A stretch of 64,000 bases of DNA, from assembly GCF_023716485.1 (NCBI RefSeq), contig NZ_CP092418.1:2401001-2465000 (forward strand). The letters are read 5' to 3'. This document shows, piece after piece, positions 1 through 64,000 of this stretch; position 1 is the stretch's first letter; every line of letters begins with the position of its first letter. This DNA comes from Microbulbifer variabilis (lineage in GTDB: Bacteria > Pseudomonadota > Gammaproteobacteria > Pseudomonadales > Cellvibrionaceae). Under the pieces are notes generated by a model that had not been told where the DNA came from, did not search any database, and worked only from the letters and a program-made list of their open reading frames with translations. The position numbers and the translations under genes were made by a program.

Positions 1-1
1 T

Positions 2-331
2 CAACCCCCCGATGAACCCTACCTGGCAGTAGAACCTAGAGAGGCTAGTGGCTGTGCCGCTACCGAGGCCCCCCGCGGACTGCTCTATCACCGCTACGCC
101 ATGAATGAGCAAGGCAAAATTACTTTTGCCAAGATCGTCGCTCCCACCTCTCAAAATCAAAAAACTATCGAAGATGATCTACGCCTGATGCTGCCAAAAT
201 TCATGCACCTGCCCGAGCAACAATTACAGGGTTTATGTGAGCGCGCCATTCGCAATTATGACCCCTGTATTTCCTGCTCAACCCATTTCCTGCAGCTACA
301 TTTGCAACATGAGCCAAAAAGAATCTCCTGA
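2..331 (+). CDS. NiFe hydrogenase large (alpha) subunit, C-terminal part
   Basis: The last 109 residues of a NiFe hydrogenase large subunit; the start lies before the window. The conserved segment EAPRGLLYHRY and the C-terminal DPCISCSTH (DPCxxCxxH) are visible; in this family the two cysteines bind the Ni-Fe centre. Fourteen residues follow the His (FLQLHLQHEPKRIS), matching the tail that a maturation peptidase removes after metal insertion. The TEAPRG..YH pattern and the following AQNQ-like TSQNQKTIEDDLR segment suggest a group 3 (cytosolic, bidirectional type) enzyme, but this is judged from the C-terminus only. The peptidase gene overlaps its end by 23 bases. Confidence 0.9.
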   Translation, partial: QPPDEPYLAVEPREASGCAATEAPRGLLYHRYAMNEQGKITFAKIVAPTSQNQKTIEDDLRLMLPKFMHLPEQQLQGLCERAIRNYDPCISCSTHFLQLHLQHEPKRIS

Positions 332-794
332 GCGCTGGCTGCTGGTCAGCCTTGGCAATCGCTTCCGGGGAGACGATGGTGTGGGGCCCTATCTGCTCGA
401 CAAGCTGCGCAGCCAATTAAAAGGAAGCGCAGATTTTCTGGAGAGCGGCAATGACATGGTAACCCTTGTGGGGCATTGGAAAGATCGTCAGGTTTGCCTG
501 GTAGATGCGATTTTGTCCGATGAGCAAAAATCGGGCGAACTAATCCGAGCCGATGGCCTGGCCGATATTATCGCGCCCAGTAACTGCACGACCTCCAGCC
601 ACGGTTTTAACCTCAGAGAAGCGGTCGACTTGGGCAGAGTGCTGGGGGCACTGCCCCGCAGACTGGAAATTTTTTCCATCTGTGCCGAGAACATCACCTC
701 CTGTGATTGTCTCACTGCCGCAGTGAAGTTGGGCGCGGAGCGTGCCGAGCAGGAGCTACTTGCATTTCTACAAGGCGATAACGGACAAAGCTGA
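309..794 (+). CDS. Hydrogenase maturation peptidase (M52 family)
   Basis: A 161-residue protein of the HyaD/HoxW/HycI class, which clips the C-terminal tail of the large subunit once nickel is in place. The N-terminal LVSLGNRFRGDDGVGPYLL is the family signature, its acidic residue binding the nickel of the substrate. The ATG at 309 is chosen because it places this motif about 11 residues from the start; a longer in-frame extension to 237 has no family support. The gene overlaps the large-subunit 3' end, so the two are probably translationally coupled and the peptidase is specific for that subunit. Confidence 0.88.
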   Translation: MSQKESPERWLLVSLGNRFRGDDGVGPYLLDKLRSQLKGSADFLESGNDMVTLVGHWKDRQVCLVDAILSDEQKSGELIRADGLADIIAPSNCTTSSHGFNLREAVDLGRVLGALPRRLEIFSICAENITSCDCLTAAVKLGAERAEQELLAFLQGDNGQS

Positions 795-809
795 TAACGG
801 AGACCAGTG

Positions 810-1082
810 ATGCATGAACAGTCCTTGATCAGCAATCTGATCGAAAAAATACAGCAGCTTGCCGATAACGAAGGTGCCAGGGTAGTGGGTGCTAAGCTGC
901 GCCTAGGTGCCCTTGCACATATCTCCGCCCCACATCTAAGGGAACATTTCGAACAGGCAACTTTCGGGACCAGCCTGGAAGGATTGCAACTGGAAATTGA
1001 AGAGCTCACCGATATTCACCATGCCGAAGCCCAGGACATTATCCTGGAAAATCTGCAATTTGAGGCCAGTGATGGACAATGA
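810..1082 (+). CDS. hypA: HypA-like nickel chaperone lacking the zinc domain
   Basis: Ninety residues. HypA delivers nickel to the hydrogenase precursor. The start is ATG 810, because MHE with His2 is the nickel-binding N-terminus; a GTG directly before it would displace this. The body matches HypA (VGAKLRLGALAHIS, FGTSLEGLQLEIEE). Standard HypA is about 113-118 residues with two CxxC pairs binding zinc. Here there is no cysteine at all, and the segment after EIEEL is replaced by a short acidic tail (HHAEAQDIILENLQF). The stop codon overlaps the hypF start. Either a natural short variant or a remodelled protein; there is no sign of a frameshift. Confidence 0.8.
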   Translation: MHEQSLISNLIEKIQQLADNEGARVVGAKLRLGALAHISAPHLREHFEQATFGTSLEGLQLEIEELTDIHHAEAQDIILENLQFEASDGQ

Positions 1083-3372
1083 GCGTCGCCGGCTAGCGAT
1101 TAAAGGCCTGGTTCAGGGCGTAGGGTTTCGACCCTATATTTATCGCTTAGCGCGGGATTGCCAACTGACCGGCTGGGTTGCCAACCATAGTGGTGGATTA
1201 CAGTTGGAGGTTGAGGGAAACAGCACAGGCATCGAGAAACTCCTGCAGCGTTTGCCTCTGGAAAAGCCACCGCACAGCCTGATACTCAGTATTGATAGTG
1301 AGGTAATTCCTGCCGAGGGTGACAGCGATTTTGAGATTCGAGAAAGCACCGTTACCGCCGCACAATCTACCCTGGTGCTGCCAGATATAGCTCCCTGTAA
1401 CTCCTGCCAGGCCGAATTGCAGGATTCCCGTAACCGCCGGCACAAATACCCATTCATCAACTGCACGCACTGCGGCCCGCGCTTTAGCATCATTGATAAG
1501 ATGCCCTATGATCGCGCCAACACTGCAATGGATCAGTTTCCTCAATGCGCCAAATGCCAAGCTGAATACACCAATCCCGAAGACCGCCGTTTTCACGCCG
1601 AACCCAATGGCTGTCCAGAATGTGGCCCACAGCTGCAGCTCTGTGATAGCAAAGGCAAGGTGCTTCTCACCGGCCTTGCAGCCTTGAATGAGACGTTCGC
1701 CAGCCTGGCCAGTGGAAAAGTTGTTGCGTTGAAAGGTGTAGGGGGGTTCCAACTATTGGTAGATGCCGGCAATAGCCAGGCATTACAGACATTACGCAAA
1801 CGCAAGCAGCGCCCACACAAACCTTTTGCCCTGTTGTATAGCTCTTTATCGGCAGCGCGACGTGATTGTCGGATTTCTGAGTTGGAGGCAAAACTGCTTA
1901 CTTCACCGGCACGCCCCATCGTACTACTGGAAGCAAAACCGGAAGCGAATGCCAGGGTACACGAGCTGGTAGCGCTGGGTTCACCAGATCTGGGGGTGAT
2001 GTTGCCAGCCTCACCACTGCACCTACTACTTGCCGAAGAGTATGCGGCCCCCCTTGTCGCCACCAGCGGCAATTTGGCTGAAGAGCCAATTTGCATTGAA
2101 AATACGGAGGCTTTGCGGCGCCTTGGCAAAATTGCCGACCGTTTTTTACTGCATAACCGCCGCATAGTGAGGCCATTGGATGACTCGGTACTGCGCGTAG
2201 TAGAAGACCGCCCCTTGATGTTACGCCGTGCACGCGGCTATGCCCCACTACCCATTACCCAGGCAAAACTGTCACAACAGGCACTCACGCAATCCTATTT
2301 AGCCCTGGGAGCAGATTTAAAAAATTCCGTGGCGCTGTCCCACAATGGTTGGATTTATCAGAGCCAACATATTGGCGACCTGAGTAGCGCCACCGCAATT
2401 GAGCACTTTGACCGCACAATTGCGGACCTCACTGGTTTACAACAACGTCGACCGCAAACTCTGATCCACGACCAGCACCCAGGCTATAGCTCTCATCGCT
2501 GGGCACTGCAACAGCAGGCTCCACGCCTGGGGGTACAACACCATGTTGCCCATCTATTTTCCTGTATGGCCGAACACGGTCACAGTGGTGCCGCACTCGG
2601 CGTCTGCTGGGACGGCACTGGCTATGACAGCAGCGGCATAGTTAGGGGCGGGGAGTTCCTCCTCTGGGACGGTAAATCGCAAGTAGAACACGTCGCCAGC
2701 CTGCGCACATTTCCCCTGCCAGGTGGAGAAAAGGCTGTGCGCGAACCACGGCGGGCTGCTGCGGGCCTGCTATATGAAATTTCCGGATACATGGCACTGC
2801 AACACCAGCTGCTCAAGCGCTGCTTTACCCGCAGTGAACGCCGTAACCTGGTCACCATGCTGGAAGGTGAGGTCAACAGCCCTCTATGCAGCAGTGCCGG
2901 GCGCCTGTTTGATGCAGTGGCCGCACTATTGGGGCTGTGTAGCCAGTCGAGCTATGAGGGGCAGGCCGCCATGGTGCTGGAATATAGTGCCCGAGGAATT
3001 CAGAGTAGTGACAGCTATCCATTCGACCTGTATCAGCGTCAAAGCAAGTGGGAGCTGGACTGGGCCCCCTGTATTAGCGCCTTAATACACGATGAGGGTA
3101 AGTCGCTGCCGCAGCGGGCTGCGGCCTTCCACAATACCTTGGCAAATATGATTCTGGCAGTGGTCAATGAGATCGGTGAGCGTCAGGTCTTTCTCTCCGG
3201 CGGTGTTTTCCAAAACCGAAGACTAACGGAACGCACCGCGACACTGCTGCGTGAGCGGGGATTTACCGTGCATTGCCACAGCCAGGTTCCCCCCAACGAT
3301 GGCGGCATCGCCCTTGGGCAACTCCACTATGCCCACTGCATGGCTGCAGCCGGACAATCTGCGGGGGACTAA
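1072..3372 (+). CDS. hypF: Carbamoyltransferase HypF
   Basis: A 766-residue protein that converts carbamoyl phosphate to the thiocarbamate carried by HypE, the source of the cyanide ligands of the Ni-Fe site. Domains in order: acylphosphatase (GLVQGVGFRPYIYRLA, residues about 10-95), two zinc fingers (CNSCQAEL with CTHCGPRF; CAKCQAEY with CPECGPQL), a YrdC-like domain (KPFALLY), and a Kae1-like C-terminal domain with HHVAHLF, WDGTGYD and LSGGVFQNRRL. Length is normal. ATG 1072 is chosen since it puts the acylphosphatase motif near the N-terminus; it overlaps the hypA stop by 11 bases, indicating coupling. Confidence 0.96.
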   Translation: MDNERRRLAIKGLVQGVGFRPYIYRLARDCQLTGWVANHSGGLQLEVEGNSTGIEKLLQRLPLEKPPHSLILSIDSEVIPAEGDSDFEIRESTVTAAQSTLVLPDIAPCNSCQAELQDSRNRRHKYPFINCTHCGPRFSIIDKMPYDRANTAMDQFPQCAKCQAEYTNPEDRRFHAEPNGCPECGPQLQLCDSKGKVLLTGLAALNETFASLASGKVVALKGVGGFQLLVDAGNSQALQTLRKRKQRPHKPFALLYSSLSAARRDCRISELEAKLLTSPARPIVLLEAKPEANARVHELVALGSPDLGVMLPASPLHLLLAEEYAAPLVATSGNLAEEPICIENTEALRRLGKIADRFLLHNRRIVRPLDDSVLRVVEDRPLMLRRARGYAPLPITQAKLSQQALTQSYLALGADLKNSVALSHNGWIYQSQHIGDLSSATAIEHFDRTIADLTGLQQRRPQTLIHDQHPGYSSHRWALQQQAPRLGVQHHVAHLFSCMAEHGHSGAALGVCWDGTGYDSSGIVRGGEFLLWDGKSQVEHVASLRTFPLPGGEKAVREPRRAAAGLLYEISGYMALQHQLLKRCFTRSERRNLVTMLEGEVNSPLCSSAGRLFDAVAALLGLCSQSSYEGQAAMVLEYSARGIQSSDSYPFDLYQRQSKWELDWAPCISALIHDEGKSLPQRAAAFHNTLANMILAVVNEIGERQVFLSGGVFQNRRLTERTATLLRERGFTVHCHSQVPPNDGGIALGQLHYAHCMAAAGQSAGD

Positions 3373-3378
3373 GTGGGC

Positions 3379-3621
3379 ATGTGCTTAGGTATTCCCGGCC
3401 TTATTGAAGAGATCACAGACAATTCCCCCCTGGAACGCCTGGGCAAGGTACGTTTTGGCGGCATAGCTCGGCAAGTCAACTTATCCCTGGTGCCAGATGC
3501 CAGCATTGGCGATTATGTGGTAGTCCATGTGGGTATCGCCATCAGTCAGATACGGGAAGAAGAAGCCGAACGTGTTTTTCGCGACCTGGAATCCCTGAGC
3601 GGGCCGAGCGGCCAGGAGTGA
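3379..3621 (+). CDS. hypC: Hydrogenase assembly chaperone HypC
   Basis: An 80-residue HypC/HupF-family chaperone that works with HypD to build and carry the Fe(CN)2CO unit and to hold the large-subunit precursor. ATG 3379 is used because it gives MCLGIPG, where Cys2 is the essential residue; a GTG two codons upstream would bury it. The gene begins 6 bases after the hypF stop. The acidic C-terminal part ([16 protein letters not shown]) is typical. The order hypC-hypD-hypE is the usual one. Confidence 0.94.
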
Positions 3622-3625
3622 TGCC

Positions 3626-4753
3626 GTGAAATTTGTCGACGAATACCGCCAGAGCGAGACTATCCAAAAGATAGCCACAGAAATTCGCAAAGAAACCACG
3701 CGCCCCTGGACGATTATGGAAGTGTGCGGTGGACAAACCCACGCCATCGTTAAGAATCGCCTCGACCAGTTACTACCGCAAGTAATAGAGTTGGTTCATG
3801 GACCGGGTTGCCCGGTTTGCGTGACCCCCCTGGAGACCATTGATCGGGCCATTGCCATCGCTGCATTGCCGGGAGTAATTTTCTGTTCCTTTGGCGATAT
3901 GTTGCGAGTACCTGGGTCAGAGTACAGCTTGCTCGATGTGAAAGCCGATGGTGGCGACATTCGCATTATCTATTCCCCCCTACAGGCAGTGAAGATTGCC
4001 GAGGACCACCCCACAAAGCAGGTGGTCTTTTTTGCCGTAGGATTTGAAACAACCGCAGCCGCGAATGCCATGGCTGCCACCCAAGCCAAACAAAAGTCGC
4101 TTAAGAATTTTTCCCTGTTGGTTTCCCAGTTTTTGGTGACACCGGCCATCGCTTCTATATGCGCCGCCAAGGATACACGTGTGCAGGGATTTCTTGCCGC
4201 TGGTCATGTGTGCTCAATAACCGGTTACGAAAGCTATCTACCCCTTGCCGAAAAGTATCAGGTGCCGATTGTCGTTACCGGCTTTGAACCCCTGGATATT
4301 CTTGAAGGTTTGTTGATGTGCCTGCGCCAATTAGAGCAGGGCAGTTATCAGGTGGAAAACCAGTATCTAAGAGCGGTAGAGCGAACCGGCAACCGCCCGG
4401 CACAAGTGTTACTGAACAATGTATTTAGTGTTTCTGCTCAGTGTTGGCGGGGGCTGGGTGAAATTCCAGCGAGTGGCTTGGCACTTGCTGAAGAGTTTTC
4501 AGATCTCGATGCAACAAAGAAATTTGCATTGCCAGAGATCAAACCCCGGGAGCAACACCAGTGTATTAGTGGTGCCATTATGCTCGGCCTCAAAAAGCCC
4601 GGCGACTGTCCCCATTTCGGCACAACCTGCCGCCCAGACCACCCCCTGGGCGCCCCCATGGTTTCCTCCGAGGGTGCCTGCTCCGCCTACCACCGCTATA
4701 GCCAACAGGTAAAAACCCGTGAATCTTCAATGTCCTCTCCCAACAACCAATAA
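3626..4753 (+). CDS. hypD: Hydrogenase maturation protein HypD
   Basis: A 375-residue iron-sulfur scaffold on which, with HypC, the Fe(CN)2CO group is assembled. Conserved cysteine motifs are present: [10 protein letters not shown] near residue 35, [11 protein letters not shown] near 55, and the C-terminal cluster region with [10 protein letters not shown] and EGACSAY. Start is GTG 3626, four bases after the hypC stop; no in-frame ATG nearby gives the MKFVDEYR beginning. The 3' end overlaps hypE by 35 bases in another frame, an unusually long overlap. Confidence 0.95.
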
Positions 4754-5756
4754 GGACAGTATCCGCCTGGGGCATGGCAGTGGTGGCGAGATGACCCAGC
4801 AACTTCTGAAGGAGTTTATCCAACCTCTGTTCAAAAACACCTGGATCGACCAAGCCCACGACAGCGCTACCTTGCCTTGGGATTCTGATCGCCTGGTATT
4901 CACCACCGACTCATTCGTAATTACCCCTTTGTTTTTCCCCGGTGGGGATATCGGCAAATTGGCCGTTTACGGAACCGTCAATGACTTGGCCATGGGCGGT
5001 GCCGAGGCAAAATTCTTGAGTTGCAGCTTGATACTGGAAGAAGGGTTGCCGTTCAACACATTAAAAAAAGTGCTGCAATCCATGGCTGGCGCAGCCGAGG
5101 AAACCGGTGTAAAGCTGGTTACCGGGGACACCAAGGTCGTGGAGAGAGGCAAGGGCGATGGTATTTATATCAATACCAGTGGAGTGGGTAGCTTACTGAG
5201 TAATCATCCAATAGACCCCAGTTATATCCGCCCCGGTGACAGAATTCTATTGTCCGGGGATATTGGCCGACACGGCATCACCGTTATGGCAAGCCGTGAG
5301 GGATTGGAATTCGAAACTGCACTCACCAGTGACTGCGCCCCGCTCAATGCTGCAATTTCAGCATTGCTGCAGGGCGGTATTCCGCTTCACTGTTTGCGGG
5401 ATCTCACTCGCGGTGGTCTCGCGACGGCCCTGGTGGAACTGGCCGAAACCAGTGGGCAGGCCTTCGAACTGGATGAAGCGCAGATCCCAGTCTGCGAATC
5501 AGTCTACGGAGCCTGCGAAATGCTGGGCCTAGACCCCCTTTACGTGGCCAACGAGGGGCGTTTCGTTGCATTTATTCCCGCAGAGTACGCTGATCAGGCC
5601 AGCGCTATCCTAAGAGAGGAACGGGTAGGGGCATCCTGTGCAATTATTGGGAAAGTCACTGGCAAGCCCAGTGCCCAGGTTATTCTAAAAAACAGCCTTG
5701 GGTGTGATCGCCTGTTACAGCGCTTGCCAGGAGAACAATTGCCAAGAATTTGTTAG
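4719..5756 (+). CDS. hypE: Hydrogenase maturation protein HypE
   Basis: A 345-residue PurM-like ATPase that dehydrates the thiocarbamate on its C-terminal cysteine to thiocyanate, making the cyanide ligand. The N-terminal [14 protein letters not shown] and the terminal PRIC with the acceptor cysteine as last residue are both present, so the gene is full length. The start is GTG 4719, inside hypD; the region before IRLGHGSGG has no better in-frame start. It is the last gene of the run and is followed by about 290 non-coding bases. No hypB is seen in the window. Confidence 0.95.
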
Positions 5757-6049
5757 CCAATAGCATTTATAAACATCCTGCGGAAACATTGATAGCAGCC
5801 TCAACCTCCCTGGCATTGTTCATTTTAATGTCATGCATTGCCCTGATTCCCGCCCCGCAGTTTCGGGTAAGGTTCTGATTAAACTAAGTGCTAGAGCGCG
5901 ATTAGTTGGCAGTGGCGTTTTGTCACAGCAAGCGGCTGGCTTGATTTTTACTAAGCTTCCCAGTCTAAATGCATGACTATTCATTGCTAAGATCAGTCGA
6001 AACTAAGCTCAGTCGAAAACTGTGAAAGGTAATCCGATAAAGGTGAACC
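5757..6049. other. Intergenic, hypE to ATPase gene
   Basis: About 290 bases without a gene. The decamer TCAGTCGAAA occurs twice, at 5993 and 6009, just upstream of the ribosome-binding region (AAAGGTG at 6039-6045) of the ATPase gene. I see no convincing hairpin terminator after hypE. The repeat could be a regulator site, but it is short. Confidence 0.4.
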
Positions 6050-8779
6050 GTGCTTCAGACAAGGCCTGAGAAAAACTGGCACTCAATGTCCGCAGATACG
6101 GTGTTCTCCGAGCTGAAGACCAGTATGGCCGGAATCAGTGAGGACGAAGCTGCGCTAAGACTGCGAACCTACGGGCCTAACTGCCTGCCAGCACCAGCTC
6201 GCAAAGGGTTTCTGCGGCGCTTCTTCTCCCATTTCAACAACCTCCTGATCTACGTCCTGCTCGGGGCGGCGCTTATCACAGGCCTACTACAACACTGGGT
6301 AGATACCGGGGTCATCCTGGCGGTGGTTATCGTCAATGCGATTATCGGCTTTGCTCAGGAGGGTAAAGCGGAAAGGGCCATGGATGCTATCCGCCATATG
6401 CTGGCTCCACGCGCCGCAGTCCTCCGCAACAATCAGCGGCTCACTGTGGAGGGAGAGAAACTGGTACCCGGCGATATTGTGCTCATTGAGGCTGGTGACA
6501 AAGTGCCTGCCGACTTGCGGCTGTTAAAAACGCACGGTCTGCAGGTACAAGAGGCCATCCTGACCGGGGAATCCATCCCGGTAGAAAAACATACCGATCC
6601 GGTTAACACCGATACCCCCTTGGGGGACCGTAGTTGCTTAGCCTATAGCGGAACCACTGTCACCAATGGGCAGGGAGTGGGGATAGTAGTGGCCACCGCA
6701 GCAGAGACCGAGATCGGTCATATCAGTGGCATGCTTGCCAGTGTTGAAACTTTAACCACTCCGTTGGTTGAACAGATGGGTTTCTTCGCCAAATGGCTGG
6801 CCCTTTTTATTCTGGCAGTTGCTGCGTTGATCTTCGCCTTTGGGCTGTTTGTATTGCAGCACAATTTTAATGAACTGTTTATGGCCATTGTTGGGCTTTC
6901 GGTAGCGGCCATTCCCGCGGGCTTACCGGCAGTTCTAACCATCACATTAGCGGTCGGGGCCCAGGCGATGGCACGGCGCAACGCCATTGTCCGGCGCCTG
7001 CCGGCTATCGAAACCCTGGGATCAGTATCGGTAATCTGTACCGATAAAACCGGGACGCTCACCCGCAACGAGATGTGCGTCGCCACAGTAGTTACAGGCG
7101 CACAACGCTATGAAGTAGAGGGCGAAGGCTATGAACCGCGGGGTGAAGTCATGCTCGGCAACGCGCCGGTAGCGATGTCGGCCCCAAACCCACTGCAGGA
7201 GTTAGCCCGTGTCGCGGTTCTTTGTAATGACGCCGAGCTCAGAAAAGAGGAGGGCAACTGGCTCGTCGAGGGTGATCCCATGGAGGGGGCCTTACTGGCC
7301 TTCGCAGCAAAGGCGGGAATGAATAGCGAGGAGGTGCGCAAGCTGTGGACCCGTACCGATATTATCCCCTTTGATGCCCAGCATAAGTTTATGGCCAGCC
7401 TAAACCACAACCATGAGAACCATGCACTGATCGCCGTTAAAGGGGCGCCGGAACAGGTTTTGGCAATGTGCAAAACCTATCGCAGCGAGGATGGAGGCTG
7501 CGAACCGCTGATGGAGACTTACTGGCGACAAAAGACCGAAGAGGTCGCGGCATTGGGACAGCGTGTCTTGGCGCTCGCCACAAAAGAGGTAAAGCCAGAG
7601 CACACGGTGCTGGAGCACTCAGACGTGAAGGGAACTATGACTCTTCTAGGCTTGGTGGGATTGATCGATCCACCACGTCAGGAGGCTATAACCTCAGTTG
7701 CGGAGTGTAGGGGCGCGGGTATTCGAGTGAAGATGATTACCGGCGATCATGTCGCGACCGCAAAAGCCATCGGTCAGCAGATAGGCTTGCAGCGGCCTAA
7801 CAAAGCCCTAACGGGAGTGGATATCGACAACCTGAATGACGCGGCATTGGCGGCAGAAGTCCTGAAGGTGGATATCTTTGCCCGCAACAGGCCTGAACAT
7901 AAATTGCGGCTGGTAACCGCATTGCAGGCCCACGATATGACTGTGGCAATGACTGGCGATGGCGTAAACGATGCCCCCGCTTTAAAACGCGCCGATGTGG
8001 GTATTGCCATGGGCCGGGGGGGGACAGAGGCAGCCAAAGAGGCCTCCGAGCTGGTTCTAGCCGATGATAATTTCGCTTCCATCGGCGCTGCGGTCCGTGA
8101 GGGGCGCACGGTTTATGACAATATAAAGAAAGTAATTAGCTGGACGCTGCCCACCAACGCAGGGGAAGCCTCAACCATTATTGTGGCGCTGCTCTTTGGC
8201 ATGGTACTGCCGATAACACCGATCCAAATACTTTGGGTAAACCTGATTACCGCTGTTACGCTCGGTATTGCGCTCGCCTTTGAGCCCACAGAAGAAAATA
8301 CCATGCACCGCCCACCACGGTTGCGCGACCAACCGCTCCTTACCAGTGTACTGGTATGGCATATCACATTAGTTAGCACCTTATTCCTGTGTGGCGTATT
8401 CGGAATATATACCTACGCCATTCAGCAGCACTACTCATTGGAATTGGCGCGAACCATGGCCATGAATACATTGGTGGTAATGGAAATTTTCCACCTGTTT
8501 TTTATTCGCAATATGTATGGCACCTCTCTCACCTGGAAGGCAGTGCGCGGCACCAAAGTGGTGTGGATGGCAGTCATCATGGTCACTTTGGGGCAATTTG
8601 CCATTACCTATGTCCCACTCCTGCAGGAAGTCTTTGCTACTGAGGCAGTGCCACTTTTTGATGGCATTCTGATTGTTGCGATTGGCGTAGCGCTGTTTGC
8701 CATTATCGAGATCGAAAAACAGATGCGTATACGCCTTTCCCGCCAGACACAAAGCTTCACTGCCAGGGAAAATTCTTAA
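6050..8779 (+). CDS. P-type (P2-like) cation-transporting ATPase
   Basis: A 909-residue inner-membrane pump. Order: cation ATPase N-domain (WHSMSADTVFSELKTS), two membrane segments, actuator domain with LTGESIPVEK (about residue 170), two segments with VAAIPAGLPAVLTITLAVG, the phosphorylation motif DKTGTLT with Asp332, the ATP-binding domain, GDGVNDAPALKRADVGIAMG (about 636), and a C-terminal bundle of about six segments. The ion is not certain: PAGLP replaces the PEGLP of calcium pumps, and the later NLITAVTLGIALAFEP lacks the usual calcium ligands. GTG 6050 is favoured over ATG 6086 because it keeps the N-domain Trp-His and has AAAGGTG upstream. Confidence 0.9.
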   Translation: MLQTRPEKNWHSMSADTVFSELKTSMAGISEDEAALRLRTYGPNCLPAPARKGFLRRFFSHFNNLLIYVLLGAALITGLLQHWVDTGVILAVVIVNAIIGFAQEGKAERAMDAIRHMLAPRAAVLRNNQRLTVEGEKLVPGDIVLIEAGDKVPADLRLLKTHGLQVQEAILTGESIPVEKHTDPVNTDTPLGDRSCLAYSGTTVTNGQGVGIVVATAAETEIGHISGMLASVETLTTPLVEQMGFFAKWLALFILAVAALIFAFGLFVLQHNFNELFMAIVGLSVAAIPAGLPAVLTITLAVGAQAMARRNAIVRRLPAIETLGSVSVICTDKTGTLTRNEMCVATVVTGAQRYEVEGEGYEPRGEVMLGNAPVAMSAPNPLQELARVAVLCNDAELRKEEGNWLVEGDPMEGALLAFAAKAGMNSEEVRKLWTRTDIIPFDAQHKFMASLNHNHENHALIAVKGAPEQVLAMCKTYRSEDGGCEPLMETYWRQKTEEVAALGQRVLALATKEVKPEHTVLEHSDVKGTMTLLGLVGLIDPPRQEAITSVAECRGAGIRVKMITGDHVATAKAIGQQIGLQRPNKALTGVDIDNLNDAALAAEVLKVDIFARNRPEHKLRLVTALQAHDMTVAMTGDGVNDAPALKRADVGIAMGRGGTEAAKEASELVLADDNFASIGAAVREGRTVYDNIKKVISWTLPTNAGEASTIIVALLFGMVLPITPIQILWVNLITAVTLGIALAFEPTEENTMHRPPRLRDQPLLTSVLVWHITLVSTLFLCGVFGIYTYAIQQHYSLELARTMAMNTLVVMEIFHLFFIRNMYGTSLTWKAVRGTKVVWMAVIMVTLGQFAITYVPLLQEVFATEAVPLFDGILIVAIGVALFAIIEIEKQMRIRLSRQTQSFTARENS

Positions 8780-9169
8780 TTCCGTACCTTGACCTGTTCT
8801 CAGCCTGACCAACCCTACAGCCTAAGCCCCGCTTTAATTGGCTCGCAATTTGCTGCCTCTTTATGGGTTTATTCTTATTACTAGTGATCAGATGCTCTCA
8901 ATGTGTGTTGAAAGCCAGCGCAGCTCTACCAAAACTGAAACTTTCAGTGACATAGAGCACATTTTTGCAGGTTGGCAGCAGGGGCAACACCGTCATAGAC
9001 ACTTTGCAATACTCTTGAGCTTAACCGTGCTAGAGAGCTTTTCAGGGATCGCGTTTAACACAAGGTTAAAACCCGGAACAGCAGTGTAGCGAGCAAGTAA
9101 AACTTTCCGCCAAAAAACCTTATGACATTTAGTGAAGATCCAGGCCGGGCCCCGGTAGGGAGTGATGAG
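8780..9169. other. Intergenic, ATPase to stress-protein gene
   Basis: About 390 bases. An open frame runs through 8838-9089, but its product resembles nothing and it lacks a ribosome-binding site. The stretch probably holds the promoter for the stress protein/glucan synthase pair. I could not pick out a strong hexamer pair. Confidence 0.35.
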
Positions 9170-10147
9170 ATGCCGTTTAAACAAATCCTACTTCCTCTTG
9201 ATGGCTCAGCTATCGCTGAAGAGGCCATCGCCCATGGAGTTATGCTGGCCCAGAACAGCGGTGCAAAAATACACCTTCTTCATGTACAAAATTCTGAAGA
9301 GCAGAGCATAGATCCGGTGGACTGGCGGCTGCGCAGAGTAGAGCTGCGTAGCTACCTCAACCGTTTGGCTGAGCCCATTTCGGAGCAGGGTATTACTGTA
9401 AGCCAGTCTGTGGTGGAGGGACGCCCAGCAGAGCAGATTGTAGAGTACTGCGATGAGGTCGATATCGATCTGATTGTACTCACTGCATACGGCAAGGGTG
9501 GCGTCAGCCGTTTCGACTTCGGCAGCACCGCCCAAAAGATTTTTAGTGGCTCTGGGCGGTCCTTCATCATAGTGCATCCGGGTTTAAAACCTCCGGCCCA
9601 GGAAAACATGGCTTACCGCCGTATTCTGGTCTCGATGGATGGTTCCTCTCATTCCGAGTGGGTTGCTTGCCAGGCGGCATCAATGATGCGTGGGCAAGAA
9701 ATGGAAATGATTCTGCTGCAAGTGATTGCTGTGCCAGATATGCCCCGCAAAATGCCGATCACCCGCGAAGAACACGCCACACGGGAAAAGTTTGTCGAAT
9801 GCAATCGACGCGCGGGTGAAGTCTGCTTGGAGGAGATGGCTCGCCAATTGGAAAACGGCATCAAAGTACGGCCCTTGCTGCTGGTTGCACAGAATGTCGC
9901 CGAGTGTATTTATGCCACTGCTGCGGAAGAGGATGTCGATCTGATTGCCATGAGCGCGCACGACTGGCAAACCGGTGAGCAACACGTAACGGGTACCGTC
10001 TGCCACTCCGTTATATCCCACAGTAACCTGCCGGTTCTGGTATTCCAGGATTTGCAGGAATCCCAATTACAGGCTCTGCGCGCTGACAACATAGCCTGCC
10101 AAATTCGCCACTCAACTCTTCCGGTAAGAAATGAAGCGCATCGATGA
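9170..10147 (+). CDS. Tandem universal stress protein (UspA family)
   Basis: A 325-residue cytoplasmic protein of two Usp domains (about 1-145 and 150-315). The first begins FKQILLPLDGSAIAEEAI and ends with the ATP-binding-type loop GKGGVSRFDFGSTAQKI. The second begins YRRILVSMDGSSHSEW and has a weaker loop (TGEQHVTGTVCHSV). ATG 9170 is chosen for the purine-rich GGTAGGGAG upstream and the correct domain start; an in-frame ATG at 9122 would add 16 residues. Its stop overlaps the ATG of the next gene (ATGA), so it is translationally coupled to the glucan synthase. Tandem Usp proteins are usual beside P-type ATPases in hypoxia or stress regulons. Confidence 0.9.
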   Translation: MPFKQILLPLDGSAIAEEAIAHGVMLAQNSGAKIHLLHVQNSEEQSIDPVDWRLRRVELRSYLNRLAEPISEQGITVSQSVVEGRPAEQIVEYCDEVDIDLIVLTAYGKGGVSRFDFGSTAQKIFSGSGRSFIIVHPGLKPPAQENMAYRRILVSMDGSSHSEWVACQAASMMRGQEMEMILLQVIAVPDMPRKMPITREEHATREKFVECNRRAGEVCLEEMARQLENGIKVRPLLLVAQNVAECIYATAAEEDVDLIAMSAHDWQTGEQHVTGTVCHSVISHSNLPVLVFQDLQESQLQALRADNIACQIRHSTLPVRNEAHR

Positions 10148-13100
10148 AATTGCGGTTTTGGAAAAAGCAGGGCGCTCGCCAGGGGTACAAGTTCTTTGTA
10201 CATGCAAAGTCCGAGCAAAGCGGTACTCAATCTGGGAGTACCGCCCACGGGATTGGTAACAATTCGAACCGGGATAATGAACAGCAGCGCCTGGAAGACA
10301 TAGCCGCGCTGGCCAAGCAGCACGCAAGCCCTGTCGGTACCGGTGGTGGCTACCGCTTGCGACTGCACTTGCGTCAGTTAGAAAAACATTTCGAGAAAAT
10401 CTATCGGCATCTCGCCACTAGGGTAGAGGCGGGCGAAAAAAGTACTCGCAGTGAAGAGTGGCTACTAGATAACCGCCATGTGGTCCAGGAGGCCCTGCAG
10501 TTGGTATGTGAGTCCCTGCCGGTGAACTACTTAAAGCAGTTGCCACAAGTTTCTGCCGAAGACGGCAGTGTCGACCTGCGTTTGCATGTCCTTGCCGATG
10601 CATTGATCACCGATTTCTCCCAACCCGTAGATATTCAATCCATTCACCTGTTGGTTGAGCACTACCAGGAGGATGCTGTTTTAACCACCGGCGAACTCTG
10701 GGCACTGCCCGCACTTTTGCGCCTTTGCCTATTGGAGCACTTGGCGCAGCTGGCCGAGGATGCCCTGGGAGGACATACCGCTACAGAAGAGGAACTCAGC
10801 GTTGGCATTGCCAGCGGTATCATTAGCCTGCGAGAGCTGCGCAGTTGTAACTGGCGGGATTTTGTTGAGTCCCTCAGCCGTGTAGAACATATATTGCGCA
10901 AAGACCCTGCAGGCGCCTACCGCCGAATGGATTTTGAAACCCGCGATAGATACCGGGATGTGATAGAAAAGCTGGCGCGTGGCAGTGGCAAAACTGAACA
11001 GCAGGTTGCCCAGTGTGTGGTGGAACTGAGCGACGTACAGGAAACCGATAAGCGCACCCGGCATGTGGGATACTACCTGATAGATGAAGGGCGTCCACAA
11101 CTGGAAACCCTGCTGGAATATCGCCCAGGCTTTCTGCAACGCCTTCATTGGCAGCTATTGCACAAGGCATCCAGGATATTCTTTTCCGGATTGGCACTTT
11201 TCTCGATTCCACCGCTACTTGCCCTTGCTGTTTATCTACTCTGGAGCGGTGCTTCTATCATTTTGACGTTATTGGTACTGCTGGTTACCGCAGTGCCAGT
11301 GGTCGGTATGGCCCTGGCTCTGGTCAACGGCTTGATTACCCACTGCTTGCCCCCGCGCCTGCTGGCAAAACTGGATTTTGATAAGGGCATATCCAGTGAA
11401 TACCGCACGGTTGTGGTTATGCCGGTACTATTTGCCGATGCGGAGGATATGCAAAGGATTCTCGAGTGTCTGGAAATCAATTTCCTCAACAACGGAGATA
11501 GGAATCTTGTTTACGCAGTTTTAAGTGATTTTGCAGACGCGGATACGCAAAGTACCAGTGAGGACACAGCACTATTAGAAATCGCCAAAGCATCTATTGA
11601 AACTCTGAACGAACGCCACAGGGTCGATGAGGGCAGATCACCGTTTTTACTATTACATCGTGAGCGTCGCTGGAATGCGTTGGAAAACTGCTGGATGGGC
11701 TGGGAGCGCAAGCGCGGCAAATTGATCGAATTCAACCGACTATTGTCGGGCAATGAGGAGCACAGTTTTACCACTTGTTTTGGCGATCGCAAACAACTGC
11801 AAGGCATTCGCTATGTCATCACTCTCGATGCCGACAGCCAGATGCCACCAGACACCGCACGACGCCTCGTTGGTGCCATAGCGCACCCACTCAATCGCGC
11901 AGTGGCCAACAGCAGCACACAAAGAGTGGTAGCAGGTTATGGATTTTTACAGCCCCGGGTGGAAACCGACCCGGCTAGCTCTGATGGAACCCTATTCAGC
12001 CAGATTTTTGCCGGTGATCGCACCGTAGACCTCTACACCCACGCCGTCTCGGATGCCTACCAGGACCTGTTCGGCGAGGCGATATTTACCGGTAAAGGAA
12101 TTTACGACCCGGAGGTTTTCTCCCAGACCCTGGCCGGGCATCTTCCAGAAAATGCCATCCTCAGCCACGATTTAATCGAAGGTGCCATCGGTGGTGTAGG
12201 GCTGCTGTCGGATGCAGTCTTCTATGAACAATACCCACCTAATGTTTTCGCCATGCTGCGCCGCTCGCACCGCTGGATTCGCGGTGATTGGCAGATACTT
12301 TCTTGGCTGGGCAAACGTGTACCGGTCGATAGCGGTGAACATGTCGACAACCCTTTACCGCCAATTCAGCGCTGGCAAATCGTCGATAATCTGCGTCGCA
12401 GCCTGGAAGCCCCCTGCCTGTTGGCACTTTTTCTGCTCGCCTGGAGCGGTTGGCTGCCGGGCCACGCCTGGGCTTGGACTTCGGCGCTACTTTTGTTGTC
12501 TTCCGCATCGGTATGGCAGGAATTACTATCGATGGTCTGGCGCAGCATCGCTGATCCCAGCCGCGCCCATCTTCATTTCCGGGGAGGGCCGGCGGTTCTA
12601 CAGCAGCGCTTTTTACACTGGCTGCTATCGCTGGTTCTGCTCCCGGTGCAAGCGATTAACGCGTTGGATGCGATCGTACGCACACTCTATCGGCTGCGCG
12701 TTTCCCACCGCCATTTGTTGCAGTGGACATCAGCGGCACATGTGAATCGCTCTGTCAGCAGTGCACTGACTGCGTTTGGCAGTTGGCGTGCGATGTGGGT
12801 TTCCCCACTGATCGCTCTATTGGTAACTGCAGGCTTGGCTTATTGGCTTCCCGCCAGTCTCTTACCTGCAGCACCGTTTTTGTTGGCCTGGCTCTTTGCA
12901 CCCCAACTTCTTCACCATATCAATTTACCGCGAGAGCTGGAGCCATCAGTTCTAACAGAAGAGGACAAGCGCGAGTTGCGTTTGCTAAGCCGGCGAACCT
13001 GGTTTTTCTTCGAACACTTTATGGGGCCTGACGATCACTGGCTGCCGCCAGATAATTATCAGGAAGAACCCCTGGCGGTCCTGGCCCGGCGTACATCCCC

Positions 13101-16100
13101 CACCAATATCGGGCTGGGCTTGCTCTCTATTCTCAGCGCCTACGATTTTGGTTACGTTGATCTCAGCCTGCTATTAGCTCGACTCAACAACAGCTTCGAC
13201 CGTATGCGCGGACTGGAGCGCTATCGTGGACACTTCCTCAACTGGTATGAAACCCGCGAACTACACCCGCTCAACCCCCGCTATGTCTCCACCGTGGATA
13301 GCGGCAACCTGGCCGGCAGCTTACTAACCCTGGCCTCCGGCCTGGAATCCCTAAAAAGTGAACCACTGAGTGGACGCCAGCTGGTACTGGGGATCACCGA
13401 TACCCTCGATGCCATGGCAGAAACCCTGCAGCCGGTCGATACGGACTCCGCCCCCAACGAAATCCGTGAGATCAACGCGCAGCTAGCGCAGTTTCGCCAA
13501 CGTTTACAAGCCGGCGCGGAGCACAATCGCTGGTGGCAAACCATCGACGATATCTATGAGAGAGATGTACCCTGGCTACAGAAGCAGATGCTGGCGCTGA
13601 TCGAGGGTGACGAAAAAAATTTTAGTGCAGAGGATCTCGGTCGACTACGCCAATGGCTCGATGAACTGCACCGCCATGCAGTGGCCGCGAGGCGCTATCA
13701 GGAGGCGCTCGAACCCTGGCTGCGACTTATGCAGGTACCACCCAAAGTCTGCCGGGAGGGTGTGAAGCATGTCAGAAAAGCTTATCTCGCCCTGGCAGAT
13801 ACTTTGAAAATCCCGGTTTCCTTATCGACCATGCCAGACTTTTGCGATGCTGCAGAGCAACAACTGCTGCAACTGCAAAAACACCTCGCTGCAGAACCAC
13901 AAGAGCACGATGAAGCCGCCTCTTGGTGTGAAAAAATGCACAGCGCACTGGAAAGCGCACGGGAAAATGCCGCCAGTTATTGCCGAGACATCACCAGCCT
14001 TTCCACCAGGGCACTCAACTGGGTGGAAGAGATGGATTTCGCCTTCCTCTACGATCGCGATCAGCATCTATTTCATATCGGTTACAACATTACCGATGCT
14101 GCACTTGACGCCAACCACTACGATTTACTCGCCTCAGAATCTCGTCTGACCGGCTTCCTCGCTATTGCCAAAGGCGATGTACCGGCGCGCCACTGGCGCC
14201 ACCTTGAGCGACCATTTCGGCACCTTCATCGCCGGGTGGTGTTGATGTCTTGGAGTGCGACCCTGTTTGAGTATTTAATGCCGCGGCTGTTTATGGAAAC
14301 GCCAGAGCACAGTTTGATAGGGCGGGCCTGCCGCAATGCCATTGAAGTGCATCGCAAGTTTACCGGCCGCTTCGAACTACCCTGGGGTATCGCCGAATCC
14401 GGTTACTACGAACTGGACAGCCAATTGCACTACCAATACCGTGCCTTTGGAGTGCCCGGCATCGGTTTTCGTCGCGACCTCGGTGAACGCCTGGTTATAG
14501 CGCCTTATGCTTCCATGATGGCACTACCATTCGATGCCGCAGGGGTTATGGAGAATCTGCGCCAGCTTCGTGCCGAAGGTGGTTACGGCCAGTTCGGTTT
14601 GTATGAAGCGATTGACTACGGCCGTACGGCCAAAGCTATACCTCGACGCGCACGCACTGTGCGCTCCTATATGAGCCACCACCAGGGCATGATCCTGCTG
14701 GCCATTAATAACTACCTCCACGACGACATAATGCAACAACGCTTCCACAGCGATGTGCGCATTGCCGGCCTGACGCCACTACTGCACGAACGCCTGCCCA
14801 CCGCGCGGCCGGCCCTAAGACCCTGGCAGCAGCCGGGGCTACAGCGCAGTTTCCACGCCGAGGGAGCCCTGCAGAGCTGGTCTGCTCTTCCGGGGAGACC
14901 CTATCCGCAATTCAACCTGCTCTCTAACGGCCACCACACCCTGCTGCTCGGAGCAGATGGTTCAGGTGGCAGCTATTGGCACAATCTTGCCCTGACACGC
15001 TGGCAGCCAGATCCGACCCAACACCAGGGCGGACACTGGAATTATGTCCGCGATCTGGACAGCGGCGAGCTGTTTTCTGTGGGGCTCGCCCCCTGTGGCG
15101 GAGACGCCGGCCACTGTATGGCCAACTTCTCACCACAGGAAGTAGAGTTCCAGCGCCGTGAAGCTGAGTTATTCTGCCGCTTACACATTGCCCTCAGTTC
15201 CCAGCATGACTTAGAAGCTCGCCGACTGGTGATCAAAAATGAAAGCAATCGCAGCCGCCACCTGCTGCTGGCGGATTATGCCGAGGTGGTGCTGGCGCCA
15301 GAACGCGATTACCAGCGTCATCCCGCCTTTGCCAAACTGTTTGTGGAGAGCCAGTACCTGTCCGATGAGCAGGTAATGCTCTATCGAAGGCGGCCTCGCA
15401 GCGGCGAGGAAAAACCGATCTATCTGGCCCACTGCGCATTGGTTTCTGCCGATGTAAGTCACCAGCTGGGCTGGGAAACCGACCGGGTACGTTTCCTCGG
15501 CCGCGGCGGGTCCCCGGCAAGGCCTCTGGCCCTGCAACGAGGCCTGGAAGGCTTCACGGGAACCACAGGCCCTGTATTAGACCCGGTAATTGCCTCAGCC
15601 CAGGAAATTTCTATTTCGCCTCATTCTGAAGTCGAAGTGATCTATCTGACTGGCGCCAGCAAGTCACGCCGGGAGTTGTTGGCTGTGTTGCGCTCTTATC
15701 GCTCGCGGCCCAAGGCACGCTGGGTATACGACCTGGCGCGAATGCAGTCTGAACAGGAGTTACACAACCTGCGTATCCCCGCGGCAGACGTCTACTGGAT
15801 GATGGAGTTGCTCTCCGCTGTGCTAGCTCCCTCCGGCGGGCTTCGCGCCTCTTCCCGAGTATTGGCCCGCAGTCATCATATTCAGCGTTGCCTGTGGAGC
15901 CGTGGCATCTCCGGAGATAACCCAATCCTGTTACTGCAGGTGCGCAGTGAGCAGGGCATTGATTTTGCCGAGCCCATTCTTCAAGCCCACACTCTCTGGA
16001 GCGGCCGCGGCCTGGCTATAGACCTGGTTATTGTCGATGAGGATTCCGCCGGTTATTCCCAGCAGACCCGCGACAGGTTACAGGAGATGATCGCCGATAT

Positions 16101-18798
16101 TCGCGGTCGTACTATGCGCAAACTAAACGGCTCAGTGGTGATGGTGCCAGGCCAGGAGCTGCCAGAGTCTGATCGTATGGGCCTTTTGGCTGCAGCACGG
16201 GTATTACTCGATTCCTCAGCAGGGCCAGTGGCCACACAGCTGGAGAATAGTGCCACCGCACTACAGGCTCAGATGCAGCCGCTACCTCCTTTTGTACCGG
16301 TGCAATCTGCAGGTTATGTCCAGTTACCAACACCAGCCCTGCAACGCCCAAATGATCTTATATTTGATAATGGCCTGGGCGGTTTTTCAGCGGATGGGCG
16401 CGAGTACATCCTGCATCTACAAGCAGGCAAGCCGGAAGAACCGGGCCAGCGCCCTCCAGCACCCTGGGTAAATATCATCGCTAATCCCAACTTCGGTTGT
16501 CTGGTATCCGAAGGGGGCTCCTGTTGTACCTGGAGTGGCAACAGTGGTGAACACCGGCTGACCGCCTGGAATAACGATCCGGTCCGCGACCCAAGTGGTG
16601 AAACCCTCTACCTACGCGATGAAGAGAGCGCCCAGGTTTGGTCGCCAACCCCGGCCCCGCGACCCGCCGAGACCGACTATCAGGTAAGGCATGGGGCAGG
16701 TTACACCGAGTATCGCCATAACAGCCACGGCCTTGAGCAGTCCTGGCGTATTACGGTCGATCGCACTGCTCCGGTGAAAATTGGCCGGCTGACATTGAAA
16801 AATGGCTGGAACAGGCCACGCCGCTTAACGGCCACCTACTACGTGGAGTGGGTAATGGGACTGACCCGCGGCAACAGTTGGGCTCATCAGGTCAGTGAGT
16901 TCATACCAGAAAGCAATACGTTATTGGCCCGCAACGCCTTTGTCCCGGATGCCAAACCCGGTGTCGCCTTCCTGACTGCCAGCCTGCCACCTCACGGTCT
17001 GACCACAGATCGGCATGAGTTTATTGGTAGTACCGGGAGCCCACAGGCACCGGAGGCACTGTTTCGGATTGGCCTCTCCGGAAGGGTGCAGTCTGGCGGC
17101 GACCCTTGCGCCGCTTATCAAGTCCATATTGATCTGGCTATCGGCGAAACCCAACACATTTATTTTGTGATGGGGGAGGGGATTGATCGTGCCCAGGCAT
17201 TGGATTTGGCCGGTGAATTCCGGGATCCACAAAGAGCCGCAAACTCCCAGGCCGAGTTCGAACAGTTTTGGGAGAATTATCTGGGTTCTGTTCAGGTGCG
17301 AGTGCCCGATAAGGCCACCGAGCTGATGGTAAACCGCTGGCTACCTTATCAAACCCTGGCCTGCCGCCTCTGGGGCCGCAGCGGCTTCTATCAATCCAGT
17401 GGTGCCTTTGGTTTCCGCGATCAGCTTCAGGATGTACAGGCACTGCTGTGGACACATCCCGATTGGACACGCCAACATATTTTGCGCACTGCCTCACGCC
17501 AGTTCCAGGATGGAGATGTACTGCACTGGTGGCATGAAAATCCCTTACGCGGTGTGCGCACCCGCTGCTCCGACGACTTATTGTGGCTGCCATTTGTTAC
17601 AGCCCAATACATTCGCACCACGGGTGATTACCAAATCCTGGATGAACCGGTCAGCTATCTTGCTGGGGCACCACTGGGCAAAGATGAGCACGAACGCTAC
17701 GCCGAGTTTGAAAGCAGCGATGAATCCGGGTCTCTTTACGAGCACTGCTGCCGCGCAATTGAGCGCGCCGGCGCAGTAGGACCGCACGGGCTACCGGTAA
17801 TCGGCAACGGCGACTGGAACGACGGCTTCAGCCGTATCAGTACCACCGGCCGCGGTGAGAGTGTATGGATGGGCTGGTTTTTACTGCGAGTTTGTCGGGA
17901 TATGGCGCCCCTGTGCGACTACATCGGCGATTCTGCACTGGCGGAATATTACCGTCAGCTGGGAGAAAATTTCCGTCAGCAGGTAGAAGACAGCGGCTGG
18001 GACGGCGCCTGGTATCGGCGCGCTTATTACGATGACGGCTCGCCGATTGGTTCTAAGGACAGCGATGAATGCAAAATCGACCTGATTGCACAAACCTGGT
18101 CGGTGCTATCCCAGCAGGAACCCACTGAGCGATCCCGCAAAGCGATGGAATCGGCCGACCAGCACCTGGTAAACGAGTGCGCCCGGCAAATACTGTTGCT
18201 TAAGCCACCGTTTAACAAAACCAAGAAGGACCCCGGCTATATCAAAGGTTATCCACCGGGAATTCGTGAAAACGGTGGCCAATACACCCACGCCGCCACA
18301 TGGGCCGTCTGGGCCGCGGCCGGACTCGGACAGAGCGAGCGGGCTTGGCATTACTTTAATTTGTTAAACCCAATTACCCACACCGATACCCTTGAAGGCG
18401 TAAAGCGCTATCGCACAGAGCCCTATGTATTAGCCGGCGATGTCTACGGCGTGGCCCCCCATGTGGGGCGCGGTGGCTGGACTTGGTATTCCGGAGCGTC
18501 CGGCTGGCTGTATCGCAGTGCACTAGAGGCATTACTTGGGGCAAAAATTCTTGATGGCGATCACTTGGTGATCGAACCCTGCCTACCGCAAACCTGGCAT
18601 AACTATCACTTATCGCTGCGCTTTGGCAGCAGTCGCTATGAGATCGACATCAGTAATTGCGGTGGCTGTCCGCGAGAGATCGAATCACTGACGCTGGATG
18701 GAGAAAGACTCACTTCAGGAGAAATTCCGTTAAAAGACAGCGGCCAGGAGCATCAGGTAGCTTTAGTATTCAAGCCTGTTTTTAATCCCCCCAAATAA
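10144..18798 (+). CDS. ndvB: Cyclic beta-1,2-glucan synthase-like protein (NdvB type)
   Basis: A 2884-residue inner-membrane polymerase. Family members elongate beta-1,2-glucan from UDP-glucose, cut it by phosphorolysis and close the ring, exporting an osmoprotective periplasmic glucan. Visible: a soluble N-terminal region; membrane segments at about 345-410; a GT84 domain with ITLDADSQMP (about 560) and RSHRWIRGDWQ (about 707); further membrane segments at about 770-940; a glycoamylase-like region (about 960-1560) with MSHHQGMILLAI; and two C-terminal carbohydrate-binding plus GH94 phosphorylase parts (about 1600-2880) with GNGDWNDGF carrying the probable catalytic Asp near 2556. Length matches rhizobial NdvB (about 2830). 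The substrate linkage is inferred. No frameshift seen. Confidence 0.93.
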   Translation: MKLRFWKKQGARQGYKFFVHAKSEQSGTQSGSTAHGIGNNSNRDNEQQRLEDIAALAKQHASPVGTGGGYRLRLHLRQLEKHFEKIYRHLATRVEAGEKSTRSEEWLLDNRHVVQEALQLVCESLPVNYLKQLPQVSAEDGSVDLRLHVLADALITDFSQPVDIQSIHLLVEHYQEDAVLTTGELWALPALLRLCLLEHLAQLAEDALGGHTATEEELSVGIASGIISLRELRSCNWRDFVESLSRVEHILRKDPAGAYRRMDFETRDRYRDVIEKLARGSGKTEQQVAQCVVELSDVQETDKRTRHVGYYLIDEGRPQLETLLEYRPGFLQRLHWQLLHKASRIFFSGLALFSIPPLLALAVYLLWSGASIILTLLVLLVTAVPVVGMALALVNGLITHCLPPRLLAKLDFDKGISSEYRTVVVMPVLFADAEDMQRILECLEINFLNNGDRNLVYAVLSDFADADTQSTSEDTALLEIAKASIETLNERHRVDEGRSPFLLLHRERRWNALENCWMGWERKRGKLIEFNRLLSGNEEHSFTTCFGDRKQLQGIRYVITLDADSQMPPDTARRLVGAIAHPLNRAVANSSTQRVVAGYGFLQPRVETDPASSDGTLFSQIFAGDRTVDLYTHAVSDAYQDLFGEAIFTGKGIYDPEVFSQTLAGHLPENAILSHDLIEGAIGGVGLLSDAVFYEQYPPNVFAMLRRSHRWIRGDWQILSWLGKRVPVDSGEHVDNPLPPIQRWQIVDNLRRSLEAPCLLALFLLAWSGWLPGHAWAWTSALLLLSSASVWQELLSMVWRSIADPSRAHLHFRGGPAVLQQRFLHWLLSLVLLPVQAINALDAIVRTLYRLRVSHRHLLQWTSAAHVNRSVSSALTAFGSWRAMWVSPLIALLVTAGLAYWLPASLLPAAPFLLAWLFAPQLLHHINLPRELEPSVLTEEDKRELRLLSRRTWFFFEHFMGPDDHWLPPDNYQEEPLAVLARRTSPTNIGLGLLSILSAYDFGYVDLSLLLARLNNSFDRMRGLERYRGHFLNWYETRELHPLNPRYVSTVDSGNLAGSLLTLASGLESLKSEPLSGRQLVLGITDTLDAMAETLQPVDTDSAPNEIREINAQLAQFRQRLQAGAEHNRWWQTIDDIYERDVPWLQKQMLALIEGDEKNFSAEDLGRLRQWLDELHRHAVAARRYQEALEPWLRLMQVPPKVCREGVKHVRKAYLALADTLKIPVSLSTMPDFCDAAEQQLLQLQKHLAAEPQEHDEAASWCEKMHSALESARENAASYCRDITSLSTRALNWVEEMDFAFLYDRDQHLFHIGYNITDAALDANHYDLLASESRLTGFLAIAKGDVPARHWRHLERPFRHLHRRVVLMSWSATLFEYLMPRLFMETPEHSLIGRACRNAIEVHRKFTGRFELPWGIAESGYYELDSQLHYQYRAFGVPGIGFRRDLGERLVIAPYASMMALPFDAAGVMENLRQLRAEGGYGQFGLYEAIDYGRTAKAIPRRARTVRSYMSHHQGMILLAINNYLHDDIMQQRFHSDVRIAGLTPLLHERLPTARPALRPWQQPGLQRSFHAEGALQSWSALPGRPYPQFNLLSNGHHTLLLGADGSGGSYWHNLALTRWQPDPTQHQGGHWNYVRDLDSGELFSVGLAPCGGDAGHCMANFSPQEVEFQRREAELFCRLHIALSSQHDLEARRLVIKNESNRSRHLLLADYAEVVLAPERDYQRHPAFAKLFVESQYLSDEQVMLYRRRPRSGEEKPIYLAHCALVSADVSHQLGWETDRVRFLGRGGSPARPLALQRGLEGFTGTTGPVLDPVIASAQEISISPHSEVEVIYLTGASKSRRELLAVLRSYRSRPKARWVYDLARMQSEQELHNLRIPAADVYWMMELLSAVLAPSGGLRASSRVLARSHHIQRCLWSRGISGDNPILLLQVRSEQGIDFAEPILQAHTLWSGRGLAIDLVIVDEDSAGYSQQTRDRLQEMIADIRGRTMRKLNGSVVMVPGQELPESDRMGLLAAARVLLDSSAGPVATQLENSATALQAQMQPLPPFVPVQSAGYVQLPTPALQRPNDLIFDNGLGGFSADGREYILHLQAGKPEEPGQRPPAPWVNIIANPNFGCLVSEGGSCCTWSGNSGEHRLTAWNNDPVRDPSGETLYLRDEESAQVWSPTPAPRPAETDYQVRHGAGYTEYRHNSHGLEQSWRITVDRTAPVKIGRLTLKNGWNRPRRLTATYYVEWVMGLTRGNSWAHQVSEFIPESNTLLARNAFVPDAKPGVAFLTASLPPHGLTTDRHEFIGSTGSPQAPEALFRIGLSGRVQSGGDPCAAYQVHIDLAIGETQHIYFVMGEGIDRAQALDLAGEFRDPQRAANSQAEFEQFWENYLGSVQVRVPDKATELMVNRWLPYQTLACRLWGRSGFYQSSGAFGFRDQLQDVQALLWTHPDWTRQHILRTASRQFQDGDVLHWWHENPLRGVRTRCSDDLLWLPFVTAQYIRTTGDYQILDEPVSYLAGAPLGKDEHERYAEFESSDESGSLYEHCCRAIERAGAVGPHGLPVIGNGDWNDGFSRISTTGRGESVWMGWFLLRVCRDMAPLCDYIGDSALAEYYRQLGENFRQQVEDSGWDGAWYRRAYYDDGSPIGSKDSDECKIDLIAQTWSVLSQQEPTERSRKAMESADQHLVNECARQILLLKPPFNKTKKDPGYIKGYPPGIRENGGQYTHAATWAVWAAAGLGQSERAWHYFNLLNPITHTDTLEGVKRYRTEPYVLAGDVYGVAPHVGRGGWTWYSGASGWLYRSALEALLGAKILDGDHLVIEPCLPQTWHNYHLSLRFGSSRYEIDISNCGGCPREIESLTLDGERLTSGEIPLKDSGQEHQVALVFKPVFNPPK

Positions 18799-18830
18799 CA
18801 ACGAAATACTTCACTATTAAATTTTTCAGT

Positions 18831-19384
18831 GTGGTCAGCAGGTTGCCTTATATGGCTTCAAATACGATCAATACAAAATTTTTTCTCACGATAGCTTTTA
18901 GCGTTCTACTTATTTTGGTTACCCCCACCATAATAACGACAGTGATTTACTGGTTTATTGGTAGTGATTTCTCAAACAGGGCAAAATCTGATGCGGACCG
19001 ACTTCTGGGAATAGCTAACTACTGTATTATTGCCCCACATAAAAGATCGGAGGCTGCATATTTTATCACCAATTTTAAACATGTAAATTTGAAGGAGGTT
19101 ATAAAGCAGGCTGTATATACTTCAAGTTATACTTGCCTTCACAGGAAGTTGGAAGTGGATTAGCCAGCGCAAGAAAACGAAATTACCACTTTGCTATTTA
19201 TAATAGTGATGCCATGTATTATTGGAGCCTCAGGGAAGATAGGTTTATTAAATCTCCCGACTATGTATATATAGCTTTTCAGCAAATTCTGAAAGTCTAC
19301 TCCATGTACAATGGGAGGCCAGATATTTTAGGAAAGGGTGGCTTTTCGCAACCATCATGGGATTATTATGATTGCCCCCATTGA
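18831..19384 (+). pseudogene. Frameshifted gene for an unknown membrane-anchored protein
   Basis: Reading begins near 18831-18852 with an N-terminal membrane segment (FFLTIAFSVLLILVTPTII) followed by DFSNRAKSDADRLLG, in one frame as far as about 19085. The sensible protein then continues in the frame one base back from about 19082 (FEGGYKAGCIYFKLYLPSQE), through YHFAIYNSDAMYYW and FIKSPDYVYIAFQQI to the stop at 19382. The two halves join without a gap, so one gene has suffered a single indel near 19080-19090. I do not recognise the family. A sequencing error is the main alternative. Confidence 0.6.
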
Positions 19385-19846
19385 AAAGAAAGCATTATTG
19401 AACTTATCCCAGTTCTGACCGGGTCTAGCAGTTTTCGCTTTTTCATTGGTAGCACCAAGCCTTTCTTTGAAAATTTAGTGAACTTCGCTGTCTGAATACC
19501 ACTCATGCTCTTAGTGTCATGATGAAGCGCCAACCGCCTCAGTAGTGATTTTTCTTTCCTTGCGAGTTTAGAAATTGGCAAGATACCCAAAAGACGCATT
19601 GATGATCCAGTGTTCCGAACCAATACTCGCCCAAGGAAGGTGTTAAATTACTTGAGTTCGCTGGGTTTTTTGGCGGGCAGACGTGTGTCACTTATGTTAG
19701 CAATCTAGGTAGCTCTTCATATTTAAAGCATGGGTTGGACTTCGTTATAGAAACCGGGGGATTACTTACAAAGAACTTTTTGGCTGAAATCTAGTCAGAT
19801 CTGGAACCGCGCAAGCCAACAGGTCAGATCTTTTCTTTTTGGGTGC
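19385..19846. other. Degenerate intergenic stretch
   Basis: No intact gene is visible. The minus strand of 19366-19623 is open and lysine/arginine-rich (LARKEKSLLRRLALHHDTK), which might be the end of a dead transposase, but I cannot assign it. On the plus strand at about 19650-19794 a reading GFFGGQTCVTYVSNLGSSSY continues to a stop without a start codon and looks like a gene tail. Both are probably remnants. Confidence 0.3.
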
Positions 19847-20605
19847 TTGCCGAGGCATTCTACGGAAGTGATATTTAAGTCAGATGGAACTCCAGCCTCC
19901 CCCTCAGTATATAAAGATAACGAAACATCAATTTCATGGAGCCTTTGGGTTTCCCTGGCGATAGCACTGAGTTTGCATATGGTTTTATTGACAATTCCAG
20001 TTTCCGTGCCACCAGATAATCAGTTGAACAAACAATCTACAATTAGGTTTATCTTAAAACATAAAAAACCGACTGCGAGCTCGCCAATAAACAGCCCAGA
20101 CAGTGCAGGTAGGCCCAAAAGGTCTGTAACCACTACAAAACCGAAAGTAGGGCAGAATGAAGTATTGCCTGCAGCTTCAGCTACTGCAAAACCGCCCTCA
20201 TCCGGAATTCAGCAAAAACATGAAGCCCCGAGTAGAGAAACAACCAGTGAACATAGAGACCTAGCAAATATCACTCAGCCCGAAAACTTATCGTCTCAAA
20301 AAGCCGTTACTTTACCGGTTCCCGCTGAATCTGGAGCAAAAAGCAAAGCGGTGGTTTTTGATCCGAGGTTAAAGAGAGCTTTGGATCGAGAGAACAACAA
20401 AGTTCGCCAGCTTCAAACAAAAGATGCCCTCTACACAACAGCGACAGGAACTTTTGTTCAACTCAGCGGTAAATGCTTTAACCTGAAAGATTTACCGGCT
20501 GGCAGTGATAGCGATCTGAACCCCTGGTTTAGAGCCAAATGCCCCAAGAACTCTAGATCCCAAGCGGATATTGATCGCCTCGCTGAAAAATATGGTATAC
20601 CTTAG
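19847..20605 (+). CDS. TonB-like membrane-anchored protein, unknown function
   Basis: 252 residues. A short cytoplasmic N-terminus is followed by one membrane segment (WSLWVSLAIALSLHMVLLTIP, about 31-51), then a long Pro/Ser/Lys/Thr-rich periplasmic stretch and a small C-terminal domain with two cysteines (GKCFNLKDL, RAKCPKN). This is the layout of TonB or TonB-like energy transducers, but the typical C-terminal TonB fold motif is not seen. The start is uncertain: TTG 19847 or GTG 19868. The AT-rich composition differs from the upstream glucan synthase. Confidence 0.6.
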   Translation: MPRHSTEVIFKSDGTPASPSVYKDNETSISWSLWVSLAIALSLHMVLLTIPVSVPPDNQLNKQSTIRFILKHKKPTASSPINSPDSAGRPKRSVTTTKPKVGQNEVLPAASATAKPPSSGIQQKHEAPSRETTSEHRDLANITQPENLSSQKAVTLPVPAESGAKSKAVVFDPRLKRALDRENNKVRQLQTKDALYTTATGTFVQLSGKCFNLKDLPAGSDSDLNPWFRAKCPKNSRSQADIDRLAEKYGIP

Positions 20606-20697
20606 ACACACAATCATTTGTGATGAATAGTATGAGCAAGGCCTCGTCGATACAGAGGAGACCTCACATAAGAATACCAACTAGCGTTTGAACAATC

Positions 20698-21393
20698 TTA
20701 TGGGTGAATAAATTGGAGCCGAACTTTTTGCAGTCTTAGAAGGTTGGTAGCAGCATCAAACCTTACCCTTGCAAGGTAATAACAGCTTTGTGTATTAATC
20801 GGGCGGCTAGGGATGTTAATTGCGGTTGATCCATTAGCTGCATCAGTGCTCGTACTATTGACTACAAGCGTGAATGTTATTGCACCAGCGCCGAAGGCCG
20901 GTTGACAAACCTCAAATAGCATAGCTGCCATCGCAGAATTAGGGTCATTATCAGTCCACCACCACCGAAAAAACTCCACGGTTCCCCCATTGGGTAGGTC
21001 CCAAAATTGGGCATCGGCAAACCGCTCAGTGCCTAAACGGCTCAGCTCAGTGCCACCTCCTACGGAATATAACCATTCCGTCCCAGTAGTATCCTGCCGC
21101 CCAATAAATGACTTCGGCATAATTGGTGAATAGTCTGTGCTCCCTGTGGGGAATAGCCCCTCTTGGGAATCAGGATTACCCGATGCATATAAGGAAAAAT
21201 CAAATGGACTTTCTGGATCAAGCCCTTCAGCTACATATACATTAGACGCCGCACTATCAAAACCCATGGCTTCAAGTGCCGCCGGATTAGTAATTAGATT
21301 ATCTTTATTGCCCGCAATTACCATCTGTGAAGCCGCTGTGAAACTGACAAGTGTGGCGAGGGTATATTTAAGCCACCGGTAGGACATCTTCAT
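20698..21393 (-). CDS. Secreted protein of unknown function
   Basis: 231 residues with a clear signal peptide (WLKYTLATLVSFTAASQMVIA, about residues 6-26) and a mature region rich in Gly, Thr, Asn and aromatic residues (FFRWWWTDNDPNS, LFEVCQPAFGAG, TQSCYYLARVRFD). Two cysteines could form a disulfide. ATG 21393 is preceded by GGAGAG at a good distance. I do not recognise the family; the composition fits an extracellular beta-sandwich. It stands alone, pointing away from the hydrolase gene's start. Confidence 0.65.
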   Translation of the reverse strand: MKMSYRWLKYTLATLVSFTAASQMVIAGNKDNLITNPAALEAMGFDSAASNVYVAEGLDPESPFDFSLYASGNPDSQEGLFPTGSTDYSPIMPKSFIGRQDTTGTEWLYSVGGGTELSRLGTERFADAQFWDLPNGGTVEFFRWWWTDNDPNSAMAAMLFEVCQPAFGAGAITFTLVVNSTSTDAANGSTAINIPSRPINTQSCYYLARVRFDAATNLLRLQKVRLQFIHP

Positions 21394-21967
21394 ATGAACT
21401 CTCCAAAATTAGTATCGAAATTATTATCAAAATCCCCAGTAATGAGTAAATTCTGAGCATCCTTAACGACGTAGGGATAAGGTATGTAATTAGTAGAGAA
21501 ATGAATTTCTGCAAGTAATCTCAACACAAAGGCGGAAAAACCTCTCAGAAATACCCCTCAAAACTTATTGAGAAACCCCAAGCGTATACATAAATAAATT
21601 CAATCGATTCAGCATGCATCTCACCAGGAGGTATTGATCTAATTAAATTTCTAAGATCAAAATGAAAACACCAAGTTACCCATTTTAAGAGATAAACTTA
21701 CCCCCTAAATTAAGCCCAGATGATTTTGCGCTGGGGTTTTCAACTATTTCCCATGTGGCCCGCTGAAACCACAAAAACTTGAACTGTCTTTTGCTAATGT
21801 TGGATTATGTTAACAATTGGTGATCGCCGGCCGCTATGTAATTCGTTCTTGTCAATTCCATCCCAGTCACGAAGTATAAAAACTATGTGTTCTTACTGTA
21901 CGTTGAGTGGGTAGGGGCCTTCTTAATAATAGAGAGAAGAGTTTGAGCTCTTCTCTGGACTTCCAAG
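21394..21967. other. AT-rich intergenic stretch
   Basis: About 570 bases with no gene-like reading on either strand. It holds the promoter region of the secreted-protein gene at its left side and the hairpin terminator of the hydrolase gene at 21933-21956. Confidence 0.4.
21933..21956 (-). terminator. Hairpin after the serine hydrolase gene
   Basis: A perfect 9-bp stem, AGAGAAGAG and CTCTTCTCT, with a 6-base loop. It lies 11 bases beyond the stop codon of the minus-strand hydrolase gene. On that strand the hairpin is followed by the AT-rich ATTATTAAG rather than a pure T run, so termination is likely but not certain. Confidence 0.55.
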
Positions 21968-23392
21968 TTAAGGTACACGCTTGTAGATATAGGTTTTATC
22001 ATCTTGGCGGAGGGTCAGCGAAACAACAGGGCCCACATCGGCTCCCTCAAATTCGATAGTTAGCCCTGGTACCATCTTAGATGCATATAGTGTGGATGAT
22101 TGCGGTCGAATGACGAACTCTCCGTATCCCGCTGAAACAATAAGGCCCGTATAGCCACGACTAATCTCGATGACATCGTCCTTAGCCTGCTCATAGCGTC
22201 CGATTCCCCTTAAAAGAACTTTCTCAGGTAAAGTAATGAAATCTGGGGTAGGGACGATCTTAGTAGATACTGTTTGCTGGGGGTTCAAAAAATGGTGGCC
22301 GATATCGTCTAATCCTTCGCCACTCGCAGCATCTGCCAAGGCAACAACACCGGCTCTCCGTGCTGGGTTAAAGCCCATAAATGTGCGTGATCCATCGCTG
22401 CTGCCGTTAGACCAATAATAGGTTTCTCCATGGGTCGTCGTTCTGCGCCAACCCAGGGCCATACGAGTGATATCACTGCCTCCAGGCCTATCGACCGACA
22501 ACATCAAACGCGAGGCAGCCACCAAATCCTTAGGGCCCTGGCCGTTGGTGAACAAGTCGAGAAGAGTGAGGAGATCGTTGGCAGTAGAGCGCAAACCACC
22601 AGCCGGAGCGAGCACACCATCACTAGTGGGGCCAATCGGGCTGAGGTAAAAGTCATGGCCTTGAGCGCGTCGTGCTGCCTTTCTCGGGTCATCCTCTAAA
22701 GTAGTGTCACTCAACCCTAGTGGCTCTGTCACACGCTCTCGCAGTATCTCTGCAAAAGAGCGGCCTGACTTCAAAGCAATGCCTTGACCTAAAAGTCCAA
22801 AAGCCAGGTTTGAATAGTTAAATTGAGAGCCTGGACTAGTTTGTAGATGGTAGCTTGGTAAGCTGCCATAGAGCTGTTCAAAGGAATAACCTGCATATTT
22901 ATTCGGCGCATCGGGTACCGATGTAGCAAGGTTGTTGGGCCTAAGCGGCAATGCAGCACCATGTGTAGCCAGGTCGGTGAGGGTGATTTGTCGTCCTTTA
23001 AAAGTTGGAGCCTTTACTCCATCTGGTACGTAATCCTGAAGTGGGTCGTCGAGCCTTACGCGCTTATGTACGACTTCAACAGCTAGTAGCAGAGCGGTAA
23101 AAATCTTAGTTAGCGAGGCAACTTCAAAAATGGTATCACCGCCTAGCTGGTAGTCATCCTTGGCTTCAGGGTCCCGAACGGTAATGATGCGACGACCAGA
23201 GGGCTTCAGGGTGCCTGTAACCGCGGCATGTGCCCCATGCTGCTTAAGAATACGATGACGTACAAGACGTTGAAGCTCGTCTACACCTTTCGCTGTATTA
23301 TTTGATAAAGCGTCTAACGCAAAGAGTGGCTGGGGCAGGGTATATGCGATGGCAGCCCCCAAAAAAACTTTAGAAAAATCACGTCGATCCAT
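21968..23392 (-). CDS. Serine hydrolase, class C beta-lactamase fold, exported
   Basis: 474 residues. The N-terminus MDRRDFSKVFLGAAIAYTLP is a Tat-type signal. The catalytic SxxK is SLTK (Ser93, Lys96) and the YxN motif is YSN (Tyr193). The third motif is not a clear KTG; the candidate region reads YYWSNGSSDGSRTF. About 110 C-terminal residues follow the catalytic domain, ending in TLRQDDKTYIYKRVP. Such proteins are usually penicillin-binding-like peptidases or esterases, not true resistance enzymes, so I make no claim of antibiotic hydrolysis. ATG 23392 directly precedes the twin arginines. Confidence 0.85.
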   Translation of the reverse strand: MDRRDFSKVFLGAAIAYTLPQPLFALDALSNNTAKGVDELQRLVRHRILKQHGAHAAVTGTLKPSGRRIITVRDPEAKDDYQLGGDTIFEVASLTKIFTALLLAVEVVHKRVRLDDPLQDYVPDGVKAPTFKGRQITLTDLATHGAALPLRPNNLATSVPDAPNKYAGYSFEQLYGSLPSYHLQTSPGSQFNYSNLAFGLLGQGIALKSGRSFAEILRERVTEPLGLSDTTLEDDPRKAARRAQGHDFYLSPIGPTSDGVLAPAGGLRSTANDLLTLLDLFTNGQGPKDLVAASRLMLSVDRPGGSDITRMALGWRRTTTHGETYYWSNGSSDGSRTFMGFNPARRAGVVALADAASGEGLDDIGHHFLNPQQTVSTKIVPTPDFITLPEKVLLRGIGRYEQAKDDVIEISRGYTGLIVSAGYGEFVIRPQSSTLYASKMVPGLTIEFEGADVGPVVSLTLRQDDKTYIYKRVP

Positions 23393-23579
23393 GGCGATCA
23401 GTACCTATTGAAGAAGTCAGTCAGGAAAATCAATATACGTTTACAATACCTAACCAATAGTTAATTTAAAACAATCAAATTGCTGAAAGAGTATCGACTA
23501 CCAATATCTACAGAAGTTTCAGTATTTCATTCGTCATATTGTCAATGAGTACAAAGGAGTGAATTAGATTGAGCGACTT

Positions 23580-24437
23580 ATGAAGAAATCGATATCCACA
23601 AAGGTCAGTTGTTTCCTTGTCAGCCTACTCAGGGGAATTAGCCAAGTCATCCTACAGAAGAACGCATTGAGTGGAGCTTTGTTTTTGTTTGGTGTGGCAG
23701 TTAACTCCATCACCATGGCTATTGGAGTCCTAGTTGGTGTTATCTCCTCAACAATTTTTGCACATATTGAACATTATCCGGTGAATGATATTGAAGAGGG
23801 GCTATTTGGATACAATGGTGCATTGATTGGTGTAGTCATTTTCTCTTTATATGCACCATCATCAATCACCGTTTTCTTAATTATTGCTGGAAGCGCTCTA
23901 ACCGTTTTAATAATGCGCTTAATGATGATTCACTTTCCTCTTCCAGCATATACCGCACCATACATTATGGTGATATGGGTTATCTGGGCCATGGCTCCGG
24001 CACTCAATCTAGAGCCAGCTATAACATCGATGAGTGAGAAAATCTCAACTTGGGGGATATTCGAAGGTATAGGACAGATTATCTTCCAAAATAATGCCAT
24101 TACGGGGGCTTGTTTTTTGCTTGGGATTTTCATTTCCAATAAGTTACATGCCCTTTGGGGCATCATTGGTGGGCTATTTGCTACATTATTGGCTGAGCTT
24201 CTATCTTTATCGACAACACTCATTCTTTCCGGAATCTTTGGCTACAATGCATCACTTTGTGCTATTGCCTTAACAAGTAGAAGTAAGCTATGGTTTGCTC
24301 CACTTGTGGGGAGTGCACTAACCGTGCCCATAGCAATGGCTTTTATCAATGCTGGCATCATTGTATTAACAGCACCATTTGTACTTTCCAGCTGGGCAAT
24401 ATTGTTACTTAAGAAAAGGTTTTCATTAACTTACTGA
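23580..24437 (+). CDS. Urea transporter (UT family)
   Basis: 285 residues, nearly all hydrophobic, with about ten membrane segments in two homologous halves. The repeat signatures ILQKNALSGALFLFGV/GLFGYNGALIGV and IFQNNAITGACFLLGI/GIFGYNASLCAIAL are the urea-channel half motifs, and PAYTAPYIMVIW is also typical. It would allow passive urea uptake at the inner membrane. No urease gene is in this window. ATG 23580 is used; GAG-type purines upstream are weak. Confidence 0.88.
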   Translation: MKKSISTKVSCFLVSLLRGISQVILQKNALSGALFLFGVAVNSITMAIGVLVGVISSTIFAHIEHYPVNDIEEGLFGYNGALIGVVIFSLYAPSSITVFLIIAGSALTVLIMRLMMIHFPLPAYTAPYIMVIWVIWAMAPALNLEPAITSMSEKISTWGIFEGIGQIIFQNNAITGACFLLGIFISNKLHALWGIIGGLFATLLAELLSLSTTLILSGIFGYNASLCAIALTSRSKLWFAPLVGSALTVPIAMAFINAGIIVLTAPFVLSSWAILLLKKRFSLTY

Positions 24438-24544
24438 TAGAAAGGTCAGAGTGTGGCCAAATCTTATGACTGATTCAGCCACAGTATTTAACTAGGCATA
24501 CTTGAGCTTTTTATCTTCACAAAGAATAACTTAATAGATATCTG

Positions 24545-25336
24545 TTAGTTTCTTCCAGCTATAACACCACCATCTACATCCCAAATTGCACCGGTAACCC
24601 AACTAGAGTTTCCACCTAGAAGGAAGTTAACAACATTTGCAACATCATTTGGCACACCAATTCTCCCAATGGGGTGGAAAGAATCAAATCCGGATAGTGC
24701 TTCATCTATTTCATTTGGATCAATAAAGTTCTCATAAATTGGTGTTTTCACGACTGCTGGAGAGACTGCATTAACTCTTATGTTGTACTCGGCAAGCTCC
24801 ATGGCTAAATGCTGGGTTAGGGCATGGAGCCCAGCCTTTGCCATTGAATATGCTGAAGATGGAGTGGCTTTAATTGCTTGCTGGGCCCACATAGAACCAA
24901 TATTAACTACACTACCAGAGCCATGCTTTATCATATTCTTCGCAACAGCTTGGGTAATAAAAAATAACGAACGATTGATTTCTAGATATCTGTCATAGTC
25001 ATCATTTTCATGCAATAGAAATGGCTTGGGGTTGAAATAACCCGCAGCATTTACCAAGTATCGATAATGAGCTTCATCTTTCTCGATAAGCTCAATGAGA
25101 GCACTGACATTTTTTTCTTGGTAAAGATCTGCCTGGAGCGTTTTCACTTCACCATAGGTAGATAGATAATCCTCTGCCTTTTTTAGCTTTGCTTCCTTAC
25201 TACCAACGATTATGGGCGTTATCCCTTGTTTTATCAGCTGCTCCGCAGTAGCTAGCCCAATTCCACTTGATCCTCCCACAACAAGGGCCAACTCACGTCT
25301 ATCTTTGTCTTTAGCTTCAACTATAGTCTCGTTCAC
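24545..25336 (-). CDS. Short-chain dehydrogenase/reductase
   Basis: 263 residues of the classical SDR family: nucleotide-binding [13 protein letters not shown] near residue 20, an NAAG motif (LVNAAGYFN), a catalytic Ser region (VNIGSMWAQ), YSMAK as the Tyr-Lys pair, and a C-terminal GAIWDVDGG. The substrate cannot be told from sequence. The start is GTG 25336 with GAGGAAAA upstream. It is divergent from the HxlR-type regulator, the common arrangement in which the regulator controls the reductase in response to quinones, aldehydes or similar electrophiles. Confidence 0.88.
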
Positions 25337-25426
25337 AAATTTTCCTCGATAAGATAATGTAGATAGCGTGCAAGTAGTCTAGGCAAAGCAAAGCCCTGAT
25401 GAAAAGTAGGTACAATTCGGTGTATT

Positions 25427-25444
25427 AGTTACTTTTTGGTAAGT
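25427..25444. promoter_or_regulatory. Candidate HxlR operator
   Basis: An imperfect palindrome AGTTAC-N6-GTAAGT ending five bases before the ATG of the HxlR-type gene. Its position, between the divergent SDR and regulator genes and over the regulator's own start region, suits autorepression. It also leaves little room for a ribosome-binding site. The assignment rests on position and symmetry only. Confidence 0.4.
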
Positions 25445-25448
25445 ATTT

Positions 25449-25796
25449 ATGGAACCAAACAAAAAGAAAGTCCTAAGAAAGGCGCCACCAAAGCAAAGCG
25501 CCCGGATGGTTGAGACTATCTATGGCTGTAAATGGTCGCTTACAGTCTACCGCTTGCTGGCTTTGGAAATAAATCGACCAGGAGAGATGGTACGCAGTGT
25601 GGAGGGTCTGAGCGCAAAAGTGCTTAATGAATGTCTCCGTAAAAACGTAGAGTTTGGTATCTTGGAACGCGTGAGCTATAACGAAATTCCTCCCAGGGTT
25701 GAATACACAGTTACAAAATTTGGTAAAAAATTTTTAAATGTATTGGAGGAATTAGAGAAACTGCAAGATGAGATAGATCAAATGAACTCACAGTGA
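25449..25796 (+). CDS. HxlR-family winged-helix regulator
   Basis: 115 residues. The core CKWSLTVYRLLA, SAKVLNECLRKNVEFGILERVSY and PPRVEYTVTKFGKKF are the HxlR winged-helix pattern. One cysteine (GCKW) lies at the position where several members sense electrophiles or diamide. The N-terminal 20 residues are very basic. It is divergent from the SDR gene, its likely target. Confidence 0.88.
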   Translation: MEPNKKKVLRKAPPKQSARMVETIYGCKWSLTVYRLLALEINRPGEMVRSVEGLSAKVLNECLRKNVEFGILERVSYNEIPPRVEYTVTKFGKKFLNVLEELEKLQDEIDQMNSQ

Positions 25797-26036
25797 AAAA
25801 TTACCTACAAGGATCATATTCACATCCAAATCAAAACCATTTCACTACGTTTTCCAATATATATTGCGCAAGCTATCTGATAAGAGTTGAGTTTGAAGGT
25901 AAACCGGAACACAAGATTCCATTTGATTAATAGCTACACTAAAACCTTTAACGTGGTGTATTTCTAGGCACAACTTTTCCATTATGACCAAAGAATAGCT
26001 GAATGTTTTAATTAACAAACTAAGGACGGTTATAGC

Positions 26037-26636
26037 ATGAAAATTGTAGTGATTGGCGCTAACGGAACCATTGGTAAATCAGTTGTGGCTGAACTTAAAG
26101 ACCATGAAGTTGTAAAAGTAGGTCACAGCAAAGGCGACTACAGAGTTGATATTGAGGACAGGGCATCTATCAAGGACATGTTTGAGAAAGTCGGCCAAGT
26201 TGACGCAGTAGTTTCAGCCACAGGAAATGCAGTTTTTGCGCCAGTTGAGGAACTGACATTTGATCAAATTAAGGCAGCTATCAACAGTAAGTTGTTAGGG
26301 CAAATTAGTATTTTCCAGATTGGCCGTGACTATATTCGAGAGGGTGGCAGTATCACTTTAACTTCAGGTGTTTTGGCTCAACATCCTATGCGGGGCGGTT
26401 CTGCACTCAGCCTGGTAAATGGGGCCATTGAATCCTTTGTGAAAGCCACAGCGTTAGAGCTCGGCCATAAGCTTCGTTTGAATGCTGTTAGTCCACATTT
26501 TGTGAAAGAAACCATGGATATGATGGGTATGGATAGTTCTAGCGGCATCTCAGCGTCGGACTCTGCAAAAGCGTATCGTCATGCAGTTTTAACCAATGAA
26601 ACTGGGCAGTCTTTTGACGTAGTGGATTATATATAA
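26037..26636 (+). CDS. Short-chain dehydrogenase (short SDR)
   Basis: 199 residues: nucleotide-binding VIGANGTIGKSVV at the N-terminus, VVSATGNAVF, ITLTSGVLA, a catalytic-region SLVNGAIESFVKATALEL and RLNAVSPHFVKE. The Tyr of YxxxK is not present in the usual place: the segment reads SALSLVNGAIES, so catalysis may differ from the classical scheme, as in other members of this short subgroup. Start ATG 26037 follows AAGGACGG. It is a single gene with about 240 non-coding bases before it. Confidence 0.82.
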   Translation: MKIVVIGANGTIGKSVVAELKDHEVVKVGHSKGDYRVDIEDRASIKDMFEKVGQVDAVVSATGNAVFAPVEELTFDQIKAAINSKLLGQISIFQIGRDYIREGGSITLTSGVLAQHPMRGGSALSLVNGAIESFVKATALELGHKLRLNAVSPHFVKETMDMMGMDSSSGISASDSAKAYRHAVLTNETGQSFDVVDYI

Positions 26637-26859
26637 CCCTCAAAACTGAAACTTATTGTGAGACTTTTTATATCGATGATATGCAGTTTATTGATGGTTA
26701 TGTATTAATTGATACACTAGCTTTTTCTTGGCGAGATTGATCAAGACGTGAGTTAGTGAAGTAACTACATAGAATATCCACGTAAATGCGATTGACTCCG
26801 AGCTGGTAGAAAATACATCCTTCAAGGAGAGAAAACAGCAATAGCCTGTACGAAATACA

Positions 26860-28533
26860 ATGATGAAACTATTCCTGCTCAATCGCTATACATTTTTTGG
26901 CTGTTGTGTTCTCACGACTATCGTCAGCCTGCCTCTGTTGGACTCTTACTCCTGGCTCTGGCCTATTGCCGCAATCAGCAGCCTTCTGAGTCTCCTAGGA
27001 ATTTACGATCTGATTCAAAAAACCCATGCGGTGCGCCGTAACTACCCCATATTGGGCAATATTCGCTATCTCATGGAACGTGTTCGCCCAGAGCTACGCC
27101 AATACCTGTTAGAAGGAGAAGAAGACGAGCTACCTTTTTCCCGGGCCCAACGCTCCCTGGTCTATGCCCGGGCCAAGAATGAGAATGCATCCAAACCCTT
27201 TGGTACCTTGATAGACGTCTACGAACCTGGTTTTGAGTTTATCAATCACTCCATACGCCCCAAGGAGGTCAGAGAGCACAAGAGCTTCAGGGTGCTCATA
27301 GGGGGACCCCAGTGCAGCCAGCCTTATTCGGCCTCGATCTTCAATATCTCCGCTATGAGCTTTGGGTCCCTTAGTGCCAACGCCATCAGGGCCCTGAACA
27401 AGGGCGCCAAGCTAGGGGACTTTGCCCACGATACAGGGGAGGGCAGCATCAGCCCCTATCATCGCGAGTTCGGCGGCGATCTGATTTGGGAAATAGGCTC
27501 GGGTTACTTTGGTTGTCGAGCCCAGGACGGCAGCTTCGATCCAGACCGCTTCAAGGCACACGCTCGTAACCCGCAAATTAAGATGATTGAGCTAAAACTC
27601 AGCCAGGGCGCCAAGCCCGGCCATGGCGGCATCCTACCCGGGCACAAGGTGACTGCGGAGATAGCATCCACCCGCGGCGTGCCTGAGGGCGAGGACTGCA
27701 TCTCACCTTCGAGCCACAGCAGCTTTTCTACCCCCCTTGAGTTGCTGGCTTTTATCAAACAACTGAGGGAACTTAGCGGCGGTAAACCAGTGGGTTTTAA
27801 GCTGGCCCTCGGACACCCCTGGGAGTTTATGGGCATCGCAAAGGCCATGCTCCAAAGTGACATATTGCCAGATTTTATTGTGGTAGATGGCAAGGAAGGG
27901 GGTACTGGAGCTGCACCGTTGGAATTCACCAATCATATCGGCGTGCCCCTGCGCGAATGCCTACTGTTTATCCACAATACCCTGGTAGGCCTGAACCTGC
28001 GAGACAAGATCAAGATAGGTGCCAGCGGCAAGATAATCTCGGCGTTCGATATTGCCAGCGTGCTGGCTATAGGGGCCGACTGGGCCAACTCGGCACGCGG
28101 CTTTATGTTTGCAATCGGCTGTATCCAATCCCAATCCTGCCACACTAACCAGTGCCCCACGGGCGTAGCCACCCAAGACAAGCTGCGACAGCGAGCCCTG
28201 GTGGTGCCGGAGAAAGCCGACAGGGTACATAATTTCCACCACAACACCCTTAGTACCCTGGCCGAGATGTTAGCCGCCGCCGGATTAGAGCATCCAGCAC
28301 AGCTAGAAGGAAAACACCTAGTACGCCGTACCGGTGGCACAGAAGTTCAGCTATTTTCGCAAATCCACGTCTACCTCAAGCCAGGTGAATTGCTCAGGGC
28401 GCATAACGAGGGGGGCTTCTATGTCCGGGCCTGGCGCATGGCACGTGCCGACAGTTTTGATCCAACCGAGTACGACCCAGCCGGAATCGATTCGGAAAGC
28501 GAGGCCGGCACAGCTGAGCTTGCGCTCAGTTGA
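26860..28533 (+). CDS. Membrane-anchored glutamate synthase-like (GOGAT/FMN) protein
   Basis: 557 residues. Two N-terminal membrane segments (about residues 10-50) precede a GltB central-domain-like FMN barrel: AMSFGSLSANAIRALNKGA, GEGSISPYH, KPGHGGILPG, VVDGKEGGTGAAP. A cysteine group (SQSCHTNQCPTG) corresponds to the 3Fe-4S site of glutamate synthase. The glutaminase domain is absent, so it is not a full glutamate synthase. These proteins are common and uncharacterised. Start is ATG 26860 or ATG 26863. The GC-rich body contrasts with the AT-rich flanks, suggesting a core gene. Confidence 0.85.
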   Translation: MMKLFLLNRYTFFGCCVLTTIVSLPLLDSYSWLWPIAAISSLLSLLGIYDLIQKTHAVRRNYPILGNIRYLMERVRPELRQYLLEGEEDELPFSRAQRSLVYARAKNENASKPFGTLIDVYEPGFEFINHSIRPKEVREHKSFRVLIGGPQCSQPYSASIFNISAMSFGSLSANAIRALNKGAKLGDFAHDTGEGSISPYHREFGGDLIWEIGSGYFGCRAQDGSFDPDRFKAHARNPQIKMIELKLSQGAKPGHGGILPGHKVTAEIASTRGVPEGEDCISPSSHSSFSTPLELLAFIKQLRELSGGKPVGFKLALGHPWEFMGIAKAMLQSDILPDFIVVDGKEGGTGAAPLEFTNHIGVPLRECLLFIHNTLVGLNLRDKIKIGASGKIISAFDIASVLAIGADWANSARGFMFAIGCIQSQSCHTNQCPTGVATQDKLRQRALVVPEKADRVHNFHHNTLSTLAEMLAAAGLEHPAQLEGKHLVRRTGGTEVQLFSQIHVYLKPGELLRAHNEGGFYVRAWRMARADSFDPTEYDPAGIDSESEAGTAELALS

Positions 28534-28755
28534 CCAGGGATCATGAACGCCTATAAGGCAGGGGAGACCATACCAATGATGGACTAAATCAACAAAAAGT
28601 TTGGCCTAGCAACTCTGTTTTTAGGTGCTGAAGATATTCAGAATGAACAGAAAGTGCGGCAGGCGTTTACATCGCCAGCCAATACCATCTGTGACCTATA
28701 CTTCTTTAGGCTAAAGAGAGTGCAAAGCTGAATAACATGAAGATCCATTCTAGAA

Positions 28756-29688
28756 GTGAGTACTTGGCGCATTTTGTTGATTTTTCCACATTTAGCGGAG
28801 CACCTCATTGTGATTTTCTCCATTAATAGCTTGGCAAACCCCGGTTTCTCATGGCCTAGTGTTCTCTCTATGGCACTCGCTAGCAAGTTATCATATGAGG
28901 AGAAGGAAGTTGTCGAGAGCACAGCATTAGATGATTGGGGCTACTTATACGCTTTATTTCTGGATATAAAAAATACTGAGTGTTTTCTTGCTGAAACCAA
29001 TTCACACGTATTGTTATCATTTAGAGGGACTCAAGGAATTGGCGACTGGGTTGGAAATATTAACTTATTTCCAATTCACAACCCCAACTATGGCACTGTG
29101 CATAATGGTTTTTTTGATGCGTTTTATGATGTTGAAAAATTGCTAATAGAGCATCTTCCCAAGGATAAACCTATGTGGATAACTGGGCATAGTTTAGGGG
29201 GAGCCTTAGCAGCAATTGCTAGTGTAGAATGGCGTAGTAAGTTTGAAATCTATGGTATTTGTACATTTGGGCAACCTCGTACAGGGCATCAAGATTTTTC
29301 TGAAACAATAAGAAGTTCATACCCAGACAGTTTCTTTCGGTTTGTTAACAATAGGGATCTTATTACTAGAATCCCACCAGGATTCCAGCATGCAGGTTCT
29401 CTTTATCATTTTGATGCAAACGGGGACATACAAGAAATTTCGGCTGGCTTTCTTCCAATATCTCCAGATCCCGAACCCCTCACTTTGGATGAGTTCCATC
29501 AATTTCAAGAAAATATAAATAACATTCGTAATAAGATTGAGATGAAACCTACAGAGAATTTTGCAGGACATTTTGATTTATTAGACGACATATTAAGTCG
29601 TCAATACAAATCATTATCTGACCACAAAATAGATCGCTATATAAAAAATATAAGCGGACAAATCCTTGCGAGCCCTGATTATACCTAA
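28756..29688 (+). CDS. Class 3 lipase-like hydrolase
   Basis: 310 residues in the longest reading. The lipase 3 pattern is clear: LLSFRGTQGIGDWVGN, then the nucleophile elbow TGHSLGGALAA (Ser146 of the longest form), ICTFGQPRTGHQDF, NNRDLITRIPP and a C-terminal region with HFDLLDD. No signal peptide is evident beyond the hydrophobic start. The start is uncertain: GTG 28756 or ATG 28870 (MALASKLSYEEKE, close to the family's usual N-terminus). The gene is AT-rich and stands alone. Confidence 0.8.
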   Translation: MSTWRILLIFPHLAEHLIVIFSINSLANPGFSWPSVLSMALASKLSYEEKEVVESTALDDWGYLYALFLDIKNTECFLAETNSHVLLSFRGTQGIGDWVGNINLFPIHNPNYGTVHNGFFDAFYDVEKLLIEHLPKDKPMWITGHSLGGALAAIASVEWRSKFEIYGICTFGQPRTGHQDFSETIRSSYPDSFFRFVNNRDLITRIPPGFQHAGSLYHFDANGDIQEISAGFLPISPDPEPLTLDEFHQFQENINNIRNKIEMKPTENFAGHFDLLDDILSRQYKSLSDHKIDRYIKNISGQILASPDYT

Positions 29689-29767
29689 CTAACATTCGTC
29701 CAATACTTTCACCGCTTGATAACAGTTTAGTAAGGAGGCTTTAGTTGATGTATCCATAGTCTAGATC

Positions 29768-29792
29768 AAAAACCTATTGACGATCGGTTTTT
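29768..29792. promoter_or_regulatory. Palindromic operator over the blaI-type promoter
   Basis: An exact inverted repeat AAAAACC-N11-GGTTTTT, extending to TCAAAAACC and GGTTTTTGA. A promoter TTGACG (29777-29782), 17 bases, TACCAT (29800-29805) has its -35 box in the centre of the palindrome. The same 25-base layout recurs at 31222-31246. The blaI-type gene starts at 29844, so this is most simply its own binding site. The known BlaI/CopY box, TACA-N2-TGTA, is different. Confidence 0.65.
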
Positions 29793-29843
29793 GACGTTCT
29801 ACCATCACTTAAAGAATGATTTTCACTGTTGGAATAATGGTCT

Positions 29844-30230
29844 ATGCGACTTGGCGATCTTGAGAAACAGGTGCTCCAATATCTCTGGGATAGAAAATCT
29901 GCGGATGCCAAACAGGTCCACTCGGACTTGAGCCGGGCCCGTGGAGGATCTCTCAATACCATCCAAAGCACGCTGGACCGCCTCTACAAGAAAGGTTTGC
30001 TGTCCCGGGAGAAGCAGGGGCATGCATTCCAATACAGCCCGGCAGTGGAGCGCTATGAGTTTGTCGGGCAGCTGATTCAAGACGTTACTCGTGAGTTTGT
30101 TGATGATGAGAACGGGCTGGTAGCCGCATTTACCTCTATCTCATCGGAACTGAGCGAAAGTCAATTAGAGCAACTGGAGCAGTTGATCGAAAGCCAGAAG
30201 GTAAAACGCCAGCAGGGTGATCGCGAATGA
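29844..30230 (+). CDS. BlaI/MecI/CopY-family repressor
   Basis: 128 residues. The winged-helix domain (residues 1-75) has LGDLEKQVLQYLWDRK, GSLNTIQSTLDRLYKKGLLSRE and AFQYSPAV, which are typical of the family; the C-terminal part forms the dimer (QLEQLEQLIESQK). In known cases the repressor is cleaved after signalling through an M56 membrane peptidase. Here the next gene encodes such a peptidase and overlaps by 4 bases (ATGA), and both precede a metal efflux operon. Control of that operon is inferred. Confidence 0.9.
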   Translation: MRLGDLEKQVLQYLWDRKSADAKQVHSDLSRARGGSLNTIQSTLDRLYKKGLLSREKQGHAFQYSPAVERYEFVGQLIQDVTREFVDDENGLVAAFTSISSELSESQLEQLEQLIESQKVKRQQGDRE

Positions 30231-31180
30231 TTTTGGGGCAGGTTGCACTCTGGCTAAACCTGCTGACTATTGCGGTGCTTGGCCTGTTTGTCGGCATTAT
30301 ACTGGTGTCAGCTGCCTGCCTTTATGCTTCCCGGCATTCACTTCACTTGTCTGCCAGTAGTCGGCGTTTACTGCTATGGAGCGCGGTATTGCTGCCGTGG
30401 TTCGCGGCTTTCTCTGCCGCTGTTATCCTGGCATTCCCAAACCTTTTAGGGGGCGTTGCATCTCTGGCGCACTGGCACCATATCAACGCTTTTAATCTCT
30501 ACAGTTGGCATGGTGTTTTTACCATTGCGTTTCTTTTCCTTACCGGGTTTTTGGTGTTTCAAAGTTTTAAACGAGTCCATCGTCATTTGGCGCAGCTCCG
30601 ATTGTTAATGCAACTTTGCGAAAGGGATAAGTCTGATCAGAGTATTATCCAGGCCCAGGGTTCCCAAGCTTTCACCAGTGGTCTGCTCCGTCCACAAGGG
30701 TTTTATACCAGCGGTCTGCGAGACCAGTTAACAGCGGAAGAGTTTGAGGTGGTGCGCCTACATGAGGAAGCCCATGCGCAAAAATTTGATCCTCTGAAGA
30801 AATTAATATTCGCTTTGTTTGCCAGCTTTTTCCCTACGCGTTTGGGGAATTATCTGAATCGGCAGATGGCGCTGTGTATGGAGCAGCGTGCAGACGCTTA
30901 TGCCCATAGGCAGGGGTGGAGTGAGACCTTTATCGCCCAAACCCTGCTTAAGGTAACCCGTATCTCCAATGGGTTGCAGCCCAAAGAGAGAAGTTCAGCA
31001 TTGGTCTGTTATTTCGCTCTTGACCAGTTGGATGCCCGTATACGTTACTTGCTGTCTGATAATAAGGGGCGCAACTTATCCCCTTTATTGTTAGCTGGAT
31101 TGTTTGTAGTTCTCACTGGCACTTGCCTTGTGTCGGTGGATGCGCTCCACCACACCGTCGAAACCCTGTTCTCCCACTAA
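30227..31180 (+). CDS. BlaR1/MecR1-like M56 membrane metallopeptidase, short form
   Basis: 317 residues with about four membrane segments (roughly 8-30, 45-68, 88-110, 282-305). The zinc site is HEEAH (179-183) in VVRLHEEAHAQKFDP, with a downstream acidic ligand likely in CMEQRADAYAH. It ends right after the last membrane segment, so the extracellular penicillin-sensing domain of BlaR1 is absent and any signal must be sensed by the membrane part or another protein. It overlaps the repressor gene by 4 bases. Family function is to inactivate the partner repressor. Confidence 0.87.
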   Translation: MILGQVALWLNLLTIAVLGLFVGIILVSAACLYASRHSLHLSASSRRLLLWSAVLLPWFAAFSAAVILAFPNLLGGVASLAHWHHINAFNLYSWHGVFTIAFLFLTGFLVFQSFKRVHRHLAQLRLLMQLCERDKSDQSIIQAQGSQAFTSGLLRPQGFYTSGLRDQLTAEEFEVVRLHEEAHAQKFDPLKKLIFALFASFFPTRLGNYLNRQMALCMEQRADAYAHRQGWSETFIAQTLLKVTRISNGLQPKERSSALVCYFALDQLDARIRYLLSDNKGRNLSPLLLAGLFVVLTGTCLVSVDALHHTVETLFSH

Positions 31181-31190
31181 GGAAGCCGAA

Positions 31191-32504
31191 GTGTTTAATT
31201 GTTTGCGTTTAGTCATAACTAAAAAACCGACTATAGATCGGTTTTTTATGGCCGGGGCTGTGTTCATTTTAGTCGCATTGAGTGGGGCCCTTAGGGCAGA
31301 GCAGGGCGAGGAGTTATCGGGCCTCACTTATGAGCAGGCAATTCTTAAAAGCTTGCAAAATCACCCTGAACTGGCGGGTTACCGATATCAGTTTGAAGCT
31401 GTGGATGCTCTATCCGAGCACGCCAAGCTAGGACCACGACCGGAGCTTAGTGTTGCCGCTGAGGGGGTGGGAGAGGATAAGAGCAGCGATGGCAACGACA
31501 GTTCCCAGGTAACAGTCGGCATCAGTTGGCTATTACAGGGTGATCTCGCAGAAAAACGTGTATTGGCTGCACGCAGCAAGACTCCTGTGATTGAGGCCCA
31601 AAAGCAGGTTCTTGAATTGGAAATTGCCGCTAATACCGCGCGTTACTTTTTCCAGGTCCTGGCGCACCAGGAACGCCTGAAAATTGCTAAAACAGCTGTC
31701 GACCTGGCTCGCAATATGACCGCTGAAATTAATCGTCAGGTTAGTGTTGGCAGAACGAATGAAGCCGATGCTTTTCGGGCTGAAGTCGATTTGCAGCGTC
31801 GACTCTTAGCTGTGGAAGATGTCGAACACGAATTGGATATTGCCAGATATCAATTAGCTGCCCAGTGGGGCTCCAGAGAGCCCAGCTTTCTTGGGGTGGC
31901 GGGCTCTCTTTCCAGTGTCATTCCAGAAGTTGATTTATCTAGATTGCGAAGCTTGGTTGCGAGCAACCCAAATTTGGAAATATTCATGAGCCGCGAGCGC
32001 GTGAAGCAGGCGGAAATTGATTTGGCACGTGCAGAAGCGGGCATTCAGTGGCGGATTGATACAGGAATTCGTCGCAACGAAGCGAGCGGAGATTATGGAT
32101 TGGTGGCCGGCTTCGCAATCCCACTAGGAAAGGGCGATCGCAATCGCGGCAAGGTATCTGCTTTGAGGGCGGAACAGAATCGTTTCCGAGCAGAAAGAAA
32201 TGCGAAAGAGATTGCATTGGATACACAACTCTTTGTGATGACCCAAAGGCTACAGCATCACCGGCACGTGGCTGCCGCCCTGAATGAAAAGATGATTCTC
32301 AGTCTGGATAAGGCGCTCACCGCTACGCAAAAAGCCTATCGACGTGGCCGCTATAACTACTCGGAATTGGCACTAGCCCAACAGGGACTTACCGATGCGC
32401 AGCTTTCACTGCTCCAGGCACAGTACAACGCACACCTTAGCCTGATTGAAATTGAAAAACTCACCGGCCTGTCAGTGGCACAGATAAGCGAGAGCGAGAT
32501 ATGA
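31191..32504 (+). CDS. czcC: CzcC/TolC-type outer-membrane efflux protein
   Basis: 437 residues from GTG 31191, which has AAGGA 7 bases upstream. An alternative is ATG 31248, which yields a cleaner signal peptide (MAGAVFILVALSGALRA). The mature part shows the OEP repeat: LTYEQAILKSLQNHPEL, RYFFQVLAHQERLKIA, VSVGRTNEADAFRAEVDL and, in the second half, RRGRYNYSELALAQQGL. It would form the outer-membrane duct of the tripartite pump encoded next. A palindrome matching the one before the repressor gene lies at 31222-31246, just ahead of ATG 31248. Its stop overlaps the adaptor start by 4 bases. Confidence 0.88.
   Translation: MFNCLRLVITKKPTIDRFFMAGAVFILVALSGALRAEQGEELSGLTYEQAILKSLQNHPELAGYRYQFEAVDALSEHAKLGPRPELSVAAEGVGEDKSSDGNDSSQVTVGISWLLQGDLAEKRVLAARSKTPVIEAQKQVLELEIAANTARYFFQVLAHQERLKIAKTAVDLARNMTAEINRQVSVGRTNEADAFRAEVDLQRRLLAVEDVEHELDIARYQLAAQWGSREPSFLGVAGSLSSVIPEVDLSRLRSLVASNPNLEIFMSRERVKQAEIDLARAEAGIQWRIDTGIRRNEASGDYGLVAGFAIPLGKGDRNRGKVSALRAEQNRFRAERNAKEIALDTQLFVMTQRLQHHRHVAAALNEKMILSLDKALTATQKAYRRGRYNYSELALAQQGLTDAQLSLLQAQYNAHLSLIEIEKLTGLSVAQISESEI
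31222..31246. promoter_or_regulatory. Second copy of the AAAAACC-N11-GGTTTTT palindrome
   Basis: Same half-sites and the same 11-base spacing as the site at 29768-29792, with GATC before the right half in both. It extends to TAAAAAACC and GGTTTTTTA. The centre contains TATAGA, a possible -10 box. It directly abuts ATG 31248 of the efflux gene. It could also act as a weak hairpin, but the stem is mostly A-T. If translation starts at GTG 31191 the site is inside the coding sequence. Confidence 0.55.
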
Positions 32505-33661
32505 GATCCGCAGTTTTTTCCAGCCTGATATTCAGTGCTTTACTTTCCTTGTTCCTTAGTGGCAGCGGCAGTGTCTATGCGGCCGGAGCTGTCGCAGGGG
32601 CGGAACCGGAAAAAGGGCCCAATCGTGGGCGCATGTTGCGAGAAGGTGATTTTGCCGTTGAGCTAAGTATATATGAAACTGGTGTTCCCCCAGAGTTTCG
32701 GGTTTGGGTGAGTAATGATGGAGAGCTGGTTAATCCTCAGCAGGTTGATCTTAAAGTGGTTCTTACAAGGCTTGGAGATGGAGAGGATCACATCGAATTC
32801 AGGCCCGAGGGGGATTATCTGCGTGGTGATATGGTGATCTATGAGCCCCACTCATTTGTTGTGACTCTAACAGCCAAGTACCAGGGGCAAGAACACCGTT
32901 GGCAATATGATAACTTTGAGGGGCGAACCCGTATCGAATCCGGTATTGCTGAATCCATGGAAATTGATACGGAAACCGTTGGCCCAGCCAGGATGAGTGA
33001 AACCAGCCGCGCTTACGGCAGGCTTATGGTAGACCCAGAGCAGGTACGTGAAATTAGTGCACGTTTCGACGGCTATGTAGAAGCTGTGCAGGTGGGATTG
33101 GGGGAGCGCGTTAAAAAAGGGCAACCCCTAATTGCCATTAACAGCAATCAAAACCTAAACACCTACACTATTCAATCACCAATTGCCGGTGTAGTAGTCC
33201 AGCGCAATGTAAACCCTGGTGAACAGACCGCAGGTCGAGTTTTATTAATGGTTGCCGATGATACTGCTTTGTTGGCAGAGCTGGATGTTTTTCCCTCGAC
33301 ACGCCCCCAGATTCGCCAGGGCGCGCCCGTTTCCGTCAATATCAAGTCCTTGGATACTCCTCTGCTCGGGGTAGTGAAACAAATTGATACTTTGATGAAA
33401 CCCAATCAGGCCACCGCCGTTCGAGTGTCACTGCAAGATATTCCCGCAGGCCTCGCACCGGGTTCTTTTGTAAGCGGCGATATCCAAGTTGCTGAATATG
33501 AGGTGCCTCTTGCCGTCAAGCGTTCCGGTTTACAGGCGTTCCGCGATTTTACTGTCGTTTATGCCAAGGTGGGCGACCAGTATGAAGTGCGTATGTTGGA
33601 GTTAGGGCGTGAAGCCGGTGATTGGGTTGAAGTGCTGGGGGGGATTCGACCGGGAATCTAG
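32501..33661 (+). CDS. czcB: Efflux adaptor (CzcB/CusB type) ending at an in-frame amber codon
   Basis: 386 residues to TAG at 33659. A signal peptide (LIFSALLSLFLSGSGSVYA) is followed by an N-terminal beta domain, the biotinyl-lipoyl-like half motifs (VQVGLGERVKKGQPLIAI; IQSPIAGVVVQRNVNPGE) and a beta-barrel. It links the inner-membrane pump to the outer-membrane duct. The reading frame continues after TAG for 22 more sense codons (YVTGNSYIIKADIEKSGASH and two more) to TGA at 33728, and that tail has the normal family C-terminus including the final SGASHDH. The intact protein would be about 409 residues. The loss may be tolerated, read through, or a sequence error. Confidence 0.85.
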   Translation: MRSAVFSSLIFSALLSLFLSGSGSVYAAGAVAGAEPEKGPNRGRMLREGDFAVELSIYETGVPPEFRVWVSNDGELVNPQQVDLKVVLTRLGDGEDHIEFRPEGDYLRGDMVIYEPHSFVVTLTAKYQGQEHRWQYDNFEGRTRIESGIAESMEIDTETVGPARMSETSRAYGRLMVDPEQVREISARFDGYVEAVQVGLGERVKKGQPLIAINSNQNLNTYTIQSPIAGVVVQRNVNPGEQTAGRVLLMVADDTALLAELDVFPSTRPQIRQGAPVSVNIKSLDTPLLGVVKQIDTLMKPNQATAVRVSLQDIPAGLAPGSFVSGDIQVAEYEVPLAVKRSGLQAFRDFTVVYAKVGDQYEVRMLELGREAGDWVEVLGGIRPGI

Positions 33662-33739
33662 TATGTCACCGGTAACAGCTACATCATTAAAGCGGACATT
33701 GAAAAGTCCGGTGCATCCCACGATCACTGAGGGTTCGAC

Positions 33740-36700
33740 ATGCTTGAGTACTTGATAAGAACCTCAATTCAAAATCGCGGACTGGTTATTGCCCTTGTGC
33801 TATTACTGTGCGGTTTGGGCATTTGGAATTTCACCCGGCTGCCCATTGATGCAGTACCAGATATTACCAATATCCAGGTGGTTATTAATACGGAGGCACC
33901 GGGGTATACCCCAAAAGAAGTTGAGCAACGGGTTACATACCCTGTGGAAAATGCAATGGCTGGATTGCCGAGCCTTGCTTATACACGTTCCGTTTCGCGG
34001 TATGGGTTGTCCCAGGTTACGGTGATTTTTGAAGATGGCACCGATATTTATTTTGCCCGCCAGTTAGTGAATGAACGGCTCACTAGTGTACGTGGTGCAC
34101 TGCCTGCTGGTTTGGAGCCGGAGCTTGGACCCATCGCCACGGGTCTTGGTGAAATTTTTATGTTCACAGTGGACTCTGAACCTGGAGCCACCAATGCTGA
34201 TGGCAGTGCCGTAACACCTAAAGACTTGCGTTCGGTGCATGACTGGATTGTGCGCCCGCAGTTACTGCGTGTACCTGGTGTGGTGGAAGTCAATCCGATC
34301 GGCGGGTTCAAGAGAGAAATTCTGATTGCTATAGAGCCGGATAAACTGCTGGCATTCGGCCTGACGCAGGAAGACCTGATTCGCTCGATCGAGGAGAATA
34401 ATCGTAACCGCGGTGTAGGCTTTATTGAACACAGTGGCGCCCAGTGGTTGTTGCGGGTTCCGGGGCAGGCAAGCTCGTTAGAGACACTGAAGGATTTCCT
34501 GGTTGCGGAAGTGAATGGCGTTGCTATTCGCCTTGGCGACTTGGCCAAGATCGAAGAGGGGCGCGAAATGCGCACCGGGGCGGCTACTCAGAACGGCAGG
34601 GAAGTGGTGATGAGCACCGTTTTCATGCTGGTTGGCGAAAATAGTCGCACCGTTGCAGGTGCAGTTGGTGAAAAGCTAGAGGATATCAAACAGAGCCTAC
34701 CGCCTGGTATCACATTGACTGCGGTTTATGATCGTACCGGTCTGGTTGACCAGACATTGCGCACGATCCAAACCAATCTTATGGAAGGTGCGCTGCTGGT
34801 TATCGCGGTTCTTTTCCTGCTGCTGGGGAATGTTCGCGCAGCAATTCTCACTGCGCTGGTCATTCCGGTAGCCATGTTAATGACTATCACCGGCATGGTT
34901 CAGGCCCGCGTAAGTGCAAACCTGATGAGTCTGGGGGCGCTGGACTTTGGCTTGTTGGTGGATGGGGCCATCATAATTGTCGAGAACTGTCTGCGACGTC
35001 TCAGCGAATCCGCCCGCGAGCGTGGCCAGTTGAGTCTTAAAGAGCGGCTTACCCTGGTATTTCAATCGACGCGGGAAGTGATTCGCCCGGCCATGTTTGG
35101 TGTTTTCATTATCACAGCCGTGTATTTACCCATTTTTGCCCTGACCGGAGTGGAGGGCAAGATGTTCCATCCGATGGCAATTACCGTGGTGATTGCGCTG
35201 CTTTCTGCGATGTTTCTTTCCATCACTTTGGTGCCAGCCGGCATAGCGCTGCTATTTCGCAAACCGGTGATCGAAAAGGAAAACCCTGCACTTGAGAAGC
35301 TGAATAGCTTTTATCGCCCGGCCTTGGAGTTTGCACTGCGCCAGCGTGGCATGGTTGTCGCTATTGCTGCGCTACTGGTGTTGGTTTCCTGTTATACGGC
35401 AAGCAGAATGGGTAGCGAATTTGTGCCGAATCTGGATGAAGGCGATATTGCCATGCACGCCTTGCGTATTCCCGGCACATCCCTGGAACAAGCGATTGCA
35501 CTACAAAAATCCCTGGAGGAGCGGATTAAAGAGTTGCCCGAAGTGGAGCGTGTATTCGCCAAAATTGGTACTGCGGAAGTGGCTACCGATGCCGTTCCCC
35601 CAAGTGTTGCCGATAACTTTATTATCCTAAAACCCAGGTCTCAGTGGCCAGATCCGGATAAGCCGAAAGAGCAATTGGTAGAAGAGCTGGCAAAGCTGGT
35701 AGAGCCAATCCCCGGCAACCGCTATGAATTTCTCCAGCCAATCCAGATGCGCTTTAACGAGCTTTTAGCGGGGGTGCGTGCGGAATTGGCGATCAAAGTC
35801 TTTGGCGATGATTTCGAGCAATTAGAGCGTTTGGGCGGTGAAATTGAAGCGGCTATTGGCAGTGTAGAAGGCGTTGCTGATATACAGATGGAGCAAACCA
35901 GCGGTTTACCGGTTCTCGCCATTGTTCCTGACCAGGCCGCACTAACCCAGTATGGGCTGGCTATCAATCAGGTACAGGAGCAGCTGGCAACCGCCCTGGG
36001 AGGTACGGTTGCTGGCCGCTTTTATGAAGGAGACCGCCGCACCGATATTGTTGTGCGTTTGCCAGAGGTATTGCGCCAGGATTTGGATGCGCTAAAGAAA
36101 CTGCCGATTCATCGACCCAATGGCAACTATGTGCCCCTGGAGGAAATTGCCAGCTTGGAACTCACTGCCGGTATCAATCAGGTTTTCCGCGAGAACGGTA
36201 AACGCAGGGTAGTGGTAACGGCCAATGTGCGGGGTAGGGATCTGGGTAGCTTTGTTGCTGATGTACAGCAGTCCGTTTCCGATAAAGTGGAAATACCACC
36301 CGGTTACTGGGTTGAATACGGCGGAACCTATCAAACGCTACAGTCTGCTACTGAGCGCCTATCGATTGTAGTGCCGCTGACCCTTGTGTTGATTATGGGG
36401 CTTCTCCTGCTGGCGCTTCGCTCCATAAAAGATGCGGCAATTATCTTTACCGGTATACCCCTCGCATTAACCGGCGGTGTGCTCTCTTTAATGTTGCGGG
36501 ATATCCCTTTCTCCATTTCCGCAGCCGTTGGTTTTATCGCACTTTCCGGGATTGCCATCCTTAACGGCCTGGTAATGGTTTCCTTTATTCGGGACCTGCG
36601 TGACCAAGGTTACAGCATAGAAAAGGCCATTATTGAGGGCGCCCTGATCCGCTTACGTCCGGTCATTAGTACCGCACTGGTTGCCTCACTCGGTTTTGTG

Positions 36701-36895
36701 CCCATGGCCCTGAATACTGGTATTGGCTCTGAAGTACAGCGCCCACTGGCTACGGTGGTTATTGGCGGTATTGTCTCATCAACAATCCTGACGCTTTTAG
36801 TCTTACCGGCACTCTACAGAATTTTACATGGCAGGAATGCCAAGTCTGAGAGCTTACAAGATAACCCTGAAGTGGCTCTGGCTGGAGCCAGTTAA
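33740..36895 (+). CDS. czcA: Heavy-metal RND efflux pump (CzcA/HME family)
   Basis: 1051 residues, full length. It is an inner-membrane proton/metal antiporter with 12 membrane segments and two large periplasmic loops. The N-terminal IDAVPDITNIQVVINTEAPG and the fourth membrane helix motif DFGLLVDGAIIIVEN (about residues 402-416) are visible. The acidic residues of DFG, VDG and VEN are the pattern associated with divalent ions (Zn/Co/Cd) rather than the methionine relay of Cu/Ag pumps; the metal is inferred. ATG 33740 follows GAGGG by a short gap. With the preceding adaptor and outer-membrane gene it completes a tripartite system. Confidence 0.94.
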   Translation: MLEYLIRTSIQNRGLVIALVLLLCGLGIWNFTRLPIDAVPDITNIQVVINTEAPGYTPKEVEQRVTYPVENAMAGLPSLAYTRSVSRYGLSQVTVIFEDGTDIYFARQLVNERLTSVRGALPAGLEPELGPIATGLGEIFMFTVDSEPGATNADGSAVTPKDLRSVHDWIVRPQLLRVPGVVEVNPIGGFKREILIAIEPDKLLAFGLTQEDLIRSIEENNRNRGVGFIEHSGAQWLLRVPGQASSLETLKDFLVAEVNGVAIRLGDLAKIEEGREMRTGAATQNGREVVMSTVFMLVGENSRTVAGAVGEKLEDIKQSLPPGITLTAVYDRTGLVDQTLRTIQTNLMEGALLVIAVLFLLLGNVRAAILTALVIPVAMLMTITGMVQARVSANLMSLGALDFGLLVDGAIIIVENCLRRLSESARERGQLSLKERLTLVFQSTREVIRPAMFGVFIITAVYLPIFALTGVEGKMFHPMAITVVIALLSAMFLSITLVPAGIALLFRKPVIEKENPALEKLNSFYRPALEFALRQRGMVVAIAALLVLVSCYTASRMGSEFVPNLDEGDIAMHALRIPGTSLEQAIALQKSLEERIKELPEVERVFAKIGTAEVATDAVPPSVADNFIILKPRSQWPDPDKPKEQLVEELAKLVEPIPGNRYEFLQPIQMRFNELLAGVRAELAIKVFGDDFEQLERLGGEIEAAIGSVEGVADIQMEQTSGLPVLAIVPDQAALTQYGLAINQVQEQLATALGGTVAGRFYEGDRRTDIVVRLPEVLRQDLDALKKLPIHRPNGNYVPLEEIASLELTAGINQVFRENGKRRVVVTANVRGRDLGSFVADVQQSVSDKVEIPPGYWVEYGGTYQTLQSATERLSIVVPLTLVLIMGLLLLALRSIKDAAIIFTGIPLALTGGVLSLMLRDIPFSISAAVGFIALSGIAILNGLVMVSFIRDLRDQGYSIEKAIIEGALIRLRPVISTALVASLGFVPMALNTGIGSEVQRPLATVVIGGIVSSTILTLLVLPALYRILHGRNAKSESLQDNPEVALAGAS

Positions 36896-36957
36896 CTGGG
36901 CCTGTGTGCGCTTTGGTTCACAAGAATTTAGAACTTTAAAAACGGGAGATAGTAACG

Positions 36958-37653
36958 TTGCTCAATAGTTTAAAAACAGTTTTCGGCTTGATGACGCTGA
37001 TAGCAGGTATGGTGATATCTATACCGCTATTTGCCCATGGAGTGGACGATGCGACCAAGACTTTTCTTGCCGGCAACGAAGGGGTATCTATTATTCCCTT
37101 TCTATATATTGGCGCCAAGCATATGGTGACTGGCTATGACCACCTGCTGTTCCTGGTGGGAGTCATTTTCTTTTTATATCGATCAAAAGATGTTCTTATC
37201 TATGTAAGCTTCTTTACGCTCGGTCATAGCTTAACTTTGTTATTTGGAGTGCTTAACGACACCCATGTGAATGCCTATTTGATCGATGCCATTATTGGAT
37301 TATCCATTGTCTATAAAGGCTTCGATAATCTCGGCGGCTTCAAACGGGTTTTTGGCTTCCAGCCTAATACCAAGGCTGCCGTACTAATTTTTGGACTCTT
37401 CCACGGTTTTGGTTTGGCAACCAAATTACAAGAATTCAAGCTGTCCAGCGATGGGTTGGTGGAGAATATCCTGGCCTTTAATGTTGGAGTAGAAATTGGT
37501 CAGTTTGTTGCGTTGCTGTTTATTCTTCTCGCCATCAATTATTGGCGTCGCTTTGACAGTTTTCTGCGCTTTTCCACTATGACAAATACCTTACTAATGA
37601 GTGGTGGACTGATGTTGGTGGGTTACCAGATGACAGGCTACTTCGTAGGTTAG
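36958..37653 (+). CDS. HupE/UreJ-family membrane protein
   Basis: 231 residues from TTG 36958, with GGGAG upstream. Signal-like first segment (GLMTLIAGMVISIPLFAHG), then about six membrane segments. The family motif is present as GAKHMVTGYDHLLFLVG, with HxxxGxDH, followed by FFTLGHSLTLL and FGLFHGFGLA; these histidines are thought to bind nickel or cobalt. HupE relatives are nickel permeases. Its place 60 bases after the pump gene suggests a role in the same metal response, perhaps import or sensing. Confidence 0.87.
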   Translation: MLNSLKTVFGLMTLIAGMVISIPLFAHGVDDATKTFLAGNEGVSIIPFLYIGAKHMVTGYDHLLFLVGVIFFLYRSKDVLIYVSFFTLGHSLTLLFGVLNDTHVNAYLIDAIIGLSIVYKGFDNLGGFKRVFGFQPNTKAAVLIFGLFHGFGLATKLQEFKLSSDGLVENILAFNVGVEIGQFVALLFILLAINYWRRFDSFLRFSTMTNTLLMSGGLMLVGYQMTGYFVG

Positions 37654-37717
37654 TTAGCCAGAAAGTGACTTTATTAAGTTAATTGAACAGAAAGAACTCA
37701 GATTTAGAGCTTACAGA

Positions 37718-38266
37718 ATGAATACAACTGAAATGCCAGTGCAGTCTGCACAAACACTGATTAAATCCACACTTGCTGCTGGCGTGCTTGCAGCCATTAT
37801 GTTGGCCACAGTAATCCTGCCGGCTGAATACAATATAGATCCTACTGGAATCGGCAGTGCACTGGGGCTGACTGAATTAAACAGTCAAGAGCAGGAAATT
37901 GCTGTACCAGAAGTAGTGCAGCGTGGCGAGCAGTCCTTTGCTTATCGGACTGACACTACAACTATTGAAGTGCCCGCTGGTCGTGGAATTGAATACAAAT
38001 TTCAATTGGATAAATACGGTCATTTGGAATATGAGTGGGTAACGGAGAGTGGTGAACTTTACTTTGATTTTCACGGCGAACCCACAGGCGATACTACCGG
38101 CTACTTTGAGAGCTTTGCTATTGCTACCGCAAATAAAATGAGTGGCTCTCTCACCACGCCTTTTGATGGTTCCCATGGCTGGTATTGGAAGAATAACGGT
38201 CAGGAATCTGTGAAGATCACTCTAAAAACAAAGGGGTTCTACGAGGTTATTGGACTCAAACAGTAA
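37718..38266 (+). CDS. Membrane-anchored periplasmic protein of the efflux locus
   Basis: 182 residues: one N-terminal membrane segment (STLAAGVLAAIMLATVILP, about 17-35), a linker, and a periplasmic domain with IEVPAGRGIEYKFQLDKYGHLEYEW, LYFDFHGEPTG and GSHGWYWKNNGQESVKITLKTKG. Comparable proteins are annotated as transmembrane anchor proteins beside HupE and RND genes. The two short His/Trp-containing stretches could meet metal, but nothing proves it. Spacing of 64 bases from the HupE gene suggests one transcript. Confidence 0.72.
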   Translation: MNTTEMPVQSAQTLIKSTLAAGVLAAIMLATVILPAEYNIDPTGIGSALGLTELNSQEQEIAVPEVVQRGEQSFAYRTDTTTIEVPAGRGIEYKFQLDKYGHLEYEWVTESGELYFDFHGEPTGDTTGYFESFAIATANKMSGSLTTPFDGSHGWYWKNNGQESVKITLKTKGFYEVIGLKQ

Positions 38267-38312
38267 CGCTTTTTGATCAACATTCGCTAAAACCGAGAAG
38301 AAAGAGAGTATT

Positions 38313-38648
38313 ATGAACAAACTTATTCGAGTCATCTGTGTATCAGTTACCTTAGGCTTCGCAAATCTTGCTTTCGCCCATGGTGACCATGAGAGAGACA
38401 ATTTTGCCACTGTATCCATGGTAGAAGCCAAAGGCATCGCCAGCCAGGAAGTCGCTCGCCTAATCAAAGAGGGTAAGCTTAACGAGTCCTGGTCTGACAA
38501 GCCGCTAAGCGCCGCTATGCAGCGTATTAACAATCAGCGTCAGTGGGTTGTTACAGCAAAAGAGCAGGGTGGTGTACTGAATCAGCAGCTACAGGTTTTC
38601 TTAAGTACCGAAGGTTACTTTCTGACTTTTAAAGTGCAGAACCTCTAA
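38313..38648 (+). CDS. Small periplasmic protein, DUF6488-like
   Basis: 111 residues with a signal peptide (IRVICVSVTLGFANLAFA) and a mature N-terminus HGDHERDN, which is His-rich and would be exposed after cleavage, a plausible metal ligand. The rest resembles a small PepSY-like fold (VARLIKEGKLNESWSDK, RQWVVTAKEQ, LQVFLSTEGYFLTF). It has a good AAGAAAG ribosome-binding region and closes the metal locus, followed by a terminator hairpin at 38666-38689. Confidence 0.75.
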   Translation: MNKLIRVICVSVTLGFANLAFAHGDHERDNFATVSMVEAKGIASQEVARLIKEGKLNESWSDKPLSAAMQRINNQRQWVVTAKEQGGVLNQQLQVFLSTEGYFLTFKVQNL

Positions 38649-38665
38649 CTGATAAGATATACGCT

Positions 38666-38689
38666 GGCAGCGGTAAATTAGCCGCTGCC
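38666..38689 (+). terminator. Terminator of the metal efflux locus
   Basis: Perfect 8-bp GC-rich stem GGCAGCGG and CCGCTGCC around TAAATTAG, 17 bases past the last stop codon. It is followed by TTCAATG rather than a long T run. Confidence 0.65.
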
Positions 38690-38693
38690 TTCA

Positions 38694-38816
38694 ATGAAAA
38701 TTCTTCACACACCTGATAGGCATATTGGTCGAACTTTATACGGCCGAAAATGCCATGAAGAATTTAAGGCCTTAAATGCGCATGTGGTTGGTAGTATCAA
38801 ATTAGACAGCATGTAA
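38694..38816 (+). pseudogene. Relic of sbcD, N-terminal 40 codons
   Basis: Reads MKILHTPDRHIGRTLYGRK and then CHEEFKALNAH, after which homology stops and a stop codon follows at 38814. SbcD, the nuclease subunit of SbcCD, begins MKILHTSDWHLGRTLYGRKR. The metal-binding Asp8 and His10 remain, but Trp9 is Arg and the remaining 370 or so residues are gone. It is thus a non-functional 5' fragment, marking a deletion or insertion junction right after the metal locus. Confidence 0.72.
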
Positions 38817-38859
38817 GATGTGCACAGACTCATGACTGCCATCAAGACACCTTGCCATC

Positions 38860-39348
38860 TCAGATCAGATTTGCCGATCCAGAAAATCGAGCCTCCATAC
38901 ATCGAAGTGATTGGGCCCAACTGATCGCTGCCAGCTCTGCGTAGTCCGGGTTTAGAAGTGTATGCGTAAGCGAAACGACAGTGCCAAGCTCACTGCTTCT
39001 GAACACTACTTCGACCAATGACGAATTCTTTTGCGGTTCGGTGCCATGTGGCAAGCTGAGATTGCAATGTTTATGGACCTCAAAATTTAGAAACTTCGGT
39101 CTATCGACACGACGATATACTCCAGACATTACGCAAGAGCTACCGTCTGGAGCTGTCATCTCAAAAGCAAAACTCCCGCCAACCTCTGCCGTGAGATTGA
39201 GCACACGCGTAGTGAAACCGTCAGGCCCCCACCATTTTTCAACCATGCTCGGCGTAACCCAGGCAGTAAAAACCTCTTCCGGAGTTGCTCTGACGGTGTA
39301 GGAGATAGGCTTGGTTTGAACGTCCGCTTGATAGGAAAAATCGATCAC
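38860..39348 (-). CDS. SRPBCC (AHSA1-type) domain protein
   Basis: 162 residues of the Aha1-like START fold: ISYTVRATPEEVFTAWVTP, MVEKWWGPDGFTTRV, VGGSFAFEMTAPDG, VVSLTHTLL. These small cytoplasmic proteins bind unknown hydrophobic ligands and often sit beside ArsR-type repressors; one is encoded divergently 160 bases away. The C-terminal end is slightly unusual (SLRCMEARFSGSANLI), where relatives have a Trp-containing helix (GW..L..L). Confidence 0.82.
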   Translation of the reverse strand: MIDFSYQADVQTKPISYTVRATPEEVFTAWVTPSMVEKWWGPDGFTTRVLNLTAEVGGSFAFEMTAPDGSSCVMSGVYRRVDRPKFLNFEVHKHCNLSLPHGTEPQKNSSLVEVVFRSSELGTVVSLTHTLLNPDYAELAAISWAQSLRCMEARFSGSANLI

Positions 39349-39507
39349 TATTGCACCTTGTTCTTTTTATCAGGGGGTTTCCTGCTTTCTGTTAACACTA
39401 AAACATAGCTTTTAGGGAGGAGATGAAGCACTTTTGTTAGGGGGGGTTACGGGCATTAGCAAACCGCGGCCATTGCCTAACGATTTTACACCTATATACT
39501 TAGTCAA

Positions 39508-39852
39508 ATGGGTAACAATCACGAAAATCTGAATACAGTCTTCCAAGCCTTAGCAGATCCAACGCGCCGCGCTGTCATTCAGCACCTGATCAGCGGACCG
39601 GCATCAATCACCGAGCTCGCTAAACCGTTTGAAATGGCACTACCTTCATTCATGAAGCACATTGGTGTGCTGGAGGATGCGGGTTTGATCCGATCCAAGA
39701 AAATTGGGCGCGTACGAACCTGTGAGATCAAGCCGAAGCAACTGACAGCTGCAGAAACTTGGATTAATGAACAGACGGCCCAGTGGGAAGGCCGGATGGC
39801 AAGAATGGCGAGTTTTGTCGAAGCACTTGGCGCTGAAGGACAGGATGACTGA
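39508..39852 (+). CDS. ArsR/SmtB-family repressor (no metal motif)
   Basis: 114 residues: VFQALADPTRRAVIQHLISGPASITELAKPF, MALPSFMKHIGVLEDAGLIRSKKIGRVRTCEI and a C-terminal WINEQTAQWEGRMARM helix. The ELCVCDL metal box of ArsR/SmtB is absent, as in the subgroup that pairs with SRPBCC proteins. It is divergent from one SRPBCC gene and upstream of another. Tandem palindromes at 40067-40121 are a candidate binding site. Confidence 0.88.
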   Translation: MGNNHENLNTVFQALADPTRRAVIQHLISGPASITELAKPFEMALPSFMKHIGVLEDAGLIRSKKIGRVRTCEIKPKQLTAAETWINEQTAQWEGRMARMASFVEALGAEGQDD

Positions 39853-40165
39853 GTACGATAGAGATACAGGGTGCCATATTACAAACCCTGTAGGTCACCA
39901 CTCCATTCTAATAGCCGACTACTTGATCTTCTGTTAAAAAAATGGAGGGCGTGATCGGCTCACATACCGCACCCCCTTATGACATTGCCGATCATAGTTG
40001 TTATGTCATTGCACCTCACTTTGAGCAGATAGAGGTCATTTGTCTTACTCTTTTACGCCACTAGTAAGTTATCCATTGACCTAACTATTATTGCTTTTTA
40101 TAGTTATCCAATCGGCTAACTATTAGTCGGTAGCCTGGGAACTGCCATTAAGCAAAGGGACTAGC
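39853..40165. other. Intergenic region with promoter and tandem palindromes
   Basis: About 310 bases between the ArsR-type and SRPBCC genes. No coding reading is visible. Its right part carries a strong promoter and two operator-like repeats, listed separately. Confidence 0.6.
40067..40121 (+). promoter_or_regulatory. Promoter overlapped by two AGTTA-N10-TAACT palindromes
   Basis: Two copies of AGTTA-N10-TAACT, at 40067-40086 and 40102-40121, 35 bases apart, sharing TCCA after the left half and CTAACTATTA at the right. The promoter TTGACC (40076-40081), 17 bases, TATAGT (40099-40104) has its -35 box in the first palindrome and its -10 box at the edge of the second. This is the layout of a repressed promoter for the SRPBCC gene at 40166, with the neighbouring ArsR-type protein as the likely ligand. 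Confidence 0.7.
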
Positions 40166-40639
40166 ATGAGCCAACAGTTATCGCACGACACCATATCCAT
40201 CAGTAAAACAATCAAAGCACCAGCAGAACAGGTTTTTTCAGCATGGGAAAACCCAAAAGCCCGCTCAATATGGGGGGCACCATCTAAGGATGAGGCAGTC
40301 GAGTTTATTGAAAACGACTTTCGCGTCGGAGGCCTTGACGTACATCGGTGCGGCCAAAAGAATGATCTGCAATTCCGAGTCGAAACACACTACTACGACA
40401 TCCGTAAGCCGCATCGCCTGCTTTTTACCGAGCGTGTATATACCGACGACTCTTTATTGAGTGCCTCTTTGATCACCGTGGCGATTAGCGAAAATAAGCG
40501 CGCGACTGAATTTAAGGTGACGATACAGATCACCTCTCTGGTCGGTTCGGGAATGATCGACGGAACGCGCAATGGATGGCAGTGTGCTCTTTCTAATCTC
40601 ACCGCTTACCTGGAGGCAACGAGGGTGGAAGTCAAATAA
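40166..40639 (+). CDS. SRPBCC domain protein
   Basis: 157 residues, START-like fold: ISISKTIKAPAEQVFSAWENP, DFRVGGLDVHRCG, YYDIRKPHRLLFTERVY, TEFKVTIQITSL and a C-terminal GTRNGWQCALSNLTAYLE. A ligand-binding or stress-related role is usual for the family, with no known reaction. It follows a promoter with tandem operators and an AAAGGGA ribosome site before ATG 40166. Confidence 0.85.
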   Translation: MSQQLSHDTISISKTIKAPAEQVFSAWENPKARSIWGAPSKDEAVEFIENDFRVGGLDVHRCGQKNDLQFRVETHYYDIRKPHRLLFTERVYTDDSLLSASLITVAISENKRATEFKVTIQITSLVGSGMIDGTRNGWQCALSNLTAYLEATRVEVK

Positions 40640-40747
40640 AGAAGATCAATAAGCTATCTCTTCAACTCTCAATGGTGATTGAAAGCAATAGCCTAAGCAC
40701 AACTCGAGACGCCATTTTGATCAACAAAATCACCAAGGAAGAACTGT

Positions 40748-41398
40748 GTGCGAAAAATAACTGTAAACACATTTGTTAGTCTGGATGGCGTGATGCAGGC
40801 TCCCGGTGGTACAGAGGAGGACACTTCAGGGGGCTTTGAGCATGGTGGATGGGTGGTACCTTATTTCGATGAAGGTGTAGGTAAATTTATGGGAGATGTC
40901 TTCGCAGCCCCATTCGAACTCCTGCTTGGCCATCGGACTTACGATATTTTTGCTGCTCATTGGCCAAAAGTAGCTGCTGCCCCTCCACCTGAGGGTGTTG
41001 ATGATGGAGAAATCCAGATGGCCCAAAAAATTGACAGTACAATACGGTATGTGGCCTCGCGCACGAAACCTGATTTTACCTGGGAAGGCAGCGAATGGCT
41101 GGGCGATGATCCGGTCGCACGACTTCGTGAAATCAAGGCTATCAATGGTCCTGACTTGCTGGTTCCGGGCAGTGCCAATTTTATTCAGACTCTACTTAAA
41201 GCAGACCTGGTAGATCAGTTTAAACTGCTGATTTTTCCCTTGGTTCTGGGCAAAGGAAAGCGCCTCTTCGGTGCTGGTGTGATCCCTTTGGGGTTCCATG
41301 TACAGCAATCTACGACGACAGATAGTGGCGCTATTTGCGTAACTTACATGCGGGATGGAAGTATCACCACTGGAGACTTCTCGCTTCAACAAGATTAA
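40748..41398 (+). CDS. RibD C-terminal/dihydrofolate reductase-like protein
   Basis: 216 residues. The N-terminal ITVNTFVSLDGVMQAPGG, the central LLLGHRTYDIFAAHWP and LLVPGSANFIQTLLKADLVDQFKLLIFPLVLGKGKRLF are the YyaP/RibD-C reductase pattern, a NADPH-binding fold. The physiological substrate is unknown; the family is not the folate enzyme itself. Start is GTG 40748 with AAGGAAG upstream. A relative is encoded at 43801. Confidence 0.87.
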   Translation: MRKITVNTFVSLDGVMQAPGGTEEDTSGGFEHGGWVVPYFDEGVGKFMGDVFAAPFELLLGHRTYDIFAAHWPKVAAAPPPEGVDDGEIQMAQKIDSTIRYVASRTKPDFTWEGSEWLGDDPVARLREIKAINGPDLLVPGSANFIQTLLKADLVDQFKLLIFPLVLGKGKRLFGAGVIPLGFHVQQSTTTDSGAICVTYMRDGSITTGDFSLQQD

Positions 41399-41590
41399 CG
41401 CCGGCAGCCCAATCGCAAACTGGCATATTATGACGCTGATCAAAACTCACAGATAAATATGGAACGCCATAGTTGCTAAATTACGGGGGTTCAAAGGCAG
41501 AAGCCGTAGGGGAGGGGACATCAAAATCTAACTCCGGAAAAATGATAGTTTGATAGTGGCAGGGACTTTGTTCGTACGGGACAACCGGTT

Positions 41591-42217
41591 ATGGCAATGA
41601 TTTCAGATATCGCAGATTATTTTTCGAAAGGTTGTGGACGTTGTGAACGCTTTGCAACGCCTGATTGCTCGACCCAGAAATGGAAATCCGGCCTTAATGA
41701 GTTGCGCCGGATATGCCAGAGCATGGATCTGGAAGAGCACGTAAAATGGGGGCAGCCTTGCTACACATTCGCCGGTCGAAATATTGTCATCCTTGGAGCG
41801 TTTCGAGAGAAATTCCTCATTAGCTTTATGGATGCGGCGTTATTGAAAGACCCCAAAGGCTTACTTCAAAAGCTTGGTGAGAATACCCAACACCCACATA
41901 TGATCCCCCTGAAATCCAACGACCAAGTGACAAAGCTCGAATCAGTTATACGGGCTTACATCGAGGAAGCGAAGGGATATGCCAAAGCCGGCATTAAGCC
42001 CCCAAAAGCAGAACGCGATATCAAGCTCCCAGATGAACTGGTTGAAGCCATGGATGCCGACCCCGAGCTTGCAGAAGCGTTTCATGCATTAACACCAGGG
42101 CGCCAGCGAAGCTATGCCTTCAACTTAAATTCAGCCAAGAAACCGTCTACACGGGTTTCGAGAATAGCCAAGTTCCGCAGCAAAATAATTTCAGGCAAAG
42201 GCGCTATGGAGCGATAA
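41591..42217 (+). CDS. YdeI-family (DUF1801-like) protein
   Basis: 208 residues: LRRICQSMDLEEHVKWGQPCYTFAGRNIVILGAFREKFLISF, then YIEEAKGYAKAGIKPP and the C-terminal bacteriocin-protection-like region LPDELVEAMDADPELAEAFHALTPGRQRSYAFNL. This is the YdeI/OmdA pattern, a small cytoplasmic protein of unknown activity. ATG 41591 is used; a second in-frame ATG lies two codons later. Confidence 0.82.
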   Translation: MAMISDIADYFSKGCGRCERFATPDCSTQKWKSGLNELRRICQSMDLEEHVKWGQPCYTFAGRNIVILGAFREKFLISFMDAALLKDPKGLLQKLGENTQHPHMIPLKSNDQVTKLESVIRAYIEEAKGYAKAGIKPPKAERDIKLPDELVEAMDADPELAEAFHALTPGRQRSYAFNLNSAKKPSTRVSRIAKFRSKIISGKGAMER

Positions 42218-42321
42218 AAAACAAAGTATCGATGAACAACTCGCATCGATCCCGAGCAACCTTTGGCATAGCGCAGACTTGGCTAAGCAGTTTTAGACGA
42301 TATTTATCATGCTGAGTGAGG

Positions 42322-42498
42322 TAACAGAACATCCTCCTCGAGAGGGTACGGAGACCGCCATTCATCACAAACACCGAAGGGGCAGGGGTCTTTATCGAAC
42401 TCGAACCAGGGCGCAGTTACGATATGGAGCGCATTGCAGCAACCTTCAAAGCTGACGGTGAAGAGACCGCATACTGTCCAAAGCATAGGAGAATACAT
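42322..42498 (+). other. Open remnant upstream of and in frame with the VOC gene
   Basis: From the stop codon at 42322 the frame is open into the VOC gene. It reads [38 protein letters not shown] and AYCPKHRR just before the VOC start. The composition looks like a real protein tail, perhaps of a cupin- or glyoxalase-like enzyme, but there is no start codon with a ribosome site. It is either a relic or, less likely, an N-terminal extension. Confidence 0.35.
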
Positions 42499-42981
42499 AT
42501 GACTGAACTCGTAAACTGCCTGTGGTTTGACTATGGCGAAGCAAAGAAGGCGGCGAAATTCTACGCCGCAACTTTTCCAGATAGTCATGTAGATCGAGTT
42601 AATCAAGCGGTGACCGACTACCCTGGCGGTCAGGAAGGCAGTGAACTGACTGTCGAATTTACCGTACTCGGGCGCAAGTTTATTGGTCTGAATGGCGGTC
42701 CGAATTTCAGGCCAAATGAATCCGTTAGTTTCATGGTTGTCACCGAGAATCAGGAAGAAACCGACCGCTACTGGGAGGCGATCATCAGTAATGGTGGACA
42801 AGAAAGCGCCTGTGGTTGGTGCAAGGATCACTGGGGCCACTCGTGGCAAATTACACCAAGACAGCTTCTGGATCTGACAACGAACTCTGATCGTGACAAA
42901 GCGAAGCGTGCCTTTAAGGCGATGATGTCCATGAGTAAGATCGATATCGCCACGATAGAGGCAGCCGCCGAGGAAGTATGA
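42499..42981 (+). CDS. VOC (PhnB-like glyoxalase-fold) protein
   Basis: 160 residues: [70 protein letters not shown] and [16 protein letters not shown]. This is the PhnB/3-demethylubiquinone-methyltransferase-like VOC subgroup, of unknown reaction. ATG 42499 has AGGAGAA upstream, so it is preferred to the in-frame ATG at 42424. Its stop region overlaps a possible ATG (42978) of the next gene. Confidence 0.85.
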
Positions 42982-43031
42982 GTTCATGGGGAGGTACTCT
43001 TCTCAACTTAACTCAAGATCTGGAGCTGATT

Positions 43032-43721
43032 ATGGCTTTAATTCAGAACAGGAAAACTAAGGAGATCTCCGGAGTAGTCCGGCAGATCCTGTCACCGGAG
43101 GCCTGGAAGGATGAACTCGCTGAACTCCGCAAAGCAGAAAAGGAGCTCACCCGTGCGCATGACCGGCTGGCAGAAAAACGACGGTATTCGGGTTGGGTGA
43201 AGATCGAACAAAATTATGCCTTTACGGGTCCAGGAGGCACTGCGACTCTGGCTGACTTATTCGATGACCATTCACAACTCATCGTTTACCACCATATGTT
43301 GAAGCCCGCTGATCCCAGCCCGTGCGAAGGCTGCTGCATGGTCGCCGATCAGATTCCTCATCTTGCCCATCTGCATGCCCGAGACACCTCTCTCGTCTTT
43401 GTGTCAAAAGCGCCAACCGTTGAGATAGAGGCATTCCAGAAACGTATGAGTTGGGCCATCCCCTGGTATGAAACCAAGGACAGCTTCAACGCTGATTTCG
43501 ATGTGGCTACCGGATTTGGTATCAACGTTTTCTATCGCGATGGAGAGGACCTCTATCGAACCTATTTCACTAACGGCCGAGGTGTCGAAACACTTGGCAC
43601 GGTGTGGACTCTTTTGGATCTCACACCGCTCGGCCGCCAGGAAAACTGGGAAGCGGCTCCCGACGGCACTCAGCAGACACAGCCGTATCATTGGTGGCGG
43701 AGACACAACGAATATGGCTAA
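43032..43721 (+). CDS. DUF899 thioredoxin-like protein
   Basis: 229 residues. A basic helical N-terminus (WKDELAELRKAEKELTRAHDRLAEKRR) is followed by a thioredoxin-like domain: LADLFDDHSQLIVYHHML, CEGCCMVADQIPHLAHLHARDTSLVFVS and a late VWTLLDLTPLGR. The CEGCC segment sits at the redox position. The enzyme activity is unknown. ATG 43032 with GGAG upstream is preferred; ATG 42978 would add 18 residues. It is probably co-transcribed with the VOC gene. Confidence 0.82.
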   Translation: MALIQNRKTKEISGVVRQILSPEAWKDELAELRKAEKELTRAHDRLAEKRRYSGWVKIEQNYAFTGPGGTATLADLFDDHSQLIVYHHMLKPADPSPCEGCCMVADQIPHLAHLHARDTSLVFVSKAPTVEIEAFQKRMSWAIPWYETKDSFNADFDVATGFGINVFYRDGEDLYRTYFTNGRGVETLGTVWTLLDLTPLGRQENWEAAPDGTQQTQPYHWWRRHNEYG

Positions 43722-43800
43722 TACGGGTGCCTGCAACACATCACCCAGCTACAAAGGGAAGAATTCATCTACTCAATCGCTTGTTTAGGAGAAACAGGAT

Positions 43801-44370
43801 ATGAGGCGTTTAGTTGTTTGGAATGTGATGACGTTGGACGGGTACTTTGAAGGCACTACGCCCTGGGCGCTGGACCATCACGGAACAGTGTGGGGCGACG
43901 AGTTAGAAGCTTTCTCTCTTCAACAGGGCGATGAAATCGGCACCTTGTTGTTTGGACGCTGCACCTATGAGGGGATGGCCAGTCATTGGAGGAATGAAAC
44001 CGGGGCGGTTGCTGACATGATGAACTCACTTGAGAAAGCTGTCATCACGCGCACACTTGAAACCGCCGATTGGTCAAACACTCGCCTTTTAAAAGGCGAG
44101 GCCGGCGAACACGTTCGCGTGCTGAAGAGGGAGACAGGGAAGAGAGATATCTTCGTTTTCGGAAGCGCAAACCTTGTAGATACTCTGCTCGCAAGGGGCT
44201 TGGTAGACGAATACAGGATATGCCTTGCGCCCATCGTGCTTGGAGCAGGCTCACCTCTCTTCAAAGCTAACGCCATCCAGAAGAATTTCGAACTAATGCG
44301 GGCGGACGCCCTTAAATCGGGCGGGGTGATCCTTCGCTACAAGTGCTTGCAGAAAGGTGGAGAAGTATAA
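43801..44370 (+). CDS. RibD C-terminal/dihydrofolate reductase-like protein
   Basis: 189 residues: LVVWNVMTLDGYFEGTTPWAL, LLFGRCTYEGMASHWRNE, KAVITRTLETADWSNTRLL, DIFVFGSANLVDTLLARGLVDEYRICLAPIVLGAGSPLF. The NADPH-binding reductase fold is clear; the substrate is unknown. It has a GGAGAAA ribosome site. It belongs to the same small-enzyme run as the reductase at 40748, from which it is well diverged. Confidence 0.86.
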   Translation: MRRLVVWNVMTLDGYFEGTTPWALDHHGTVWGDELEAFSLQQGDEIGTLLFGRCTYEGMASHWRNETGAVADMMNSLEKAVITRTLETADWSNTRLLKGEAGEHVRVLKRETGKRDIFVFGSANLVDTLLARGLVDEYRICLAPIVLGAGSPLFKANAIQKNFELMRADALKSGGVILRYKCLQKGGEV

Positions 44371-44743
44371 CAAATCGCAAAGTTTCTATTTTCTTTAAGG
44401 GCATTAGGCCTTCACGGAAATCCGTGGAACTCCTATATTCCAGCAGTCATATGGATTGATTGATACAGTTCAAATAGCCATCTATCTTATAGCGGTGTAA
44501 TCACCAATTTTTATACTGTCATGATAAGGCCTCAACCTTTTCGGTTACCACTTGATTCGGATAGAAGGCGATACAAGCATTAATTACTTTGGCAAAGTTG
44601 AATACGGCTTTGTAAGTCCATGCAATGGTTGAAGTAGCTGGAGCGGACAATGGGCGTCTTTACCTCAATATGAACCAGTTAAAAGAAGTGAAGAAGTGTG
44701 CTGAAAAGTTGAAGTAATTCATCAATATATATTGGATAATATT
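44371..44743. other. Intergenic with a redoxin gene fragment
   Basis: About 370 bases. Most of it shows no gene. At 44669-44704 it repeats 35 of 36 bases of the redoxin gene at 47678-47713, reading [15 protein letters not shown] and then a stop at 44715. An in-frame ATG at 44625 would make a 30-codon product with no other homology, so I regard it as a relic. Confidence 0.6.
44669..44717 (+). pseudogene. Partial copy of the redoxin gene
   Basis: 36 bases match 47678-47713 with one difference (G for A at 44698), then the sequences part. The copy keeps MNQLKEVKK, which follows the CPFC active site in the intact gene, but not the active site itself. With the intact copy it makes a 36-base direct repeat about 3.0 kb apart, enclosing the alpha/beta hydrolase and papain-like genes. 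Confidence 0.6.
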
Positions 44744-45493
44744 ATGGAATTTAATTTCCCAAATCGTGACGGTGTAGAATTAAAGGGTAAATTAGAGAAT
44801 TCCACCGGGAACCCAAAGGCCTATGCAATTTTTGCACATTGTTTCACATGCTCAAAGGATATCATTGCTGCGAGCGCTATTAGCAAATCATTGACTAGCA
44901 AAGGAATATCAGTATTAAGATTTGATTTCACTGGGTTAGGTAACAGTGATGGAGATTTTTCCAATACTAACTTTTCATCTAATGTTGAAGACTTGCTTAG
45001 TGCTTACAATGAAATTGAAAACCGCTTTGAAGCACCAAAATTGCTAATTGGGCATAGTTTTGGTGGTGCTGCCGTATTAAAAGCCGCTGGTATGCTAAAG
45101 ACAGCTAAAGCTGTTGTTACTATAGCCGCTCCAAGTGATGTAAAACATATCCAACATATGTTTAAAGATGAGCTCGATAACATCAATAAAACAGGACAGG
45201 CAAAAGTGGTGCTTGCTGGCCGAGAGTTTACACTTAAAAAGCAGTTTATCGACGATATAAATGAAGCAGACATCTTGGTTAACCTTAAGGAATTAAGGAA
45301 AGCTTTACTAGTTATGCATTCACCACTAGATAGCACTGTTTCTATTGATCATGCTGCAAAAATATTTAGCGCCGCGCACCATCCAAAAAGTTTTATATCC
45401 TTAGATAAAGCCGATCACTTGCTTATGAAGAAATCAGATGCTGAATATGTCGGCAATGTTATTGGAGCTTGGGCTCAAAGATATATTAGTTAA
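44744..45493 (+). CDS. Alpha/beta hydrolase (hydrolase half of the OsmC fusion family)
   Basis: 249 residues. The segments [57 protein letters not shown] and the nucleophile elbow [14 protein letters not shown] match the N-terminal half of the widespread bifunctional hydrolase/OsmC proteins. The acid and His are likely in HSPLDSTV and KADHLLMK. Those fusions run to about 400 residues; this one stops at QRYIS, so the OsmC peroxidase domain is missing. ATG 44744 is preferred over TTG 44732. The gene is AT-rich compared with its neighbours. Confidence 0.85.
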
Positions 45494-46164
45494 TACGACA
45501 TATAATAGAGAATAATGTTGGAGCTTAGAATCCAATAAAAATATGGGCTCGTCTGTTAATGATTAAATTGCATAACTGAGCTTTACTGACTTCCAGGAAC
45601 CTTTGGATCAAACAACATAGCCAACACCAGGATGTAAACCCTTGTTTTTGTAAGCATAGATCTTCCGCAAGGAATCATCGCGTCAATCTATCGCAGCCGC
45701 TACCTATTAAAGAATGAGTTACTTTAGTTTGACTGCCACTCTGCGTGAATTTTTCGAAATCATATCGTTCACGACGAGAAAGTAAGCAGTTACGGATAGA
45801 GATGGAAACCTTAAAAAAAGGCCAGCGCCTTCTTTGTGAAAAAAATGAAATAATGCACAGCATTATTAAGGTACAGCAAGGCAGCTTTCAAGTGAGGTTG
45901 CTCTGCGGGGTAATGCAGGTAATGCACTACAAGCAAAAATGTACGAGATGCCGGGGCCTGAGCACAGAAATTCGTTAGCTGTTACAACGATCAGCATCGC
46001 TGTAATCAATTCAATTTTGTTACAGCCAATCAGCGTCATCGAGGAGAGGATTATGAAATAACTCGTCTTATTCTTTCCCACTCCGTTATATATATTATGC
46101 CTATCAAATTGGTACACTGGATTCACTACTCTCACTATCAGACACAACAAAAAAGGAAATTTTG
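45494..46164. other. Long intergenic stretch, possible mobile-element debris
   Basis: About 670 bases. A 77-codon open frame at 45745-45978 contains SRRESKQLRIEMETLKKGQR, faintly like the coiled helix of IS3-type OrfA proteins, but it lacks a ribosome site and the rest does not fit. No terminal inverted repeats were found. Otherwise nothing. Confidence 0.3.
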
Positions 46165-46800
46165 ATGTTGAATCTTAAAACTTTACCGAGTCAGAACGGC
46201 AATTCTTGCGCCGCTCACTGCACCGAGATCGCAGTATCAGGATTTGATATCCGTGCGCCAAGGCCACAGAGTTTTGTGGAAGACACTCTGTGGCCCGCCA
46301 TCAAATGGCAGAATGCGGACCTACCTCCTATGCCAAACGGTGGTGACCATCCCTTAGTGGCGGACAACAATAGCTCGCCGATGCGTGTGCGAGCCTATGT
46401 GAATAACCAGTGCCCTGGACGAAATAGTCGGATTCTATATGACGCACAGCAGAAAAACGTATGCCTTCAACTCGCACAGGCGACCAATACAGCTGATTAT
46501 AATGCGTTGTTTACAAATCTCATTCAGCCAAATAGTGATGGGGTAATGCCGAGAAACTTACTTACCGACACCTATTACAATTGCGCTTTTATGATGTTTC
46601 AAGGCCCTTCCCCTGTGTCTACTGCAGAAATAGGTTTCCATAATATCCTGGTTGCCAAGGATGGGACCACAGTCAAATATTATAACCCGAATGAAGCTCA
46701 ACCAGTTTGGAGAAATGATGTTGGATGGCGAACGTTGCGTTATCAAAACGGTGGGGCGCATAGTTACGTTTGGAGTGGTATTGCAATCGAAATCACCTAG
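46165..46800 (+). CDS. Possible papain-like cysteine peptidase, unknown family
   Basis: 211 residues, no signal peptide. The N-terminal NGNSCAAHCTEIAVSGF looks like a cysteine nucleophile at the start of a helix. The later IGFHNILVAKDGTTVKYYNPNEA has a His on a strand followed by a YNPN turn, the spacing seen in papain/C39-like folds (Cys, His, Asn/Asp). The middle (NNQCPGRNSRIL) is unlike known members. ATG 46165 follows AAGGAAAT well. It could be a toxin, effector or a housekeeping amidase; I do not recognise the family. Confidence 0.6.
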   Translation: MLNLKTLPSQNGNSCAAHCTEIAVSGFDIRAPRPQSFVEDTLWPAIKWQNADLPPMPNGGDHPLVADNNSSPMRVRAYVNNQCPGRNSRILYDAQQKNVCLQLAQATNTADYNALFTNLIQPNSDGVMPRNLLTDTYYNCAFMMFQGPSPVSTAEIGFHNILVAKDGTTVKYYNPNEAQPVWRNDVGWRTLRYQNGGAHSYVWSGIAIEIT

Positions 46801-47180
46801 CAGTTAATGTTTGATGATGCGATCATTAGTATGGATCATGGGGTTTATCCTTGGTTTTGCTTTTAGCTTTAGGCACTTTCATCAAAACCGGTAAACCCTT
46901 CTTATTCAAGACGATCTGTCAGATTTGGTCTGATTTAGTCCACATCTTTACACCTTCCTCCAGCTTGTTCGCTCCCTTATTTGTTAAGAAATACTAAATT
47001 CCTGCTAGAACTGAATGTAAGTTACTCATGCCAGCCACTACTAATAAATCGATAAAATAAATTCGATTGTATCCGTTTTCGCAACATTGTTTCTCTATTC
47101 GAACTGATTATTGAGTCAATGTGATGTAATAGGATAGATCCCAAGTTTTGGACATTAACCCAACGCTTCAGGAGCTTGAA
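46801..47180. other. Intergenic, nothing clear
   Basis: About 380 AT-rich bases between the papain-like and redoxin genes. No gene-like reading on either strand, no hairpin of note. Confidence 0.35.
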
Positions 47181-48077
47181 ATGAAAGCAAAACTTATTTT
47201 ACCAATGATTCTATTAAACATGCTTGGCGGAGTAGGGTCTGGCATCATGATCTATATATCTGGTGGCGATCCGGTTTGGGTCGGCGCACTTTTAGCGACC
47301 TTGCCTTTACCATTTTTCTTGATGGTCCTGACAAATGTGTTCAGCATTTCAAGAACGTCAGAAAGATTACCAGTTATTCAAGCCGTTAACTTTATAGGAG
47401 TTGCATTGGTTGCTTATTCAACTTATTCGAACCAGGCTCCAATGTCCTTGTCTCTATACATTCCTATTGCAGCTGCTGCTCTGGGCTTCCTATCCCTTCA
47501 CTGGTATCTCTGGTCATTCTCCGTCTACAACCGTAAAAAGAGCAAAGCCATATCAAAAGGCCAAAAACTGCCTGAAATGAACTTTAATCGATTAGATAAA
47601 TCGGGTGTGTCTTCCACTTCTTTTGACGAATCTAAAACACTAATAGTGTTCTTTAGAGCCAACTGGTGCCCATTCTGTATGAACCAGTTAAAAGAAGTGA
47701 AGAAGTATGCTGAGACACTTAAGCAATATGATGTGAAGGTAAAGTTTATCTCTAACCAAGGCTACGACAACTCAAGGAAGTTAGCCGACAAGCTTGACCT
47801 GCCTGGTCATTTTGAAATTCTTCAAGATGACAACCTAATGGGTGCTAAAGCCTTAGGCATTGAAGATATTGGCGGTTCTCCTGCAGGAATGCCTGGGTAC
47901 CCTAAGGATACCGTTATGGCCACGGTGATAGCACTGGATGAAGGTGGCAAGGTTCTATTCGGAGATGAGACCGACAATTATCGCAGACGCCCAAATCCTA
48001 CGACTTTCCTGCACGTTTTTGCGGGCTCAGTACCACAGCTAGAAAAGGACAAACCAACCTTTAAAAGTATTGCCTAG
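47181..48077 (+). CDS. Membrane-anchored redoxin (AhpC/TSA-type thioredoxin fold)
   Basis: 298 residues. Four N-terminal membrane segments (about 3-25, 32-52, 65-83, 95-115) precede a thioredoxin-fold domain with FFRANWCPFCMNQLKEVKKY, in which CPFC is the redox pair, and a cis-Pro-region GSPAGMPGYPKDTVMATVIAL. Topology suggests a cytoplasm- or periplasm-facing thiol oxidoreductase at the inner membrane. ATG 47181 with CAGGAG upstream is preferred over TTG 47148. Part of it is duplicated at 44669. It converges on a LysR gene across a shared terminator. Confidence 0.83.
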   Translation: MKAKLILPMILLNMLGGVGSGIMIYISGGDPVWVGALLATLPLPFFLMVLTNVFSISRTSERLPVIQAVNFIGVALVAYSTYSNQAPMSLSLYIPIAAAALGFLSLHWYLWSFSVYNRKKSKAISKGQKLPEMNFNRLDKSGVSSTSFDESKTLIVFFRANWCPFCMNQLKEVKKYAETLKQYDVKVKFISNQGYDNSRKLADKLDLPGHFEILQDDNLMGAKALGIEDIGGSPAGMPGYPKDTVMATVIALDEGGKVLFGDETDNYRRRPNPTTFLHVFAGSVPQLEKDKPTFKSIA

Positions 48078-48123
48078 CGAAAGGCCTAAACTCAGCAAGC
48101 TGAAGGTTTTCGTCAGCCAATCT

Positions 48124-48149
48124 CCCCCTTTCTAGAACTAGAGAGGGGG
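48124..48149. terminator. Bidirectional terminator, redoxin and LysR genes
   Basis: A 12-bp arm CCCCCTTTCTAG pairs with CTAGAGAGGGGG with one G-T pair, leaving a very tight loop. It lies between the convergent redoxin and LysR-type genes, 46 bases from each stop codon, and can serve both directions. Confidence 0.65.
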
Positions 48150-48195
48150 TTCCTTCGATGAAATTTTCCTGCGATTTCACCTGACACCATAAATC

Positions 48196-49113
48196 CTAAT
48201 CCAGCACGCTTTGTAGAAAATCGATAAAAACTCTCGTTTTCGCAGGCATCGCTCTACCACTGGGAATCAGTGCACTAACCGGTGGACCGGGTACTACTTT
48301 CTCAGGAAACAACTCAATAACTTCGCCAGTCTGAATAGAAGAACCGAGAGCAGTATCATATACCTGAGCAATACCCATACCAGCGACTACTGCATCTATC
48401 AGTGTTCGTCCATCTCTAAAAATAGCTAGCGGGGAAGGGGAGAATTCAGTAATTGAGTCATCATTTTCTCGAAATGACCAGGCTCTTACTTTTCCTGTAG
48501 GCGCTCTGAAAACAAGAGCATCATGCTCTCTCAGCTCCTCCAAATTATTAGGTTTACCTTTCTGCGAAAGATATTCAGGCGAAGCACACAAGATACGTCT
48601 AGATCCGCATAATGTTTTTGCGATAAAAGAACTATCCTCTAGTTCGCCAATTCTAACAACGACATCCCATTCACCTTTAATAGCGTCCTCCAGGCTATCT
48701 GAAAGAGAGACCTCGACCGTAACCTTGGGATGCAACTGCGTGAACCCCTTTAACGCACTGACAATATTTCGGCCTATGCCTATTGGCAAATTGATACGCA
48801 ATCGTCCGGCAGGCTCATCCTTCCTGGCATGCAGCAAAAGCCTGGCCTCATTGATTGTTTCTAACGCATGTTTTGCGGCATCTAGAAATATTTTGCCTTC
48901 TTCTGTAAGCCTGATACTTCGTGTGGTTCTGTTGAATAGCTTAAGACCCAATTCCTCCTCAAGCTTCTTAACTGCCTTACCAGCGCCTGATTTGGTTGAG
49001 TTCAATGATGCCGCCGCCTTTGTAAAGCTGCCGTGTTCGGCTACGGCAATAAATACGACTATTTCGTTCAAATGGGCTTGCTGAAACACAGATTGTGTCC
49101 CTAATGGATACAA
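48196..49113 (-). CDS. LysR-family transcriptional regulator
   Basis: 305 residues in the longest form. The DNA-binding helix-turn-helix is LNEIVVFIAVAEHGSFTKAAASLN, GAGKAVKKLEEELGLKLFNRTTRSIRLT; a periplasmic-binding-like effector domain follows. The start is unclear: TTG 49113 or GTG 49089, the latter closer to the family's usual beginning. It is divergent from a peroxiredoxin-like gene with 178 bases between, so it probably controls that gene, perhaps in response to peroxide or another thiol stress. No cysteine pair like OxyR is obvious. Confidence 0.88.
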   Translation of the reverse strand: MYPLGTQSVFQQAHLNEIVVFIAVAEHGSFTKAAASLNSTKSGAGKAVKKLEEELGLKLFNRTTRSIRLTEEGKIFLDAAKHALETINEARLLLHARKDEPAGRLRINLPIGIGRNIVSALKGFTQLHPKVTVEVSLSDSLEDAIKGEWDVVVRIGELEDSSFIAKTLCGSRRILCASPEYLSQKGKPNNLEELREHDALVFRAPTGKVRAWSFRENDDSITEFSPSPLAIFRDGRTLIDAVVAGMGIAQVYDTALGSSIQTGEVIELFPEKVVPGPPVSALIPSGRAMPAKTRVFIDFLQSVLD

Positions 49114-49291
49114 TGAGTTTCAAAATAGCATGTTTATAGCGCAAATCAAAGTAACTAATCTTCCCAATAGTGGTTTGGCGTAAGTACCTGCATAGAGACC
49201 AATTGGAGAGTTAAGCACGTCGCCTCTTGGTCCATCGAAGGCTTACCCAAAGCTCGCGCTTCCAAACTTTAAACCATTAGAGGAATAGGTT

Positions 49292-49954
49292 ATGTCTCTT
49301 CAAGACAAACTAGATGCTTTCAAAGAAGTATTTAAGCAACAGGCCCCGGAAGGAGCATTTGAAGCCTTTGCCAGATCATCCAAGGAATTGGCTGCTAGTG
49401 GCCAAGTTGAACGTTCGATTAAAGTAGGGGAGAAAGTCCCTTACTTTACATTGCCAGATTCAGAAGGTAATGACGTTGCCCTGGAAGAACTCCTTGCCAA
49501 AGGACCCGTTATTCTAACGTTCTATCGAGGCGTGTGGTGCCCTTACTGCAATATTGAGCTGCAAGCGTTAGAAGAAGTTGCTGCAGAGATCAAAGCTCGT
49601 GGTGCAACCCTGGTTGCTATTTCCATGCAAAGGCCCGCCGAAAGCCGCAAATCTCAGAGAGATAACAAGCTAAGCTTCCCAATTCTGACTGATCAAAGTG
49701 GAAAGCTTGCTGAAAAGTTTGGTATCCGCTGGACATTACAACCTAATGTAATTGAGTTCCACAAGGTGTTCAAAGTCGAACTCCCGACCATCCATCGTGA
49801 CGGCGCGTGGAACTTACCTATGCCTGCAAGATATGTCATAGATACCGATGGAACAATCGCATATGCGGAGGTGAATCCTGACTATACGCGTCGCCCCGAA
49901 CCCAGCGACTTATTTCCCGTACTTGAAAAGCTGAGTCAGTCTACAACTGCATAG
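49292..49954 (+). CDS. Peroxiredoxin-like protein
   Basis: 220 residues of the AhpC/TSA fold: VGEKVPYFTLPDSEGNDVAL, ILTFYRGVWCPYCNIELQAL with CPYC at the active site, ISMQRPAESRKSQRDNKLSF, and PARYVIDTDGTIAYAEVNPDYTRRPEPSD. It would reduce peroxides or act as a thiol oxidoreductase in the cytoplasm. ATG 49292 with GAGGAA upstream. Divergent LysR gene as likely regulator; an AhpD-like gene follows. Confidence 0.9.
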   Translation: MSLQDKLDAFKEVFKQQAPEGAFEAFARSSKELAASGQVERSIKVGEKVPYFTLPDSEGNDVALEELLAKGPVILTFYRGVWCPYCNIELQALEEVAAEIKARGATLVAISMQRPAESRKSQRDNKLSFPILTDQSGKLAEKFGIRWTLQPNVIEFHKVFKVELPTIHRDGAWNLPMPARYVIDTDGTIAYAEVNPDYTRRPEPSDLFPVLEKLSQSTTA

Positions 49955-49967
49955 TATGTAAACACCT

Positions 49968-50003
49968 CCACCTCTTTAGCGCTGACTAGTGCCAAAGAGG
50001 TGG
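49968..50003 (+). terminator. Hairpin after the peroxiredoxin gene
   Basis: A perfect 10-bp stem, CCACCTCTTT and AAAGAGGTGG, with a 16-base loop, beginning 14 bases after the stop. There is no T run afterwards, so it may be an attenuator or mRNA end rather than a strong terminator. Confidence 0.5.
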
Positions 50004-50050
50004 AAGCACTCAATGTAAATCGATATCGAGCACCGTAAAACCCAGCTTAT

Positions 50051-50629
50051 ATGGTAAGACTCATGGTCAATTTTACACGTTACACAATTGAAACAGCACC
50101 AGAAGCCTCTAAGCCCACTCTAGAAGCCGCTAAAAAGAAAATGGGATTTGTACCCAATCTAATGGCAACCATGGCCGAATCACCTGTAATGGTAGAGAGC
50201 TACCTAACACTTATGGGATTATTTGATAAATCTCGCTTGAGTGAAACGGAGCGAGAGATAATCCTGATGACAAACAGCCGCCTAAACGGTTGCACCTACT
50301 GCATGGCTGCGCATACCGCCGTTTGCAAAATGGCCGGTGTAGATGAAAATGTCATCAAGGCGCTGCGTAGCGGCAAAACACTCGATGATCCTAAACTCGA
50401 AGCGCTCCGAGCATTCAGTGTCATTATCAATGAGAAACGTGGATGGGCCACAGAAGAGGAGGTTGAGGCGTTTCTTGCAGCAGGTTATACGAAAGAGACG
50501 GTTCTAGAGGTGATAGTTGGAACTAGTCTAAAAGTACTCTCGAATTACTCTACCCACAACCTGAATGTCAGTCTCGATGATGCGTTTTTGCCAATGGCTT
50601 GGAGTAAGGATATGGATTCGAATGATTGA
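50051..50629 (+). CDS. Carboxymuconolactone decarboxylase/AhpD-like protein
   Basis: 192 residues of the CMD all-helical family. GCTYCMAAHTAVCKMAGV carries the CxxC and following His that make AhpD-type peroxidase or disulfide reductase activity. The N-terminal KKKMGFVPNLMATMAESPVM is typical. The start may be ATG 50051 or ATG 50063. Placed after the peroxiredoxin gene, it fits a peroxide or thiol defence group rather than aromatic catabolism. Confidence 0.87.
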   Translation: MVRLMVNFTRYTIETAPEASKPTLEAAKKKMGFVPNLMATMAESPVMVESYLTLMGLFDKSRLSETEREIILMTNSRLNGCTYCMAAHTAVCKMAGVDENVIKALRSGKTLDDPKLEALRAFSVIINEKRGWATEEEVEAFLAAGYTKETVLEVIVGTSLKVLSNYSTHNLNVSLDDAFLPMAWSKDMDSND

Positions 50630-50754
50630 GCGTAAAGGCAAATAAAAAACATGTATCCGATTCAAGCGTCTAATCAAGACTGAGCCTTGGGAAGAGGGCG
50701 CCTGTCCAGATCATAAAAGTGACGATAAGAACCCCACTGATTCACCAAAGTAAT

Positions 50755-50781
50755 GAGGCCCATATAGCCACTATGGGCCTC
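50755..50781. terminator. Bidirectional terminator, AhpD-like and crotonase genes
   Basis: A perfect 10-bp stem GAGGCCCATA and TATGGGCCTC with a 7-base loop, between two convergent genes. Confidence 0.7.
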
Positions 50782-50868
50782 TACTACATTGTCCGAGATA
50801 TACTCGTGGTATCTAAGCCCCTAAACAATATATCCTCTTGAATACAGCCTTCTTTTGGCTTATCGCAA

Positions 50869-51762
50869 TCACTCCATTTCGCTACGAACAATGCCGGGTG
50901 TTTTGGCTTGTCCCCGTACTCGGTCAGGATGATCGCGCTCGTTAAAGCGCCTCAAGCCTTCGGATAGTTCTGCTCTGGATTCAGAGTCGCTGAATAATCG
51001 GTTGAAGCACTCAGCCTCAATTCGTAGACCTTCATCAAGATCCTTTCCATAACCACGAATGGCAGCTTCTTTATCAGAGTGAATCGCTGGCTGGGGAAGG
51101 GTAGAGATATACTGTGCTAACTCAACAGCACGATCTAATGCGGCTCCCTTTGGCACCACTTCGTTGGCCAACCCAATGCGATAAGCTTCTTTAGCATTAA
51201 TAACTTTTCCCGTGATGATTAACTCCAGCGCTCGCCCCATACCAACAATACGCGGCAAACGCTGAGTACCACCATCGGCTAAGCCGATATTCCAACGACG
51301 ACAGGTCATTCCAAAGGATGCGTGTTCTTCTACAATCCGCATATCGGCAAAACATGCCCACTCAAAGCCACCCGCATAAGCAATTCCGTTCACAGCCGCA
51401 ATGATAGGCTTATAAATATCGGTCCAGCGGGATGGACCTATAATCCCTGGAGCTTCACCTCGATTATGCAGGGCAATATCAGCGGGCTCTACAGGACATA
51501 AAACAGCCACGTCAGGATCGGGGTGATTGGTGGGTTCGGTTGCAGCAAGGTTGCTTTTCAAATCACCCCCTGCACAAAATGCAGAATCGCCAGCACCGGT
51601 GATTACCGCAACTTTTGCTCCGTCATCGGTACGAAAGCGATCGAATGCATCCACCAGCTCACGGTGAGCACGTGTCCCAATGCAGTTCTTAACCTCTGGA
51701 CGGTTAAAAGTAACGATGGTTACAGGACCATTTTGCTCGTATTTAATATGATGATATTCCAT
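50869..51762 (-). CDS. Enoyl-CoA hydratase/isomerase (crotonase) family protein
   Basis: 297 residues: VTIVTFNRPEVKNCIGTRAHRELVDAF, the oxyanion-hole parts AVITGAGDSAFCAGGDLKSN and NGIAYAGGFEWACFADMRI, and RLPRIVGMGRALELIITGKVINAKEAYRIGLANEVVP. It acts on acyl-CoA thioesters; whether as hydratase, isomerase or other is not clear, since the usual catalytic Glu pair is not plain at the NGIAYAGG end. ATG 51762. It stands alone. Confidence 0.87.
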   Translation of the reverse strand: MEYHHIKYEQNGPVTIVTFNRPEVKNCIGTRAHRELVDAFDRFRTDDGAKVAVITGAGDSAFCAGGDLKSNLAATEPTNHPDPDVAVLCPVEPADIALHNRGEAPGIIGPSRWTDIYKPIIAAVNGIAYAGGFEWACFADMRIVEEHASFGMTCRRWNIGLADGGTQRLPRIVGMGRALELIITGKVINAKEAYRIGLANEVVPKGAALDRAVELAQYISTLPQPAIHSDKEAAIRGYGKDLDEGLRIEAECFNRLFSDSESRAELSEGLRRFNERDHPDRVRGQAKTPGIVRSEME

Positions 51763-51946
51763 ATCATAAGACCTTTATCATGTGGCGTTGAAGTAATATC
51801 TGGAATCTAGCCTTGAGCTGTCAATCTAATTCGGTACTCGTTTAGTGATTTCTAGCATGAAGAAGGAGAAGAGCCCAGAAAGCTGATTTAAGCTGGCGAT
51901 GTAAGGAAGTTACTAAGCTAGAGGGCTTGTTACAACCCCACTATTT

Positions 51947-51988
51947 CCGATATTTGTGAATATCGGATATTTTATAAGTACCCGATAT
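51947..51988. repeat. Three CCGATAT repeats before the integrase gene
   Basis: CCGATAT at 51947-51953, its exact complement ATATCGG at 51960-51966, and CCGATAT again at 51982-51988, 43 bases ahead of the integrase ATG. The first two form a 7-bp inverted repeat with a 6-base loop. They may be a repressor or recombinase binding site. The second integrase copy at 63864 does not have them. Confidence 0.5.
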
Positions 51989-52030
51989 TACGTATAATTT
52001 GCCGCATTCCAACAACAACTCCATATTTCT

Positions 52031-53284
52031 ATGTCTGTTTCCAACCGGCCACCAGCACCAATCATCGACAACCTGAGCAATCTTGAGAATCCATTTCGCT
52101 GCACCAGCTTTTCAGCTAGCCGTTATCTCAGCAAGCAGATTCCTGGTGCTGATACCGATCTGGAGTTCACGCTTAAGTTTCTTTACAGCTACAACGGCAG
52201 CCAGGCAACGTTCAACAGCTACCGCCGTGAACTTGAGCGCTTGCTGCAATGGGCGTGGCGCATTGAAGAAGTTTCAATAATGACTCTGAAGCGCGAACAC
52301 ATTGAGGAGTTTGTGCAGTTTTGCATTGAGCCGCCAATTGCCTGGATCGGAACTAAGAATGTTGCCAGATTCAAAACACAAAATGGCGAGCGCGTTGTGA
52401 ATGCCGATTGGCGGCCATTCGTAGTCAGTGTGTCCAAAGTTGAGTTTCGTGCTGGTAAAACGGCTTCTCCCAAGGAGTTCCGGCCATCCCAGGCAGCGAT
52501 TAAATGCATCTTTACTGCATTGTCGTCCTTCTTCGATTTTCTCTATCAAGAAGGCTTGGTTCCAGCCAATCCTGTGGCACTGATTCGCCAGAAAAGTAAG
52601 TTTGTTCGACGTGAGCAACAAAGCCAGGTTGTACGTCGAATCAGCAACTTGCAGTGGGACTATGTTCTGGAAACTGCTGAGATCATGGCCGAGACATCAC
52701 CTACTGATCACGAGCGAACTTTGTTTATTATGAACGCCCTATTCGCTATGTATTTGCGAATCTCTGAGTTGGTTGCGGATGAAAGATCGGCACCAGTTAT
52801 GGGTGATTTCAAGAAAGATCGCGACGGAAACTGGTGGTTTCACGTTACGGGTAAAGGAAACAAGGGCCGGGCAATCACTGTTTGCGACCAAATGCTGAAG
52901 GCCTTGAAGCGCTACAGAAATTATTTGCAGCTCCCTGCTCTGCCCAGCATCAATGAGCAGACACCTCTGGTGCACAAGTCCCGTGGCAAGGGACCAGTTA
53001 CCAGTACCCGACAGGTGCGCCTGATTGTTCAAAACTGCTTTGATGCTGCCCACCAACGGATGGTTGAAGAAGGCTTAGGGGAAGATGCTGAAGATCTCAA
53101 GGCTGCCACTGTGCACTGGCTCCGCCATACGGGTATTTCTGAAGATGTGAAGTACCGCCCCCGCGAGCATGTGCGCGATGATGCGGGACATGCAAGTATG
53201 GCTACGACCGATCGCTACATTGATTCCGACATGCGGGAACGACATGAAAGTGGACGGAGTAAGCGGGTAAAGGAGGAGCGGTAA
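52031..53284 (+). CDS. Tyrosine recombinase/site-specific integrase
   Basis: 417 residues. An N-terminal SAM-like DNA-binding domain (YNGSQATFNSYRRELERLLQWAW) is followed by the catalytic domain. Active-site residues: Arg in MYLRISELV, Lys in TGKGNKGRAI, His/Arg in HWLRHTGISED, His in DAGHASMATTD and the nucleophile Tyr in TDRYID. It cuts and rejoins DNA at specific sites. A second gene starting at 63864 shares about 90 percent of its first 137 bases, so this is a paired or multi-copy integrase, perhaps with an island between. Confidence 0.92.
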   Translation: MSVSNRPPAPIIDNLSNLENPFRCTSFSASRYLSKQIPGADTDLEFTLKFLYSYNGSQATFNSYRRELERLLQWAWRIEEVSIMTLKREHIEEFVQFCIEPPIAWIGTKNVARFKTQNGERVVNADWRPFVVSVSKVEFRAGKTASPKEFRPSQAAIKCIFTALSSFFDFLYQEGLVPANPVALIRQKSKFVRREQQSQVVRRISNLQWDYVLETAEIMAETSPTDHERTLFIMNALFAMYLRISELVADERSAPVMGDFKKDRDGNWWFHVTGKGNKGRAITVCDQMLKALKRYRNYLQLPALPSINEQTPLVHKSRGKGPVTSTRQVRLIVQNCFDAAHQRMVEEGLGEDAEDLKAATVHWLRHTGISEDVKYRPREHVRDDAGHASMATTDRYIDSDMRERHESGRSKRVKEER

Positions 53285-53506
53285 TACTACCGCCCTGCCC
53301 TATAATGAGGCTCAGGAGTCCTTAGCCGGCCTTACTAGGTTTTCTGGAGTTCCTATTATGGTCTCCTTATCAATTGAGTTACGACCAGTAAACATGGAGT
53401 CAGATGATTTCGGAAGTTGGTAACTCAGGCTCTACCCGCCACTTCCTACCATAAATAATCTTCTGGCAAGGTTGCTGCTGTAGTGGAATATAAATATCGT
53501 AAGTAA

Positions 53507-53728
53507 TCACACCGACTTGAATATATATTCCGGAGCTGTCTTCACAGAAAAATATGGGTAATTTTCATCATAGTGAATATCTAACACCAACTCCTCTACA
53601 GTTTCTCTTGTATGGGAATATCGCAAAAATTGCTGAGGTATGTAACTGAGCTTCTTATTGTTTAAATGAATTTCAGGTGCTCCCTCTATTGCCACCTCTC
53701 CACGTCTTAAGTCTACTGAGTACGACAT
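53507..53728 (-). CDS. Small hypothetical protein
   Basis: 73 residues, no recognised family. ATG 53728 is preceded by TTAAGG at a suitable distance, and the composition (IHLNNKKLSYIPQQFLRYSH, VEELVLDIHYDENYPYF) looks protein-like. No membrane segment or signal peptide. It lies between the integrase and an SRPBCC gene. Confidence 0.45.
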   Translation of the reverse strand: MSYSVDLRRGEVAIEGAPEIHLNNKKLSYIPQQFLRYSHTRETVEELVLDIHYDENYPYFSVKTAPEYIFKSV

Positions 53729-53820
53729 TGAAAAACCTTAAGGGTAGCCAATATGATATATTTGGGGGCTATAGGTACTCAGCCCCCGAGAGATATCATT
53801 ATTGCCTGTTGATATTACTG

Positions 53821-54318
53821 CTAAGCGGCCTTAGCTATGTTAAGCTTTATTTGTTCTTCTTTCCGCGGATGAACTTTTCCGGTTTCTGAAAAGACTTTCA
53901 ACTCCTCAAGCACAACCTTGGCAAGTTTGTTAAACTGCCTCTTCATTAGTACTCCCATAATCTGAGCAAATATGGGGAGCAAAGTTACACCAATTTCAAA
54001 GCTAACTCGTGACTGCCCATTAGCAACCGGTTCAACTTTCCAAGTATTAATCATGGATCTAACAAAGAATGGCATACTAGACAGCTTTACCTCATAGGAA
54101 AAAGTGTGCTGACCACTATCCACATTCACTAATGTTTCACTGGCAATGGCTCCATCAGGCAACTCGCACTTTCGACCATCACCTTTCGGTAAATCTGGAT
54201 TTTCAGTGGATACAACAACGGCACTGGTCCAACTACTAATCTCGCTAAAATTACCTGATAATATTTCCCACACTTTATCAATAGAAGTGTTGATATTAAT
54301 TTGATTGACAATCTTCAT
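53821..54318 (-). CDS. SRPBCC (polyketide cyclase-like) protein
   Basis: 165 residues: VNQININTSIDKVWEILSGNF, SSWTSAVVVS, GRKCELPDGAIASETLV, TWKVEPVANGQSRVSFEIG and a C-terminal amphipathic helix. A START-like ligand-binding fold, reaction unknown. ATG 54318 is chosen because GGGAG lies 7 bases upstream; a GTG two codons earlier is too close to it. Confidence 0.8.
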   Translation of the reverse strand: MKIVNQININTSIDKVWEILSGNFSEISSWTSAVVVSTENPDLPKGDGRKCELPDGAIASETLVNVDSGQHTFSYEVKLSSMPFFVRSMINTWKVEPVANGQSRVSFEIGVTLLPIFAQIMGVLMKRQFNKLAKVVLEELKVFSETGKVHPRKEEQIKLNIAKAA

Positions 54319-54468
54319 TTGCACTCTCCCAATTAAAAATTATGACGTAAAAATATAGTATTCTGTTTTTAAGATATACGAACCCCTAAGCCTTAATTGC
54401 CTATTCATTAAAAATCTGATTTTTAATATGTTTTACTGTTCGATATCTATAGGACTTTACCTATATAT

Positions 54469-55314
54469 TCAAACAGGAGTGGTTGGCCTTGTTACCGGAA
54501 ATTGAATCTCACAAACGCAATCTTCAGGGTCCCCTTGGGATGGTGGCTTTATAAATATTTCTTTTGCAGGCCCTGATATTTGAAAATCACTATTCTCTAT
54601 CCACCTACCTAGCTGAGCATATTTCTCATACCCGTTTTCAAATGCTCCTACCCTGATCGTAGAAATAACACTCTGCTCTGATTGGAGAACCCGCCCTTTA
54701 ACTTCACTTCCTCCAGGTAGCAGTAGAGCTCTTTCGATACTCCTCTTAACTGGAAACCCTACTTCGATATCTACGTTTTCAATACTAAAAGCATTACCGT
54801 GAAGTATGATCGTTAGAGGGCCAAGCTGGTCTTTCCCCGCCACGTCAGGTACATATTCCCTTAGCTCGGTCACCAAGTGGATTGTGTCAAATAGGTTTGG
54901 CATTATCTTTCTAACAGAATAGAAAGGCTGCTCAGCAATGCTTTTTAGAATAATTCCATCGAAATTCAAACTCTCAGGCCTTTCAGCCTCTTTTAGGCGT
55001 GCTTCAATGATCTTTAGGTGATTAATTTGTTCCTGAACAGTTTGTTCTATTTGTGCTTTTCTCAGCAGTAACATACCTTGAATTTCTTGCACCGATACGT
55101 CCTGAAGAACCATGACCTTAATTTGTTCAAGCGAAATTCCCAGCTCTTTCAAGGCGATAATACGGTTTAATTCAGGCAACTGATTAGTGCTGTAGTATCT
55201 ATACCCTGTGGACTCGTCTGTGTGATCAGGCTGAAACAGACCAATTTGATCGTAATACCGTAATTGTGAAACAGCGGTCTGGGCTATTTTTGAAAACTCA
55301 CCGATTCTAAACAT
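54469..55314 (-). CDS. MerR-family regulator with GyrI-like ligand domain
   Basis: 281 residues. Winged HTH: FRIGEFSKIAQTAVSQLRYYDQIGLFQPDHTDESTGYRYYS, then a coiled coil (QIEQTVQEQINHLKIIEARLKEAE) and a C-terminal BmrR/GyrI-like domain (VRKIMPNLFDTIHLVTELREYV, EVGFPVKRSIE). This is the BmrR-type layout that senses bulky hydrophobic or cationic compounds. ATG 55314 is chosen since it starts the domain; the frame is open 18 codons further. The SRPBCC gene downstream may be a target. Confidence 0.87.
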   Translation of the reverse strand: MFRIGEFSKIAQTAVSQLRYYDQIGLFQPDHTDESTGYRYYSTNQLPELNRIIALKELGISLEQIKVMVLQDVSVQEIQGMLLLRKAQIEQTVQEQINHLKIIEARLKEAERPESLNFDGIILKSIAEQPFYSVRKIMPNLFDTIHLVTELREYVPDVAGKDQLGPLTIILHGNAFSIENVDIEVGFPVKRSIERALLLPGGSEVKGRVLQSEQSVISTIRVGAFENGYEKYAQLGRWIENSDFQISGPAKEIFIKPPSQGDPEDCVCEIQFPVTRPTTPV

Positions 55315-55484
55315 AGTTCCACCTATCTGTTCACCCTTCTGCGCGTGAGTTGAAGTATGGACTCTCAAGCCACTTGAGAGTCAACAGATAGATACAAGAA
55401 AGATCTCCTTGAGAGACAAAAAGTTATAACCGAAGAGTTAGATATAACTTTTAGAGCTTGAAAGGCAGAAGGCCCTCGTGAATT

Positions 55485-55646
55485 AAGGCCCGCGAACTAT
55501 TAGAAACGGGCACATTGCAAGTCGAACGGATCGCTTGGCAAGTGGGGTATGAGGATGTCAGCGCATTCCGGAAAATGTTTCACAAACAGACCGGTCTTTC
55601 TCCTCGGGAGTATCGACAGAGATTCTCAGGTGGCTCTAAAATGTAA
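55485..55646 (+). pseudogene. 3' fragment of an AraC-family regulator gene
   Basis: The frame reads [40 protein letters not shown] and [10 protein letters not shown] before TAA at 55644. This is the second helix-turn-helix of an AraC/GlxA-type activator, ending correctly. An in-frame TGA at 55479 closes the upstream side and no matching N-terminal part is found. Only about 53 codons remain, so the gene is dead. Confidence 0.75.
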
Positions 55647-56246
55647 TTCCCCGAAAAGGCGGACTAATTGGTAAAGCACCCAATTTCACTAAAGAGATTG
55701 ATCGAAGAGATTCCTGTTAAGCCCAGTAGCTTGATAGGCAGCGGAACGCCTCTATTTAGGATGCGTAGATCAATATAAAAGTTAAACAGATATAACAATA
55801 AGATTAAAAGCTTCCTAAAACCTAAAAGCTCTAACTAAAAAGTTGACCACATTCAGATAGTTAAGGGGTCATTTATCGTTCGAGTAAATATTACACCACC
55901 AACCGGCTAGCAGAAATACGAATCATTTCTCTTTGGAGATGCGGATAAGTATCCCCTCAACTCTACACTTCCTCGCCATCTCAGAAATTGCCCTGCAATT
56001 TTCAAAGGTAAATAGCAAGACTTCAATCTCGTCAAATACAGTGCCCGCAATGTGTAGGTCAAGTTCTGAGTAATATTTGAAAAAATATTTTGTGAACAAT
56101 TCTGGATATTCCAAAAATCAACAAATTTTTTGTTAAATCATGGTATCAGCTGAACGAGCTCCCCTATATAGTTAGTGGTACCGCCTAACTTTGATTAAAA
56201 ATAGGTTAGTTTTCATTCTTTTTTGAGATTTGGGAGAGATACCAAA
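55647..56246. other. AT-rich intergenic stretch
   Basis: About 600 bases between the AraC relic and the peroxidase gene. A minus-strand frame of 63 codons at 55923-56114 starts only with TTG and has no ribosome site; I do not call it. Nothing else is recognised. Confidence 0.35.
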
Positions 56247-57260
56247 GTGATTAAGAAAATTTTTTCGAAAAGAGATCTAAAGCTTCCAATCATTGGCGGC
56301 TTGATAGCGGCAGCAAGCTTGCTATCAACAACGGCAACAGCCGAAGTTGATATAAATCAATTACGTCAACAATCAAAAATTATGTTCGGCACTCTCTCAG
56401 AAACTATGCCAGGCAGTGAGAATGACACCCCAGCTATGGTTGAGCTTGGAAAAACACTGTTCATGGACAAACGACTTTCAGTCAATGATAGCCAGTCCTG
56501 TAACAGCTGCCATCAAGTAGGGAACTACAACGGTTCGGGCGTTGACAATGAAGCGACATCACCGGGAGCTTTACCTGGTACCAAGGGTGATCGAAACTCT
56601 CCAACGGTCTGGAATTCAGGATTCCAAATGGCTCAATTTTGGGATGGTCGCGCAGAGGACCTGAAGGAACAGGCCAAAGGTCCAATTCTAAACCCTGTAG
56701 AGATGGGAATGCCTTCAGAAGAGGCTGTTGAGACAAAGATTTCAAAAATTGCCGAATATCAACAAAGTTTCAAACACGCCTTTGGTAAAGAAAATGCTAT
56801 CTCTTACGACAATATTGCTCAGGCCATAGCTGCATTTGAGCGCACCCTGATTACGAATGATCGTTTTGATGATTTTATGAGCGGCGATGATCAGGCTATG
56901 ACAAAAAGTGAGTTAAAGGGCTTGCAAACCTTTATCAACACTGGTTGTTCGGCATGCCACAATGGTGCAACCTTGGGTGGAAACATGTACCAGAAGATGG
57001 GGCTAGTCAACCAATACCCACACCAAGAAGATTTAGGTCGTTATAAAGTTACAGGCCTTGAAAAAGATAAAATGATGTTTAAAGTTCCAATGTTACGCGA
57101 TATAAGCAGAAGCGCTCCTTACTTCCACGACGGGCGTGTAGAAACCATTGAACAAGCAATTTACGATATGGCTTGGTACCAATTGGGGCAGAAATTAAGC
57201 ACACAACAAGTAGATGATATTGCAACTTTCCTAAATGCTTTAGAGCATCAAACCCATTAA
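56247..57260 (+). CDS. Di-haem cytochrome c peroxidase (CcpA/MauG family)
   Basis: 337 residues with a signal peptide (GGLIAAASLLSTTATA). Two haem c sites: CNSCHQ in the N-terminal domain and CSACHNG in the C-terminal domain, the latter with a Met ligand likely in MFKVPMLRDI. Other family marks are GDRNSPTVWNSGFQ, FWDGRAEDLKEQAKGPI, PVEMGM and APYFHDGRVETIEQAI. A periplasmic enzyme that reduces hydrogen peroxide with electrons from small cytochromes. GTG 56247 follows GGGAGAG. A terminator hairpin lies 8 bases after the stop. Confidence 0.92.
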   Translation: MIKKIFSKRDLKLPIIGGLIAAASLLSTTATAEVDINQLRQQSKIMFGTLSETMPGSENDTPAMVELGKTLFMDKRLSVNDSQSCNSCHQVGNYNGSGVDNEATSPGALPGTKGDRNSPTVWNSGFQMAQFWDGRAEDLKEQAKGPILNPVEMGMPSEEAVETKISKIAEYQQSFKHAFGKENAISYDNIAQAIAAFERTLITNDRFDDFMSGDDQAMTKSELKGLQTFINTGCSACHNGATLGGNMYQKMGLVNQYPHQEDLGRYKVTGLEKDKMMFKVPMLRDISRSAPYFHDGRVETIEQAIYDMAWYQLGQKLSTQQVDDIATFLNALEHQTH

Positions 57261-58126
57261 GGTATTTCCCACCCTTCGGGGTGGGCCCCTTTCGCTCTAT
57301 TTAATTTTGGCTAGGCTCGCGGATTTTAAATCACTACTCATTGATAACTTATTATCACTCTGCCCTACCTTTGTGTATCAGCCACGTTCAGAGATAGAAG
57401 CTAGCGGACTAAACAGTTTCCTAATTGCTAACCAGTTGGTAATGTATAGCCCTCTAACAATATCTATACCAAGTCGGAAAAGTGAAATCCATGGTGAGGT
57501 GTACAGTTTTAGCTATCGCTTTGCGGCAGCTACATTAGATTACCGTTCACTACCTGAGCATTCAGTTATCAGTTGTCTTTATCAGAAGGTGTTCTGTCCG
57601 TTTAAGGTCAAGTAATCTGATTTATTCGGCGGAAGGTATCAAGTTAATCAGTAGTGATTAGCTTAGCTTTAGACGATAGTATCGAATTCACATCTTTTCA
57701 GCTATTAGCTACTAATACAAGTTGCGACAGTCATGCCTCTGCTAATTAGATTTATTTAGATAAACCATTTGCACAAGGCGAGCCAAAGTCACTTTCTCAA
57801 CACAGAAACCTAAGAGTATTACGAAATTATTAACGCAATATTTCATGAGATTGCAGAATCAACTTTTAAAATCTTCGTGAGATCAGTTTCTCACTATACG
57901 CCATCTCTGTTTGACCCGATCAACAACAAAGTCTTACATTGCTGAACGAATTTTGAAGTTCGAACAGCCAGCATACATCACTTACTTTATCCAACAATAA
58001 TTTAATATGCGGCATTGCATGAAATTCGTTGAACTTTCTAAATTATATGATTAATTTTTAACAAAAAATATTTCCCCTCCAAAGAGTTACTTCTATTTGG
58101 TCAAAAAAACAATATAGGACTTGATC
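57261..58126. other. Long AT-rich intergenic stretch
   Basis: About 870 bases holding the peroxidase terminator and no convincing gene. A 102-codon frame at 57307-57615 starts only with TTG, has no ribosome site and no recognisable content. The right end should hold the promoter of the large secreted-protein gene. Confidence 0.4.
57268..57285 (+). terminator. Terminator after the peroxidase gene
   Basis: Perfect 7-bp stem CCCACCC and GGGTGGG with a stable TTCG tetraloop, followed by CCCCTTTCGCTC. Confidence 0.75.
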
Positions 58127-61100
58127 ATGAAGCTCAAAAAAATAGGTGCGTGTATCGCACTTACGTTTATTCTAATTTTACCAGCATATGCCCATGCAGG
58201 ATTGTGGGATAAATTTACAACCTGGGTTGTTGATACTTGGGATACTGTTGAAGAGAGAGTTGAAGAGATTATTGAGGATGTCGTTACAACTGTAGAGGAT
58301 GGTGTAACGTCAGCCATTGGTTTCTTTGTAGATACCGGTGAGTGGATATACGATGGACTAACGACCGTGGTTGAAGGTTCACTTAATTTCTTCTACGGCG
58401 TTGCCGATGGTACAGTCACGGCATTAAATTACTTCGGCATGGATCTCGATATATCGGACTGGTTCACCACGGGGGGGCAGAATTCCGAGGACGGTGCGCG
58501 GCTGTGGAGCCTTACAGACTATGATACTTCCTCGCATCCTGCATATTTAAATGCCTTCCGTGATCGGCAGGTAGCTTATATCGAACGCGTTCTTGATTCA
58601 TCCAAAGCTGAACCTAATAACGATCATTATGTACTCAGGGCATATTATGATTTACCACTAGATAAAGAGGCTCTGGCTCGGGGGCTGACCGATCTTTTTA
58701 CACCAGGAAAGCACGCTTACAAAAACCCTGATATGCGCCTGATAGAATATATTAGACTATTGGCGGAGAGTGATGAGTACGATGATATTATCCTGAGTGA
58801 AATTATCAAACTACCTTATTGGCAGGATGAAGATACTGAAGGAAAGCGAGTATACACTTCTGAAAATCACGTACTTATGTGGCTATCTTCCAGCTGGTTA
58901 CTATCTGAAATGGAAGGTTGGGATATAGGTGGTGGGCCCGAAAAACTAAGGGAGCGTCTTGTACGTTATCTGGAGGTTAAAAAGCAGTTTGGAGTATATG
59001 AGTCTACTTCAAATGTTTATAGCCCATTTTCCCTAACAGCATTGTTAAATTTATACGACTATGCCCAGGATACAGAGATTAAAACCCTAGCTGGACAGGT
59101 TGCCCTCATTTTTCTTAATGATATCGCTATGGTCACCAACGACCTTGGTGCTGCTATAGCTGTCGATTCAAGGACCTATGAAGGTGTTCACCAAGATCTT
59201 AACTTCTTGAATAATAAGTTCGCACGATATACCGCGTTGATTACTGGCAAAGGTCCACAAGATTTTACGGGTAGTACCCATATGGATATTTTTGCCATGA
59301 CTACACTTGATGTAAGCAGTGTTGCCTATAATCGCCTTGAAAAACTTAATGGTGAAATTAACATAAGCTATTCTTCCGGCCATCCTATCTCTGAAGTTGA
59401 TACCGTATGGGCTGGGTTGGACCTCCAGGATAAGTTAATTTTCTCTCAATCTGCCGGCGCCTATGCCCACCCAGAACTGATTGATGAGATGCTGGAATAT
59501 TACCTGAATCCACTTGCCGGTCTGAACTTCTTTTTGGAAGATTTGATTGTGGAGTCTAACCTGGCAGATGACGTAGTCGACATGTCAGGTGTTCTTCTTA
59601 CTGAAACCAGTGCACCTTTCACCACAAGCTCAATTATTTCAGAAAAAACCATGGATCTGTATCGCCATGGCAATGTGCAATTATCGTCATACCAGGATTT
59701 CCATGCGGGGAATGCAGGTTGGCAGCAGCTGCCCTGGATAGCAACAACCGGTACTATACCGGTTTATACTCGGTCAGGTGCGGAATACGGTGGCTGGAAG
59801 GCTGGTGGCCAGGAGCAAATGAACACGCACTTACCCTATATAAAGCAAAATAAGAATGTAGCCATGGTTTTGTACAAACCTGCGATGGAGCTGCGCTTTA
59901 TGGATGGTGTTAACAGAGCAACTGACTTCTTACCTGTAGATGACTTTCTAACTGCACCAGTAAATTTGCATTGGCCAACAGAGCAATTCGATGAAGCTAC
60001 CAGTTTCCAGAACTGGTTGTTTGCACGTGAGGGTGATGGTTATGTGGCTGTTTATCGTCACTGCCTGGATACCAAAACCTTTATTCGTAATGAGGAGGTT
60101 GTAGAAATTTACAGCTGTAGTGCTGATGAACAAGTCTGGGCAACAGTTGTTGGTAATACCCAGACTCACGAAAGCTTTAGTAATTTCATTTTTACTGTGT
60201 CACAAGCCAAGATCAAAAGCAAATGGTACTGGAGCTGGGCAGAGACCCGCCATGTATGGGAGACAACTTTAGAAGTCGATGGAAAGACCTTAAGTTTTGG
60301 CTGGGAAGCAAACGTAGATGATTTAACGGATAGAGAAATGTGGGAATTGGCCAGTGCTAATAACGCATCTACTATCGAAATGGCTTCGGTGAGTGGATTC
60401 CAGGTCAATAATGTAACAGACACAGAAACTAATACCGGTCATGGCAACTGCGAGAGTTCAAACGATGTGCTTTTACATCAAAATGTAAGCTTTAACGGTT
60501 TTGATCCAACAATATTACGTATGGCAGAGGCCGATAACGGTGAATGCTATCTGATTAACGTAGAAGATCAGTCACAAGATATGGAATTGATCCATGAAGG
60601 TGAAAAGGTCGATGTAGTGCGTTTTACTAACCGGCGCTTTGTAGGTGGCGAGGCTGATAAGGCTTACGGGATAAATCACGAATGGACTACTATAGAGTTG
60701 GACTTCAGTTATGAAAACCCTGTGGTGTTTGCTTCAGTAATTGGTATTGCCGGCACTGACCCGATAACAACTGAGATTCGCAATATCACTTCAACCAGCT
60801 TCGATGTGCGTGTTGCGGAGTTTGCCTGGAACGATGGCATCCATACAACGGAAGTGGTGCATTATGTAGTGATGGAGGCTGGTAGTTACTCAATTGCCAA
60901 TGGATTGCAGCTTCATATTGGCGCCGTTGCACTGGAAGATAATTTGAGTGGCTCCCCGGACTTTGAAACTGTCGGGGTCGACTTACAGGATTACTTGCTT
61001 ATCAGCCAAGTACAAGGTAGTGACAGGGATGAAACACTAAGCACGCGTGTCAGAAATAAGAAAACTGGCACATTTGAAATGAGCCTGATGGTACAGGAGG

Positions 61101-61612
61101 CAAACAGTGATAATGAGGAAACTATAAAGGCAGTTGTAGGTTATTTGGCTGTCGGAAAGCCCCCAGTCAAATCCTTAAAAGTGGCACTTAAAGGTGCCCA
61201 CGGGAAGTATCTGGGTGCAGCAGGTAATGGAGGAAATGGCAAAACTGCCAACGCCAATGCCTCAGTAATTGGTAGCCATGAGACTATTGTCCTTACAGGA
61301 AATAGCCTGCAACAGGGTTGCCTAATAGACGGGGATGAAGTGTGGCTGCAAAGCACCGGTGGTTATTACTACAGTGCCCAACAAAGTGGTGCTTTAGATG
61401 TCGATAGAACGGCTAGGTACAGCTGGGAAACATTTAAGTTGATCAACCATTCAGACAATACGGGCTGTTTACGAAATGATGACTTGATTTCCTTATACAA
61501 CCCTGAACATGGTAATTACATCGTTGCAGAATCAGATGGCCGGGCTAATGCGAATCGCAAAGCAATAGGTTCCTGGGAGAAATTTATTGTTTACGATCTA
61601 AACGATAACTAA
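58127..61612 (+). CDS. Large secreted multidomain protein with lectin-like repeats and beta-trefoil
   Basis: 1161 residues. Signal peptide (IGACIALTFILILPAYAHA), then an acidic amphipathic stretch (about 25-110). A mostly helical region (about 130-470) with YTSENHVLMWLSSSWLLSE recalls alpha/alpha-toroid glycan-acting enzymes, but no catalytic motif is certain. A beta-rich middle (about 500-830) follows. Two tandem domains of about 95 residues (VVFASVIGIAGTDPITTEIR; LLISQVQGSDRDETLSTRVR) resemble H-type lectin-like modules. The last 140 residues hold three repeats (KYLGAAGNGGNG, GYYYSAQQSGALD, NYIVAESDGRANAN), a fascin-like beta-trefoil. Probably a glycan-binding exoprotein. ATG 58127. Confidence 0.75.
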   Translation: MKLKKIGACIALTFILILPAYAHAGLWDKFTTWVVDTWDTVEERVEEIIEDVVTTVEDGVTSAIGFFVDTGEWIYDGLTTVVEGSLNFFYGVADGTVTALNYFGMDLDISDWFTTGGQNSEDGARLWSLTDYDTSSHPAYLNAFRDRQVAYIERVLDSSKAEPNNDHYVLRAYYDLPLDKEALARGLTDLFTPGKHAYKNPDMRLIEYIRLLAESDEYDDIILSEIIKLPYWQDEDTEGKRVYTSENHVLMWLSSSWLLSEMEGWDIGGGPEKLRERLVRYLEVKKQFGVYESTSNVYSPFSLTALLNLYDYAQDTEIKTLAGQVALIFLNDIAMVTNDLGAAIAVDSRTYEGVHQDLNFLNNKFARYTALITGKGPQDFTGSTHMDIFAMTTLDVSSVAYNRLEKLNGEINISYSSGHPISEVDTVWAGLDLQDKLIFSQSAGAYAHPELIDEMLEYYLNPLAGLNFFLEDLIVESNLADDVVDMSGVLLTETSAPFTTSSIISEKTMDLYRHGNVQLSSYQDFHAGNAGWQQLPWIATTGTIPVYTRSGAEYGGWKAGGQEQMNTHLPYIKQNKNVAMVLYKPAMELRFMDGVNRATDFLPVDDFLTAPVNLHWPTEQFDEATSFQNWLFAREGDGYVAVYRHCLDTKTFIRNEEVVEIYSCSADEQVWATVVGNTQTHESFSNFIFTVSQAKIKSKWYWSWAETRHVWETTLEVDGKTLSFGWEANVDDLTDREMWELASANNASTIEMASVSGFQVNNVTDTETNTGHGNCESSNDVLLHQNVSFNGFDPTILRMAEADNGECYLINVEDQSQDMELIHEGEKVDVVRFTNRRFVGGEADKAYGINHEWTTIELDFSYENPVVFASVIGIAGTDPITTEIRNITSTSFDVRVAEFAWNDGIHTTEVVHYVVMEAGSYSIANGLQLHIGAVALEDNLSGSPDFETVGVDLQDYLLISQVQGSDRDETLSTRVRNKKTGTFEMSLMVQEANSDNEETIKAVVGYLAVGKPPVKSLKVALKGAHGKYLGAAGNGGNGKTANANASVIGSHETIVLTGNSLQQGCLIDGDEVWLQSTGGYYYSAQQSGALDVDRTARYSWETFKLINHSDNTGCLRNDDLISLYNPEHGNYIVAESDGRANANRKAIGSWEKFIVYDLNDN

Positions 61613-61624
61613 CAAGTACCAAGC

Positions 61625-61661
61625 GGGCACCCACATCCATTCTTACTGGGTTTGGGTGCCC
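61625..61661 (+). terminator. Terminator after the large secreted protein
   Basis: An 8-bp stem GGGCACCC and GGGTGCCC with a 21-base loop, 12 bases past the stop, followed by TAATCTTTGG. Confidence 0.65.
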
Positions 61662-61747
61662 TAATCTTTGGAGATTACGTATCTGCAAAATTATCCTGTG
61701 TCAATAAGCTAGACAGATACTCATCAGTGATCCTAACTCGGAGCTTT

Positions 61748-62659
61748 TCAAGCTCCAAACTTTGGCTCCGGGAGCCCCCGAACACCAAGGCCATGAATAG
61801 CAAAAATACTACCTGGCTGCGGGTGACGAGCCAGTTCCTCAGGAGTTACAAATGATTGCTGTGAAGTAACATAGAGAGTTTCATAATTGTCGCCGCCGAA
61901 TGTAACGCAGGTGGGACTTCGGATCGGTAGGTCAATCTCACGATCAAGGCGGCCCTTAGGATCAATCCTTAAAATCTTACCGCCAAGATTCAAAGCAAAC
62001 CAATAATACCCTTCAGCATCGACTGTTGCGCCATCTACAATCGCGGGCTTACGCTCTTGAACTGAAAAGAACGGCCTTCGGTTACTGATACGGCCCTCAT
62101 CCATATCCAAGTCAAATACATAGACCATGCCACCAATGGTATCGCCAAAGTACATACGAGTGTCCTCTGGGTCGAAGGCAATCCCATTGGAACATACAAA
62201 GGAAAAGTCCTTAGCAACCTGGCGCACACTAAAATCAGGCTCAAGACAATATAAATGAGAGACTTTACCTTTCAATTGCGTATCCATACTACCGCACCAA
62301 AAACGCCCTCTTCGATCGATCTTTCCATCGTTTAGCCGGTTTTGGGGTAGATTCGGTTCCGGATCAACAACTGTCTCAAACTCCCCTGTTTCGAGGTCGA
62401 TGGTGCAGAATCCTGAATTGGCAGCGCCAACTAACCCTCTCCCCTTACGGAAACCAAAGGACCCTACCTGCTCCGGCATTTCCCAAGTCTTTCTTTCACC
62501 AGTAGAGATGTTTAGCCGCCGAATCGATGGCCGCCGGGGCCCTGCCAGATCAACCGAAGGGCCGACATGATCCGCCCAGTAGATAGAGGTGTCTTCTGCA
62601 TGCCAGATGGGTGTTTCTCCCAATCCATCGTTACACTCCCAAAGACATTCAATCTCCAT
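61748..62659 (-). CDS. SMP-30/gluconolactonase-family protein
   Basis: 303 residues forming a six-bladed propeller. The metal ligands of the family are seen: Glu in DGLGETPIWH, Asn in SNGIAFDPED and Asp in DGATVDAEGYYWFAL, with NDGKIDRRGRFWCGS as the substrate loop. Such enzymes hydrolyse sugar lactones in the cytoplasm. ATG 62659 is chosen with AAGGG 8 bases upstream; a TTG two codons earlier is an alternative. It lies 33 bases downstream of the pyroglutamyl peptidase gene, probably one transcript. Confidence 0.88.
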   Translation of the reverse strand: MEIECLWECNDGLGETPIWHAEDTSIYWADHVGPSVDLAGPRRPSIRRLNISTGERKTWEMPEQVGSFGFRKGRGLVGAANSGFCTIDLETGEFETVVDPEPNLPQNRLNDGKIDRRGRFWCGSMDTQLKGKVSHLYCLEPDFSVRQVAKDFSFVCSNGIAFDPEDTRMYFGDTIGGMVYVFDLDMDEGRISNRRPFFSVQERKPAIVDGATVDAEGYYWFALNLGGKILRIDPKGRLDREIDLPIRSPTCVTFGGDNYETLYVTSQQSFVTPEELARHPQPGSIFAIHGLGVRGLPEPKFGA

Positions 62660-62692
62660 TGTCAAAACCCTTCTTAATAGTTTCAGTAGGTC

Positions 62693-63361
62693 TTAGACTT
62701 GAAACTTGGATGGAATAGGAACATCAATATCCTCAGTATGTAGCAATGCGGCCTCTATTCCAGCATGGACACCAAGTGCTGAGGTCTCTCTGGACATGCT
62801 GGGTGTACCAAGGTTTTCGGGCAAAGCCGCTACTTGAGGTAATTGCGGAAGGTGAATCCACCCTGCGCGTATATCCAGTTGATTGCTGGCAATAAAGTGC
62901 AAAACGCCATACATCAAGTGATTACAGCAAAAAGTGGCGGCATTATCCGAAATATCTGTAGGCACTCCGGCTTCACGCATTGCCCTAACCATAGCTCTGA
63001 GAGGAAGATTACTACGATAGGCTACCGGTCCACTGGCAACCGTAGGTGCGCCCTGCATCTCTACGCCACGATTGTCCTTCAGGTTGTATCGAGTAGAATC
63101 GTTAAAATTTTGAGCAATTCGCTCTACCGTAACCATCGATCGCCCACCATATTCACCCATCATGATCACTATTTGTGGACGGAGCTCATCTATAGCGCTA
63201 GTTACTACGTCAATACACTCAAAGAAGTTACTAGGAACCAGGATTCCAAAAACATCTGAATTCCCAATACGGGTACCATCCAAAACACGCATTACCGATT
63301 CTGCAGGATTTATTGGCGTATGCCCGAATGGTTCAAAGCCGGTCACTAAAACCTTTTTCAT
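62693..63361 (-). CDS. pcp: Pyroglutamyl-peptidase I (C15)
   Basis: 222 residues: VLVTGFEPFGHTPINPAESV at the N-terminus, catalytic Glu in VTVERIAQNFNDSTR, Cys in NAATFCCNHLMYGVLHF and His in RAGWIHLPQLPQ, complete for the family. It removes N-terminal pyroglutamate from peptides in the cytoplasm. The C-terminus is slightly extended (TEDIDVPIPSKFQV). ATG 63361. It is upstream of and likely co-transcribed with the lactonase gene. Confidence 0.92.
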   Translation of the reverse strand: MKKVLVTGFEPFGHTPINPAESVMRVLDGTRIGNSDVFGILVPSNFFECIDVVTSAIDELRPQIVIMMGEYGGRSMVTVERIAQNFNDSTRYNLKDNRGVEMQGAPTVASGPVAYRSNLPLRAMVRAMREAGVPTDISDNAATFCCNHLMYGVLHFIASNQLDIRAGWIHLPQLPQVAALPENLGTPSMSRETSALGVHAGIEAALLHTEDIDVPIPSKFQV

Positions 63362-63863
63362 GACAATGCTCTTTGAGTAGTTTGAAATTGGCCTTCAGAA
63401 ATGTGTTGTCTGATTCTATTTATCAAGAATAGAAACTTTTAAGGGCTCAGACCTAAAAGAACGACTTTGCTGATGTGTTTGATTGGCACAATATGCCAAT
63501 TAAGAGGCTGTTTTGAACCATAGATCTGTAGAAAGACAGCAGAAGCGTTTTTCAGATAGACGTGAACTTGGTCTCCAATAACTAAAGAACAATCTGCAGG
63601 CTTATATCTCGGTATGTCGACCAGTGCCTAGCGACACGCATCTCTCACTGAGAGTGAGTGTACTTAAACTCTCCCTGATATCACACGCCTGGAATGCGCC
63701 GCCAGTAAGTGTGGTACGGTGCATCATAACTTCCGGAGCGAACCTGCCCTGCCCTACATATACAGAGTTTTTTCTGCCTCAATTTGTAATGATAAATATT
63801 TGTGCAATTAAGTACTTTACTTGGCTGTCCACCGTATACCAACAACAACTTCATTTCCTTTCT
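63362..63863. other. Intergenic before the second integrase
   Basis: About 500 bases. It contains a small hairpin, CTCACT-GAG-AGTGAG, in the 63640-63660 region. The last 25 or so bases (ACCAACAACAACT and TTTCT before ATG) match the corresponding stretch before the first integrase; further upstream the two differ. No gene seen. Confidence 0.4.
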
Positions 63864-64000
63864 ATGTCTGCCTCCAATCAATCACCAGCACCAATCATCG
63901 ACAACCTGAGTAATCTTGAGAATCCATTCCGCTGCACCAGCTTTTCCGCTAGTCATTATCTCAGTAAGCAGATTCCTGGTGCGGATACCGATCTGGAGTT
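63864..64000 (+). CDS. Tyrosine recombinase, second copy, 5' end only
   Basis: The first 45 codons, cut by the window end. The protein begins MSASNQSPAPIIDNLSNLEN and differs from the integrase at 52031 at four of its first 45 residues and, by my alignment, at 13 of 137 bases, half of them silent. The catalytic part lies outside. It is in the same orientation as the first copy, 11.8 kb away. Confidence 0.88.
   Translation, partial: MSASNQSPAPIIDNLSNLENPFRCTSFSASHYLSKQIPGADTDLE

Follow-up and report, generated by a model that had tools for sequence, protein, structure and literature searches.

What does it mean that two copies of one palindrome lie on either side of a BlaI-type repressor gene and its M56 neighbor, the second copy at the entry to the genes of a metal pump? 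The initial annotation of this Microbulbifer variabilis locus read them as the sites of one repressor that regulates itself and the pump. We analyzed the window (the whole 64,000-nucleotide stretch of NZ_CP092418.1, to which all coordinates refer) together with related genomes and plasmids. Both copies of AAAAACC-N11-GGTTTTT are present letter for letter (Table 1), and the window holds four matches with up to 2 mismatches versus 0.29 expected; 0 of 100 shuffles reached four. By itself the bare format carries little weight because, of its eight exact places in the 4.86-Mb genome, the six others resemble terminator hairpins with complementary stems. A fuller box, AAAACCGA-N7-TCGGTTTT, is found genome-wide only at copies 1 and 2 (up to 1 mismatch). 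The consensus of the box is AAAACCGATTGNNNATCGGTTTT and its conserved part is AAAACCGAT-N5-ATCGGTTTT, from which each window copy is one base off; the GATC before the right half, formerly counted among the shared features, falls outside this part.

Table 1. Features of the repressor-pump locus in the window
Feature	Coordinates	Strand	Basis and remarks
Operator copy 1 (putative)	29768..29792	.	conserved core 29769-29791; overlaps likely blaI promoter; in 26/26 loci
-35-like element TTGACG	29777..29782	+	inside copy 1; TTG in most of 32 copy-1 sites
-10-like element TACCAT	29800..29805	+	17 bp past -35
BlaI/MecI/CopY-family repressor, 128 aa	29844..30230	+	PF03965 95.8 bits (cut-off 22.6); recognition helix SLNTIQSTLDRL
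BlaR1-like M56 membrane metalloprotease, 317 aa	30227..31180	+	HEEAH 179-183, E219xxxD223
tolC-type outer membrane factor	31191..32504	+	PF02321 129.5 bits; GTG start from conserved position, AGGAAG upstream
Operator copy 2 (putative)	31222..31246	.	conserved core 31223-31245; tolC codons 11-19, signal-peptide n-region KKPTIDRFF
CusB/CzcB-type periplasmic adaptor	32501..33661	+	PF16576 73.7 bits
CusA/CzcA-family heavy-metal RND pump	33740..36895	+	TIGR00914 1456.5 bits, cut-off 701.45
HupE/UreJ-type membrane protein	36958..37653	+	PF13795 183 bits
DUF6488 protein, possible accessory	38313..38648	+	PF20098 53.2 bits

At orthologous blaI-M56-efflux loci, we found the box upstream of blaI in 26 of 26 (the window's locus included) and copy 2 in 22 of these 26, which supports the reading of one repressor for itself and the pump. 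The exact core is present in 10/10 genomes of the genus that have this repressor and in 0/38 that do not. A class-wide scan with a stricter pattern, which misses both window copies, gave matches in 2 of 369 genomes, both directly upstream of blaI-M56. The repressor also matched 10 plasmid records, 7 of them typed conjugative; all five records examined carry both copies, and among these five are two conjugative plasmids of Shewanella that bear the complete set. The pair of palindromes is genuine, and its support exceeds what the sequence alone could show.

Three Microbulbifer loci (L014-L016, repressor 40–43% identical) have copy 1 only. In a blind set, no copy 2 with up to 4 mismatches was found near +1400, within the stretch examined, in L072, L073, L074, L079, L080, L081 and L083; L072 has a 4-mismatch match at +1158, L084 has a copy-2 match with 5 mismatches, and the sequence of L071 stops before the copy-2 position. 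Copy 1 is absent from two loci of one genome (L074 and L082). Counting windows with up to 4 mismatches over all loci is uninformative, the loci having been picked because they have blaI or the box. A family search around G294 gave 1 of 5 genomes and nothing new. Extra genus-scan matches (G028, G031, G044 and G030; one exact) were considered as a wider regulon, which we do not claim: of the six extra places, the four examined (L047, L049, L050 and L060) lie within other reading frames or are terminator-like.

The box was originally set apart from the TACA-N2-TGTA site of known BlaI/CopY proteins, and this distinction holds: among 11 distant BlaI paralogues, the box occurs in none and TACA-N2-TGTA in 8, with a different recognition helix; the paralogues with TACA boxes in this genus provide a contrast. 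Given this lack of likeness, one could assign the box to a different regulator and let the BlaI-type protein bind elsewhere. We consider this very improbable, as the box and an SLNTxQS-type recognition helix occur together in the loci compared, TACA-N2-TGTA is absent from the upstream stretches (up to 220 bp) of the box-bearing loci compared, and the exact core within the genus goes with blaI. Retention of the pair in many relatives points to a single repressor that acts both on its own promoter and at the entry to the pump genes.

A -35 box had been placed in the center of copy 1, and the -35-like and -10-like elements there, 17 bp apart, fit this placement. A -10-like hexamer (at least 4/6 matches to TATAAT, at 16–20 bp) is present in 22 of 23 copy-1 loci versus 3 of 19 copy-2 loci; the first site sets (32 and 26) include near-identical loci, and the recount used 23 and 19. 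Spacing is variable, and we dropped the idea of a constant 17 bp between the promoter elements of copy 1: a good hexamer stands at 16–18 bp in 12 of the 23 loci, the others having one only at 20 bp or, in one locus, none; in many Alteromonadales loci the best hexamer lies at 20 bp, not 17–18. Copy 1 looks like a promoter-operator.

Copy 2 had been described as next to the start of tolC. It is actually within tolC, since the gene most likely starts at the GTG at 31191. The ATG at 31249, immediately behind the box, was rejected as an alternative start: it is missing in most relatives read, and the start 10 codons upstream of the box is conserved. In 17 of 28 loci, the open frame has no ATG or GTG ahead of the box other than the codon at the conserved start (TTG was left out of the count); the remaining loci have further candidates. 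Copy 2 begins 10 codons past the start codon in 26 of the 28 loci and 11 codons past it in two; it keeps the same reading frame in all 28 and encodes signal-peptide residues. The tolC assignment was made by profile in the window only, from record annotation for plasmid loci, and by eye elsewhere.

Such a position raises the question of whether copy 2 is conserved merely through the need for the signal-peptide residues KKPIxxRF, whose Lys and Arg fit an n-region and which stay in one frame. This is extremely unlikely, because synonymous choice is fixed: the Arg codon is CGG in 22/22 loci (background 0.14), although in the GC-rich lineages L075, L076 and L078 CGG is common anyway, and CCG is likewise fixed in 22/22. 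These 22 loci represent 11 lineages and include L075, whose frame is not recognizably tolC and which is not among the 28 loci of the start-distance count. In L068, L077 and L082, the box lies outside any tolC frame. Copy 2 is held at the DNA level.

We considered whether copy 2 has its own promoter and dropped the idea, the -10-like hexamer being so rare there. This rarity and the position of the site are consistent with a roadblock operator, and copy 2 looks like a roadblock ahead of the pump genes. The operator inside lacZ is auxiliary and strengthens repression by looping. Copy 2 might act similarly, with dimers on both copies joining to strengthen copy-1 repression and no block to elongation; promoter-like hexamers are few at copy 2, and the two boxes lie at a similar distance of 1454–1506 bp in 18 of 19 loci measured (515 bp in L031). 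We regard looping as unlikely: looping contacts are not known to us for BlaI/MecI proteins, and a loop would not account for the constant spacing of 10 codons between the tolC start and the box. We also give little credence to an element that acts as RNA, with copy 2 forming a hairpin in the tolC mRNA that resembles an intrinsic terminator or controls translation. All five folded stretches form a hairpin (z from –2.5 to –3.0 for the four copy-2 stretches, –1.6 for copy 1), and the six other bare-format places in the genome would agree with such a role. Nevertheless, the copy-1 box covers the -35-like element and hence would fall outside the blaI transcript, the arms are not fully complementary in several loci (both copies of the window, L038, L067), and presence of the box tracks the repressor gene and its recognition helix.

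Where S. aureus BlaI has its cleavage bond, the repressor reads AAF, with the Phe conserved in 19 of 20 sequences, and scores below the CopY_TcrY equivalog cut-off (TIGR02698, 60.2 versus 121.95 bits). The M56 protein of the window scores 21 bits, under the Pfam M56 gathering cut-off of 31, and 24 of 24 relatives match Pfam M56 at E-values up to 0.001 (best 5.5e–12). The gluzincin motifs (H179, E180 and H183; E219 and D223) are invariant in 24 M56 sequences; these make up the alignment out of 31, the others being L009 (frame broken), L029 (cut by contig) or near-copies. HExxH and ExxxD are given as BlaR1 motifs in excerpts of PMC9834060. The membrane and protease part is predicted to have the BlaR1 fold. 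The C-terminal penicillin-binding sensor domain is absent, as the protein stops 13 residues past its last hydrophobic segment. An AHWHH loop (residues 81–85) and the tail DALHHTVETLFSH (305–317) are present, and the conserved histidines are on the predicted outer face; in L063, L064, L068, L075, L077, L082 and L084, only part of the C-terminal His motif is present. In L031, the M56 gene is absent beside blaI.

Downstream, the HupE/UreJ-type gene probably belongs to the pump operon. On the five plasmid records, cusA is followed by a HupE/UreJ gene in three and by a hypothetical gene in one, and one stretch ends within cusA. In L082, a DUF6488-like gene (25.1 bits, cut-off 27) comes directly after the box. 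The frame of the CusB/CzcB-type adaptor ends early.

The sites and their conservation, the promoter-like elements at copy 1, the coding position and DNA constraint of copy 2, and the predicted fold and conserved residues of the M56 protein were computed; from these we infer repressor binding, a roadblock, metal sensing and cleavage. We think it quite probable that both palindromes are operators of the intervening BlaI-type repressor, copy 1 serving autoregulation and copy 2 as a roadblock, with metal-triggered cleavage through M56. Copy 1 would cover the -35 of a promoter for blaI-M56 and, via read-through, for the pump genes, and a repressor dimer there would block RNA polymerase. A dimer on copy 2, with no promoter behind it, would most likely be a roadblock, such that leaky transcription yields repressor and sensor and halts before the pump. 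Judging by the constant spacing of 10 codons, a polymerase stalled at copy 2 would still hide the tolC start codon, and no ribosome could then initiate and push it onward. The M56 protein would be a BlaR1-like protease minus the beta-lactam sensor, whose outer-loop and tail histidines probably bind excess periplasmic divalent metal. In the metal-bound state, the repressor would be cleaved at bond A95-F96, both sites freed and the pump made. A broader proposal is tentative, and we think it somewhat more apt to fail than to hold: that a metal-sensing cousin of BlaR1-BlaI with its own operator code runs metal pumps of Gammaproteobacteria and plasmids, with copy 2 overprinted on tolC signal-peptide codons at the fixed distance for a start-codon-hiding stall, and with the AHWHH loop and an HHxxE-x4-H tail as the periplasmic metal site.

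As in S. aureus BlaI/MecI-BlaR1/MecR1, the repressor gene adjoins a gene for a membrane M56 protease with HExxH and ExxxD, this protease is predicted to be N-out, C-out and four-helix, and the repressor shares the Phe at the cleavage bond. The present system differs in lacking the beta-lactam sensor domain, in its operator, in its Gram-negative hosts and in its target, a metal pump rather than a beta-lactamase or PBP2a. CzcCBA/CusCBA pumps, with which this pump shares the tolC-cusB-cusA order and a CusA/CzcA match well over cut-off (Table 1), usually neighbor two-component systems such as CzcRS/CusRS; here, the pump adjoins a BlaI-type repressor and protease. Like lac O2, an intragenic operator in lacZ, copy 2 would be a second operator that lies within the first structural gene, in its coding sequence, but it stands at a fixed start distance, is read as a signal-peptide n-region and recurs in many genera. 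CopY/CopR copper repressors, with operator RNYKACANNTGTMRNY according to part of PMC7253601, are in the same Pfam family and likewise act on metal export (here inferred) within their own operon; the present repressor is under the CopY_TcrY cut-off, its operator is not TACA-N2-TGTA, and a partner protease is encoded. A CopY-like hit, untested there, is mentioned for Alteromonas macleodii in a section of PMC8478169, and BlaI-type and M56 genes of Porphyromonas gingivalis are tabulated, with no pump link made in the portion concerned, in PMC10470040. Among the matches listed (open-licence PMC titles and abstract starts), none dealt with the box, with repressors of this class or with M56 proteins of this type.

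Signaling by a receptor that cuts a repressor has its textbook example in BlaR1-BlaI, known for beta-lactams. Here, such a pair appears to have been turned to the control of a metal pump, its sensor reduced to a few histidines. The reduced sensor would be a small, testable model for the passage of a signal across the membrane in such receptors, and the repressor clade offers a natural helix/operator contrast (box versus TACA) within one genus. Inside tolC, the constant spacing between operator and start codon allows a direct test of how roadblock, polymerase and ribosome act on one another, and copy 2 is a warning that operators can hide within coding sequence.

The initial annotation had proposed that two palindromes of the same format, AAAAACC-N11-GGTTTTT, let one BlaI-type repressor regulate itself and a metal pump. 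Re-reading of the sequence finds both palindromes exactly at the coordinates it had given; copy 1 lies upstream of blaI and copy 2 inside tolC. The bare format occurs at 8 exact places in the genome, 6 of them terminator-like; it is not rare because terminators have the same format. For the fuller box AAAACCGA-N7-TCGGTTTT (≤1 mismatch), copies 1 and 2 are the sole places in the genome. As a scale for box matches, the 64-kb window holds two further places at 4 mismatches.

We compared loci collected via the repressor protein, not via the box. The box was found upstream of blaI in 26/26 loci (7 close Microbulbifer, the window's included, 3 distant Microbulbifer and 16 from other named gammaproteobacteria), with 0–1 mismatches of 18. 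Within the genus, the exact core AAAACCGA-N7-TCGGTTTT is present in 10/10 genomes with a close repressor versus 0/38 others; with one mismatch, two of these 38 genomes (G028, G031) match, at unrelated places. When 369 genomes of the class were searched blind with the pattern, two matches came up, both immediately upstream of blaI-M56. A blind profile scan, likewise covering 369 genomes of the class, found the repressor at 15 loci in 12 genomes. Once the window's locus and a contig-edge locus are set aside, an upstream box with ≤4 of 18 mismatches is present in 11 of 13 (2 of the 11 already known from the pattern scan). Both misses share one genome (G048, loci L074 and L082), which has two blaI copies without an upstream box; one miss keeps the second copy downstream, and in L082 this second box sits before a DUF6488-like gene (score just below the cut-off). 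In four loci (L065, L066, L067, L069) the box separates blaI from a divergent DUF3147 gene (annotated as hypothetical in L067) whose start is 85–90 bp away, and the box may also control this gene.

The genus also holds 11 more distant BlaI paralogues (L017–L027). The box is absent in all 11 (best match 6–9 mismatches), and the classical TACA-N2-TGTA operator is found in 8, twice in 7 of these 8. The predicted recognition helix differs in step with operator type, reading [S/T]-[L/P]-[N/S]-T-[I/V]-Q-S-[T/A]-L-[D/E]-R-L at the box loci compared and [K/R/Q]-T-V-K-T-L at TACA loci. Four blind-set loci with 2–4 box mismatches (L077, L079, L080, L083) show one departure each from the box-type helix.

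Features of the locus and its surroundings in the window
Feature	Position	Context
Class 3 lipase gene	28756-29688	directly upstream of copy 1
Copy 1	29768-29792	upstream of blaI
BlaI/MecI/CopY-type repressor (blaI)	29844-30230	3' of copy 1
BlaR1-like M56 protein	30227-31180	after blaI
TolC-type channel	31191-32504	after M56
Copy 2	31222-31246	inside tolC
Adaptor (cusB)	32501-33661	after tolC
CusA/CzcA pump	33740-36895	after adaptor
HupE/UreJ-type protein	36958-37653	after CusA/CzcA pump
DUF6488 family	38313-38648	
ArsR-type regulator gene and AHSA1-family gene	38860-40639	
Third ORF, resembling another SRPBCC/AHSA1-type protein (by appearance, without search)	38860-39348	within 38860-40639

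The order blaI-M56-tolC-adaptor-cusA is identical on 5/5 plasmid records opened (10 matched), from Pseudoalteromonas, Shewanella (two), Glaciecola and Pseudomonas aeruginosa. Gene content shifts at the border upstream of copy 1, since the DNA upstream of the box in the other Microbulbifer loci printed differs from the window's. In the window's adaptor, an in-frame stop (within the region 33640–33735) falls 22 codons short of the relatives' EKSGASHDH end, which is present in 6/7 loci inspected and was not found in L035; this strain may have an impaired pump. L028, a named locus near-identical to the window's, has an adaptor without this stop; therefore, intact copies exist. Its blaI coding sequence is identical to the window's, which makes the genome very probably that of a Microbulbifer close to M. 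variabilis.

Aligned copy-1 sites (n = 32) share the palindrome, a spacer TTG and a conserved A..AT behind; aligned copy-2 sites (n = 26) have the palindrome and lack A..AT. With near-copies excluded, a TATAAT-like hexamer (≥4/6 matches) lies 16–20 bp behind the TTG element in 22/23 loci at copy 1 and 3/19 at copy 2 (12/23 and 2/19 at 16–18 bp only). Because these counts favour copy 1, its reading as a promoter in Microbulbifer, with 17–18 bp spacing, is well supported by sequence comparison. In many Alteromonadales loci the spacing looks long (20 bp).

Copy 2 lies within the tolC frame in 28 loci, always in identical phase, reading KKP[I/T]xxRF in most (E, L, G or C in place of the first K in a few). 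The start codon precedes it by 10 codons in 26/28 and by 11 in 2/28, and codons 2–10 have drifted (mean identity 15% over 18 of the 28). Record annotation has the same start in 4/4 plasmid loci with copy 2 in tolC. Within copy 2, all 22 loci tested use CCG for Pro and CGG for Arg, whereas the remainder of the same frames uses these codons at frequencies of 0.285 and 0.139 (chance over 11 lineages 5.8e-8 and 6.3e-11; near-identical loci removed, L075 kept, CGG being anyway common in GC-rich L075, L076 and L078). This fixation against background points to DNA-level selection on copy 2. Three loci (L068, L077, L082) instead have the box in the interval from M56 to the following gene, with no tolC frame over it. 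Copy 2 is not a necessity, since L014–L016 lack it (the L029 stretch stops short of its place). L009 (genome G035) has an M56 frame interrupted close to its end, yet retains blaI, tolC and copies 1 and 2. In L031 (Marisediminitalea aggregata) tolC directly follows blaI and both copies are present; no M56 relative was found in 8.4 kb.

Since copy 2 lacks a clear promoter and lies downstream of the tolC start codon, its simplest role would be that of a roadblock. Leaky transcription past copy 1 would allow repressor and sensor to be made and would halt before the pump. A stalled polymerase usually extends ∼18 bp downstream and ∼14 nt upstream of its active site, and the copy-2 core begins at nucleotide 33 of tolC. 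With polymerase halted there, the start codon would lie inside it and a ribosome would be unable to begin and push, which would explain the fixed start-to-box distance. The main rival is looping between copies 1 and 2, which are 1454–1506 bp apart in 18/19 loci measured and 515 bp apart in L031. An RNA hairpin can also form at copy 2 but leaves copy 1 unexplained.

Overall, the initial proposal is correct in substance and bigger than claimed. The box is a distinct putative operator class, with predicted binding by a BlaI-type repressor; the partner protease, which has the BlaR1 fold, seems to have been remodelled for metal sensing; and tolC has a second putative operator written into it.
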